A stretch of 43,706 bases of DNA from assembly GCF_000376785.1 (NCBI RefSeq), contig NZ_AQXX01000085.1, positions 1 through 43,706 on the forward strand, read 5' to 3'. Position 1 is the first letter of the stretch. The number at the start of each line of letters is the position of its first letter. Below the pieces are notes generated by a model, which did not search any database, was not told where the DNA came from, and saw only the letters and a program-made list of their open reading frames with translations. Origin of the DNA: Hahella ganghwensis DSM 17046. Its GTDB lineage: Bacteria > Pseudomonadota > Gammaproteobacteria > Pseudomonadales > Oleiphilaceae. Shown here in pieces: positions 1 to 43,706 of this stretch. The translations under genes were made by a program, and so were the position numbers.

Positions 1-2
1 GG

Positions 3-152
3 GCTAAAGTGGAACACCCGTTCAGATACATCAAGCAGGTGTTTGGTTACGACAAAGTCCGCTATCGAGGCTTGGCCAAGAACAAGAGCCGGCTCTATCT
101 GTTGGCGGCCTTCAGCAATCTGCTGATGGCAAGGAAAGAGCTGCAGGTATAG
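3..152 (+). mobile_element. C-terminal fragment of IS5-family transposase
   Basis: Reading from the left edge gives 49 codons and a TAG stop, encoding a segment with EHPFRYIKQVFGYDKVRYRG followed by a hydrophobic LYLLAAFSNLLMARKEL tail. This matches the DDE transposase C-terminus of the IS5/IS1106 type, where the E of the EHPFRxIK motif belongs to the catalytic triad and the tail contains the usual ALxNLxMAR-like helix. The N-terminal part lies outside the window, so whether the element is intact is unknown. Family assignment is from motif memory. Confidence 0.85.
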
Positions 153-264
153 GGGCAGTGAGCCCAGATGACGCCCCACAGGGGGGGAAGATCCAAAATG
201 GCCGGAAAAACACTCTGAATATTCGGCCATATATCGTCGAGAGTTTGAATTACCTCAGAACCTT

Positions 265-287
265 GGGGTTATTCAGACTCTCCTTAG
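265..287. repeat. Presumed right end (inverted repeat) of the IS5-type element and target site
   Basis: The sequence GGGGTTATTCAGACTCTCC, about 110 bases after the transposase stop, resembles the inverse complement of IS5-subgroup ends, which typically begin GAG(A)NTCTGAATAACCCC. It is followed by TTAG, compatible with the 4-bp YTAR-type target duplication of this group. The other end is outside the window, so the match between the two repeats cannot be checked. Confidence 0.5.
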
Positions 288-443
288 ATCACTATGTCTT
301 GCAATAAAGAAAAGCAACGCAGAAGAAATCTAGAAAAAGAAACACACTTTCACAAAAGCACACTGCTTAATAGATGCATAGTTTTTAAAAATGCTTATAC
401 TTGCCTATTAAAGCTTTTTGCAAAAAGTCGGATCTAACCATCC
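288..443. other. Intergenic region upstream of the endopeptidase gene
   Basis: This AT-rich stretch lies between the presumed IS end and the M23 peptidase start. It contains a TATACT hexamer near 394 without a clear -35 partner, and a short palindrome CTTTTTGCAAAAAG near 414. I see no coding sequence. Any native promoter of the peptidase gene should be here, unless the IS insertion separated it. Confidence 0.4.
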
Positions 444-1871
444 ATGTTTCAAAGAAAATTGCTACTCAAAATGCCAAAAACTCATTTCCTGGCGGCGACT
501 GCTGCCGGTGTTATGATTTGCAGTGCGCTTATATTCAGTCCCAGCGAGCAGGCAGAAGCCAATCGGATCAGCAAGACAATTCCCCTAACCGGAACACAAA
601 ATGCTGAACAAGCCACCCTCGCCATGATAACTCCTTCTGAGCAGAGCACAGCGCCTTCGGTAACCCTCGATGCAGACACTCTCTCTGCCGACGATCTTTC
701 CCAACTGGAATCCGCTGACAAAGCAAACGTCCTGAAATCCTCCTTATCCTGGCACGCCTACCAAGTGCAGAGTGGAGATAGTTTTTCGACACTGTTCAAA
801 CGCGCAGGAGTCTCCCCCAAGGTTCTGGCTAAAATGGTTCAAGAGCTTCCCGGGAAAGAATGGACTCAACTTTATCCAGGAGAAGAGATCGAGTTCGGCT
901 TTAACGATGAAACCTTCCATACCATGCGAATCCATCGAAACCGTCTGGAAAACTGGCTGATCAGTGAAAGCGACGAAGGAAAGTTCGAGCTGGATAAAGT
1001 CCTGGCTGAACCAGAAATTCAAACTTCCTATGCAGAAGGGACAATCAACACAGCCCTGTTTATCGACGCAAAGAAAGCCGGCCTGTCAGATCAGCTCATT
1101 ATGGAGTTCGCCAACATCTTTGGCTGGGACATTGACTTCATATTAGACATCCGCGCGGGAGATTCTTTCAAGCTGGTTTACGAAGACCTTTATTTTGAAG
1201 GCGAAAAAATCGGCATAGGCAACATCCTGGCCGCCGAATTTACCAACCAGGGCAAAACTTTCACTGCTGTGCGCTACGAAGACAAAGAAGGGAAAGTCAG
1301 TTATTACACTCCCGAAGGGGAAAGCATGAAGAAAACCTTTCTTCGCTCTCCTATCGACTTTGCCCGCGTGTCCTCTCACTTCAACCTGAAGAGAAAGCAC
1401 CCTGTCCTGCACACTATACGGGCGCACCGGGGCACAGACTATGCAGCAGGCAGAGGAACTCCGATCAAGTCTACCGGAGATGGCAAGGTTATCTTTGCCG
1501 GACGGAAAGGCGGCTACGGTAACGTTGTTATCGTCCAGCACGGCCAATCCATTACCACCTTGTATGCTCATATGAAAGGCTTTGCTCGCGGGATCAGATC
1601 CGGAAAACGCGTATCCCAGGGCCAAACCATTGGCTACGTAGGCAGCTCTGGCTTGGCAACAGGTCCTCACCTTCACTTTGAGTTCCGCCTTAATGGCGTG
1701 CATAAAAACCCGGTGACGGTAAAACTGCCAAAAGCCCAGCCTGTGGCGAAATCCGAACTAAAAGCATTCAAGGAACATGCTGAGGTAGCGGTCGCACAGT
1801 TAAAGTCCTATGCAAATGGCTACCAGTTTGCATCATCCAAAAGCCCCCCCAAGCTTGAGCAGGACTTATGA
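444..1871 (+). CDS. mepM: OapA/LysM-like and M23 murein DD-endopeptidase (MepM-like)
   Basis: A zinc metallo-endopeptidase that should cut peptidoglycan cross-links in the periplasm to allow wall growth. Residues 13-35 form a signal-anchor or signal peptide. Residues 104-155 are an OapA/LysM-like domain (WHAYQVQSGDSFSTLFKRAG). Residues 310-425 are the M23 (lysostaphin-type) domain with metal and catalytic residues H328, D332 (HRGTD) and H409/H411 (PHLHFE). The 475-residue length fits the MepM/YebA family. A second ATG at 471 is possible; neither start has a strong ribosome site. Its stop overlaps the anmK start (ATGA), linking wall cleavage with wall recycling, as in Pseudomonas. The family is certain; the exact substrate is inferred. 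Confidence 0.92.
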   Translation: MFQRKLLLKMPKTHFLAATAAGVMICSALIFSPSEQAEANRISKTIPLTGTQNAEQATLAMITPSEQSTAPSVTLDADTLSADDLSQLESADKANVLKSSLSWHAYQVQSGDSFSTLFKRAGVSPKVLAKMVQELPGKEWTQLYPGEEIEFGFNDETFHTMRIHRNRLENWLISESDEGKFELDKVLAEPEIQTSYAEGTINTALFIDAKKAGLSDQLIMEFANIFGWDIDFILDIRAGDSFKLVYEDLYFEGEKIGIGNILAAEFTNQGKTFTAVRYEDKEGKVSYYTPEGESMKKTFLRSPIDFARVSSHFNLKRKHPVLHTIRAHRGTDYAAGRGTPIKSTGDGKVIFAGRKGGYGNVVIVQHGQSITTLYAHMKGFARGIRSGKRVSQGQTIGYVGSSGLATGPHLHFEFRLNGVHKNPVTVKLPKAQPVAKSELKAFKEHAEVAVAQLKSYANGYQFASSKSPPKLEQDL

Positions 1872-2983
1872 GTGAAGCCTCTACGAACCCGCCGGAGTAT
1901 TACATCGGTATCATGTCAGGCACCAGCCTGGATGGTGTCGACCTGGCGATCGTAGAGTGCGATCAAAACCAGCTCTCGACTCACTTCACTCAATTCAGTC
2001 TGTTTCCTGAGCAGCTACAAAAAGATCTTGCCGAGCTCACTTTGGCAGAACAATGGCATCCTGATCACTATTTCAAGATTGAAACCGAGTTGACCCAAGT
2101 CTATGCCAATGCTGTGGAAGCTGCCCTGGTATCTGCCCGTGTTGAACCCGGCAATATCACGGCTATTGGCTGCCATGGACAAACAGTCAGACATCGCGCC
2201 TTTACCAAGCCCGCATATACTGTTCAGATGATTAACGGCTCACTACTGGCCGAACTGACCAACTGTACGGTTGTCACCGACTTTCGACGCCGGGATATGG
2301 CGGCAGGAGGCCAGGGTGCCCCTCTAGCACCAGCGTTCCACTATGCCGCATTATCCGCGCAACATCCTAATGCCGCAGTATTGAATCTGGGAGGGATCGC
2401 GAACCTGACCATCTGGGATCAGGAACGACTGATCGGCTTTGATAGCGGACCGGCAAATGGATTAACAGACGCCTGGATGCAGACACGGTTCAACAAACCA
2501 CGGGATGAAGGGGGCGAACAGGCAAGGCAGGGCAACATCAACCAGGGACTACTTGAGCAGTTGCTAAAACATCCCTATTTACAGCTCCCTGCTCCCAAAA
2601 GTACCGGACGCGAAGAGTTTAATCTGCCATGGCTGGAGTCTCAACTAGCTTCCTACAATGACGTTTCTGATCAGGATGTATTGACAACCCTGGCCGAATT
2701 CACAGCCGTATCAATTGCCGAGTCACTGAAAAACAGCAAGCCTACACATATGTATGTATGCGGCGGCGGCGTCAACAATCTCTATATTCTCGAGAGACTA
2801 CAGAGACTGATTCCGCAAACTGTCATTGCACCGTCTTCTGAAGTGGGAGTTGATCCGGATTTCATGGAAGCCATAGCTTTCGCCTGGATAGCCAGACAAA
2901 CCATTCACTTACAGCCCGGCAACCAACCCTCCGTCACGGGTGCGCACGGCCCTCGGATTCTTGGCGCAATTTACCCCCGATAA
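1868..2983 (+). CDS. anmK: Anhydro-N-acetylmuramic acid kinase
   Basis: Cytoplasmic enzyme that uses ATP to open and phosphorylate 1,6-anhydro-MurNAc to MurNAc-6-phosphate during peptidoglycan recycling. The ASKHA-fold signatures are clear: GIMSGTSLDGVD at residues 14-25, CHGQTVRH near 99, GGQGAPLAP near 147, LGGIANLT near 174, FDSGPANGLTDAW near 190, and CGGGVNN near 298. At 371 residues it has the usual family length. It is translationally coupled to the preceding endopeptidase by a 4-base overlap, so the two wall-turnover genes form one operon. It converges with the erpA/argC block. Confidence 0.97.
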   Translation: MSEASTNPPEYYIGIMSGTSLDGVDLAIVECDQNQLSTHFTQFSLFPEQLQKDLAELTLAEQWHPDHYFKIETELTQVYANAVEAALVSARVEPGNITAIGCHGQTVRHRAFTKPAYTVQMINGSLLAELTNCTVVTDFRRRDMAAGGQGAPLAPAFHYAALSAQHPNAAVLNLGGIANLTIWDQERLIGFDSGPANGLTDAWMQTRFNKPRDEGGEQARQGNINQGLLEQLLKHPYLQLPAPKSTGREEFNLPWLESQLASYNDVSDQDVLTTLAEFTAVSIAESLKNSKPTHMYVCGGGVNNLYILERLQRLIPQTVIAPSSEVGVDPDFMEAIAFAWIARQTIHLQPGNQPSVTGAHGPRILGAIYPR

Positions 2984-3004
2984 TTGCACCCAACATAACA
3001 GCAT

Positions 3005-3472
3005 TTAGAAGTCGACATATCCGCTTGAACGTAAGCGACGCTCTTCTGCGGGTCCATAAGGTACAATTTCAATAAATGGGGGAAGAGATTCCGGCGAAAT
3101 GTTGTGAAGCTTCATATAAGTCGAACAGACTCGAACATCAATCACCCTAAAAGCATCCAGTTGAGCCGCCTTGTCAACAATGCCTTTGAATTCACGGTAA
3201 TTATCTTTTGAGAAATACTTCACTTCCGGGCCATGTAGGACAAAAGCTATTGGCTCTCCAAAAGCAAAACTGCTTTCCTCATCAAGCAACTGGGAAGCTC
3301 GCTCAAAAAGGTCGGCAATTTCACCCTCTGTATGGAGCTCAATTTTGGCAAGGTAGCGGGTTTGATCTTCCGCTATGGCAGGAGTGGTTGTGGGTGTTTC
3401 GGCAGCAGTCGTCAAGGTCAAGAACAACCCCGTCAGGCAAGCCAGACTGAGCAGGAACTTAGATCTTGACAT
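3005..3472 (-). CDS. Predicted periplasmic DsrE/F-like protein
   Basis: The ATG start at 3472 is preferred because a GGAGG lies just upstream and the N-terminus (MSRSKFLLSLACLTGLFLTL) is then a clean signal peptide with a likely cut after TTAAA. The mature part has an alpha/beta pattern with FAFGEPIAFVLHGPEVKYF, a single conserved-looking Cys in VRVCSTYM, and the C-terminal PPFIEIVPYGPAEERRLRSS. This resembles DsrE-like sulfur-relay proteins, sometimes misnamed acyl-CoA transferases. It is last in the argC-bactofilin-erpA run and begins just beyond the erpA stop. No function is assigned; a redox or sulfur-related periplasmic role is only an inference. Confidence 0.75.
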   Translation of the reverse strand: MSRSKFLLSLACLTGLFLTLTTAAETPTTTPAIAEDQTRYLAKIELHTEGEIADLFERASQLLDEESSFAFGEPIAFVLHGPEVKYFSKDNYREFKGIVDKAAQLDAFRVIDVRVCSTYMKLHNISPESLPPFIEIVPYGPAEERRLRSSGYVDF

Positions 3473-3489
3473 AACCACCTCCACCTTCT

Positions 3490-3843
3490 CTATATGGAGA
3501 ATGAACTTCCGCACCCACAGGTGGTTGTCGCATTAGGATTATTGATAACAAACTGCGCCCCTTCAAGACCTTCCTTATAGTCAACCTCTGATCCGACCAA
3601 ATACTGATAACTCAATGAATCCACCAATAATTTAACACCATCTTTTTCAACGATCGTGTCATCCTCATTAATAGTCTCATCAAAGGAAAATCCGTATTGA
3701 AACCCGGAACAACCACCACCGGTGACGAATACCCGCAATGCGAGCTCATCATTCCCTTCTTCCTCGATCAGCGTTTTTACCTTAGCAGCTGCGCTGTCAC
3801 TCAGATAGAAGGGCTTCGGTTCAAAGGTTTCTGCGACACTCAT
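3490..3843 (-). CDS. erpA: Iron-sulfur cluster insertion protein ErpA
   Basis: A-type carrier that delivers [4Fe-4S]/[2Fe-2S] clusters to apo-proteins, including those of isoprenoid synthesis in E. coli. The three cluster-binding cysteines are present: C45 in GGGCSGFQY and C109/C111 in the terminal TCGCGSSFS. Its length of 117 residues is standard. It lies in the same strand run as argC and the bactofilin, converging with anmK, an arrangement also seen in Pseudomonas. ErpA is preferred over IscA because of this context and because no isc genes are adjacent. Confidence 0.95.
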
Positions 3844-3939
3844 TCAATAATCCTACTCTGATAAAGCATTTACTTGACCGATAACGTCAACAGACGCCAC
3901 AGCCTGAAATGAAATTATCCAATTAACCAAGCAGGCAGG

Positions 3940-4437
3940 TCAACTATTCATCCCCTGAGCCAGCTCTTTCCCCTTATCTTTGGCAGAATCTTCCGTTACC
4001 GGTTCCACCTTTTCAACCTTGGCCGGCTTGCTCTTTGATGTGATAGGTTCCACCTTCTCTTTATCAGCATCCTTTTGATGAACAAGGTTTCCGTTCACTT
4101 CAGCCCCCATTGCCATCTCAATCAGGTTGTAATATACATTTCCTGTAATGGAGGCTTTAGGCGCTAATTCAATATGCTCCGAGGAATATACATCACCATG
4201 TACCGTGCCATTGATGATGACGTGGGGAGCCATTACATTTCCATGAACTTCTCCAGCCTCGCTTATCCGCACAATCGCGCCATTATTATCGGGCGCCGAA
4301 TAGATCTGACCTTCGATTCGTCCATCAATATGCAGCCCACCGCTAAAGGAGATATCCCCCTTAAGCTCAGTTCCCTTGGCAATCAGGGTATCGTAACGCC
4401 CACCTGAAGATGGCTTGCTCTTTTTACTTCCAAACAT
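3940..4437 (-). CDS. Bactofilin family cytoskeletal protein
   Basis: Bactofilins polymerise without nucleotide into filaments that scaffold cell-shape, polarity or wall-synthesis proteins. The ATG at 4437 gives MFGSKKSK and follows GGAGGAG at good spacing, so upstream in-frame codons are rejected. Residues from about 15 to 120 form the beta-helical DUF583 core with regular G-x-I/V strands (LKGDISFSGGLHIDGRIEG, VHGNVMAPHVIING). The C-terminal 45 residues are charged, Lys/Glu/Pro-rich and probably disordered. The start nearly abuts the end of the upstream coiled-coil membrane gene, implying coupled expression. Cellular role in this organism is unknown. Confidence 0.93.
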   Translation of the reverse strand: MFGSKKSKPSSGGRYDTLIAKGTELKGDISFSGGLHIDGRIEGQIYSAPDNNGAIVRISEAGEVHGNVMAPHVIINGTVHGDVYSSEHIELAPKASITGNVYYNLIEMAMGAEVNGNLVHQKDADKEKVEPITSKSKPAKVEKVEPVTEDSAKDKGKELAQGMNS

Positions 4438-4441
4438 AGGA

Positions 4442-5164
4442 TTACTCCTCCACCTTCCAATCGAAGGTTCGCTCAATCTTTGTCGCTTTCTTACCGGAAG
4501 CCTGAGCTACCACCTGAATCTGCTCTGGAGCAAATCCTTCAGGCAACTCCAGCTCTCCAGCAATATCCTGGAAATAACGGAAACGAAATTTGACCCCAAG
4601 GTCTTCCGCACCCGCCACGTCTCGCAAGGGAAGAATCTCTTTTTTATTCTTTAGGCTTCCGATCAGGTTTACAGCCACCAACCCCTGGATATAGGAGTTG
4701 TTATCTGCCACCTGAGTAAGCACCAACTTATATTGAAAGCGCCGTTCTCCGCGGGCTTTATGCAGTTCCATTTTCTGAATCTGCAATCCTTTATCAGCTC
4801 CGGAAGGGGCCATGATATTCTTGTAAAAAGCAATATCCTCCTCTAATTGCAGGATCTTGCTTTCCAAACTCTGAACAGTGGACTGCACATCACGATTTGC
4901 CACTTGATCGATGACTCGACCGCGTTCCAGGTTTGCCACCTTTTGGGCAAGCTCAGTGGCTTTGTCCTCTGCCGATTCCAGCATCTGCTTCAGTTCCCGG
5001 TTCTGTTCAGCATAGTTAGCACTGCGGCTGTTAGCGGTGTACCAACCCATGGTAATACCGCCAAATATGCTCAATACCACTGCCGCCCAAGCAAGCAAAT
5101 GTCGCTTTGCCTTTTCAGCAGGCCGATAAGGAACAACAATTAATTTCTCTTCTGCGCTTTTCAT
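4442..5164 (-). CDS. Membrane-anchored coiled-coil protein (DUF6776-like)
   Basis: The ATG at 5164 (MKSAEEKLIVV) is chosen over an upstream TTG. There is one transmembrane helix at about residues 24-43 (LLAWAAVVLSIFGGITMGWY), then a long heptad-rich coiled coil (about 50-120), and a C-terminal beta-rich domain with repeated basic and aromatic residues (RRFQYKLVLTQVADNNSY). It resembles the DUF6776 proteins of Pseudomonas-like bacteria. It sits between argC and the bactofilin and nearly overlaps the latter, so it is a natural candidate for a membrane partner of the bactofilin filament. That pairing is inferred from position only. Confidence 0.8.
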   Translation of the reverse strand: MKSAEEKLIVVPYRPAEKAKRHLLAWAAVVLSIFGGITMGWYTANSRSANYAEQNRELKQMLESAEDKATELAQKVANLERGRVIDQVANRDVQSTVQSLESKILQLEEDIAFYKNIMAPSGADKGLQIQKMELHKARGERRFQYKLVLTQVADNNSYIQGLVAVNLIGSLKNKKEILPLRDVAGAEDLGVKFRFRYFQDIAGELELPEGFAPEQIQVVAQASGKKATKIERTFDWKVEE

Positions 5165-5255
5165 TTTTCTACAATCTAATGACAACTGACAGCAGCCCGG
5201 TCATAGCGAAAAACGATACCCTTCGATCCCTCACCGAATATCATTAACTATTTAA

Positions 5256-6287
5256 TCAGGGTAGCAAGGCCATCTGTTTCAATCCGGCCGTTTCTTCCAA
5301 ACCTAGCATAAGGTTCATATTTTGCACGGCCTGGCCTGCGGCCCCCTTCACCAGATTATCAATAACTGACAACACGATGACGGTATTGCTGTCAGGTTGC
5401 TGATGCAGTGCTATCCGGCAAAGGTTGGTGCCACGCACAGTCCTGGTTTCCGGATGCTCCCTTAGAGGCATAACATCAACAAACGGCTCACTACGGTAGT
5501 GTTCCTCAAAAATATTCTGCAGCTCGGCAAAGTCACCTTTGAGCTCTGCATATAAGGTCGCTTCAATACCGCGAATCATAGGAAGCAGATGAGGAACAAA
5601 TGTCAGCCCTACCTCATTGCCTGCAACCAGGCCCAACCCTTGCTTAATTTCAGGCAAGTGACGATGACCAGAAGCACCATACGCCTTAAAACTTTCCGAA
5701 ACCTCACAACTCAGCGTACCGACCTTGGCTTGGCGGCCGGCGCCACTCACTCCTGACTTCGCATCAGCGATGAGTCGACTGGTGTCAACCAAATCGTTTT
5801 TCAGCAGCGGAATAAAGCCGAGTTGAACAGCCGTAGGGTAACACCCGGGATTGGCGACTAATCTTGCAGAACGAATCTTGTCTCGGTTGATTTCCGGTAA
5901 GCCATATACTGCTTCCGCCAGGATTTCCGGACAAGCATGCTCCTGTCCGTACCAGTGCTGCCAGACTGCTGCGTCGGACAAACGAAAGTCCGCTGCCAGG
6001 TCCACCACTTTGGTTCCTCTGGACAATAACTCCGGAACCACTTTCATAGCCACGCCATTGGGAGTGGCAAAGAATACCAGATCACACTCTGCCAGCACGT
6101 CGGTATCGGGTTCCGTAAATGCGAGATCCAAGTGTCCTCGCAGATTCGGGAACATATCGGCAACCTTCGTGCCGGCCTCTCCCCGTGAAGTGATGACACT
6201 GATTTCCACCTGCGGGTGGGCTATCAGCAAACGAATCAGCTCTACGCCGGTATAACCGGTGCCACCTACTATGCCAACCTTAACCAT
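5256..6287 (-). CDS. argC: N-acetyl-gamma-glutamyl-phosphate reductase
   Basis: NADPH-dependent third step of arginine synthesis: N-acetylglutamyl-5-phosphate to the semialdehyde. The nucleotide-binding motif [17 protein letters not shown] lies at residues 5-21, the catalytic cysteine is C149 in ANPGCYPTA, and a downstream conserved GHRHLPEI segment carries the acid-base histidine. At 343 residues it is the type-1 form. The ATG at 6287 follows AAGGTT. It is first in the minus-strand run leading to erpA; the downstream genes have no obvious link to arginine. Confidence 0.97.
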
Positions 6288-6343
6288 ATGCGAACCTTAA
6301 ACACGATGCATCACGCTATTGCGCAATGGATATACGACTGAAT

Positions 6344-6373
6344 TTTTTTCAAGTACTATTTTTTCAAGTACTA
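6344..6373. repeat. Perfect 15-bp tandem duplication upstream of argC and the ClC gene
   Basis: The unit TTTTTTCAAGTACTA occurs twice head to tail with no mismatch. It lies in the divergent argC/ClC intergenic region and contains the palindrome AGTACT in each copy. It could be a replication-slippage product or a doubled operator. No regulator is recognised. Confidence 0.9.
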
Positions 6374-6579
6374 AGCGAATGATTTTGCAATAACTCACAT
6401 TCGTCTGATGGATTGCGTATACTATCAGTTTTCACCAGTCCTGGCAGAGTTGTTTACATAAATAAACGGCTCCCCAAGAGGGCACGCATTCATATTTAAA
6501 GATCAATCTCTCGGTCTGAACAAACTTGTCACTCAAGTCAAACATAGTGAGTTCCAACCAGCCTGATTAAGGAGATGTA

Positions 6580-8385
6580 GTGCAGAAGAAGGAGAAGTCT
6601 AAACTCCGGCTAGAACTTCCTCCTGCGCTTGCGCAGCGCTGGGACCTTGCATTTCAGTCTTTCCGACGACGGGTTGCCAGCTATGATGCACTTCCTCAAC
6701 TGGCTTTCTTAGGCATTTTATCCGGCTTGCTGACCGGCGCAGTGATTCTGTTATTCCGTTTGGCTATCGAATGGCCTTTATCCTACCTGCTTCCTGATGG
6801 GAATCCCGAAGCCTTTGAAGGTTTAAGCGCTTTACTAAGAGTCACTCTTCCCTTGTGTGGCGCCCTGACTCTGGCGTTAGTCCTGTTACGACTGGGAGTG
6901 CAGAATCGAAAGGTCGGGGTTGCCCATGTCATGGAACGTTTGGGATATCACCAGGGGTACATCTCGCTCAAGAGTGGCCTGCTGCAGTTTTTTTGCGGCA
7001 TTATGACGATTGTCAGCGGTCAGAGCGCAGGTCGTGAAGGGCCGGCCGTTCATTTGGGAGCTACAGCCTCGAGCCTTCTCGGCCAAAGGATGCGGCTGCC
7101 CAACAACAGTATCAGAATGCTTGTGGGATGCGGCACTGCCGCGGCCGTCTCCGCCTCATTCAATACCCCCATTGCCGGGGTTATTTTTGCCATGGAAGTG
7201 GTCATGCTGGACTACACCATCAACGGTTTTACGCCGATAATCCTTGCTGCAGTCACAGCTGCGGTTGTCTCGCAAAGTGTATATGGGGATGACCCGGCAT
7301 TTATTGTTCCCGGTTTTAGTCTGGAATCACTGTTTGAACTGCCCTACATTGTCGCGGCAGCCATTTTGATCAGCCTGTTTTCTGTGCTTTTCGTGAAAGT
7401 CATGACGCAAACGATGACTCGTGTCAAAGCCGGTATTGTCTGGAAGCTTTTGCTGGCAGGGTTGATTACCGGTACCACCGCCCTGGCCTTTCCTGAAGTC
7501 ATGGGGATCGGATATGACACGGTAAACCAGTCCATTGCTGGCACGCTGCCGTTCCTGTTTTTGATTACTATCGCCCTGATGAAACTACTGGTCACCGCCA
7601 CGACGATTGGCCTGGGCATGCCGAGTGGTATTATTGGTCCTACCTTATTCATCGGCGCTACTCTGGGCGGCGCGTTGGGGGTGCTGGCCCAAAACCTGAT
7701 GCCTACTCTCGCATCTGAGCCCGGTTTCTATGCAGTACTAGGCATGGGAGCCATGATGGGGTCTGTGCTTCAGGCTCCATTGGCCGCGATCATGGCGGTG
7801 ATTGAGCTCACCAGGAATCCTAATGTGATCTTACCCACCATGCTGATCATTATTCTTTCGAGCTTGATCGCATCCCACTATTTCAAACAAAGATCGGTAT
7901 TTCTGGCGATTCTGCAACTGCAGGGACTGGACTACAAAGCGGAACCGTTGACGATGGCCCTGAGACGGATCTCGGTCGGCGCGATCATGGAGCGCAGCAT
8001 TAAGCGCGCCAAACAACAAGTCAGTTGGGCAGAGTGTCAGCTCATACTGAAAGAGCAACCAAAGTGGATTGTGATTGAAGGGGAGGATAAACCCCGTGCC
8101 GTACTTCCCGCTGCCGACCTCGCCCGATATCTCGACGAAAACAAACCGGAAGAAGATTTCGACCCTGACGCCATGACGCTGGATCTTCTTAGCATTCCAG
8201 CCCAGCGCCGGGATGCGGCGTCATTGCATATACAGGCAACACTGGAGGAAGCCTTGCAACGCTTTAACGACAAAGGAGTGGAAGCATTGTACGTGGAACG
8301 TACCTCTGCCCCATTGATAAAACCCATCATTGGCGTGATTACCAGGGCAGAGATTGATAGTTTCTACCGCTACAAGGCAAAGTAA
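6580..8385 (+). CDS. ClC-family chloride channel/transporter with CBS domains
   Basis: Inner-membrane anion channel or H+/Cl- exchanger. It starts at GTG 6580, five bases after AAGGAGA. After an amphipathic N-terminus, about ten hydrophobic helices run from residues 40 to 445. The ClC signatures are GREGPAVHLGA near 150 (with the gating Glu) and GMPSGIIGPTLFIGA near 345; the first ion-binding loop is divergent. The C-terminal ~150 residues form a paired CBS-like regulatory region (ISVGAIMERS; GVITRAEIDSF). At 601 residues it resembles long bacterial ClC-CBS proteins. Transporter versus channel mode cannot be told from what I see. It is followed by hemJ after about 70 bases. Confidence 0.93.
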   Translation: MQKKEKSKLRLELPPALAQRWDLAFQSFRRRVASYDALPQLAFLGILSGLLTGAVILLFRLAIEWPLSYLLPDGNPEAFEGLSALLRVTLPLCGALTLALVLLRLGVQNRKVGVAHVMERLGYHQGYISLKSGLLQFFCGIMTIVSGQSAGREGPAVHLGATASSLLGQRMRLPNNSIRMLVGCGTAAAVSASFNTPIAGVIFAMEVVMLDYTINGFTPIILAAVTAAVVSQSVYGDDPAFIVPGFSLESLFELPYIVAAAILISLFSVLFVKVMTQTMTRVKAGIVWKLLLAGLITGTTALAFPEVMGIGYDTVNQSIAGTLPFLFLITIALMKLLVTATTIGLGMPSGIIGPTLFIGATLGGALGVLAQNLMPTLASEPGFYAVLGMGAMMGSVLQAPLAAIMAVIELTRNPNVILPTMLIIILSSLIASHYFKQRSVFLAILQLQGLDYKAEPLTMALRRISVGAIMERSIKRAKQQVSWAECQLILKEQPKWIVIEGEDKPRAVLPAADLARYLDENKPEEDFDPDAMTLDLLSIPAQRRDAASLHIQATLEEALQRFNDKGVEALYVERTSAPLIKPIIGVITRAEIDSFYRYKAK

Positions 8386-8456
8386 GTCTTCTCTGCGCTA
8401 AAGGGCCAAACTGTGTCGATCACCGATTAAACTATGGAAAACATGCTGAGGAACAA

Positions 8457-8879
8457 ATGCTCTGGGTAAAAGCCTTTCATATCATCGCCGTCGTATGTTG
8501 GTTCGCGGCGATATTCTACCTGCCAAGGTTGTTTGTCTATCACGCCATGTCAGAAGACAGCACCAGCATAGAAAGATTCAAGATCATGGAGCGTAAACTC
8601 TATCGGGGGATTGGCACTCCCTCAATGATTGCGACAGTTGCACTCGGACTATGGTTATTGTCCTACAACCCTCAGGGGTATATGACCCAGGGCTGGATAC
8701 ATGCCAAGCTGACACTGGTCACTATTTTGATTGGCTATCATTTCTACTGCGGCCATCTGATCAAGGTATTCCGCGAGGATCGTAACCAACGTTCTCACGT
8801 ATTTTATCGCTGGCTAAACGAAGCACCGGTGTTAATCCTGATTGCCGTCGTTATTCTCGCCGTCGTCAAACCCTTCTAA
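8457..8879 (+). CDS. hemJ: HemJ-type protoporphyrinogen IX oxidase
   Basis: Small four-helix membrane protein (140 residues) that oxidises protoporphyrinogen IX to protoporphyrin IX in bacteria lacking HemY, or HemG. MLWVKAFHIIAVVCWFAAIFYLPRLFVYH carries the conserved first-helix His and Arg of the family; further conserved elements are MERKLYRGI near 42 and WIHAKLTLV near 79 with its Lys. GAGGAA lies seven bases upstream of the ATG. It is two genes away from hemL, so two haem-pathway steps are close together. The family call is firm. Confidence 0.93.
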   Translation: MLWVKAFHIIAVVCWFAAIFYLPRLFVYHAMSEDSTSIERFKIMERKLYRGIGTPSMIATVALGLWLLSYNPQGYMTQGWIHAKLTLVTILIGYHFYCGHLIKVFREDRNQRSHVFYRWLNEAPVLILIAVVILAVVKPF

Positions 8880-8929
8880 ACAGCCTATTGACGAAAGGCT
8901 CACTGATTAATCGATTTTGTGACCATTTA

Positions 8930-9781
8930 ATGCCAACACCACAAAAAACCGACAAAACCCCGCCGGTCATCCTGACCATTGGAGGTTTAGATCCCAGCGG
9001 CGGAGCCGGAATACATGCGGATGTGAAAACCATCAATCACCTGGGTGGCCATGGGGCAAGTATTGTCACCACTCTGACGGTTCAAGACAGTCTTCAGGTT
9101 TATGGGCAGCACCCGGTATCCCCGGATATTCTTCAGTCACAACTGAGTACGCTGTTGAGAGACTGCCAACCCCAAGCCGTTAAATGTGGCGCGCTGGGCA
9201 ATTCTGAAATCACTGATTGGCTGGGCAATGTATTCAGAGGTTTGCCCAAAGAAGTATTCAAGGTCGTCGATCCGGTCCTCAGTGCAGGAGGCGGAGGCTC
9301 TTTGTCCGAAAATTCTCAGATCAAGACACTAAAGCAAAAGGTGTTACCATTAACCGATCTCCTTATGCCGAATACCCAGGAGTTGGCTCTGCTGACAGGC
9401 GCCGATGATGAAGAAGAAGCCATTCGCCAATTACTCGATATCGGCGTAAATCATGTGCTGGTCACCGGCGGACATGAGTCTGGCACAGACATACGCAACA
9501 GGCTTTACTCCTCTCAAGCTGACACAAGCGATTCCTCTCAACCCGAGATAAGTTCCTCTAACAAGGAGCCGCTCGATTGTCACGAATGGCATCTACCAAG
9601 GATCGGCGGCGAATATCATGGCACCGGGTGCACCCTGGCAAGTGCTGTCGCCACCTTGATAGCCAGAGGATACACACTGCAGCAGTCTATAGAAGACTCA
9701 CAAGCCTGGATTACAAACCGAATTCGCAGCGCTTATCAAATAGGCCGTGGGCAAACTTACTTAAACTTTCTGGAATCCTGA
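8930..9781 (+). CDS. thiD: Hydroxymethylpyrimidine/phosphomethylpyrimidine kinase
   Basis: Thiamine synthesis kinase that phosphorylates HMP to HMP-P and then HMP-PP. Motifs: TIGGLDPSGGAGIHADVKT near residue 15, DPVLSAGGGG near 110, MPNTQELALLTG near 145, TGGHESGTD near 180, and the catalytic anion-hole region HGTGCTLASAVA near 235, with GTGCT in place of the common GSGCT. The ATG at 8930 is preferred over an upstream TTG at 8888; neither has a strong ribosome site. A Ser/Asp-rich insert of about 20 residues lies before HEWHLPRI. The stop is 7 bases before thiE, which supplies the next step. Confidence 0.95.
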   Translation: MPTPQKTDKTPPVILTIGGLDPSGGAGIHADVKTINHLGGHGASIVTTLTVQDSLQVYGQHPVSPDILQSQLSTLLRDCQPQAVKCGALGNSEITDWLGNVFRGLPKEVFKVVDPVLSAGGGGSLSENSQIKTLKQKVLPLTDLLMPNTQELALLTGADDEEEAIRQLLDIGVNHVLVTGGHESGTDIRNRLYSSQADTSDSSQPEISSSNKEPLDCHEWHLPRIGGEYHGTGCTLASAVATLIARGYTLQQSIEDSQAWITNRIRSAYQIGRGQTYLNFLES

Positions 9782-9788
9782 AAACGCC

Positions 9789-10433
9789 ATGACACCAACC
9801 TCCTCAGCACAGGTATTACCATCCCATGGGCTGTACGTTATCACCGACACACACCTGCTTCCCGGAGAAAAACTGTTCAACGGTGTGGAGAAAGCACTCT
9901 TGGGTGGGGCAGCAGTAGTTCAGTACCGCAATAAGGATGCCTCTCACGCCCAAAGATTGGCCGAAGCGACAAAGCTACAGACAATATGCCACCAATACGA
10001 CAGACCACTTATCATTAATGATGACATCCAACTGGCGGCAGCTTCCGGAGCTTCCGGCGTACACCTGGGGCAATCTGATGGCTCCCTCCGTCAGGCAAGA
10101 GAGCAGCTTGGGAACCATGCCATCATAGGGGTGACCTGCCATGGCAGACTGGAGCTGGCACTAAAAGCGGCTCAAGAGGGCGCCAGCTACCTGGCTTTCG
10201 GTCGATTCTTTACCTCCAAAACAAAACCAAATGCCCTTCCGGCCAACCTGGAGGTCATCACCAATGCCAAACAGGCAACCGGACTTCCGACCGTTGCAAT
10301 TGGCGGCATCAATTTGGACAATGCGCCTCAGGTGATCGAAGCCGGAGCAGATTTTCTGGCGGTCATTCATGGTGTATTTGGACAGGAGAATATTCAGGAG
10401 CAAAGCTACCGGTTTACCGCCCTGTATTCCTGA
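9789..10433 (+). CDS. thiE: Thiamine-phosphate synthase
   Basis: Couples HMP-PP and the thiazole phosphate to give thiamine monophosphate; TIM-barrel enzyme in the cytoplasm. Signatures: YVITDTH at the first strand, QYRNKDASH (phosphate and substrate contact), INDDIQLAAASGASGVHLGQ (metal-binding Asp), GVTCHG, FGRFFTSKTKP, and AIGGINLDNA at the last phosphate site. It is 214 residues, the normal length. The ATG follows thiD by 7 bases, so the two are one transcription unit; hemL follows about 70 bases later. Confidence 0.96.
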   Translation: MTPTSSAQVLPSHGLYVITDTHLLPGEKLFNGVEKALLGGAAVVQYRNKDASHAQRLAEATKLQTICHQYDRPLIINDDIQLAAASGASGVHLGQSDGSLRQAREQLGNHAIIGVTCHGRLELALKAAQEGASYLAFGRFFTSKTKPNALPANLEVITNAKQATGLPTVAIGGINLDNAPQVIEAGADFLAVIHGVFGQENIQEQSYRFTALYS

Positions 10434-10500
10434 GTTTGCAGCTTACCCAGCCGAGCAGAAACCGGCATTTATCGTTTTCGACCAGCTTTAAGGATTTAAT

Positions 10501-11781
10501 ATGTCCCAGTCAGAATCACTTTTTACCCGTGCCCAGCAATATATCCCCGGGGGGGTTAACTCTCCTGTCAGAGCATTCAAAGGTGTCGGCGGTACCCCCA
10601 TATTCTTCACCCGAGCGGAAGGTCCTTATATGTTTGACGAGGACGGTCAGCGCTATATCGACTATATCGGCTCCTGGGGTCCTATGATCCTGGGTCATGA
10701 CCACCCGAAGGTCCGGGAAGCACTGGAGGCTCAATTGAAAAACGGCGTTGGCTTCGGGGCACCGACACGCATCGAAGTCGATATGGCCGAGAAGGTCTGC
10801 AGCCTGATGCCGTCTATTGAAATGGTCAGGATGGTAAATTCCGGCACCGAAGCCACCATGAGTGCTATCCGACTGGCCCGCGGATATACCGGCCGGGATA
10901 AAATCATCAAATTTGAAGGCTGTTATCACGGCCACTCTGACTCTCTCCTGGTCAAAGCCGGCTCTGGTGCCCTGACCTTGGGTGTTCCCAACTCACCGGG
11001 GGTACCTGCCAGTATTGCAGAGCACACGATTACTTTGACCTACAACGACATTGATCAGGTAAAACGCTGCTTCGAAGAGATCGGTCAGGACATTGCCGCG
11101 GTTATCGTAGAACCCATTGCCGGAAACATGAACTGTATACCGCCTGTTCATGGATTTCTTGAAGCTCTGAGATCCTGCTGTGACGATGCCGGCGCGGTGC
11201 TGATCTTTGACGAAGTCATGACCGGTTTCCGTGTTTCTCTGGGAGGGGCGCAGGAAATCTATTCGGTCCAACCGGATCTCACGACACTGGGCAAAGTCAT
11301 TGGTGCTGGTCTGCCCGTGGGGGCCTTTGGAGGCCGGCGCGAGATCATGTCCCACATTGCACCACTTGGACCGGTATACCAAGCAGGCACTTTGTCTGGC
11401 AATCCGTTGGCCATGGCCAGCGGGCTGGCAATGCTCAATGAGATCAGCCAGCCAGGATTTCATGACGAGCTGGGCGCCAAGGCCAAACGCCTGATCGAAG
11501 GATTTAAGCAGGCTGCTGCTGATGCCAGCATCCCAATGACCACGCATCAAATCGGCGGTATGTTCGGTTTCTTCTTCTCCGAAGAAGACACTATCACCCG
11601 TTTCGATCAGGTTATGAAATGTGATACGGAGCGGTTCAAAGCCTTCTATCACGGCATGCTTCAGAAAGGTATCTACCTGGCTCCATCCGCCTTTGAAGCA
11701 GGCTTCATCTCTTCTGCCCACTCAGACCAGGATATCTCTGCCACCATTGATGCGGCAGCAGAGGTTCTCAAATCTCTTTAA
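10501..11781 (+). CDS. hemL: Glutamate-1-semialdehyde 2,1-aminomutase
   Basis: PLP enzyme that converts glutamate-1-semialdehyde into 5-aminolevulinate, the precursor of haem. K265 in [12 protein letters not shown] is the Schiff-base lysine; [10 protein letters not shown] carries the PLP-binding Asp; [15 protein letters not shown] and [14 protein letters not shown] are family signatures. It is 426 residues long, matching the family. AAGGA lies eight bases before the ATG. It sits downstream of thiE, an order seen in Pseudomonas, and converges with the TPR lipoprotein gene. Confidence 0.98.
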
Positions 11782-11793
11782 GGGAAAATCCTG

Positions 11794-12354
11794 TTACAGT
11801 GATGCGGCCTGCTTGCGGGCTGCATCAGCTCCCGCCGAGTCTCCTTTGGCGTCTCTGACAATCGCCAGTGTCTGCAGAGACTGCTTTTTGAAGCGGGGAT
11901 CTTTACCGCTCAATGCAATTGCCTTGAGACAAAGCTGTTCTGCCCTATTGTACGACCCCTGATCATACTGAACTCTCGCCATTTGCAAATACACTTCACC
12001 TGCCTGGGGCGAAATTCTTTGCGCCCTGTCCAGCAATAGCAGAGCCTGATCGTAATTTCCGCTGCGGGCCGTTGCTTCAGCTTGAGCTAACACCTGAAGT
12101 GCCGCTGCAGAGGGGCGCTCTCTGTCGATCTCCACCGGCTTAGTGACCGGCTGCCCGATACGTTGGGTTGGTGTTTTTGTATCAGGTTGTTCAACAGGCT
12201 GTTCTTTTGGATAAGCATCCGAAGGATCAGTCACTCTAGGATCCGGCTTACGGGCAGGTTCCTGAATCGGGGAATAAGTACACCCGTGTATCAGCAACAG
12301 GACCGCAAGCGCCAGGCAATTCCGGGATACCAGCGGATTAGGTACTAACTTCAT
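11794..12354 (-). CDS. TPR-repeat lipoprotein
   Basis: The ATG at 12354 gives MKLVPNPL and a lipoprotein signal ending LLLIHGC, with the lipidated Cys at about residue 24; a GTG 15 bases upstream is possible. A Pro-rich linker is followed by two or three TPR-like helical pairs (YDQALLLLDRAQRISPQAGE; YNRAEQLCLKAIALS). It begins 38 bases after the mrcB stop, so it is probably cotranscribed with PBP1B. It may play the role of an outer-membrane lipoprotein partner of the synthase, but it is not recognisably LpoB; that idea rests on position. Confidence 0.8.
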   Translation of the reverse strand: MKLVPNPLVSRNCLALAVLLLIHGCTYSPIQEPARKPDPRVTDPSDAYPKEQPVEQPDTKTPTQRIGQPVTKPVEIDRERPSAAALQVLAQAEATARSGNYDQALLLLDRAQRISPQAGEVYLQMARVQYDQGSYNRAEQLCLKAIALSGKDPRFKKQSLQTLAIVRDAKGDSAGADAARKQAASL

Positions 12355-12392
12355 GTTTTTTGTAATCACAAGCCTCTGCTCTTTCTCGATTT

Positions 12393-14723
12393 TTAACTAT
12401 TCCACCATTTGCGTAACCATCGCTCAAGTATATTCCCCCGATCGACACAACCGGCCCTCTCTTCGGGAACCGTATCGAGTAAAAATGGCAACGCTACCGC
12501 CCCCTCACAATGCTCAGCAGACAGCAGACCATTCTTCTGATCCACCCAGGCCCATTCCACAGACTCTGGCGCTGAGGGCAAAAACGATACCTGTGGCAAT
12601 TGGCGATAGAGCTTCAACCAAGCGGCCAGCGCGCCAGAGGAGCCCGTCAGGCTGGTGGAAGTATTATCATCTTTCCCCAACCAGACAGTGGTCAGATACT
12701 GACCATTAAAGCCGACAAACCAGCTATCCCGGTAATCATCTGTGGTACCGGTCTTGCCACCGACATAATAGTCCTCTGGCAACGTACGATATACACTGCG
12801 GCCGGTTCCGTTGCGCATCACTTCGAACAGCCCATATTGGCCGATATAAGCAATGCCGGAGTCAATCACCTGCTCAGTGTCGAATGAATAACGGGATAGA
12901 AGCTCTCCATTTGACGTGGTAACAGCCCGAATTGCCCGCAGTGGCGTGCGGAATCCCGTCGATATCAGGTTTTGATACAGCTCCGTCACTTCCATGGGAG
13001 ACAGGTTCAAGGCCCCCAGCAAAACAGCCGGGTAAGGCCTCACATCTACATCGGCCCCCAGCTCACGAATAGTCTCAAGCACTTCTGGCACACCGACCTC
13101 CAACCCCAACCGGGCAGTTGCCAGGTTGAGAGACCTGGCCAGCGCTTCCTGCATAATCACAGGACCATGGCTTTCACCATCATAGTTCTTGGGCATCCAC
13201 TCATCCCCGTTTTCAAATTTGAGCATAAAAGGCTCATCATCCAACGGAGAAGCCAGAGTGTATTTTTGGGAGTGCTTTAAAGCCGTCAGCATCACAAACG
13301 GTTTAATTAATGAGCCGATCTGTCTCTTAGCCAGCAAAGCACGATTAAAGCCACTGAAATTAGCCTGGCGGTCTCCCACCACGGCCAATATCTCGCCGCT
13401 GCTAACCGCCGTGGTGATCATTGCCCCCTGAAGCCCCTGATTAATTGCCGTCTGCTCTTTTTGTCGAATCGTGTCACTCAGAGACTTTTCCGCTTTGGCC
13501 TGTAACAGAGGATCCAGCGTCGTGAAGACCCTCAATCCTTCAGACTGAAGGTCCTCCTCGCGATAGTCCCTGGTGAGCTGCTGCTTCACCACGTCCATAA
13601 ACGCCGGATAGGCGCTGGAGGAATATCGGGGTTTCGGTATCACATTCAATCTTCTTGCCTTATCAGCATTGGCCTGACTATCGGAAATCACATTGGCTTC
13701 TGCCATCTGGTCCAAAACCAGATTACGGCGCTCCTTTGCACGCTCTGGATGGCGTCGGGGATCGTAATAGGACGCACCTTTCACTATGGCCACCAGTAGC
13801 GCGATCTGATCAGAGGTAAGGTCTGACACTGACTTGCCGAAATAAAAGTGGCTGGCCATTCCAAACCCATGAATCCCTCGAGCCCCGGCCTGGCCCAGGT
13901 ATATTTCGTTGGCATAGGCTTCCAGAATTTCATCTTTGTCGTAATGAAACTCCAGTATCAGAGCCATCAAGGCTTCATTAGCCTTACGCCAGAGGCTTTG
14001 CTCATTGGTCAGATAAAAGTTTTTTACCAACTGCTGGGTCAGGGTGCTTCCGCCCTGTACAACCCTGCCTGCACGAATGTTTGCCCAGGTAGCCCGGGCA
14101 ATTGCCTGAGGCGATACACCAAAGTGGCTGTAAAAGTGACGGTCCTCAACCTGTATCAGTGCTTTTTCGAGCATATCAGGCAACTGATCCAGGTTGACCA
14201 GAATCCGATCTTCCTGCTGCGCAGGATAAATACCACCAATCTTGACCGGCTCCAGGCGCGCCCATGTTAGAGCTCTTCCACCTGAATCGAGCAATTGGCT
14301 AACCTTATCTCCCGAAAACTCGACGCGAATCCTGCGCGGTTTTTCCGCTCCGTCGGCATACTGAAATCCCCGACTATAGATTTCAACCGCGTAACTACCC
14401 GCGGCAAAGGTACCGGGCCTGTCCGCCCTGGTCCGGCGTTCATACCCCAACTCAGCAAGCTCGGCCTGAAGGTCAGCCTTCACCAACGCCAACCCCGGAT
14501 AAATTTCCAGAGGTCGGGCAAACACCTGAGCAGGCAATTGCCAACGCTTGCCATCAAACTTATCCCGGACAGTGGCGTCCAGATAGACACACCAGCCGAG
14601 AAATATCGTCAGGCAGACCAGCAGGACTTTCCAAATCGCCGACTTCCAACGGGAATGGCGTCTGGAAGCTTTTTGGGAGGTTGATTTCCGTGATCGAGTA
14701 CTGTTTTTTCTGGTTTTGGGCAT
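12393..14723 (-). CDS. mrcB: Bifunctional penicillin-binding protein 1B
   Basis: Class A PBP that polymerises glycan strands and cross-links peptides in the periplasm. Order: basic cytoplasmic tail, one transmembrane helix at residues 31-48, UB2H domain at about 65-160, GT51 glycosyltransferase with the catalytic Glu in EDRHFYSHFG (E193) and GGSTLTQQLVKN, then the transpeptidase with S471-LIK, S531-LN and K657-TG. At 776 residues it matches PBP1B rather than the longer PBP1A. It is transcribed away from the APH-like kinase gene and precedes the TPR lipoprotein gene. Confidence 0.97.
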   Translation of the reverse strand: MPKTRKNSTRSRKSTSQKASRRHSRWKSAIWKVLLVCLTIFLGWCVYLDATVRDKFDGKRWQLPAQVFARPLEIYPGLALVKADLQAELAELGYERRTRADRPGTFAAGSYAVEIYSRGFQYADGAEKPRRIRVEFSGDKVSQLLDSGGRALTWARLEPVKIGGIYPAQQEDRILVNLDQLPDMLEKALIQVEDRHFYSHFGVSPQAIARATWANIRAGRVVQGGSTLTQQLVKNFYLTNEQSLWRKANEALMALILEFHYDKDEILEAYANEIYLGQAGARGIHGFGMASHFYFGKSVSDLTSDQIALLVAIVKGASYYDPRRHPERAKERRNLVLDQMAEANVISDSQANADKARRLNVIPKPRYSSSAYPAFMDVVKQQLTRDYREEDLQSEGLRVFTTLDPLLQAKAEKSLSDTIRQKEQTAINQGLQGAMITTAVSSGEILAVVGDRQANFSGFNRALLAKRQIGSLIKPFVMLTALKHSQKYTLASPLDDEPFMLKFENGDEWMPKNYDGESHGPVIMQEALARSLNLATARLGLEVGVPEVLETIRELGADVDVRPYPAVLLGALNLSPMEVTELYQNLISTGFRTPLRAIRAVTTSNGELLSRYSFDTEQVIDSGIAYIGQYGLFEVMRNGTGRSVYRTLPEDYYVGGKTGTTDDYRDSWFVGFNGQYLTTVWLGKDDNTSTSLTGSSGALAAWLKLYRQLPQVSFLPSAPESVEWAWVDQKNGLLSAEHCEGAVALPFLLDTVPEERAGCVDRGNILERWLRKWWNS

Positions 14724-14809
14724 GTAGGCTGCATTTCGTCAGTTTAAATTGGTGCAGATAGCCTAAGCTAATGATTGAAGCATGGCTGTGAGTTATCATA
14801 ACCAATTTG

Positions 14810-14826
14810 CATGCCACGATGGCATG
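14810..14826. promoter_or_regulatory. Perfect inverted repeat between mrcB and the kinase gene
   Basis: CATGCCA-CGA-TGGCATG is a 7-bp perfect inverted repeat in the divergent intergenic region, about 58 bases before the GTG start of the kinase gene and 87 bases upstream of mrcB. It could be an operator or an RNA hairpin. No known regulator site is recognised. Confidence 0.4.
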
Positions 14827-14883
14827 AAAACCTCGCAATAATCTGTGCGCTGCGGCAAGACAACTTACATAAAGGAGCTACGC

Positions 14884-16452
14884 GTGAGCGAAAGCTTGGT
14901 TCAAGCACTCAAAAATCCGGACACTTATCCCCATCCTGTGTCCGATATTCAACTGATCGAAACCCACATTTCCTGGGTATTTCTGACCGGCACCTATGCT
15001 TACAAGGTCAAGAAGCCCATGGATTATGGTTTTCTGGACTTTACCGCACTGGAAAAACGGAAGTTCTATTGCGAGGAGGAGCTTCGCTTGAATCGCCGCC
15101 TTGTACCGGACGTTTACCTTGAGGTCATTCCTATCAGCGGGACACCTGAGGCACCACAGCTGGGCGGAGACGGAGATCCGTTCGAATACGCGATAAAAAT
15201 GCGTCAGTTTAACCCCCAGACCCTGGACAAGATGTCCCATGATGCGCCTGAATTGGGGGGCCACCTGGAACAGCTGGCACTGAAAGTGGCGGACTTCCAC
15301 CTTAATCAGTCCGCCAGAACTGATGAAAATATGACCTACGGACATCCGGACGTTGTGTTCGAGCCAGTACAACAAAACTTTGACCAGATCCGTCCACTGC
15401 TTTCAGACCCACAGGAGCTGAAACAACTGGAATACCTGGAAGGATGGGCACAAAGCACCTTCGAACGCCTGCGTCCTCTGATGGAAAAGCGGGATAAAGA
15501 CGGATTTGTCCGCGAGTGTCACGGCGATATGCATCTGGCCAACGTCACTACGGAAGATGGCAACGTCATGCTGTTCGACTGCATCGAGTTTAACGATTAT
15601 TTCCGCTGGCTGGATGTATATAACGATATCGGCTTTCTGTTAATGGACCTGGAAGACCGAGGACTGAAAGGCTTCGGCTACCGGGTACTCAATACCTATC
15701 TGGAACAGACTGGAGATTACCAAGGCCTGATTCTGCTTCCTTTCTATAAAGCCTACCGCGCCATGGTACGCTGCAAGATTGCCCTTTTCACTATGGGAGC
15801 TCCCGGTATCAGTGAAGAAATGCGGCAGGAAGAGGAAAAGAAATACAAGCGCTACATGGATCTGGCTGAATCCTACATGTCAGTGCCAGCACGCTTTTTG
15901 ATTATCACTCACGGCGTGTCCGGCAGCGGAAAAACGACCATCAGCTCACACCTCTTGGAACGTCTGGGCATTATCCGCCTTCGCTCCGATATCGAGCGCA
16001 AGCGACTGTTTGGCCTGAAATCAGGCGAGAAGAGTCACTCGGACCTGGACGGTGGAATTTATTCCCCCGAGGCCAACCTCAAAACCTACCAGTATTTGGC
16101 AGAAGAGGCGGAAATGCTCCTGCAAGCTGGGCAGGCCGTCATAATAGATGCGACTTTTCTACATCAGGATCAGCGCAATATTATGGATGAGGTTGCAGCG
16201 GAGAACGGCGTACCTTTTGCTATTGTCGACTGCCGTGCACCTCAAGCCAAAATTGAAGAGTGGTTGGAAAAACGCTCAGCCGAGAGTCAGGATGCAGCAG
16301 AGGCGGATGTCAGCGTCATGCGTCATCAACTAACTCACGCAGAGCCTTTCACCGATGACGAAATGACCCATGTGGTCGAACTGGCCAGTGATAATCTCGA
16401 AGAAATTGACGCCCTCGCTGACAGACTAGCCAGCAAACTGGGACGAAATTAA
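14884..16452 (+). CDS. Bifunctional APH-like kinase / P-loop ATPase protein
   Basis: Start GTG 14884 is chosen because AAGGAG lies 7 bases upstream. The 522 residues hold two kinase-like parts. Residues ~20-330 are an aminoglycoside phosphotransferase-like fold with the catalytic loop ECHGDMHLANV and metal site LFDCIEFND. Residues ~335-520 are a zeta-toxin/AAA_33-type P-loop domain with GVSGSGKTT (Walker A). This fusion is widespread in proteobacteria, annotated as AAA family or aminoglycoside phosphotransferase protein, but its substrate is not known to me. No resistance role should be assumed. It diverges from mrcB. A hairpin follows the stop. Confidence 0.85.
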   Translation: MSESLVQALKNPDTYPHPVSDIQLIETHISWVFLTGTYAYKVKKPMDYGFLDFTALEKRKFYCEEELRLNRRLVPDVYLEVIPISGTPEAPQLGGDGDPFEYAIKMRQFNPQTLDKMSHDAPELGGHLEQLALKVADFHLNQSARTDENMTYGHPDVVFEPVQQNFDQIRPLLSDPQELKQLEYLEGWAQSTFERLRPLMEKRDKDGFVRECHGDMHLANVTTEDGNVMLFDCIEFNDYFRWLDVYNDIGFLLMDLEDRGLKGFGYRVLNTYLEQTGDYQGLILLPFYKAYRAMVRCKIALFTMGAPGISEEMRQEEEKKYKRYMDLAESYMSVPARFLIITHGVSGSGKTTISSHLLERLGIIRLRSDIERKRLFGLKSGEKSHSDLDGGIYSPEANLKTYQYLAEEAEMLLQAGQAVIIDATFLHQDQRNIMDEVAAENGVPFAIVDCRAPQAKIEEWLEKRSAESQDAAEADVSVMRHQLTHAEPFTDDEMTHVVELASDNLEEIDALADRLASKLGRN

Positions 16453-16467
16453 TCCCCAGCTCTTTAC

Positions 16468-16494
16468 GACGGCACTTGATCACCGAGTGCCGTC
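16468..16494 (+). terminator. Stem-loop after the bifunctional kinase gene
   Basis: GACGGCACT and AGTGCCGTC form a perfect 9-bp stem with a 9-base loop 16 bases after the stop codon. The following CTCTTCC is pyrimidine-rich but lacks a long T run, so termination may be weak. Confidence 0.55.
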
Positions 16495-16637
16495 CTCTTC
16501 CAGCACGCACCTGTCCCAGCCCCTTTGCAGTCTCAAATGGCACAGCATCCCAGTCTGACTATACTGAAATAAAAATCATGCCTGTCGCTCAACATAAACT
16601 GAGCGTACGCCTGCCAGAATCAAACGGGAGATCGGGA

Positions 16638-16982
16638 ATGGAAAAGGTAAAAATTATTGACCATCCCATGTACCAGCTACTACGGGATGAAAAAATTGAG
16701 GAGTTCAACACCCGGAAAGGTCAAGGAGAGGCCGCACCCAGTTTTGAGCTTTGCGACTTTCGAGGACTCGATCTAAGAGGACTGGATGCGCATGGGCTTG
16801 ACTTAAGGGGCGCGTATTTCCGCGGGGCAGACCTGCGGGGAATTAACTTCGAGGATACGCTCATGGAGGGCGCCAGCATTGCAGCAACAAAAATTTCAGG
16901 CTGCCTGTTTCCCAAAGCACTCCCGGCTGACGAAATCATCATGTCCCTCACACATGGTACCCGCATGCGCTATTTCCCCTGA
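16638..16982 (+). CDS. Small pentapeptide-repeat protein
   Basis: The ATG at 16638 (MEKVKIIDHP) is preferred, since GGGAG lies upstream and the earlier in-frame residues look non-coding. The 114 residues contain about eight A(D/N)LXX-type pentapeptide units (FRGLDLRGLDAHGLDLRGAY, FRGADLRGINF), predicting a short right-handed beta-helix, then a C-terminal tail. Similar short proteins occur in Pseudomonas-like genomes without a known function. It is far smaller than Qnr-type DNA-mimic proteins, so a gyrase-protection role is not supported. Confidence 0.82.
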   Translation: MEKVKIIDHPMYQLLRDEKIEEFNTRKGQGEAAPSFELCDFRGLDLRGLDAHGLDLRGAYFRGADLRGINFEDTLMEGASIAATKISGCLFPKALPADEIIMSLTHGTRMRYFP

Positions 16983-17086
16983 GACTTTTCAGAGCCACCC
17001 GGAGACTGGCACTGGGTACATTGATCTCCAGCAACGAACAAAAAGGCTCTAAAATGCGGACATCAATACAATGACCGGGGATATTA

Positions 17087-17431
17087 ATGCCGTCGCAATT
17101 ACTGGGAAGCTGCTCCAGGCAGCTAATTGAAAAACTGAACGAAGGGGAAAGTAAAGGTATCCATCTGGCGCAACATAGTCTTTTTATTATTCGTCATCAG
17201 GGCAGAGTTTATGCCTACCTGAATCAATGCCCTCATCTTGGGATTGAATTGGAATGGATGCCGGATCAGTTCCTCGACCATGCCCGACAATTTATCCACT
17301 GCAGCACCCATGGGGCATTGTTTCTGATCCGGACAGGCGAATGTATTGCGGGTCCATGCCAGGGACAGTTTCTTCGTCCTCTTACTATGCAGGAAAACGG
17401 TGATGACGTGGACTTTCTACTTTCATCCTGA
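17087..17431 (+). CDS. Rieske [2Fe-2S] ferredoxin-like protein
   Basis: A 114-residue single-domain Rieske protein. The cluster ligands are in CPHLG (Cys and His) and CSTHG (Cys and His), separated by about 24 residues, as in ferredoxin components of oxygenases and NirD-like proteins. There is no signal peptide, so it is expected in the cytoplasm as an electron carrier. No oxygenase gene is next to it, so the redox partner is unknown. It converges with sfsA, only 8 bases between stops. Confidence 0.88.
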   Translation: MPSQLLGSCSRQLIEKLNEGESKGIHLAQHSLFIIRHQGRVYAYLNQCPHLGIELEWMPDQFLDHARQFIHCSTHGALFLIRTGECIAGPCQGQFLRPLTMQENGDDVDFLLSS

Positions 17432-17439
17432 CAGTAACG

Positions 17440-18147
17440 CTAAATAATAACCGGCACTTGATGATCAAGCACCAGTTCATCAGGGGAAATCAGACTTTTA
17501 TAGGCAATCACCTCCACGCCATTTTCGCTGGCCTTTTTCAAACCCTGTGCGTATGCCGGATCAATGTGCTTTGCCGCCTGCACACTGTTAATTCCAGAAT
17601 GATTCACCACATAACAAAGTACAGCGCGCATTCCAGCCTGCACCATTTCTATCAGCTCTTCCAGATGCTTGGATGCCCGGGTGCTCACAGCATCCGGAAA
17701 ATAGCCCAGCCCATCCTCTAGCAGCGTCACGTTTTTTACTTCCACATAGCAGTCTGGTAATTCCGCGTGACCAGACAAAAACCAGTCAGCACGACTTCCC
17801 TGGCTACCATACCTCACCTCTGGCTTTCGGTTTGTGTAACCTGACAATTCGGTAATGACACCTGAAGCTGCACCCTCGCCGACCAGTTCATTTGGCCTGG
17901 CTGTATTAACACAAATCCAATGACCGGCCGGTGTTTCACTGAGTTCCCAGGTATACGGATATTTCCTTTTGGGGTTGGCAGCCCGGCTAAAATAGACTTT
18001 TGATCCCGGCTCAGCGCAGCCTTTCATAGAACCTGTGTTAGGACAGTGGATAGTGATCACTTCGCCGTTGTCCAACTCAATATCCGCCAGGAATCGTTTA
18101 TAACGCTTTATCAGCCGTCCGTACCCTGGTTCCAGCTCCAGTTTCAA
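17440..18147 (-). CDS. sfsA: Sugar fermentation stimulation protein A homologue
   Basis: SfsA-family protein, DNA-binding in E. coli and linked to maltose metabolism; the exact biochemical role is unsettled, and the fold carries a nuclease-like C-terminal domain. The family signature RYKRFLADIELDNGEVITIHCPNTGSM is at the N-terminus and YVEVKNVTLLEDG with FPDAVSTRASKHLEEL in the middle. The start is a TTG: position 18147 gives 235 residues, the usual length, with GGGAG upstream; another TTG at 18171 is possible. No in-frame ATG is available near the start. Confidence 0.9.
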   Translation of the reverse strand: MKLELEPGYGRLIKRYKRFLADIELDNGEVITIHCPNTGSMKGCAEPGSKVYFSRAANPKRKYPYTWELSETPAGHWICVNTARPNELVGEGAASGVITELSGYTNRKPEVRYGSQGSRADWFLSGHAELPDCYVEVKNVTLLEDGLGYFPDAVSTRASKHLEELIEMVQAGMRAVLCYVVNHSGINSVQAAKHIDPAYAQGLKKASENGVEVIAYKSLISPDELVLDHQVPVII

Positions 18148-18520
18148 TCTCCATCTCCCAATTTTTTTCAATCGAATGACAACATAATTTCCAGGTATTC
18201 TGCCCCAATTAGCGCTTTAACAGATCAAGCCCTGCCACACATTCAGTATCAGATGCAGCTTTTAAAACAAGTTGTAACTACTTATGCTACAAACTGTTTT
18301 TGCTCAGGACAGCGGCTTCAACAGGTTATTCCCAAAATAAAATTTATAGGCTACCTTGAAAAGAGTTGGCGCCGTGATCTCAGATCTGCTATTTTTCGCA
18401 CGCTTAGCGGCGGTTAATCGCCAATCATAACCAGACAAAATGGTTCCCGGATACCAGTCCCGGTCTTTCACAGACCCAGACGTGCCGTACGCCGGGCAGT
18501 TTAAACATGGGGCAGAACAT
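18148..18520. other. Intergenic region between sfsA and dksA
   Basis: About 370 bases with no coding sequence that I can support. It should hold the promoters of both divergent genes. A TTGGCG/TATTTT pair with an 18-base spacer near 18365-18395 is a weak candidate for dksA. A GGCG-GTTAAT-CGCC hairpin sits near 18410. Confidence 0.4.
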
Positions 18521-18961
18521 ATGCCAAACACAGAAGCGAAAAGCGCTGAAAAGTTTACTAACTTCACACCTTACGAACCTGCGAAGGGCGAAGAATACAT
18601 GAGTGCAGGCCAGCTTGAGCATTTCAAGCAGATTCTGCTCAACTGGAAACAGGAACTCATGGAAGAAGTCGATCGCACCATGCATCACATGCAGGAAGAT
18701 GCGGCAAACTACGCCGACCCAAGCGATCGTGCCACACAGGAAGAAGAGTTCAGCCTGGAGTTACGCACTCGTGATCGTGAGCGTAAGTTGATCAAAAAAA
18801 TCGATCAGACCATTGAGCTGATTGACCGCGAAGATTATGGCTACTGTGATTCCTGCGGTGTGGAAATTGGTATCCGCCGCCTGGAAGCCCGTCCGACCGC
18901 CACGCTATGCATTGACTGCAAGACACTGGCGGAAATCAAGGAGAAGCAAACCGGCATCTAA
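18521..18961 (+). CDS. dksA: RNA polymerase-binding transcription factor DksA
   Basis: Binds the RNA polymerase secondary channel and, with ppGpp, adjusts rRNA and amino-acid promoters. The coiled-coil tip motif DPSDRA gives D66, D69 and A71; the four zinc cysteines are C109, C112, C130 and C133. The ATG at 18521 yields 146 residues, the standard size; an upstream in-frame GTG is discarded. Seventeen bases separate it from gluQ, and this dksA-gluQ pairing is conserved in gammaproteobacteria. Confidence 0.97.
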
Positions 18962-18978
18962 CCAGCTTTTCCCGGTTT

Positions 18979-19890
18979 ATGCCTGCTTCCAAGCCTGTTT
19001 ATCGGGGGCGATTTGCCCCCTCGCCTACCGGCCCTCTTCACTTCGGCTCTCTGGTCGGAGCACTGGCCAGCTTTCTTGATGCCAGATCCCACCATGGCCA
19101 ATGGTTAGTCCGAATTGAAGATATTGATCCTCTACGGGAAAAGCCCGGTGCGGCTGACGCCATCTTGAAAGCTCTTGAGGCACATCACCTGCAATGGGAT
19201 GAAACCGTTACCTTCCAATCTCAACACAGCCACAGATACGAAGAGCGTCTTCTTCAACTACAAAATCACAACCTAATCTATCCCTGCCCATGCAGCCGTA
19301 AACAACTCCAGGCCCAGCATGGTGCTCACCTGTCCCTCTGCCGAAACCGTGAAATTTCCTTTGAGCCCGATGTCGCCATTCGATTCAATGTGACGACTGA
19401 ATGCAGGGAGTTTTATGATCTGATACAGGGTACCTGCAACTACCAACTACAGCATGAAATGGATGACTTTGTTCTTAAGCGCAAGGAAGGCTTTTATGCC
19501 TATCAGTTGGCGGTCGTCTGTGATGATATAAAAGAGCGCATAACCCACGTTATCAGGGGCATTGATCTGATCGACTCTACGCCCCTGCAATTGCAGCTCT
19601 ACGAAGGCCTTGGCGAAAAAGCGCCGGCTTTCGGTCATTTCCCGGTTGTGGTGACAGCAAACGGTCAAAAGCTCAGCAAACAGAGATTGTCCCCGGCACT
19701 GGATACCGGCACAGTGCATAACAATCTTGTACTGGCCGGGCAGGCGCTTCGTCTGATTGATTCTGACGATATACTTCCCGATAAACCGGAGCTACTGCTG
19801 CAATGGATGATCAGCCGATGGTCAAGATCGCCGCTAATGGGGCTCAAACAGGTGCCATCTCCGGTACCTTACTCAACACCATCCGACTAA
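18979..19890 (+). CDS. gluQ: Glutamyl-Q tRNA(Asp) synthetase
   Basis: Truncated GluRS paralogue that adds glutamate to the queuosine base at position 34 of tRNA(Asp). The HIGH-like motif is PTGPLHFGSL, and QKLSKQ is the KMSKS-like motif. The zinc site CPCSRKQ ... SLCRN is present. The anticodon-binding domain is absent, as expected at 303 residues. It follows dksA closely and precedes the cbr genes. Confidence 0.96.
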   Translation: MPASKPVYRGRFAPSPTGPLHFGSLVGALASFLDARSHHGQWLVRIEDIDPLREKPGAADAILKALEAHHLQWDETVTFQSQHSHRYEERLLQLQNHNLIYPCPCSRKQLQAQHGAHLSLCRNREISFEPDVAIRFNVTTECREFYDLIQGTCNYQLQHEMDDFVLKRKEGFYAYQLAVVCDDIKERITHVIRGIDLIDSTPLQLQLYEGLGEKAPAFGHFPVVVTANGQKLSKQRLSPALDTGTVHNNLVLAGQALRLIDSDDILPDKPELLLQWMISRWSRSPLMGLKQVPSPVPYSTPSD

Positions 19891-19926
19891 CTCCATGCCT
19901 GCAAAGGAGTTTTGCATGAAAACTCC
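19889..19926 (+). promoter_or_regulatory. Alternative hairpins at the gluQ end / cbrXA leader
   Basis: The segments AACTCC (19889), GGAGTTTT (19906) and AAAACTCC (19919) allow two mutually exclusive stems. The downstream one, GGAGTTTT-GCATG-AAAACTCC, is a perfect 8-bp hairpin. It lies just after the gluQ stop and 45 bases before cbrX. It could be a gluQ terminator without a T run, or a conditional structure in the cbrXA leader. Confidence 0.4.
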
Positions 19927-19970
19927 CGGTTAAGTAACATGGACAGGTTGTTATCGAGGCTGCGACTCAC

Positions 19971-20147
19971 ATGTATATTTACCGATTGGTATTTTTGCTG
20001 ATACTGGGAGTTTACATATTTTCCCCGGTGATCATGGATTGGTGGATCGCGCCAGGCAGTGCCTGGTACCGCCCCTACATCATGTGGTTTCTGATCATCA
20101 TTCTTGCCTATTGGCTGGAACGTAAGCGAGGTCCGAATGAATTTTAG
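19971..20147 (+). CDS. cbrX: Small membrane protein CbrX-like
   Basis: An ATG opens a 58-residue frame: MYIYRLVFLLILGVYIFSPV, then a short loop with DWWIAPGSAWYRPY, and a second hydrophobic helix (IMWFLIIILAYWLE) ending in RKRGPNEF. Two transmembrane helices are predicted. The stop overlaps the cbrA start by 11 bases, so cbrA translation is probably coupled to it. A small open frame in the same position is known as cbrX in Pseudomonas; my assignment rests on position and character, not on alignment. Confidence 0.8.
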   Translation: MYIYRLVFLLILGVYIFSPVIMDWWIAPGSAWYRPYIMWFLIIILAYWLERKRGPNEF

Positions 20148-23097
20148 TGCCTGGCAACTGCTGGGTCTCGGCGGCCTCTACCTGTCCACTCTGTTCACAC
20201 TCGCATACCTCAGCGAGCGCGGCCTGATACCTCTGCGTTGGGTGAGACATCCTGCCGTTTATATTCTTTCTCTCGGTGTCTATGCCAGCGCCTGGGCCTT
20301 CTACGGTTCTGTCGGGCTGGCGTATGAATACGGTTTTGGCTTTCTTGCTTTCTATCTCGGTATCTGTGGAGCTTTCCTGCTGGCCCCAGTACTGCTAATG
20401 CCTATCCTGCGAGTAGCCAAATCCTATCAACTCAGTTCCATCGCCGACCTGTTTACTTTCCGTTATCGCAGCCAATGGGCGGGAACGCTCAGCACATTGT
20501 TCATGATCATCAGCTCCCTTTGCCTGATGGCCCTTCAGTTTCAAGCAGTCATGATGTCGATGAATGTGCTGACCGGAACAGATCACCACTTCTGGGTTGG
20601 CTCGGTGTTTTGCGCAATGGTGATTCTGTTTACGATCTTTTTTGGAGCTCGGGGACAGTCAAGAGTGGAACGCCATCCAAGCCTGATGGTGGGGATAGCA
20701 CTGGAAGGTCTGTTAAAAATTATCATCATCCTGGTTCTGGGAACTATCGTTGCGTACAAGGTATTCGGCGGCTTCGGTGAACTGAATCAATGGCTCGCGG
20801 ATAATGCCCAGCGTGTCAGCTCCCTGGACAGACACCTGGAAGATGGCCCCTGGCGGGCGCTATTGCTGATATTTTTTGCCTCCGCCCTGGTCATGCCACA
20901 CATGTTCCATATGATATTCACTGAGAACCTCAACTCCCAGGCACTCTTCAAAGCCAGTTGGGGGCTCCCGCTATATCTGTTACTGATCAGCATACCGGTT
21001 CCGCTTTTCATGTGGGCTGGCATCAAGATGTCAGTGCCGACAGAGCCAGACTACTTTATTCTCGGGTTGGGCGACCGGTTCGAAATGCCCTGGTTCAATG
21101 CTGTCGCATTTCTCGGGGGTCTCACAGCCGCCAGTGGTTTACTGATTGTGAGTTGTCTGGCCTTGGCCTCTATGGCACTGAACCACATTATCCTGCCCGT
21201 TTACCAGCCTCTGGCCAGACGCGATATCTACCGCTGGCTGACCCTGGTCAGACGCCTGCTAATCACGGTCATTCTGGGTAGCGGTTATCTGTTTGCCGTT
21301 TGGCTGGACGGGAAGTTATCCCTGTCTATCCTAGGGGTTCTCGCTTTTTCTGCCGGCTTGCAACTCCTACCCGGCGTTCTATGTGTCATTTACTGGCCTT
21401 TGGGCAATCGCATCGGCTTCATCTGGGGACTCGTCACAGGGTTCACCTTATGGCTGGTGACACTTGCCCTTCCACTAATACTGGAAATTGATATTCTGGC
21501 CTGGGGAATCTGGCCTACGGACTACCGGCTGAACAATAATGACTGGCATTACTATGTCATGATTTCTCTGACCGCCAACATTTGCGTCTTTGTCGGTCTA
21601 TCACTTTTCTTCAAGCTGACCACAGAAGAAGAACGCGCCGCGCAGGCCTGTTCCGTGGATACGTTAATGCGTCCCTCAAGACGCGAACTGATTGCCACAA
21701 GCTCAGAAGAGTTCAAAGACTTTCTATCGGTACCACTGGGACAAACCGCCGCAGACAGGGAGGTTAACCACGCCATTGCTCAGCTCCAGCTGCACGAGGT
21801 CGAGTTCCGGCCCTATGCACTCAGGCGTTTACGAGATCAGATTGAGGCCAACCTGTCAGGCTTACTCGGGCCAGCCATTGCCCAGGACATTGTCCAGCAA
21901 TATCTGCAATTCAAACCGGCCAGCAGTGTCACTCCCGCCCAGGACATCTACTTTGTTGAAACCAAGCTTGAAGATTACCACCATCGCCTTAGCGGTCTGG
22001 CAGGCGAACTGGACACCCTCAGGCGCTATCACCGGCAGACGCTTCAGAACCTTCCTATTGCCTCCTGCTCACTGGGCGTTGACCTGGAAGTTTTAATGTG
22101 GAATCAGGCCATGGAGCAAATAACCGGCATTTCAGCCCCCCAGGTCATCGGCTCTCACATCAGCTCAATCGATGCTCCCTGGGCGGAACTGCTATTCAGT
22201 TTTGCCAACGGTGAAGAACGCCACGTTTCCAAAAAGCGTATTGACCTTGAAGGCCGGCCACACTGGTTTAATCTGCACAAAGCCACCATAGACAGCGATG
22301 CTGCCGGCCAGGTGTTGATGATCGAAGATTACACTGAAACCCAGTTGTTGGAAGAAGAACTGGTTCACAGTGAACGCCTGGCCTCTGTCGGGCGACTTGC
22401 TGCCGGAGTTGCCCACGAAATCGGAAACCCTGTGACCGGTATTGCCTGCCTGGCCCAGAACCTCAGGCTGATGACCAAGAATGAGGAAGTGCTGCTTACA
22501 GCAGATCAGATACTCGACCAGACACAACGAGTCTCGAAAATACTACAGACCCTGATGCGGTTCAGCCGGTCAGGGAATTACAGCCAGCCATTGCAGCATA
22601 CACCAACACAACTCAAACGTTGCGTTGATGAAGCAATCCACTTACTCTCTCTGTCTGCGGCAGATCCCCAGGTGAGCTTTATAAATAACGTCAACTCTGA
22701 GATACAGGTCATGGGGGACGGACAAAGATTGGTGCAGGTGTTCGTCAACTTGCTGAGCAATGCCAGAGATGCCTCTCCTGCGGAAGGGGCTCATGTCTGG
22801 ATCAAGGCAAGCATTGAAGACTATACGACGCGAATCGAAGTGATCGATGAAGGCTCAGGCATTCCCGGAGATCAGCTCGATCATTTATTTGAACCGTTTT
22901 TCACCACCAAAGATCCTGATAAGGGGACAGGCCTGGGCCTGGCTTTGGTGTACAGTATTATAGAAGAGCACTATGGACACATTCGTGTTGAAAGCCCAGC
23001 TGACCCGGACACCGGGCGCGGAACTCGGGTTATTATGCAAGTACCGGGTGCCGCCATTGATAAATCGCCGCAGACTCAAGAACAGACGGAATCCTGA
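20137..23097 (+). CDS. cbrA: Sensor histidine kinase CbrA with SLC5 transporter-like domain
   Basis: Sensor of the CbrAB system that governs carbon/nitrogen balance and catabolite repression. Start ATG 20137 follows GAGG and overlaps cbrX; an upstream in-frame TTG is discarded. Residues 1-490 hold about 13 membrane helices like Na+/solute symporters of family SLC5. Next are a STAC-like linker, a PAS domain (about 625-740), the phosphoacceptor H760 in GVAHEIGNP, the N box LVQVFVNLLSNARDAS, and G boxes DEGSGIP and GTGLGLALV. The 986-residue length is typical of CbrA. cbrB starts 3 bases after its stop. Confidence 0.95.
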   Translation: MNFSAWQLLGLGGLYLSTLFTLAYLSERGLIPLRWVRHPAVYILSLGVYASAWAFYGSVGLAYEYGFGFLAFYLGICGAFLLAPVLLMPILRVAKSYQLSSIADLFTFRYRSQWAGTLSTLFMIISSLCLMALQFQAVMMSMNVLTGTDHHFWVGSVFCAMVILFTIFFGARGQSRVERHPSLMVGIALEGLLKIIIILVLGTIVAYKVFGGFGELNQWLADNAQRVSSLDRHLEDGPWRALLLIFFASALVMPHMFHMIFTENLNSQALFKASWGLPLYLLLISIPVPLFMWAGIKMSVPTEPDYFILGLGDRFEMPWFNAVAFLGGLTAASGLLIVSCLALASMALNHIILPVYQPLARRDIYRWLTLVRRLLITVILGSGYLFAVWLDGKLSLSILGVLAFSAGLQLLPGVLCVIYWPLGNRIGFIWGLVTGFTLWLVTLALPLILEIDILAWGIWPTDYRLNNNDWHYYVMISLTANICVFVGLSLFFKLTTEEERAAQACSVDTLMRPSRRELIATSSEEFKDFLSVPLGQTAADREVNHAIAQLQLHEVEFRPYALRRLRDQIEANLSGLLGPAIAQDIVQQYLQFKPASSVTPAQDIYFVETKLEDYHHRLSGLAGELDTLRRYHRQTLQNLPIASCSLGVDLEVLMWNQAMEQITGISAPQVIGSHISSIDAPWAELLFSFANGEERHVSKKRIDLEGRPHWFNLHKATIDSDAAGQVLMIEDYTETQLLEEELVHSERLASVGRLAAGVAHEIGNPVTGIACLAQNLRLMTKNEEVLLTADQILDQTQRVSKILQTLMRFSRSGNYSQPLQHTPTQLKRCVDEAIHLLSLSAADPQVSFINNVNSEIQVMGDGQRLVQVFVNLLSNARDASPAEGAHVWIKASIEDYTTRIEVIDEGSGIPGDQLDHLFEPFFTTKDPDKGTGLGLALVYSIIEEHYGHIRVESPADPDTGRGTRVIMQVPGAAIDKSPQTQEQTES

Positions 23098-23100
23098 TTT

Positions 23101-24489
23101 ATGGCTTTAATCTTAGTAGTTGAAGACGAAAGCATTATCCGCTCGGCGTTAAAACGCCTGTTGGAACACAATGGTCATCAGGTCCTGGAGGCAGAGTCCG
23201 TTGATGTTGCCATGGCCACGATAGCCGAAACAAAACCAGACATCATCGTGTCCGATTTAAGACTACCTGGAAAACCGGGCACCGAATTAATTACATTAAC
23301 CGACGTACCTGTTCTGATCATGACCAGTTACGCCAGTCTCCGGTCAGCTGTGGATTCAATGAAACTCGGCGCGGTTGATTACATTGCCAAACCTTTCGAC
23401 CATGAAGAAATGCTCTCATCCATCCAGACGATTCTGGACCGCACAACGGATGAGCCGGCAGTAGAAGCGCCCCCTACATCAGCAGGCTCTTCCCGGGAAG
23501 AACCTAAAAAAGTTGACCTCAGCCAGTTAATGTACGGCGAATGCTATGAGATGCAGAAACTTTTTGATCTCATCCGAAAAGTTGCCCCGACAGATACCAC
23601 CGTCTTAATACAGGGCGAGTCAGGCACAGGTAAAGAGCTGGCCGCACGGGCACTTCACACCCTGAGCCCAAGGCACTCTGCTCAACTGATCTGCGTCAAC
23701 TGCGCAGCGATACCGGAAACGTTAATCGAATCAGAGCTGTTCGGCCATGAGAAAGGTGCTTTTACCGGAGCCGTCGGCGCCCGCAGTGGACTGATCGAAG
23801 CCGCGGATAGTGGAACCCTGTTTCTCGATGAAATCGGCGAACTACCTCTGGAAGCCCAGGCCCGGTTACTGCGTGTACTTCAGGAAGGTGAAATACGTCG
23901 GGTAGGCTCAACCCAGTCCAAGCAGGTCGATATCCGGCTGGTGGCCGCCACTCACCGAAACCTGAAGGCCATGACGAAAACAGGTCAGTTTCGAGAAGAC
24001 CTTTATTACCGCCTCAATGTGATGCAACTTAAAATACCGCCTCTACGGGCGCGAGAAGAAGATGTTGTCGGCCTGGCGAAGATGCTGCTGAAAAAAATCG
24101 GTGATCGCATGGGCAAGGTCAGCCTTAAATTTGAGAAAGAAGCACTTTCCGCCATCAGACACTACGAATGGCCCGGAAATGTCCGGGAAATGGAAAATGC
24201 TGTGGAACGGGCCGTTATCCTCGCAGACAGCGATATCATTTCATCCGATCTTCTCGATATTGAAACAGAAGGAGACTTCGATATGCCGGAAGGCATGATG
24301 GGAGTGGAAAAAGGAGGTGATAAAGCCGCTGATCTGTCTCTGGAAGATTACTTCCAGCACTTTGTGCTCGAGAACCAGGACACCATGAGCGAAACCGAGC
24401 TAGCCAAGAAACTTGGTATCAGCCGTAAAAGCCTGTGGGAAAGACGTCAGCGCCTCGGTATACCCCGAACCAAGAAGAGCTCTAAATAA
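23101..24489 (+). CDS. cbrB: Sigma-54-dependent response regulator CbrB
   Basis: NtrC-type activator. The receiver domain has phosphoacceptor D52 (VSDLRLPG) and K96 (IAKPFD). The AAA+ domain shows Walker A GESGTGKE at 172-179, the sigma-54 contact loop GAFTGA at 219-224 and Walker B FLDEIG at 241-246. A Fis-type helix-turn-helix, [20 protein letters not shown], is at the C-terminus. The 462-residue length and position next to cbrA fix the identity. Its expected target, the crcZ-like promoter, lies 0.5 kb downstream. Confidence 0.95.
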
Positions 24490-24502
24490 CCCCTTCCACT
24501 CT

Positions 24503-24532
24503 GCCGGATGAACTCTGCGTCTTTCGTCCGGC
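24503..24532 (+). terminator. Weak stem-loop after cbrB
   Basis: GCCGGA and TCCGGC form a 6-bp stem with an 18-base loop, 14 bases after the cbrB stop. The downstream CCTCTATACT has only a modest pyrimidine content. Confidence 0.4.
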
Positions 24533-24604
24533 CCTCTATACTCCAACTTTTTGAACTTTATAGCCTCCCTCTCGATATTTCTTCGAAGCTTACCTCTATT
24601 TTCA

Positions 24605-24622
24605 GGTAACAGTTCGGTAACA
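24605..24622. promoter_or_regulatory. Distal pair of GGTAACA boxes
   Basis: Two direct GGTAACA copies start at 24605 and 24616, exactly 11 bp (one helical turn) apart. The second, within CGGTAACACTTTC, recurs as an exact 13-bp match at 24910. The core is the TGTTAC/GTAACA element reported for CbrB. This pair lies about 380 bp before the sigma-54 promoter, so it may be an extra enhancer. Confidence 0.6.
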
Positions 24623-24859
24623 CTTTCAAGTCATTTCTCCAACAAGATGACTCCCAGCCAGAAATCCTCCCCATACCCAAGAATGCACCAAATTGGTTAT
24701 TTCCCTACATCAATACCCATTTAGCTATTAGAAATAACAAAGGGATTAATAATTCCAATCAAATATCCATATTTTTTTCTTGCAGTACGTCAAACCTGTG
24801 CAATATTTAAACAAAACAAAAAGTAATTGAGCTGAAACATTCCAACTTACCTGCTCACT

Positions 24860-24917
24860 TGTTACCAGTTGTTACCCGTGGGAACAACTTCGCGCGACAA
24901 AGTGGGGCACGGTAACA
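24860..24917. promoter_or_regulatory. Putative CbrB enhancer (UAS) for the crcZ-like gene
   Basis: TGTTACC occurs at 24860-24866 and 24870-24876, followed by the inverse GGTAACA at 24911-24917. Boxes in opposite orientation flanking about 35 bp, 80-135 bp upstream of a sigma-54 promoter, fit a bacterial enhancer. The box sequence agrees with the TGTTAC-type CbrB site known in Pseudomonas. Binding is inferred. Confidence 0.7.
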
Positions 24918-24994
24918 CTTTCGTACGCAAAACTACTTATCACCCTTTATTAAAAACACTTAACTATTTGTTTATAAAAGCCTTTTAATAAAGC

Positions 24995-25010
24995 TGGCAC
25001 AGCCGATGCT
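24995..25010 (+). promoter_or_regulatory. Sigma-54 promoter of the crcZ-like RNA
   Basis: TGGCACAGCCGATGCT has the -24 GG and -12 GC elements with exactly 10 bases between them, and a perfect TGGCAC -24 box. Transcription should begin at about 25020-25022. It lies directly upstream of the A-rich RNA and downstream of the GTAACA boxes. Confidence 0.85.
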
Positions 25011-25020
25011 ATTTACCAAT

Positions 25021-25400
25021 CACAAAATAAAAATAAGAGCCCCTTAAACTGCACAAATAAAAATAAAAAAGCAGAGCAAACAACAAAAACAACCCAGAAC
25101 AAAAACAAGAATACGGGTGGCGAACTGATTGTTTTGGATGCCAGGCTTTTTAGCGGTATCAAAGGTATGGGTAGCGGTCTAGAAGAACAACAAACGCGAA
25201 TGCGAGAAACGCTAGACATTCAACTCTTCCCTCACACCTATTACTGCTCGACGTATTCAAAGCGTTCCGTTTGCATACAGAATTCGAAGGCTCTAATTGT
25301 GGAGCGAAATTTATGGGACTGGGACGAAACAAAAACAAAAAATCGTCTGACCTTCTTCTCAGTGGGGATGGATATCCATCCCCATAGTTCTCTTCTCCTC
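25021..25400 (+). ncRNA. crcZ: CrcZ-like regulatory RNA (Hfq/Crc decoy)
   Basis: Between cbrB and pcnB, the place occupied by crcZ in Pseudomonas. From the predicted start near 25021 the RNA carries six A-rich motifs of the catabolite-activity type: 25024-25036, 25055-25070, 25078-25092, 25098-25111, 25183-25194 and 25327-25342 (for example AAACAACAAAAACAA). Several sit in loops, closed by CTGC/GCAG (25049/25071) and GACGA/TCGTC (25323/25343). Such RNAs titrate Hfq with Crc and relieve carbon catabolite repression. The 3' end is inferred from the palindrome at 25363-25384. Roughly 0.38 kb, close to the ~0.4 kb of Pseudomonas CrcZ. No alignment was run. Confidence 0.85.
25363..25384 (+). terminator. 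Perfect 22-bp palindrome at the 3' end of the crcZ-like RNA
   Basis: TGGGGATGGAT and its exact inverse complement abut. As RNA it would fold as a GC-rich stem with a tiny loop, followed by ATAGTTCTCTTCTCC, which is U/C-rich. It most likely ends the RNA; a protein site is an alternative. Confidence 0.65.
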
Positions 25401-25559
25401 TGACTCACCATTTACACCTTCCTGAACTGTTATTGCCTCAACATAACTTAACTAACTGTTCCCTATCGAAGAATATCTATTGCAAGCTGGTCGCAAATTG
25501 GGCCACAACAGGGTAAACTCCCCGCCTTCTATAAGCAGGTGTCAAGATACCCTTTTGCA

Positions 25560-26909
25560 ATGTTAAAAAAGTTTATTGGCATGATTAGGCCGGGGACAAA
25601 ATCCTCCAAGCGCTTTTCTCTGAGCATTATCCCCAGAGAACAACACAGCGTTTCGCGCAAACAAATCAGCCCAAATGCATTAAAAGTGCTCTACCGTCTC
25701 AACAGTGCAGGATACGAAGCTTTTCTGGTAGGCGGCGGTGTCCGTGATCTGTTACTGGGGGAACATCCCAAAGATTTTGACATTGCCACCAATGCCACAC
25801 CGGAACAGGTACGCGCCCAATTCAACAACTGTCGCCTGATAGGCAAGCGGTTTCGCCTTGCCCATGTCAGATTTGGCCGGGAAATCATTGAAGTAGCCAC
25901 CTTTCGGGCCAGTCATCAAAAAGCTGAAGACGATACTCATCGGGCTGCAACCAGCGATTCCGGGCAGATCCTCAGGGATAATGTGTACGGCAATCAGGAA
26001 GAAGATGCCCTACGCCGCGATTTTACAGTCAACGCGCTTTACTATGGCGTCAAAGACTTTGGTATCTACGATTACGCCAATGGAATGGAAGACCTGCGCA
26101 ACCGTTTACTGCGCCTGATAGGCGATCCAGCCACCCGATATCGTGAAGACCCGGTAAGAATGCTGCGAGCCGCCAGATTTGCGGCTAAGCTGGACTTTAC
26201 AATCGAGGAAAAAACAGCTGCGCCAATTTCCGAGCTTGGCCCACTCCTGCTGAACATTCCGTCAGCCCGTCTATTTGAAGAAGTATTAAAACTATTTCTC
26301 TCTGGAAAGGCAGAGGCGACCTTTAACATTCTGAGAGAACTGAATCTGTTCAAGTTTCTGTTCCCTTCCACCGATCAACTAATCAATGATGGCCATCCGC
26401 ACGCACAAAAGCTGGTCGAGCAGGCTCTTATTAACACCGACAAGCGGGTTAATGCCGATAAGCCAGTAACGCCTGCATTTCTCTATGCAGCCTTGTTATG
26501 GCCTGCAACTCAGCTGGAATTTCAGCGTTGTCTGGATGACGGCATTCCACCGATACCTGCCATGCACAAAGCCAGTCAAAAGGTCATTGATGCGCAGGTT
26601 AAACATACGGCATTACCCAAGCGTTTCAGCCAGCCCATGAAAGAAATCTGGGAATTACAGCTGAGACTGCCGCGCCGCAGAGGTAAAAGCGCCCAAGCGA
26701 TAGTGGAGCATCCACGATTCCGCGCATCCTATGACTTCGTCCTTCTGCGGGAAGCCAGCGGCGAAGATCTGCAAGGCTTGGGCAAATGGTGGACCGATTT
26801 CCAGGAAGGCGATGCAAACACTCGCCAGAAACTACAACAGGGGCAGGGACAAGGTGAAGGCAAGCGTCGCCCAAGACGCCGTCGTCGCCACCATAACAAA
26901 CCCAGCTGA
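25560..26909 (+). CDS. pcnB: Poly(A) polymerase I
   Basis: Adds 3' poly(A) tails that promote RNA decay. ATG 25560 gives the MLKKFIG start seen in Pseudomonas PcnB; an earlier in-frame GTG is less likely. The nucleotidyltransferase motif is LVGGGVRDLLLGEHPKDFDI with the DxD metal pair, followed by GKRFRLAHVRFGREIIEVAT and RRDFTVNAL. The RNA-binding region contains DPVRMLRAARFAAKLDF. The tail is rich in Gln, Gly and Arg (RRPRRRRRHHN). At 449 residues it fits the family. CCA-adding enzyme is excluded by the basic C-terminus and context with folK. Confidence 0.95.
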   Translation: MLKKFIGMIRPGTKSSKRFSLSIIPREQHSVSRKQISPNALKVLYRLNSAGYEAFLVGGGVRDLLLGEHPKDFDIATNATPEQVRAQFNNCRLIGKRFRLAHVRFGREIIEVATFRASHQKAEDDTHRAATSDSGQILRDNVYGNQEEDALRRDFTVNALYYGVKDFGIYDYANGMEDLRNRLLRLIGDPATRYREDPVRMLRAARFAAKLDFTIEEKTAAPISELGPLLLNIPSARLFEEVLKLFLSGKAEATFNILRELNLFKFLFPSTDQLINDGHPHAQKLVEQALINTDKRVNADKPVTPAFLYAALLWPATQLEFQRCLDDGIPPIPAMHKASQKVIDAQVKHTALPKRFSQPMKEIWELQLRLPRRRGKSAQAIVEHPRFRASYDFVLLREASGEDLQGLGKWWTDFQEGDANTRQKLQQGQGQGEGKRRPRRRRRHHNKPS

Positions 26910-26941
26910 CCGCCCCTTATAATAACTATTTTGGAATGTGC

Positions 26942-27454
26942 ATGAGCGTTAATGTTCCCCATCAGTCTGGGCCCGTGGTCGATTGCTATATAGGCATGGG
27001 CAGCAACCAGAACCAACCGGAACTGCAGTTAAATCAGGCAATTGAGGCAATCAGGCAACACCCCGCCATGGCCCTGCAGGCCGTTTCCCGTCTATACAGT
27101 ACCGTCCCTTTGGGCGGCTTGGACCAACCTCAGTATGTTAACGGGGTCGCCCACATCAGGACGCAACTGAAGGCCGAATCACTCCTTGATGAGCTGCAAA
27201 CTATCGAAACCCAGCAGGGAAGAGAACGAAACGGCCAACGCTGGAGCTCCCGAACTCTGGACCTGGATTTGCTGCTCTACGGTACGGAAGTCATTCGCAG
27301 CCAAAGGCTAGTCGTCCCCCATTACGCCCTGCATGAACGTAACTTTGTGGTGTTTCCGTTACTCGAACTCTGCCCGGACTGTCACATCCCGGGCCTTGGT
27401 TCCCTGGCGGAAATAAGCGATACGCTGACCCAGGAAGGTATGACACCACTGTAA
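26942..27454 (+). CDS. folK: 6-hydroxymethyl-7,8-dihydropterin pyrophosphokinase (first copy)
   Basis: Transfers pyrophosphate from ATP to the pterin, leading to folate. Signatures: CYIGMGSNQNQPELQLNQAI at the N-terminus and RWSSRTLDLDLLLYG, with the two Mg-binding Asp residues. A second ATG at 26936 is possible; GGA sits well placed for 26942. It follows pcnB by about 30 bases and precedes panB, the Pseudomonas order pcnB-folK-panB-panC. A second, divergent HPPK homologue lies at 31008-31508. Confidence 0.95.
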   Translation: MSVNVPHQSGPVVDCYIGMGSNQNQPELQLNQAIEAIRQHPAMALQAVSRLYSTVPLGGLDQPQYVNGVAHIRTQLKAESLLDELQTIETQQGRERNGQRWSSRTLDLDLLLYGTEVIRSQRLVVPHYALHERNFVVFPLLELCPDCHIPGLGSLAEISDTLTQEGMTPL

Positions 27455-27584
27455 TACGACGGAGACCTGAAGCCTCCCGCAGAAGTCCGATAATCAAATA
27501 CGGATTCGCACTATCAAAAGCGGGACTTTATTGTCCAATCGATTACATTTAGTCTATGGCCCACAACAAAGGTGGATAGAGTGT

Positions 27585-28379
27585 ATGGCCGTTACCCTAA
27601 GCACGTTACAAAAGCTCAAACACGCATCAGAGAAATTTGCGGTTCTGACCGCTTATGATGCCACCTTCGCAAACGCTGTCAGCGGTGCTGGTGTTGAAGC
27701 AATTCTGGTAGGAGATTCTCTGGGCATGGTCCTGCAGGGACATGACAGCACCCTCCCAGTCAGTATTACCGATATGGCTTACCACACGACCGCTGTAAAA
27801 CGTGGTAATCAAGGCTCATTGATTATTGCCGATATGCCGTTCATGTCTTACGGAACTCCGGAACAAACCATGGAAAATGCCAAAGTGCTGATGCAGGCAG
27901 GCGCTCACATGGTCAAAATGGAGGGCGGCGCCTGGCTATGTGATGCTACCACCGCACTTTCCCGGCAAGGTATCCCCGTCTGCGTACACATGGGTCTGAC
28001 CCCTCAGGCGGTAAACAAGTTCGGCGGCTTTAAGGTACAGGGTAAAGATGAGTCAGCCCAGCAACAGATCATCGAAGACGCTCAGGCCCTGGTTCATGCC
28101 GGAGCCGATATTCTGCTGCTGGAATGCGTTCCCTCCCGTCTTGCAACTGAACTGACCAAGGCTGTCCCCGTCCCCGTTATCGGGATCGGGGCTGGACCAG
28201 ATACCGACGGACAGGTATTGGTTCTTCATGATATGTTGGGTTTGGGCTTACATCGCCGTCCACGCTTTGTCAGAAACTTTATGGAAGAAGCCGGCTCCAT
28301 TCAGGAAGCTCTGGAGAATTACGTGAAAGCCGTCAAGAATGGTAGCTTTCCTGCTGAGGAGAATTGCTTCAACCTATGA
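27585..28379 (+). CDS. panB: 3-methyl-2-oxobutanoate hydroxymethyltransferase
   Basis: First committed step of pantothenate synthesis: adds a hydroxymethyl group from methylene-THF to alpha-ketoisovalerate. The ATG at 27585 gives 264 residues, equal to the E. coli enzyme; an upstream TTG is rejected. Motifs: [27 protein letters not shown], with metal-binding Asp; MVKMEGG with catalytic-region Lys/Glu; and [16 protein letters not shown]. The stop overlaps the panC start (ATGA). Methylene-THF dependence links it to the adjacent folate gene. Confidence 0.97.
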
Positions 28380-29242
28380 TTACCATACAACGCGAGAAAG
28401 AGCTTCGGGCAACCATCCGACAGCAAAAATCACAGGGCAAGCGCATCGGCTTCGTTCCCACCATGGGCAATCTGCATGACGGCCATATTGCGCTGGTCAA
28501 CAGGGCACTGCATTTGTGCGATTACGTAGTGACGTCAGTCTACGTTAATCCCCTCCAGTTTGGCGCCAATGAAGACCTGGAGAAGTATCCGCGCACACTG
28601 GTGGCAGACAAGGAAAAGCTGGTCCAGGCAGGCAACCACGCTCTGTTTCTGCCACAAACCAGTCAAATCTATACAGGCGGACTGGAGGAACACACCAAAG
28701 TCGTTGTTCCCAACCTGACCGAAGATCATTGCGGTGCCAGCCGCCCTGGCCATTTTGACGGCGTGACCACGGTGGTCTCCATACTCTTCAATATGGTTCA
28801 GCCTGATGTTGCCGTATTCGGCCAGAAAGACTTCCAGCAACTGGCTGTTATACGCAAAATGGTCCAAGACCTGCACATGCCGGTTACTGTTGAAGGACAC
28901 CCCACCATACGCGAAGATGATGGTCTGGCCATGAGTTCAAGAAACGGATATCTCGATGCGAACCAGCGCAAGACTGCGACTATCCTCTACCAGACTTTGC
29001 AGCAGACTACTGATAAGCTGAAAAACTCTTTCTCAAGCAAGCCGGTGAATGATGACTTTGCCCTCCTGGAAACTGAAGCCAGGGCAAAGCTGACTGAGGC
29101 AGGCTTCCGTCCGGATTACTACAACATCGTTGCCAGTGACACATTGCGCCCGGCCACTGCCGACGATAAAGAAATCACTGTATTGGCGGCGGCCTATCTC
29201 GGCAACACCCGGCTCATTGATAACATCAGTATTACGTTGTAA
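28376..29242 (+). CDS. panC: Pantothenate synthetase
   Basis: Joins pantoate and beta-alanine with ATP to give pantothenate. The first ATG, 28376, overlaps the panB stop and gives 288 residues, usual for the family. Motifs: [16 protein letters not shown] (HIGH-like), [18 protein letters not shown], and [11 protein letters not shown] (KMSKS-like). It is coupled to panB, and pgi follows 35 bases later. Confidence 0.97.
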
Positions 29243-29277
29243 TTTCAACTATTTATCGAACGAGCGGGAACAGCTTT

Positions 29278-30942
29278 ATGGATTCTGCACCACAAACAAC
29301 CAACCCCGGTGTTACGGCGGCCTGGCAGGCACTGATCGACCATCGGAAGGATATAGAAAGCACCACTATTGTCGATCTGTTCAGCAATGACCCGAACAGA
29401 GTTAGCCATCTATCCATGGAAGCGGCAGGCCTTTACCTGGATTACTCAAAGAACCGGGTCAATACAGAAACCCTGGTAAGGCTTAAGGCTCTGGCGGAAG
29501 CCTCCGGCCTGAAGCAAGCCATTCAGGACATGTTCTCCGGCGCTGCCATTAACCATACAGAAGGCCGGCAGGTCCTGCACACCGCCCTGCGCAGCACAGA
29601 CACCGCTCCCCTGATCGTTGACGGCAAAAATATCAGGGAAGACATCAGCGCAGCGCTTACCAAAATGGAAGGGTTTGTTAACCAAGTGCAATCAGGCCAG
29701 TGGCTGGGCTACTCTGGAAAACCTATCACTGACGTCGTCAGCGTGGGTATCGGCGGCTCCTATCTTGGCCCCAGGGTCGCAATAGAAGCCTTGCGTCCTT
29801 TCTGGGTGGACAACATACGAAGCCACTTTGTCTCCAATGTGGATGGTGCTGATCTTGCCTATTGTGTGGAATCACTAAATCCTGAAACCACCCTGTTTAT
29901 CGTCCAGTCCAAATCATTTAAAACTCAGGAAACCCTGGCTAACGCGCTTTCCGCCAAAGAGTGGTACCTCTCCACAGGTGGTGACGCGGACAATATAGCG
30001 CGCCATTTTGTTGCCGTATCCAGCAACATCAATCTGGCTACCGAATTTGGAATCGACGCAGACAATATCTTCCCCATGTGGGACTGGGTTGGCGGACGCT
30101 ATTCTCTATGGTCAGCCATTGGCCTGCCTATCGCACTTCAGGTAGGAATGGCCAACTTCCGTGAGCTACTGGCTGGCGCAGAGGACTTGGATAATCACTT
30201 CAGGACAGCCCCTCTGGAAGCCAATATGCCGGTTATTCTGGGGCTACTTGGCGTGTGGTACCACAATTTTCTGGGCGCACACAGCCACGTTATCCTGCCG
30301 TATGACCAGAGCCTGGAAAATCTTCCGGCCCACCTGCAACAGGTCGACATGGAAAGTAACGGTAAAAGCATTAACCGGGGTGGGCATCAGGTCGATTACG
30401 GCACCGGCCCAATAATCTGGGGTGGTGCAGGAACCAATGGCCAGCATGCCTACCATCAATTGCTTCATCAGGGCACAAGATGGACTCCGGCAGACTTCAT
30501 TTTGCCTCTGAAAACCCATCACGCCATTGGTGAACACCATGCCATGCTGACGTCGAATTGCTTCGCCCAAAGCCAGGCACTCATGTGCGGTAAATCTTTC
30601 GAACAGGCCAAAGCCGAACTAATGGCTTCCGGCATGTCAGAGGAAAAAGCTGAGGAACTCGCTCCACACAAAGTCATCCCTGGCAATCGTCCCAGCAACA
30701 CGATCCTGATGGATCAGGTGAATGCCAGAACTGTTGGCGCCCTGATTGCTCTCTACGAGCAAAAAGTGTTTGTCCAAGGCGTCATTTGGGACCTGAACTC
30801 TTTCGATCAGTGGGGTGTAGAACTCGGAAAACAGTTGAGCGACAGTATTTTGCCTTTGCTAAAAGGTGAAGAGTCAGACAGCGCTCAGGTTGACGCATCA
30901 ACCGCTGACTTGGTCAACCGCTTTAAACAAGCCAACCAGTAG
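29278..30942 (+). CDS. pgi: Glucose-6-phosphate isomerase
   Basis: Interconverts glucose-6-phosphate and fructose-6-phosphate. Signatures: VGIGGSYLGP (sugar-phosphate binding), GGRYSLWSAIGL, catalytic Glu in QVDMESNGKS, His in GTNGQHAYHQLLHQG, and Lys in FDQWGVELGK. At 554 residues it is the long proteobacterial form. It is the last gene of the pcnB-folK-panBC-pgi run and is closed by a strong hairpin. Confidence 0.98.
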   Translation: MDSAPQTTNPGVTAAWQALIDHRKDIESTTIVDLFSNDPNRVSHLSMEAAGLYLDYSKNRVNTETLVRLKALAEASGLKQAIQDMFSGAAINHTEGRQVLHTALRSTDTAPLIVDGKNIREDISAALTKMEGFVNQVQSGQWLGYSGKPITDVVSVGIGGSYLGPRVAIEALRPFWVDNIRSHFVSNVDGADLAYCVESLNPETTLFIVQSKSFKTQETLANALSAKEWYLSTGGDADNIARHFVAVSSNINLATEFGIDADNIFPMWDWVGGRYSLWSAIGLPIALQVGMANFRELLAGAEDLDNHFRTAPLEANMPVILGLLGVWYHNFLGAHSHVILPYDQSLENLPAHLQQVDMESNGKSINRGGHQVDYGTGPIIWGGAGTNGQHAYHQLLHQGTRWTPADFILPLKTHHAIGEHHAMLTSNCFAQSQALMCGKSFEQAKAELMASGMSEEKAEELAPHKVIPGNRPSNTILMDQVNARTVGALIALYEQKVFVQGVIWDLNSFDQWGVELGKQLSDSILPLLKGEESDSAQVDASTADLVNRFKQANQ

Positions 30943-30950
30943 TCAGACAT

Positions 30951-30982
30951 AAAAAAGGGTCGATAAATATCGACCCTTTTTT
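30951..30982. terminator. Bidirectional intrinsic terminator
   Basis: AAAAAAGGGTCGATA and TATCGACCCTTTTTT pair perfectly around a tiny AA loop, with a T tract on the + strand and the equivalent on the - strand. It ends pgi on + and the folB-folK unit on -. Confidence 0.92.
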
Positions 30983-31007
30983 CTTTCCATTTTCAAGGCA
31001 GCAATCT

Positions 31008-31508
31008 CTACCAGCATTGTCCTCTCCATTGAAAGGTAACGGGCTCTAAAAACTTGTCACCGCTAAATTCATCCCACAATACCTGATAGCTCACCTTCAA
31101 CTCCGGATGAACCCCTTCTGGCGACAAATCTGCCAATGGCTTTAACACATATGCATGCTTGACGATCTCATCCCTGGGCAACTCAACACCATCGATAATT
31201 CCCACTTTATCGTCGTAGGTCAGAATATCGATATCGAGTGTACGGCCTGACCATTTACTTTCCTTTCCTGTTCTTCCTGTACTGGCTTCAATCCCCTTGA
31301 GAGCCTGCTGCAACTGCCCCACATCCAATTGGGTTTCAAAGGAGGCCACAAGATTATAGAAATCGTCACCATCAAAACCTACTGCCCGGCATCGATAGAC
31401 CGGTGATAACCGCAGCCCATCAAACTCAGAACTCAAAGACTCAAATGCCGCTAACAAGTTCTTTTGCGGGTCAATATTACTTCCGATGCCGACCAACACC
31501 TTGCTCAC
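31008..31508 (-). CDS. folK: HPPK-family pyrophosphokinase (second folK)
   Basis: A second HPPK, 166 residues, with VLVGIGSNIDPQKNLLAAF, the substrate-site loop and WSGRTLDIDILTYDD containing the Mg-binding Asp pair, so it should be active. It starts at GTG 31508, just after the folB stop, with AGGAG upstream. It is more divergent from the first copy (26942-27454) than a recent duplicate would be. Coupling with folB (the preceding folate step) suggests a dedicated folB-folK unit. Whether both copies are used is unknown. Confidence 0.9.
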   Translation of the reverse strand: MSKVLVGIGSNIDPQKNLLAAFESLSSEFDGLRLSPVYRCRAVGFDGDDFYNLVASFETQLDVGQLQQALKGIEASTGRTGKESKWSGRTLDIDILTYDDKVGIIDGVELPRDEIVKHAYVLKPLADLSPEGVHPELKVSYQVLWDEFSGDKFLEPVTFQWRGQCW

Positions 31509-31511
31509 GTC

Positions 31512-31883
31512 TCAATAACTCCTCTCGATTTTAACTCCCACCGATGCAGCCTCCGCCACAGCACTGGGTTTTCGGATATGTAGACGCATCCAGGCGATAC
31601 CAAATTCCTGATGTAATAACTCTGCCATCTTTTCGAGCAATACTTCCAGCAGCTGGTACTGAGTTTCTGCCGCAAAGTCGCGCAATCTCTGACAGACTGC
31701 AGCATAATTAAGCGTATCGGCTAAATCATCGGATTGGGCCGCCGCTTTGATATCCCACTCAAGTTCCAGATCAAGAAATAGCCTCTGGGGATAGGTTTTC
31801 TCAAAATGATACACCCCAATCACGGTATCTATCTGGAGGGATTCGATAGTAATTTTATCCGGGGCAAGCCCATTGTCAGGCAT
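31512..31883 (-). CDS. folB: Dihydroneopterin aldolase
   Basis: Converts dihydroneopterin to 6-hydroxymethyl-dihydropterin. The ATG at 31883 gives 123 residues, matching E. coli FolB; a GTG at 31913 with GGGGAGAG upstream is an alternative. Motifs: DTVIGVYHFEKTYPQRLFLDLE, with the active-site Glu; TLNYAAVCQRL with the Tyr; and the C-terminal lysine region IRKPSAVAEAASVGVKIER. It is coupled with the second folK. Confidence 0.93.
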   Translation of the reverse strand: MPDNGLAPDKITIESLQIDTVIGVYHFEKTYPQRLFLDLELEWDIKAAAQSDDLADTLNYAAVCQRLRDFAAETQYQLLEVLLEKMAELLHQEFGIAWMRLHIRKPSAVAEAASVGVKIERSY

Positions 31884-32203
31884 CTGATTCGACTTGTTCA
31901 CAACCTTCTTCACCTTTATCTCTCCCCTGGCCTTCCAGACAGCTAGAGAACTGATTGAGTCCGGCAAGACACCAGGGAGTTATCAGGGTCTCCTTATAGG
32001 AGGACGGCACCCGACTGTCAAACCTTTTGTCGGTAATGGCCAATAATCCAACCATCTCTCAGCTTTCCAGGCAAGGTTAAAGCGTCTGCCATTTTCCTTA
32101 CACTGAACAGGTCTCAGCTTTCATCGCTGGCATTCCTTTTCGCATAAAGGCAGACTTAGACATATTTCAACCAGTTACCGACTTTTCACCAGACTCACAA
32201 CTC

Positions 32204-32791
32204 ATGCCGGATCAACCTTTAGAACTGATTATCTGCACAACTGCAGGCTACCTTCTGGGATCTGTCATGGGAGCATTCTGGGTTTGCCGCATCTTCCGCC
32301 TCCCGGATCCGACCAATTCCGGCTCGGGTAACCCTGGGGCCACCAATATATACAGACTTGGAGGCTGGCTTCCCGCTGCACTCACCCTGCTCTGGGACGC
32401 CGCCAAAGGTGCGATCGCAATCTTCATTACCATTTGGCTGTCATTATCTCCCTACGAACAAGGGGTCGTCGCTGTCGCGGCGATCATGGGGCACATGCTG
32501 CCGGTATTTCACCATTTCAAAGGCGGCAAGGGGGTTGCAACTGTCCTGGGCTGTGGCTTGGTACTCGCCTGGCAAACAACGGTGATATTGGCTCTGGTGT
32601 GGGGGGCGATTATTTATTGGAAACGGGTGTCATCGATAGCCTCGCTGACATCCGCGCTGCTGGCTCCCTGGATTGCCTGGGCATTCAACCCTGAATATTC
32701 CGCGTTGTTCATGTCGTTAGCACTCTTCATACTGATCCGACACCGGGAGAACATTATTAATCTCGCCAAGGGAAATGAGCGCTCGCTATAA
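32204..32791 (+). CDS. plsY: Acyl-phosphate:glycerol-3-phosphate acyltransferase PlsY
   Basis: Integral membrane enzyme that acylates glycerol-3-phosphate at position 1 using acyl-phosphate from PlsX. The three signature loops are present: GSVMGAFWVCRIF, SGSGNPGATNIYRLGG and GHMLPVFHHFKGGKGVAT. About five membrane helices over 195 residues. It is divergent from folB and convergent with tsaD, the usual gammaproteobacterial plsY-folB-tsaD neighbourhood. Confidence 0.96.
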   Translation: MPDQPLELIICTTAGYLLGSVMGAFWVCRIFRLPDPTNSGSGNPGATNIYRLGGWLPAALTLLWDAAKGAIAIFITIWLSLSPYEQGVVAVAAIMGHMLPVFHHFKGGKGVATVLGCGLVLAWQTTVILALVWGAIIYWKRVSSIASLTSALLAPWIAWAFNPEYSALFMSLALFILIRHRENIINLAKGNERSL

Positions 32792-32828
32792 AGCCCTTAG
32801 CGATCATTTCCCAAAAAACACGCAGAAA

Positions 32829-33854
32829 CTAAACTGCTGCTAACTCAGTGAGTGGCCAGCGTGGACGGGCAACAACAGAAAGCTCGGCCTGCTGCCCTGC
32901 AACCAAACGACAATGTCCTGCATAGGCAATCATTGCACCGTTATCAGTACAGAATTCTGGCCTCGCATAAAAAACCTGCGCCTTTTCCCTGATTGCCATA
33001 TCAGCAAGTTTTTCCCGCAAAGAGCGATTGGCACTGACACCACCGGCCATAATAAGGCGTTTCAGCCCAGTCTCTTTTAAGGCCCGACGGCACTTAATCG
33101 CCATGGTATCGACCACCGCCTCCTGGAAACAGGCAGCAATATCCGCCCGACACTGTTCATCCAGTTCACCTTTCGAGTCAGCATCCTGCAACGTATTCAA
33201 TGTAAAAGTTTTTAAACCACTAAAGCTGAAATCGAGACCGGGGCGATCAGTCATTGGACGCGGGAATGTAAAACGGTTCGTACTTCCTTTTTCAGCAAGC
33301 TTAGCCACCTGGGGCCCACCGGGATAATCGAGGCCCAGCATCTTAGCCACCTTATCAAAGGCTTCTCCTGCCGCGTCATCGACGGACTCTCCCAAAAGCG
33401 CATACTGACCTATGCCGTCCACCCGAACTAGCTGGGTATGGCCACCTGAAACCAGAAGGGCGACAAAAGGAAACTCAGGAGGATTATCTTCTAACATAGG
33501 TGCCAGCAGGTGGCCTTCCATATGGTGCACACCAATTGCAGGAACACCTAATCCGTAGGCCAGAGAGCTGGCAATCGCACCGCCAACCATTAAAGCACCG
33601 ACTAAACCAGGCCCCGCGGTATAAGCAATAGCATCCAGATCATATAAGCCTCGCTGACAGCGATGCAGCAGAGACTCGATGAGAGGTATCACTTTACGGA
33701 CATGATCCCGGGACGCCAGCTCAGGCACGACACCGCCATAATCCGCGTGTAACTTGATCTGGCTATATAATTCATGCCCCAACAGGCCCTCATCACTCTC
33801 ATAGAGCGCTATTCCTGTCTCATCACATGAGGTTTCAATACCCAATACCAGCAT
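32829..33854 (-). CDS. tsaD: tRNA N6-threonylcarbamoyladenosine synthase subunit TsaD
   Basis: ASKHA-fold catalytic subunit that transfers the threonylcarbamoyl group to A37 of ANN-decoding tRNAs, with TsaB and TsaE. ATG 33854 follows AAGGAA and gives [14 protein letters not shown]; longer in-frame starts are rejected. The metal-binding HHMEGH motif and [16 protein letters not shown] and [12 protein letters not shown] are all present. At 341 residues it has the standard length. It is divergent from rpsU, a conserved arrangement. Confidence 0.97.
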
Positions 33855-34011
33855 CAGTTCCTTCCCCAGCCTCTTTAATCTGAAAACCCAATTGTTTGAA
33901 GTGAAAAATAAAGCCCCGCAGTTTAAGGCCGACACCTCCTCTTGCCAAGGTTGCATACGGTTATTAAGGGAATAAAAGATCAAATTACGACCGATTATGT
34001 GGTAATCTACC

Positions 34012-34041
34012 TTTACAAGTGCCTTGTAAAGGGATTACAAT
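34012..34041 (+). promoter_or_regulatory. Predicted sigma-70 promoter for rpsU-dnaG-rpoD
   Basis: TTTACA and TACAAT (each 5 of 6 to consensus) are separated by 18 bases, about 155 bases before rpsU. The long leader contains a GACCAAA/TTTGGTC hairpin at 34087-34108 that could modulate expression. Confidence 0.6.
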
Positions 34042-34197
34042 GCGCGCCCTTGTTTGTATTGATACAAATTAACCAATTTTATTTTTGACCAAAGACTAGA
34101 ATTTGGTCTGTTTGGTTAAGAACATTCATTTAGATTCAGGCCACAAGCTTCAACGCAGCGGGGCTTTAACCAGAGTAACCAAGAGAGAGCAGATTAG

Positions 34198-34413
34198 ATG
34201 CCTTCGGTAAAAATTAAAGAGAACGAGCCATTTGACGTTGCATTGCGCCGCTTCAAGCGCTCATGCGAAAAAGCCGGTATTCTGTCAGAAGTACGTCGTC
34301 GCGAGTTCTACGAAAAACCGACTGCAGAGCGTAAGCGCAAGCTGGCTGCAGCTGTTAAGCGCCACGCCAAGAAAGTTCAGCGTGAACAGCGTCGCTTTGA
34401 GCGCCTGTACTAA
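34198..34413 (+). CDS. rpsU: 30S ribosomal protein S21
   Basis: A 71-residue very basic protein with the family signature [20 protein letters not shown] and [19 protein letters not shown]; needed for initiation on natural mRNAs. First gene of the macromolecular synthesis operon with yqeY, dnaG and rpoD. A GAGAG lies upstream of the ATG. Hairpin structures follow the stop, so dnaG and rpoD are probably expressed at lower levels by partial termination. Confidence 0.98.
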
Positions 34414-34421
34414 GCGCTAAT

Positions 34422-34496
34422 TCTTTTTTTAAAAAAAGACTTCAATAGCCCGAAAGGGTCAGCACATTTTGTGGTGACCGACTTTGGGCTATTGCT
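34422..34496 (+). terminator. Palindrome and long stem-loop between rpsU and yqeY
   Basis: An 18-bp AT palindrome (TCTTTTTTT/AAAAAAAGA, 34422-34439) is followed by a long stem: AATAGCCC-AAAG pairs with CTTT-GGGCTATT, enclosing GGTCAGCACA/TGTGGTGACC with one mismatch. No strong T tract follows the second. They likely act as an internal attenuating terminator, as at the equivalent place in E. coli. Confidence 0.6.
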
Positions 34497-34590
34497 GTTT
34501 CTGGAATTCCAGCGGCAACTGCCCTCTCCTTCCGGCATATGCCTACCAGAAACACTATTCCTACCACCATGATGATTGACGGGTAACGCC

Positions 34591-35037
34591 ATGTCTCTGA
34601 AAGACCAGATCACAGAGTCTATGAAGTCCGCCATGCGGAACAAAGAAAAGGAACGTCTTAGCGCCATTCGCCTAATCCTGGCGGAAGTCAAGCGCGTGGA
34701 AGTAGATGAGCGAATCGAAGTCGATGATGCGCGCATCCTGGCGATTCTCGATAAGATGAGCAAACAGCGCAAGGATTCGATCACGCAATTCAAAGATGCT
34801 GGCCGTGATGACTTGGTCGCTGTAGAACAGAACGAACTGGACGTTATTGCCGAATTCCTTCCTGAAGCCCTATCTGAAGACGAGCTCAAAGCGATTATTG
34901 AAAAAGCAATCGCAGATTCAGGCGCAGGTAGCATGCAGGATATGGGGAAAGTCATGGGCCTGGTAAAACCTCAGGTACAGGGCCGCGCCGACATGGGCGC
35001 TATCAGCCAAATGGTCAAAGCCGCATTGGCTGGTTAA
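34591..35037 (+). CDS. GatB/YqeY domain-containing protein
   Basis: The ATG at 34591 (MSLKDQITESMKSAMRNKEK) gives 148 residues. Two helical parts make up the YqeY fold: the N-terminal region with RLSAIRLILAEVKRVEVDE and the C-terminal GatB-like tail GKVMGLVKPQVQGRADMGAI. YqeY proteins resemble the tRNA-binding domain of amidotransferase subunit GatB, but no partner enzyme is known. Its location between rpsU and dnaG is the Pseudomonas arrangement; enterobacteria lack it here. Confidence 0.93.
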   Translation: MSLKDQITESMKSAMRNKEKERLSAIRLILAEVKRVEVDERIEVDDARILAILDKMSKQRKDSITQFKDAGRDDLVAVEQNELDVIAEFLPEALSEDELKAIIEKAIADSGAGSMQDMGKVMGLVKPQVQGRADMGAISQMVKAALAG

Positions 35038-35209
35038 TACCGCATTTCGATATTCGCGCCAGTGGACATCAATCCGCCGGCGCGCTTTCCACCAAGACTC
35101 GCTTTCACGAAAAAATAGTAACTCCTGCAACCTGTGCTAATCTTGGCGGGAACTTCCGAGATTTCAGCAGATTTAATCCACCACATGCTGTGAAGGTAAC
35201 CATTCCCAG

Positions 35210-36994
35210 ATGTCATCCGGCCTCATTCCTCAAAACTTTGTTGAAGATCTGGTTTCACGGATTGACCTTGCCACACTGGTTGGCGAGAGGGTTCAGCTAA
35301 AGAAAAGTGGTGCCACTTATCAAGGTTGCTGCCCGTTTCACGATGAGAAGACCCCCTCTTTCCACGTATACAACGAAGCCTCCCCCGCACATTACCACTG
35401 CTATGGCTGTGGCGCCCATGGCGATGCCATAGACTTTCTCAAAAACCAGGACCATATGAGCTTCAATGAAGCCGTTGAATCACTTGCCAGACGGTACGGA
35501 CTCGAAATTCCAAGAGACCCCATTGCCCAGCAGGCGGTTAGCCGTTTCAAGCCTTTATACGACGCGTCACACTTTGCCTCCGAAGCTTTTCAGGATGCTC
35601 TGCGAAAACACCCCCAAAGGGACGTCGCCATCAACTACCTGAAAAATCGTGGTCTTTCCAGAGAAATGATAGAGCTTTACGGGATCGGATTCGCTCCACC
35701 GGAAAGAACCTTCCTGCAGGATAACTCCTCTCCTGGACAACAAAAATCCTTACAGGAAGTTCGCCTGATTGGCGAAAAGGATGGCCGACGCTACGAACTT
35801 TTCCAAAACCGCCTGATGTTCCCCATCCGGGACACCAGAGGCCGGGTTGTCGCTTTTGGCGGACGCACCCTGGGACAGGATCGCAGCAAGTATATCAACA
35901 GTCCTGAAAACCCAATTTTCCATAAGAGCAAACAGTTATATGGTCTGTGGGAAGCGCGCAAACAAGCCAGACAACTGGACCAACTCATTGTTGTAGAGGG
36001 CTATCTGGACGTCATTTCACTGGCGCAATTCGGAATTTCCAACGCCGTGGCGGCCATGGGTACCGCCACCAATGAAGAAAACCTCAGTCATTTACTCTCT
36101 ACTTGCCCGGATATCGTGTTCTGCTTTGATGGGGATAAAGCTGGACTGAATGCAGCGGATAAAGCCCTTCGCAATCTCCTGCCACTGTTTCGCGACGGCC
36201 ACAAAGTGTCTTTCTTGATCCTGCCCGAGGGCGAAGATCCAGACACTCTTATCCGGAAGGAAGGCGGCGAAACTTTTCGCGACAGAATCAATAACGCCTC
36301 GCCGCTCTCCGAGTACTTTTTTACTGCTTTAAGTCGTGGACTTAATCTACAGGTTGCCGAAGATAAAGGCGTTTTGAACCAGTCGGCCCGAGATGCCTTT
36401 CAGAATATCCAGGCCCCAATACTCAAGGATGCTCTTTTTTCCCGGCTGCGTGAACTTACCCGCTCCCCCCGCTGGCAGGACCGCAAGGACTGGAAAGGCC
36501 GTAAAAACGGAAAACGACGGGACTTTGAACGACAGCCAATTATTGTGGAGGAACCGCTCCCGGTTCCCAATCGTACAGCCGCCCGTATTTGCCTGGGCTT
36601 GTACTCGGCACCGGCCTGGGCCGAAGAGGTAGCGGAAACAATCGACCTTGAACTGCTCGAAAATGACATGGCACCGCTCCGACTTTTCCTGCAGTGGATA
36701 TTGGACAACAAAATTCGTACGCAACAGGATCTTTTATACCAGTTAGCGACTGATCCCCGCCAAAGACAGCGTTTTAAGAACCTTTTCGGTGCAATTGAGC
36801 ACATATTTGAAGTTGAAAAACTTCAGGCAGAGGCCCGGGACTCTCTTCGTATGCTAAAACGGAAGCACTTCGAAATCACTTTCGAGAGACTGCATCAGGC
36901 ATTGCGAGAAAACCCGACAGACAAAGCGTTACTGACGCAACTTCAAACACTTACAAAGGAGAAACAGACCATGACCGCACGAAAGAAAAAATAA
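35210..36994 (+). CDS. dnaG: DNA primase
   Basis: Makes RNA primers for replication. The N-terminal zinc finger is present (CCPFHDEKTPSFHVYN and HCYGCGAHGDA). The Toprim core carries VVEGYLDVISLAQFG and CFDGDKAGLNAA with its metal-binding Asp pair. The C-terminal DnaB-interaction domain is more divergent. It is 594 residues, close to E. coli DnaG and shorter than Pseudomonas DnaG. The ATG lies 172 bases after yqeY; rpoD follows after about 120 bases. Confidence 0.96.
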   Translation: MSSGLIPQNFVEDLVSRIDLATLVGERVQLKKSGATYQGCCPFHDEKTPSFHVYNEASPAHYHCYGCGAHGDAIDFLKNQDHMSFNEAVESLARRYGLEIPRDPIAQQAVSRFKPLYDASHFASEAFQDALRKHPQRDVAINYLKNRGLSREMIELYGIGFAPPERTFLQDNSSPGQQKSLQEVRLIGEKDGRRYELFQNRLMFPIRDTRGRVVAFGGRTLGQDRSKYINSPENPIFHKSKQLYGLWEARKQARQLDQLIVVEGYLDVISLAQFGISNAVAAMGTATNEENLSHLLSTCPDIVFCFDGDKAGLNAADKALRNLLPLFRDGHKVSFLILPEGEDPDTLIRKEGGETFRDRINNASPLSEYFFTALSRGLNLQVAEDKGVLNQSARDAFQNIQAPILKDALFSRLRELTRSPRWQDRKDWKGRKNGKRRDFERQPIIVEEPLPVPNRTAARICLGLYSAPAWAEEVAETIDLELLENDMAPLRLFLQWILDNKIRTQQDLLYQLATDPRQRQRFKNLFGAIEHIFEVEKLQAEARDSLRMLKRKHFEITFERLHQALRENPTDKALLTQLQTLTKEKQTMTARKKK

Positions 36995-37004
36995 TGCGTG
37001 AGAC

Positions 37005-37034
37005 CTTGAAAATTTTTTAATCAACTCCACATTG
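37005..37034 (+). promoter_or_regulatory. Possible heat-shock (sigma-32) promoter of rpoD
   Basis: CTTGAAA (consensus -35) is followed after 15 bases by CCACATTG, one mismatch in the CCCCAT core of the sigma-32 -10 element. E. coli rpoD also has a heat-shock promoter near this place. Prediction only. Confidence 0.45.
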
Positions 37035-37063
37035 GATTTCTAGCGCAAAATTAGCTTACAAGC

Positions 37064-37069
37064 TATAAT
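37064..37069 (+). promoter_or_regulatory. Consensus -10 element before rpoD
   Basis: A perfect TATAAT lies 48 bases before the rpoD start, but no good -35 hexamer is found 16-18 bases upstream. It may serve with an activator or be chance. Confidence 0.35.
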
Positions 37070-37116
37070 GGCTGTTTGATTTTTCCCCATTAAGCCACCG
37101 AATTTATAGGGTGACT

Positions 37117-39048
37117 ATGTCAGGCAATTCCCGAAAATCCCGTTTGAAAGAGCTTATCGCCCGAGGCAAGGAACAAGGTTACCTTACATACGCAGAAGTA
37201 AACGACCATCTCCCAGAAGATATTGCCGATCCTGACCAGGTTGAAGACATTATCCGCATGATCAATGACATGGGGATTCTGGTCTCGGAAGAAGCTCCTG
37301 ATGCGGATACCCTGCTGATCACCGATGGCGATTCAGCAACTGATGAGACTGCCGCTGCCGAAGCAGCTGCAGCGCTTGCATCTGTCGAAAATGATGTAGG
37401 CCGCACCACTGACCCGGTTCGCATGTACATGCGCGAAATGGGGACTGTAGAGCTGCTGACCCGTGAAGGTGAGATCCAGATTGCCAAACGTATCGAAGAA
37501 GGTCTTCGCGACGTCATGGCGGCAATGGTTTACTTTCCAGGTACCATTCCTAACGTTTTGACTGCCTACGACGCCACACAAGGCGAAGATGGCGGGCGTT
37601 TAAGCGACATTATTACCGGCTTCCTCGATCCAGTTGACGATGCCAGCATCCCTCAGGCTGCCACTGCTGCAGTGGCCGACGATGAAGAGGATGAAGAAGA
37701 GGAAGCAGTGGTCGCCCCCAAGGCGAAAGAAGACAAAGACGCGAAAGACAAGCCCAAAGGCGAAAAAGATTCGGATGATGAAGACGAGGACGAAGAAAGT
37801 GACTCGGATGATTCTGATGACGAAACTGAAAGCGGCCCGGATCCCGAGCTCGCCCGAGAGCGTTTTAATGCGTTAGCCCAAGCTTACTTCTCGGTAGAAG
37901 ACTGCATTGCCAAATACGGCAGAGACAGCAGCGTTACCCAGACAGCGTTTGAGCTTCTCAGCGAAGTCTTTGCACCATTCAAACTGGCTCAAAAGCAGTT
38001 TGATGAAATGGTTAATACAATCCGCAACACCAATGACATCATTCGTGCTTACGAAAGACAAATCATGCGGATCTGTACCCGTGAGTGCCAAATGCCCCGG
38101 AAGAATTTCATCAAGACCTTCCCCGGCAACGAAACCAACCCGGATTGGGTGAAGTCGCAGGCAAAAGGCGGGGACGGCTGGGCACAAATGCTGACGGCCC
38201 GTGAAGACGAGATTACCCGTCTGCAGCGTCGAGTTCTGGCGATAGAAAATGAAGTGGGCCTGCCCGTTTCAGACATCAAGGAAATTCACCGTCGTATTTC
38301 TATTGGCGAAGCAAAAGCTCGTCGCGCCAAGAAAGAAATGGTGGAAGCAAACCTGCGTCTGGTTATCTCCATTGCGAAGAAGTATACCAACCGCGGTTTG
38401 CAGTTCCTGGATCTGATTCAGGAAGGTAACATTGGTCTGATGAAAGCCGTCGACAAGTTCGAATATCGTCGTGGTTATAAATTCTCGACCTATGCAACCT
38501 GGTGGATACGTCAGGCCATCACCCGATCAATTGCAGACCAGGCCAGAACGATTCGTATTCCGGTCCATATGATTGAGACCATCAACAAGCTCAATCGTAT
38601 TTCTCGCCAAATGCTTCAGGAAATGGGCCGCGAGGCCACACCAGAAGAACTGGCGAAGAAAATGGACATGCCGGAAGACAAGGTTCGCAAAGTCCTGAAA
38701 ATTGCAAAAGAGCCGATCTCCATGGAAACCCCGATCGGGGACGATGAAGATTCGCATCTGGGTGATTTCATCGAAGATTCTCATGCAGAGTCTCCGATCG
38801 ACACAGCCACTTCCGAAGGCCTGAGAGAAGCGACCCGTCGCGTCCTTGCCGGCCTGACAGCAAGAGAAGCGAAAGTACTGCGCATGCGTTTCGGTATCGA
38901 AATGAACACGGACCACACTCTGGAAGAAGTCGGCAAGCAGTTCGACGTCACCCGGGAGCGTATCCGTCAGATCGAAGCCAAAGCACTGCGGAAACTTCGT
39001 CACCCAAGCCGCTCAGATCACCTGCGCAGCTTTATCGACGAACAGTAA
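37117..39048 (+). CDS. rpoD: RNA polymerase primary sigma factor RpoD (sigma-70)
   Basis: Housekeeping sigma factor. ATG 37117 is chosen (AGGGTGA just upstream) over GTG 37111. It has region 1.1 ([20 protein letters not shown]), 1.2 ([20 protein letters not shown]), a non-conserved acidic spacer at about residues 185-245 rich in Asp/Glu/Lys, region 2 ([20 protein letters not shown]), 3, and 4.2 with [20 protein letters not shown]. The 643-residue length matches Pseudomonas and E. coli. A GC-rich stem-loop and the tRNA follow. Confidence 0.98.
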
Positions 39049-39056
39049 TAAGCACT

Positions 39057-39091
39057 GGCGCCAAGCGTACTCTCTGAGTATAATTGGCGCC
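39057..39091 (+). terminator. Stem-loop after rpoD with embedded -10 element
   Basis: GGCGCCAA (39057) pairs with TTGGCGCC (39084), with an inner TACTC/GAGTA stem; CTCTTT follows. The same DNA has TATAAT (39080-39085) followed by a GC-rich discriminator, as in stable-RNA promoters, so it may both end rpoD and start the tRNA transcript. Confidence 0.6.
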
Positions 39092-39148
39092 CTCTTTAAA
39101 GACCTAACCAGATATCACCCTGATTTCCGGCTAGGTTAAAGTGAAATT

Positions 39149-39189
39149 GGGCCCTTAGCTCAGTTGGTTAGAGCACCCGACTCATAATC
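39149..39189 (+). pseudogene. Truncated tRNA(CAU): 5' half only
   Basis: The 41 bases match the first 41 of the intact tRNA at 39218 with one difference (C for T at position 6). They include the D arm and the anticodon loop with CAT. The anticodon stem 3' strand, variable loop and T arm are missing and replaced by unrelated sequence. The upstream GTGAAA flank is also repeated. It cannot fold as a tRNA. Confidence 0.85.
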
Positions 39190-39217
39190 AATAGGCCAGG
39201 GTCAAAAAAGTGAAAAT

Positions 39218-39294
39218 GGGCCTTTAGCTCAGTTGGTTAGAGCACCCGACTCATAATCGGCAGGTCCCCAGTTCAAGTCTGGGAAGGCCCACCA
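39218..39294 (+). tRNA. tRNA with CAU anticodon, probably tRNA-Ile2
   Basis: A 77-base cloverleaf with encoded CCA. Acceptor GGGCCTT/AAGGCCC, D stem GCTC/GAGC, T stem CCCAG/CTGGG, anticodon CAT at 39252-39254. C4-G69 and C5-G68 are determinants recognised by TilS in tRNA-Ile2, where C34 becomes lysidine; elongator Met tRNA of E. coli has other pairs. The top pair of the anticodon stem is C27-C43, a mismatch. Elongator Met remains possible. Confidence 0.9.
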
Positions 39295-39606
39295 TTTTCA
39301 CCTTTAAAATCAGTATGTTAGGCGTTTCCCGCAGTTTCTGACGCCTCCCGCTGGGGTTCAAAAAGACGTAACCCCAACCAATCCCCGCCGCACTTCTCCC
39401 ACCTAAGCGCGAAACGCTAATTTTTCCGGGGTTACACTGGGGTTACATCATCTACATACCCCTTACATAACGATAGCCTTTACAGCCTCTAACCACCCGA
39501 TTAGCTTTACTGGCTAGGCGTGTCAAACTCTCTCCCATCCAGCCAAATAATACGCTTGACGATATATAAGCTGTAGAGTATATTTTGAAGAAAGCAGGGA
39601 CAATAC
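39295..39606. other. Junction between tRNA and accessory region
   Basis: No open frame of note. It contains TGGGGTT at 39352, the inverse GTAACCCCA at 39368, and two direct GGGGTTACA copies at 39428 and 39439 (11 bp apart), as well as an AGGCGT/ACGCCT inverted repeat near 39320. Such repeats beside a tRNA 3' end resemble arm-type sites of tyrosine recombinases. No integrase gene is present in the window. Confidence 0.55.
39556..39584 (+). promoter_or_regulatory. Sigma-70 promoter of the toxin-antitoxin operon
   Basis: TTGACG and TATATT (each 5 of 6) are exactly 17 bases apart, 23 bases before the toxin gene. The antitoxin would be expected to repress here. Confidence 0.8.
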
Positions 39607-39966
39607 ATGACGTGGGAAATATTAGTCACAGATGAATATGAGGGCTGGTTTCTAGATCTAACTGATGCGGAACAAATTGACGTTCAAGCAATGGTTGATG
39701 TTCTGGAGATCAAAGGCCCTAACCTTGGCCGCCCTCAGGCAGATACGATAAAAGGCACAAAGAAGGTTAAAAACCTTAAGGAGCTGGTCATTCAGCACGC
39801 AGGAAAACCATATAGAGTTTTCTATGCCTTTGACCCCAAACGACGCGCTGTTCTTCTATGCGGTGGTCGAAAAGATGGATCGAAAGATAAACAGTTTTAC
39901 AAACAGATGGTTCCGCTAGCTGAAGCAGAGTTTGCGGATCACTTAAAAAGCGAAGGCCTCAAGTAG
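39607..39966 (+). CDS. higB: HigB-type (RelE/ParE superfamily, Gp49-like) toxin
   Basis: A 119-residue protein of the phage Gp49/HigB-like family. Its core shows YRVFYAFDPKRRAVLLCGGRKDGSKDKQFYKQM, the last strands and basic residues of a RelE-fold mRNA interferase, followed by the acidic helix LAEAEFADHL typical of this subgroup. It precedes its antitoxin by 16 bases, the reverse order usual for HigBA. Activity is presumed to be ribosome-dependent mRNA cleavage, by family. Confidence 0.9.
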   Translation: MTWEILVTDEYEGWFLDLTDAEQIDVQAMVDVLEIKGPNLGRPQADTIKGTKKVKNLKELVIQHAGKPYRVFYAFDPKRRAVLLCGGRKDGSKDKQFYKQMVPLAEAEFADHLKSEGLK

Positions 39967-39982
39967 GTCTAGGAGAAATGAA

Positions 39983-40297
39983 ATGGCAAAGCCTTTAAGC
40001 GAACTGCGCAAGAAAATGAATCCTGAGGTACAGGCTGCCGCACGAGCAAAGGCCGTCGGCATAGTCGCAGAAATGTCACTGGCAGAAACTCGCAAGCTAC
40101 GTGGCCGCAGCCAAGCACTTGTAGCGCGAGTACTTGGAATTGCTCAGCCCAATGTTTCTCAAATCGAAAAGCGCCCAGATACAATGGTCAGCACGTTGGC
40201 TTCCTACGTGGAAGCGTTGGGAGGAAAACTCGAAATCCACGCTAAATTTCCCGATGGCCAGGACGTAGAAATTACTCAATTTAAGCAGGCTCAATAG
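39983..40297 (+). CDS. higA: XRE-family antitoxin (HigA-like)
   Basis: A 104-residue helix-turn-helix protein: SQALVARVLGIAQPNVSQIE is the DNA-binding motif, and the C-terminus (STLASYVEALGGKLEIHAKF) is the usual strand-forming tail of this antitoxin group. AGGAGA is well placed before the ATG. It should bind the toxin and repress the operon promoter. A hairpin follows the stop. Confidence 0.92.
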   Translation: MAKPLSELRKKMNPEVQAAARAKAVGIVAEMSLAETRKLRGRSQALVARVLGIAQPNVSQIEKRPDTMVSTLASYVEALGGKLEIHAKFPDGQDVEITQFKQAQ

Positions 40298-40321
40298 GAA
40301 GCAGGGGGTTAGCCTGCTTCC
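40297..40321 (+). terminator. Hairpin ending the toxin-antitoxin operon
   Basis: GGAAGCAGG and CCTGCTTCC form a perfect 9-bp stem with a 7-base loop overlapping the antitoxin stop codon region. No T run follows. Confidence 0.55.
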
Positions 40322-40405
40322 CAAAATACAGATGGCCAACACAGTGATAGCAATGAGGTAAGACCATCTCGCACTTCAAAATCAGATAATTAGGGCATAC
40401 AGGCA

Positions 40406-42910
40406 GTGGTTGATTTCAACAAGCTGAGAACACAGAAGAAGAAAACGAAGGCGATAGAGCCGTTAGAGATATTCCGCCGCCTCCCTAAACCGCCAGGCAT
40501 TAATGACCTCTACACTAGCCAGGCAGAAGTATTAAATTCTTGGTTTGATCGCCGTACTGAACGAGACGTCGTTATTAAGCTGCACACAGGAGGCGGAAAA
40601 ACCTTAGTTGGCCTGTTAATGGCGCAATCGACCCTAAACGAAACATCAGAGCCTGTCCTCTATTTAGCTCCAACTGTGCAGCTTGTAAATCAAACCCTGG
40701 AGAAAGCCAGAGCGCTAGGTATTCACGCAGTGCCTTATGAACGGGGACAACCATTGAATGATGATTTTGTAAACTCCAGTGCAATTATGGTTGGAACTTA
40801 TAAAGCACTATTCAATGGAAGGAGCAAATTCGGATTACGTGGAGATCCTAACCCACAAAGAGTCGGAGCCGTCATTCTTGACGATGCTCATGCAGCATTT
40901 TCGGTAGTCCGAGAGTCATTTACGCTTGAAGTAAATGCGAGTGAAAGCCGAGAGACATACCAAAACCTAGCTGACTTATTCCGAAAAGCATTTAAGGATA
41001 CCGATAGATTAGGCACCTTTGATGATGTAGTTTCAGGCCTCGAATATTCAGTATTGGAGGTTCCTTATTGGGCTTGGCACGAAAAGCTGGATTCAGTCAG
41101 GGAGCTACTTAGAGCAAATGCAGAAGCATATGGTCTAGTCTGGCCACTACTGAGGGATAACTTACACCTCTGCCACGCACTCATCAGCAGAAAATCATTC
41201 ACAATCACGCCGATACTCCCTCTAGTAAGTTTATTCCCAACTTTTTCAGAAGCTCCTAGACGAATATATATGTCCGCAACTATTGCCGACGATAGCGATA
41301 TTATCCGAATGTTTGATGCTGACGCTAATATGGTGGCAAAACCGCTAACCTCTCGTTCACTTGCAGGTATTAGTGAAAGAATGGTTTTGATACCTGATCT
41401 CATGCCTTTTGAGTTTAGTACCCAAAATGTGTTCCAGCTTTTACAGTGGACATCCTCAAACCAACGAGGCTCCGTAGTGCTCGTATCTTCAGATCACTCT
41501 GCATCCCAATGGAGTCAAGTAGGCCAAGTAGCAAAAGGTTCACAAAACGTTGAGTCACTGGTCGCAGCCTTACAAAATGGAACCTCGTATGGCCCTGTAA
41601 TATTTGCAAATGGATATGATGGAATTGACCTACCAGGTAATTCTTGCCGTCTTCTTGTTATGAGTGGATTGCCATCTGGAACATCGAATTATGAGCTATT
41701 CAGAGCGAGCTCTTTATACGGTGGCGTTACTATAACCAGAATGCTTGCTCAAAGAATTGAACAAGGAATTGGAAGAGGCGCCAGAGGTGCTGGCGATCAC
41801 TGTGTAGTTTTGCTCGCCGGATCGGATTTAGCAGGTTGGATAGCCAAAAATGCTAATTTTAAATTCCTCACTAATGCAACACGTGCTCAGCTAGAAATGG
41901 GAGCAGAAATTAGTAAAGAGGTCACTGATTTAAATGATCTAGCTCAGACAATGCTTAGAAGCTACAACCGGGATCAAGGGTGGATTGAATACCACGCAGA
42001 GACACTGGCCGAATTAGTTGATGAAACCTCTCAAGATAAAAGTGGATTTATGCAAGCCGCTGGAGAAAGGAAAGCTTTCAACTTGTGGTCAGACGGCTAT
42101 CACGAGCAAGCTATTGCAAAAATAGAAAAAACCATAGCAGCAGAAAATATTGATCCGCAGACCTGTGGCTGGTTAGAGCAATTAGCAGCAAGAGTAGCAG
42201 ACAAATGGGGCCACCCTGAAAGAGCTGAAGACCTTCAACGTCAAGCTTATGCTCATAACCGAAACCTTGTTCGGCCTAAAGTTTTACCTCCATATCGACC
42301 ACTGCCAATCCCCAATGGCCAGGCTGGAGCTATTGTTGAAATGCTAGGTAGCTATAGATTACGAAGAGGGGTATTACAATCATTCGAAAACACGGTAACT
42401 AGCCTCAATGAAAACGCCACAGCGAACCAATTTGAACAGGCGTTGGCAGACTTGGCATCCATGATAGGCCTATCCTCTGAAAGGCACGATAGTAACGGTG
42501 AAGGCCCAGATATACTGTGGCTCTTACCTGGAAATGTTGGACTTGTAATAGAGGCCAAAAGTAGGAAGAAAGCTAAAAATGCTTTAACGAAAGAAGAGCA
42601 CGGACAACTGTTGGTTGCAGCGGAATGGTTTTCAAATCACTACCCAAGTTATCAATGTATTCGAGTTAGTGTACATCCGGAAAATATTGCAACCAGAGCC
42701 GCAGTAGCAGGAGCATCTCACGCCCTGACCTATGCTAAGTTAGCGATCCTGATCGATGATGCTAGGGCGTTATTGTCCAAGCTTTCCGAATCACAACTGT
42801 CAGGACACAATCTCATCGCCGAATGTGAGCGACTCCTTTCAAACTCGTCGTTACATGCCAATAATTTTGTACAGGGGTATCTGTTACCCTTTATCAACAC
42901 ACCGGATTAA
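40406..42910 (+). CDS. XPD/DinG-like SF2 helicase fused to a PD-(D/E)XK nuclease
   Basis: 834 residues, start GTG 40406 with a weak AGGG upstream. Helicase motifs: Walker A LHTGGGKT (59-66), LAPT (87-90), DDAH (159-162), MSAT (289-292), YDGIDLPG (404-411), which resembles motif V of XPD/DinG helicases, and QRIEQGIGRGAR (449-460). A helical linker at about 545-630 is followed by a nuclease-like domain: E677, GPD with D702, E716-A-K718 and Q734 fit the PD-(D/E)XK pattern of Mrr-like enzymes. It lies in a region richer in A+T than the core genes. I do not recognise it as a named system; anti-phage defence is an inference from domain and location. Confidence 0.85.
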   Translation: MVDFNKLRTQKKKTKAIEPLEIFRRLPKPPGINDLYTSQAEVLNSWFDRRTERDVVIKLHTGGGKTLVGLLMAQSTLNETSEPVLYLAPTVQLVNQTLEKARALGIHAVPYERGQPLNDDFVNSSAIMVGTYKALFNGRSKFGLRGDPNPQRVGAVILDDAHAAFSVVRESFTLEVNASESRETYQNLADLFRKAFKDTDRLGTFDDVVSGLEYSVLEVPYWAWHEKLDSVRELLRANAEAYGLVWPLLRDNLHLCHALISRKSFTITPILPLVSLFPTFSEAPRRIYMSATIADDSDIIRMFDADANMVAKPLTSRSLAGISERMVLIPDLMPFEFSTQNVFQLLQWTSSNQRGSVVLVSSDHSASQWSQVGQVAKGSQNVESLVAALQNGTSYGPVIFANGYDGIDLPGNSCRLLVMSGLPSGTSNYELFRASSLYGGVTITRMLAQRIEQGIGRGARGAGDHCVVLLAGSDLAGWIAKNANFKFLTNATRAQLEMGAEISKEVTDLNDLAQTMLRSYNRDQGWIEYHAETLAELVDETSQDKSGFMQAAGERKAFNLWSDGYHEQAIAKIEKTIAAENIDPQTCGWLEQLAARVADKWGHPERAEDLQRQAYAHNRNLVRPKVLPPYRPLPIPNGQAGAIVEMLGSYRLRRGVLQSFENTVTSLNENATANQFEQALADLASMIGLSSERHDSNGEGPDILWLLPGNVGLVIEAKSRKKAKNALTKEEHGQLLVAAEWFSNHYPSYQCIRVSVHPENIATRAAVAGASHALTYAKLAILIDDARALLSKLSESQLSGHNLIAECERLLSNSSLHANNFVQGYLLPFINTPD

Positions 42911-42917
42911 GTCCCGC

Positions 42918-43118
42918 ATGGCCGAAAGATATTTTTCCAGATTTCTGGTTACCAAGGCTGAATATGATGCAGCCTCCCCTGAAGAGCGGAGCCGCTATAA
43001 CTATGTCGTGGTGCCAGATGAACCAATCTCATTGCCTAACATCTGCTGCGCCATGAAAACTGAGCGGGAAAGTGCCGAAAACCGCACGAAACCCCGCCCA
43101 CTCAATGAAAGGGAATGA
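42918..43118 (+). CDS. Small hypothetical protein
   Basis: A 66-residue frame (MAERYFSRFLVTKAEYDAAS...) begins 8 bases after the helicase-nuclease stop. It is hydrophilic, has a CC pair in the middle and a charged C-terminus, and no domain that I recognise. Longer in-frame extension into the helicase gene is possible but less likely. Its close position suggests cotranscription with the helicase gene, so a partner role is conceivable. Coding status is moderately supported. Confidence 0.55.
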   Translation: MAERYFSRFLVTKAEYDAASPEERSRYNYVVVPDEPISLPNICCAMKTERESAENRTKPRPLNERE

Positions 43119-43121
43119 CGA

Positions 43122-43141
43122 AAACCGCATGAGTGCGGTTT
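43122..43141. terminator. Bidirectional terminator hairpin
   Basis: AAACCGCA-TGAG-TGCGGTTT is a perfect 8-bp stem with a tetraloop, with A and T tracts at its base. It separates the convergent 66-residue and 81-residue genes and ends exactly at the latter's stop codon. Confidence 0.8.
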
Positions 43142-43386
43142 CAGTCTTCAAAAATACGGGACAAATCCTCCAATTCATCTATTTTCGAGCTGAAAAGCGC
43201 TTTACTGCGGTTTTCGGCAATTTCTACCTGCCTCCTCTCTTGGTTCCGTTCTTCCGCCTGGCGCATTACCTGCCTCAGTTTGAAACGATCCAAACCATTG
43301 GCTAGGCATTCATTTTGAATTGTCTGAGGGCTGCGCAATGCAGACCTCAACGTGTCCAGGATCGTTCTATCTTGGTTAGACGCCAT
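43141..43386 (-). CDS. Hypothetical helical protein
   Basis: The ATG at 43386 gives 81 residues (MASNQDRTILDTLRSALRSP...), rich in Arg, Gln and Glu and predicted to be almost all helical (KLRQVMRQAEERNQERRQVE). GAGGAGGTGG lies upstream. The start overlaps the stop of a truncated upstream frame by 11 bases, so the two were coupled. No family is recognised. Longer in-frame readings into the IS66 end are artefacts. Confidence 0.6.
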   Translation of the reverse strand: MASNQDRTILDTLRSALRSPQTIQNECLANGLDRFKLRQVMRQAEERNQERRQVEIAENRSKALFSSKIDELEDLSRIFED

Positions 43387-43462
43387 CCGCCACCTCCTCA
43401 CCCAGGTATTCTTGCTTAATACGCGCCAATTGCTGGTCATTAAGCTTTCCAGCCTCACAGGC
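43376..43462 (-). pseudogene. 3' remnant of a gene interrupted by an IS66-family element
   Basis: An open frame without a start reads ACEAGKLNDQQLARIKQEYL and on to a TAA, directly coupled to the 81-residue gene downstream. It runs into the IS66 end at 43463. The 28 residues look like a real C-terminus (charged helix, good ribosome site for the next gene within it). The upstream part must lie beyond the element, outside the window. No family recognised. Confidence 0.55.
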
Positions 43463-43706
43463 GTAAGCGTCCGGCTATCACAGGTTGACCGGACCGCTCC
43501 AGTTGTGAGGCAGTAATTCAGCAATGGCACTGTTCTTCTGCGTCGGCAGACGCGCCAGTACATCTTTCAGATAAGCATAGGGATCATGTCCGTTCAGTTT
43601 GGCCGATTGGATCAGACTCATTACTGCCGCTGCCCGCTGACCACTGCGCAGCGATCCGGCAAACAACCAGTTGGAACGACCCAGCGCCCAAGGCCGGATC
43701 TGGTTT
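43463..43706 (-). mobile_element. IS66-family element, right part cut by window edge
   Basis: The boundary GTAAGCGTCCGGCTAT at 43463 resembles IS66 inverted repeats, which begin GTAAGCG. Just inside is the 3' end of the TnpC transposase. Only about 244 bases are visible, so TnpA, TnpB and the other end are unseen. Confidence 0.85.
43478..43705 (-). CDS. IS66-family transposase TnpC, C-terminal part
   Basis: Reading from the right edge: NQIRPWALGRSNWLFAGSLR, then SGQRAAAVMSLIQSAKLNGHDPYAYLKDVL and a stop. This is the very conserved C-terminus of the DDE transposase of IS66 elements (NxIRPxxLGRKNWLFAGS ... LIxTAKLNGxDPxAYL). The protein starts outside the window. About 75 codons are visible. 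Confidence 0.95.
   Translation of the reverse strand, partial: NQIRPWALGRSNWLFAGSLRSGQRAAAVMSLIQSAKLNGHDPYAYLKDVLARLPTQKNSAIAELLPHNWSGPVNL

Follow-up and report, generated by a model that had tools for sequence, protein, structure and literature searches.

CrcZ of PAO1 is an RNA of 407 nt with six (ARN)n≥4 repeats that binds the distal face of Hfq, and in gel shifts its first 151 nt, a part with three A-rich stretches, yielded three bands retarded by Hfq (PMC4063720, cited from excerpts). Extra copies of the CrcZ type, CrcY and CrcX, occur in Pseudomonas (PMC8871633, excerpts). Excerpts of the same review call CbrAB unique to the Pseudomonadaceae and describe cbrA-cbrB-crcZ only in Pseudomonas and Azotobacter, and CbrAB is likewise said to be exclusive to the Pseudomonadaceae in an excerpt of PMC6296734, according to which subsites of the TGTTAC/GTAACA types act in CbrB binding in P. 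putida. In the open-access literature no report was found on CbrB in Hahella, on CrcZ in Marinobacter or the Oceanospirillales, or on Crc catabolite repression in Marinobacter, and mention elsewhere is possible. Transcripts of cbr in a marine community are mentioned in an excerpt of a metatranscriptome study.

The window, i.e. the whole stretch of DNA analysed here (43,706 nucleotides), belongs to Hahella ganghwensis DSM 17046, whose genome of 6.56 Mb is assigned by NCBI to the Oceanospirillales, Hahellaceae. The encoded CbrA is 94% identical to CbrA of Hahella sp. CCB-MM4, and CbrB is nearest on the tree to that of the same strain (92%). An earlier note, made from the letters of this DNA alone, had described a CrcZ-type RNA between cbrB and pcnB and suspected that the genome might not be Pseudomonas; it is indeed of Hahella type, and both flanking genes were found. 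The gene order is gluQ, cbrA, cbrB, gap, pcnB, folK, and 1070 bases separate the stop of cbrB (24489) from the ATG of pcnB (25560). The features of the region, all on the forward strand, are as follows.

20104 to 23097, +: cbrA, sensor kinase, CbrA orthologue (open reading frame, kinase-domain family matches, 56 relatives with a cbrB neighbour)
23101 to 24489, +: cbrB, sigma-54-dependent response regulator, presumed activator (open reading frame, CbrB tree)
24860 to 24917, +: putative CbrB-type subsites (subsite sequences like those of P. putida)
24995 to 25010, +: sigma-54 promoter TGGCACAGCCGATGCT, GG-N10-GC (pattern scan)
25021 to 25394, +: CrcZ-like RNA gene (approximate limits: start predicted by the promoter, end by hairpin and tail)
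25026 to 25040, +: (ARN)n run 1 (triplet-run scan, as for runs 2 to 6)
25056 to 25070, +: (ARN)n run 2
25079 to 25093, +: (ARN)n run 3
25098 to 25112, +: (ARN)n run 4
25120 to 25141, +: core helix, 5' strand (RNAalifold on the ten-sequence alignment A1)
25183 to 25194, +: (ARN)n run 5
25253 to 25274, +: core helix, 3' strand, pairing with 25120 to 25141
25328 to 25342, +: (ARN)n run 6
25362 to 25385, +: terminator-like hairpin of 10 bp, holding the perfect palindrome GGGGATGGATATCCATCCCC at 25364 to 25383
25560 to 26909, +: pcnB, downstream neighbour on the same strand (ATG at 25560; TIGR01942 above its cut-off)

The kinase end of the cbrA product alone was matched to families here; its N-terminal part is presumably of the SLC5 type. 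CbrB matches NtrC-family models, none of them above its cut-off, and is 63.8% identical to the CbrB adjoining the CrcZ of locus L002. In searches with pcnB the query protein started two codons 3' of the ATG at 25560. Viral contigs searched with CbrA gave no relative. The window also holds two folK paralogues, at 26936-27454 and 31008-31508, the second of which adjoins a short ORF (31512-31967) that is folB-like by its translation.

The sigma-54 promoter lies just 5' of the motif stretch, as the earlier note had said, and from its position the RNA is predicted to start at about 25021. Upstream of it, TGTTAC occurs at 24860 and 24870, GGAACA at 24881 and GTAACA at 24912; GGAACA has one mismatch to GTAACA and the other three subsites are exact. 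At 84-136 bases upstream of the -24 GG, these are putative CbrB subsites of the CrcZ type (forward TGTTAC, reverse GTAACA). A sigma-70-like promoter was sought in 24490-25600 and not found.

Within 25021-25400 the motif AA.AA.AA occurs six times (shuffle mean 1.5; six reached in 1 of 2000 dinucleotide shuffles), and every copy consists of four or more A-R-N triplets in a row. The six runs of (A-R-N)n≥4 compare with a shuffle mean of 0.75 and are reached in 0 of 2000 dinucleotide shuffles, and other 380-nt stretches of the window, on both strands, have at most two. The earlier count of six A-rich motifs thus stands. Strict AAYAAYAA has two copies only in 25021-25400, and the same note had considered the motifs unlike the classic form; this is not borne out, since runs of the ACAAAAACAA type are present in the Rfam CrcZ consensus too, which has the same ACAAaAACAA form. 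In the predicted fold (MFE -91.9 kcal/mol, z -3.24; 1 of 100 shuffles folds equally well) short stems close loops that hold some of the motifs, as had been proposed, and the strong palindrome described at the end of the stretch is that at 25364-25383. A terminator scan gave one such site against a shuffle average of 1.0, which proves nothing alone; the end hairpin is at the same place in all ten aligned sequences (the window and nine relatives). Local GC is 0.44-0.45, compared with 0.51-0.53 in the adjoining kilobases. A coding gene was considered and rejected: the longest plus-strand ORF has 89 aa from a TTG, and one-base gaps run across it in the alignment.

RNAalifold on A1 gives a long-range core helix together with the terminal hairpin. 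In a larger alignment, A4, of 23 sequences, 13 of them from a family in the same order that was taken as Pseudomonadaceae from its strong RF01675 matches (f3; the 13 were picked among 19 pattern-found cores in 30 f3 loci), 84.5% of cells pair in the core helix, versus at most 51.1% when the strands are slid by 1-3 columns. Covariation is 0.126 and the column-shuffle mean 0.125, not above shuffles, so it is mainly sequence conservation that speaks for the helix.

A covariance search with the Rfam CrcZ model, which the earlier note had proposed, gave a full-length match: positions 1-398 of RF01675 align with 25057-25416 at a score of 48.5 bits (E 2.4e-11). Because the gathering cut-off of this family stands at 95, the Hahella element would not be listed by Rfam; at the gathering threshold the window yields tRNA only, and the CrcZ match appears in e-value mode. 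It is the sole RF01675 match at E ≤ 0.001 in the whole genome, and a core model run over the same genome found no further copies. A second, very weak match (contig C137, E 0.008) has no promoter with a motif cluster and was taken as chance, as were weak RF01675 matches at L167, L173 and L174. Of the 39 f3 genomes, 37 match RF01675 at E ≤ 0.001 and 33 score above the cut-off; since the other six are below it too, 95 is read as a listing threshold. The claim made here is accordingly one of orthology to CrcZ, as judged from sequence, not of membership of RF01675 as curated.

In a set of 38 genomes (34 of them reached via CbrA loci) 17 match RF01675 at E ≤ 0.01 and none passes the cut-off; among 14 control genomes, one (Bacillus subtilis) matched at E ≤ 0.01 and none at E ≤ 0.001. 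A strict class-wide scan found matches in 6 of 369 genomes, namely the Hahella genome itself, a strong one in G162 and four that are short or weak (20.7-29.7 bits). In the reciprocal direction, a core model (R1) built from ten sequences outside f3 was searched over 78 sources. It falls inside the CrcZ match in 26 of 30 f3 loci (L002, L101-L129), weakly (E 1e-4 to 0.83), with E ≤ 0.05 in 15 of the 30, and it also matches, on the right strand, five gaps of Oceanospirillum, Oleispira and kin (L022, L033, L036, L037, L041). An opposite-strand match in the L024 gap (E 4e-4) outranks most of the f3 matches, so the E-values of R1 are rough, and the reciprocal test is positive but weak. The E-value of an nhmmer iteration for L002 was left unused because its one Pseudomonadaceae-like row may have entered its own model.

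The distribution of the arrangement was followed from CbrA, whose search gave 56 named loci, all with a cbrB match, or 57 cbrAB loci with the window. A unit was defined as a sigma-54-like site with four or more AA.AA.AA in the next 400 nt, with thresholds set after a first look. The interval counted ran from cbrB to pcnB or, where pcnB was not found, covered the first 1500 bases after cbrB. Units are present in 40 of the 57 loci. After cbrB, 60 of 76 sigma-54-like sites pass as units, a count for which 59 is fairer because the L036 unit at 650 overlaps a further unit and is without a subsite. Of the 190 sigma-54-like sites located elsewhere in the same 885,513 bases, none carries the motif cluster. 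GTTAC/GTAAC within 250 nt upstream averages 4.58 at the 60 units versus 0.27 at 187 control sites. Tandems of two or three units occur in 14 of the 40 loci, all from Thalassolituus, Oleispira and kin, and three in a row are found in the cbrB-pcnB gaps of L026, L028, L030, L059 and L061 (Thalassolituus and kin). The suggestion in the earlier note that the CbrAB-CrcZ circuit is wider than usually shown gains support from these relatives and from the non-Pseudomonas host itself.

The 17 loci without a unit comprise five cut by a contig end (L018, L029, L057, L060, L068, the last with 876 visible bases without a motif), nine of Sedimenticola and kin, and three of endozoicomonad type (L021, L034, L038). 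The genomes of these last three carry a unit elsewhere. Relocated units, away from cbrB, were found at L168, L169, L170 and L171 in Kistimonas, Endozoicomonas and a related MAG; Kistimonas and Endozoicomonas have two copies each, the second with a degenerate -12 element. On reading, L170 and the second L168 copy show subsites, ARN runs and core; they were missed because the -12 element departs from GC, so the unit filter undercounts. In six Sedimenticola loci (L047, L048, L049, L051, L052, L067) a CGGCAC...CGCA sigma-54-like site without an ARN cluster lies 107-130 bases after cbrB, and may belong to a different CbrB target there. On the CbrB tree (63 rows, 5 of 68 candidates having been dropped as too short or unmatched; f3 rows scored as present from their RF01675 matches) unit presence needs one change when relocated units are counted as present and four cut rows are left out; with 21 of 60 forks poorly supported, this tree cannot tell gain from loss.

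Parts of the arrangement also occur uncoupled. In G272, of the same order, the unit lies between gluQ and pcnB, where cbrAB would stand (locus L183, match at 1501); this genome has Crc, and a full-length CbrA match sought in it was not found. In G365 cbrAB, unit and Crc are all present. Tamilnaduibacter has kept the unit, and its pcnB match starts 4.6 kb behind cbrB.

The earlier note had set the presence of crc and hfq as a test of its reading, and both were found in the genome along with rpoN. Hfq matches PAO1 Hfq at E 3e-39 and keeps the distal ARN-site residues L26, I30, L32, Q33, Q52 and T61, with Y25 replaced by F25. The Crc orthologue (L013:1477-2250) has P. aeruginosa Crc as its best PDB match (4jg3, E 4.7e-72), and its gene is flanked by pyrE and rph, both named from their translations. 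Its QE has become QD and its GDxN has become GNLQ, so that the catalytic Glu and Asp of this EEP-family protein are lost. NCBIfam would name this protein exonuclease III, a likely reason for Crc being overlooked. Both residues are absent in 30 of the 31 aligned rows, the exception being G007, which keeps both and has cbrAB with no unit. Of the RNA contacts of PAO1 Crc, which include K135, R138, K139, R140 and R141 (PMC6422490, excerpts), these five are kept in the Hahella protein, and K155, M156 and R196 are changed to V, T and K. The PAO1 dimer-interface residues E142, R229, R230 and F231 are Q, K, G and S here and thus not conserved. In PAO1 Crc the exchange E193R abolishes repression and a further R230E restores it (PMC6422490, excerpts); the Hahella protein has R193 and G230 in place of E193 and R230.

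Crc and unit were tallied in the 34 genomes reached through loci (L025 left out). A Crc orthologue is present in 27 of them, in two pieces in G377 and with an internal stop in G387, and all 27 carry the unit; the catalytic residues were read in the rows of 26 of these, and in the 27th via its first piece. Seven genomes are without a Crc orthologue, four with the unit (L040, L050, L062, L066) and three without it (L047, L048, L056). Fisher's test on this association gives p 0.006, kinship being ignored. The four genomes with unit and no Crc orthologue are all MAGs and may be incomplete; their best Crc-like matches have 27-29% identity to Cellvibrionaceae Crc, and that of L050 keeps the catalytic residues. 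Candidate targets in the Hahella genome were scanned at the starts of 311 predicted genes (20 stretches of 20 kb and the window; starts guessed by a simple script). The motif occurs at -35 to +12 in 5 of the 311, a weak signal, with 4 forward versus 1 reverse in the 50 bases before starts. Two of the five genes are acyl-CoA dehydrogenase-like, one encodes a hydroxymethylglutaryl-CoA lyase, one is carotenoid-isomerase/phytoene-desaturase-like and one is without a match, which is suggestive of catabolic targets and no proof of them.

The stretch has a sigma-54 promoter preceded by subsites, six ARN runs, a conserved core, an end hairpin and sequence homology to CrcZ; the genome holds hfq, crc and rpoN, and relatives show the same arrangement. 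Very probably the stretch encodes an orthologue of CrcZ, a decoy for Hfq/Crc that is controlled by CbrB and sigma-54. The CrcZ-type decoy reading of the earlier note is thus supported by the RF01675 match (E 2.4e-11) together with hfq, rpoN and the Crc orthologue. Activation by CbrB, binding of Hfq and relief of repression are carried over from Pseudomonas by analogy. When good carbon sources run out, CbrA would activate CbrB, which would bind the TGTTAC/GTAACA subsites and drive sigma-54 transcription from the promoter at 24995-25010. The resulting RNA of about 370 nt would present its six A-R-N runs to the distal face of Hfq, which would bind them, and could titrate Hfq, together with the former nuclease Crc as its partner, off A-rich sites at the starts of catabolic mRNAs. 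These mRNAs, once freed from Hfq, would then be translated.

The A-rich stretch might instead be the 5' leader of pcnB, a cis-acting, Hfq-controlled UTR running into that gene with no free decoy RNA. It is on the same strand as pcnB, about 175 bases separate the hairpin from the pcnB start, and 24490-25600 offers no sigma-70-like promoter. However, the hairpin closes the conserved stretch in 10 of 10 aligned sequences, the unit persists in Tamilnaduibacter where the pcnB match is 4.6 kb from cbrB, endozoicomonad-type units stand away from both cbrB and pcnB, and two or three tandem units occur in 14 of 40 loci, all of which makes a leader very unlikely. Chance A-richness in a low-GC intergenic region near an unrelated sigma-54 site would fit the drop in GC from 0.51-0.53 to 0.44-0.45, and yet it is hardly credible given ARN runs that no shuffle in 2000 equals, the absence of the cluster at all 190 control sites and the sequence homology to CrcZ.

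Somewhat less improbable, though still unlikely, is an RNA that is driven by CbrB/sigma-54 and titrates Hfq only, not for carbon repression and with Crc uninvolved. Such an RNA would suit the four of seven genomes that have the unit and no Crc orthologue (L040, L050, L062, L066), and PAO1 Crc is reported to bind no RNA by itself (PMC3662782). Against this, the Hahella Crc keeps K135, R138, K139, R140 and R141, the unit is present in 27 of 27 Crc-bearing genomes reached through loci, and all four exceptions are MAGs, possibly incomplete. An Hfq/Crc decoy orthologous to CrcZ is therefore the preferred reading.

The sequences described here contradict the view that CbrAB-CrcZ is restricted to the Pseudomonadaceae, and the circuit is probably much older than usually stated. 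It seems likely that CbrAB-CrcZ-Hfq/Crc predates the split of Pseudomonadaceae, Hahellaceae, Marinobacteraceae, Oceanospirillaceae, Endozoicomonadaceae and Cellvibrionaceae, with later tandem duplication (to at most three units), relocation, and retention without cbrA at the locus (G272) or without Crc (four MAGs); the Hfq decoy would be the constant part. Marinobacter, Thalassolituus and Oleispira are oil degraders and Endozoicomonas are animal symbionts. If the reading is true, the main carbon-repression switch of Pseudomonas would be common to many marine heterotrophs, including such oil degraders and symbionts, for which it is not described in the open-access papers searched. Tandem units, loci without CbrA and genomes without Crc are natural variants that could allow the roles of Crc, CbrAB and decoy dose to be compared, and the sequences found here can feed a broader Rfam CrcZ model. 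The kind of RNA is ordinary; what is notable is its distribution, wider and older than stated in the open-access papers searched, and the variants that separate the parts of the circuit.

Among known systems, CsrB and RsmZ bind CsrA/RsmA via GGA motifs, whereas the target of a CrcZ-type RNA would be Hfq via ARN runs. The likeness to these RNAs is that a protein-binding motif occurs many times over and serves to titrate a global repressor of translation (PMC4063720, excerpts). CrcY and CrcX are the same kind of RNA, present in more than one copy in some genomes; the Hahella genome has one copy, and its relatives have tandem (14 of 40 loci) or relocated copies. The nearest likeness is to CrcZ itself (RF01675; Pseudomonas, Azotobacter), which the Hahella element resembles in its position after cbrB, sigma-54 promoter, TGTTAC/GTAACA subsites, length of about 0.4 kb, end hairpin and conserved core AACUGAUUnUUUUGG ... 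CAAAGnnnUCCGUUUGC; the two are homologous from end to end, and the Hahella element has six (ARN)n≥4 runs, the same number as in PAO1. It differs from CrcZ in its score of 48.5 bits against a cut-off of 95, in the diverged apical part of the core and in its host, which stands outside the Pseudomonadaceae, where reviews end the range of CrcZ (excerpts of PMC8871633).
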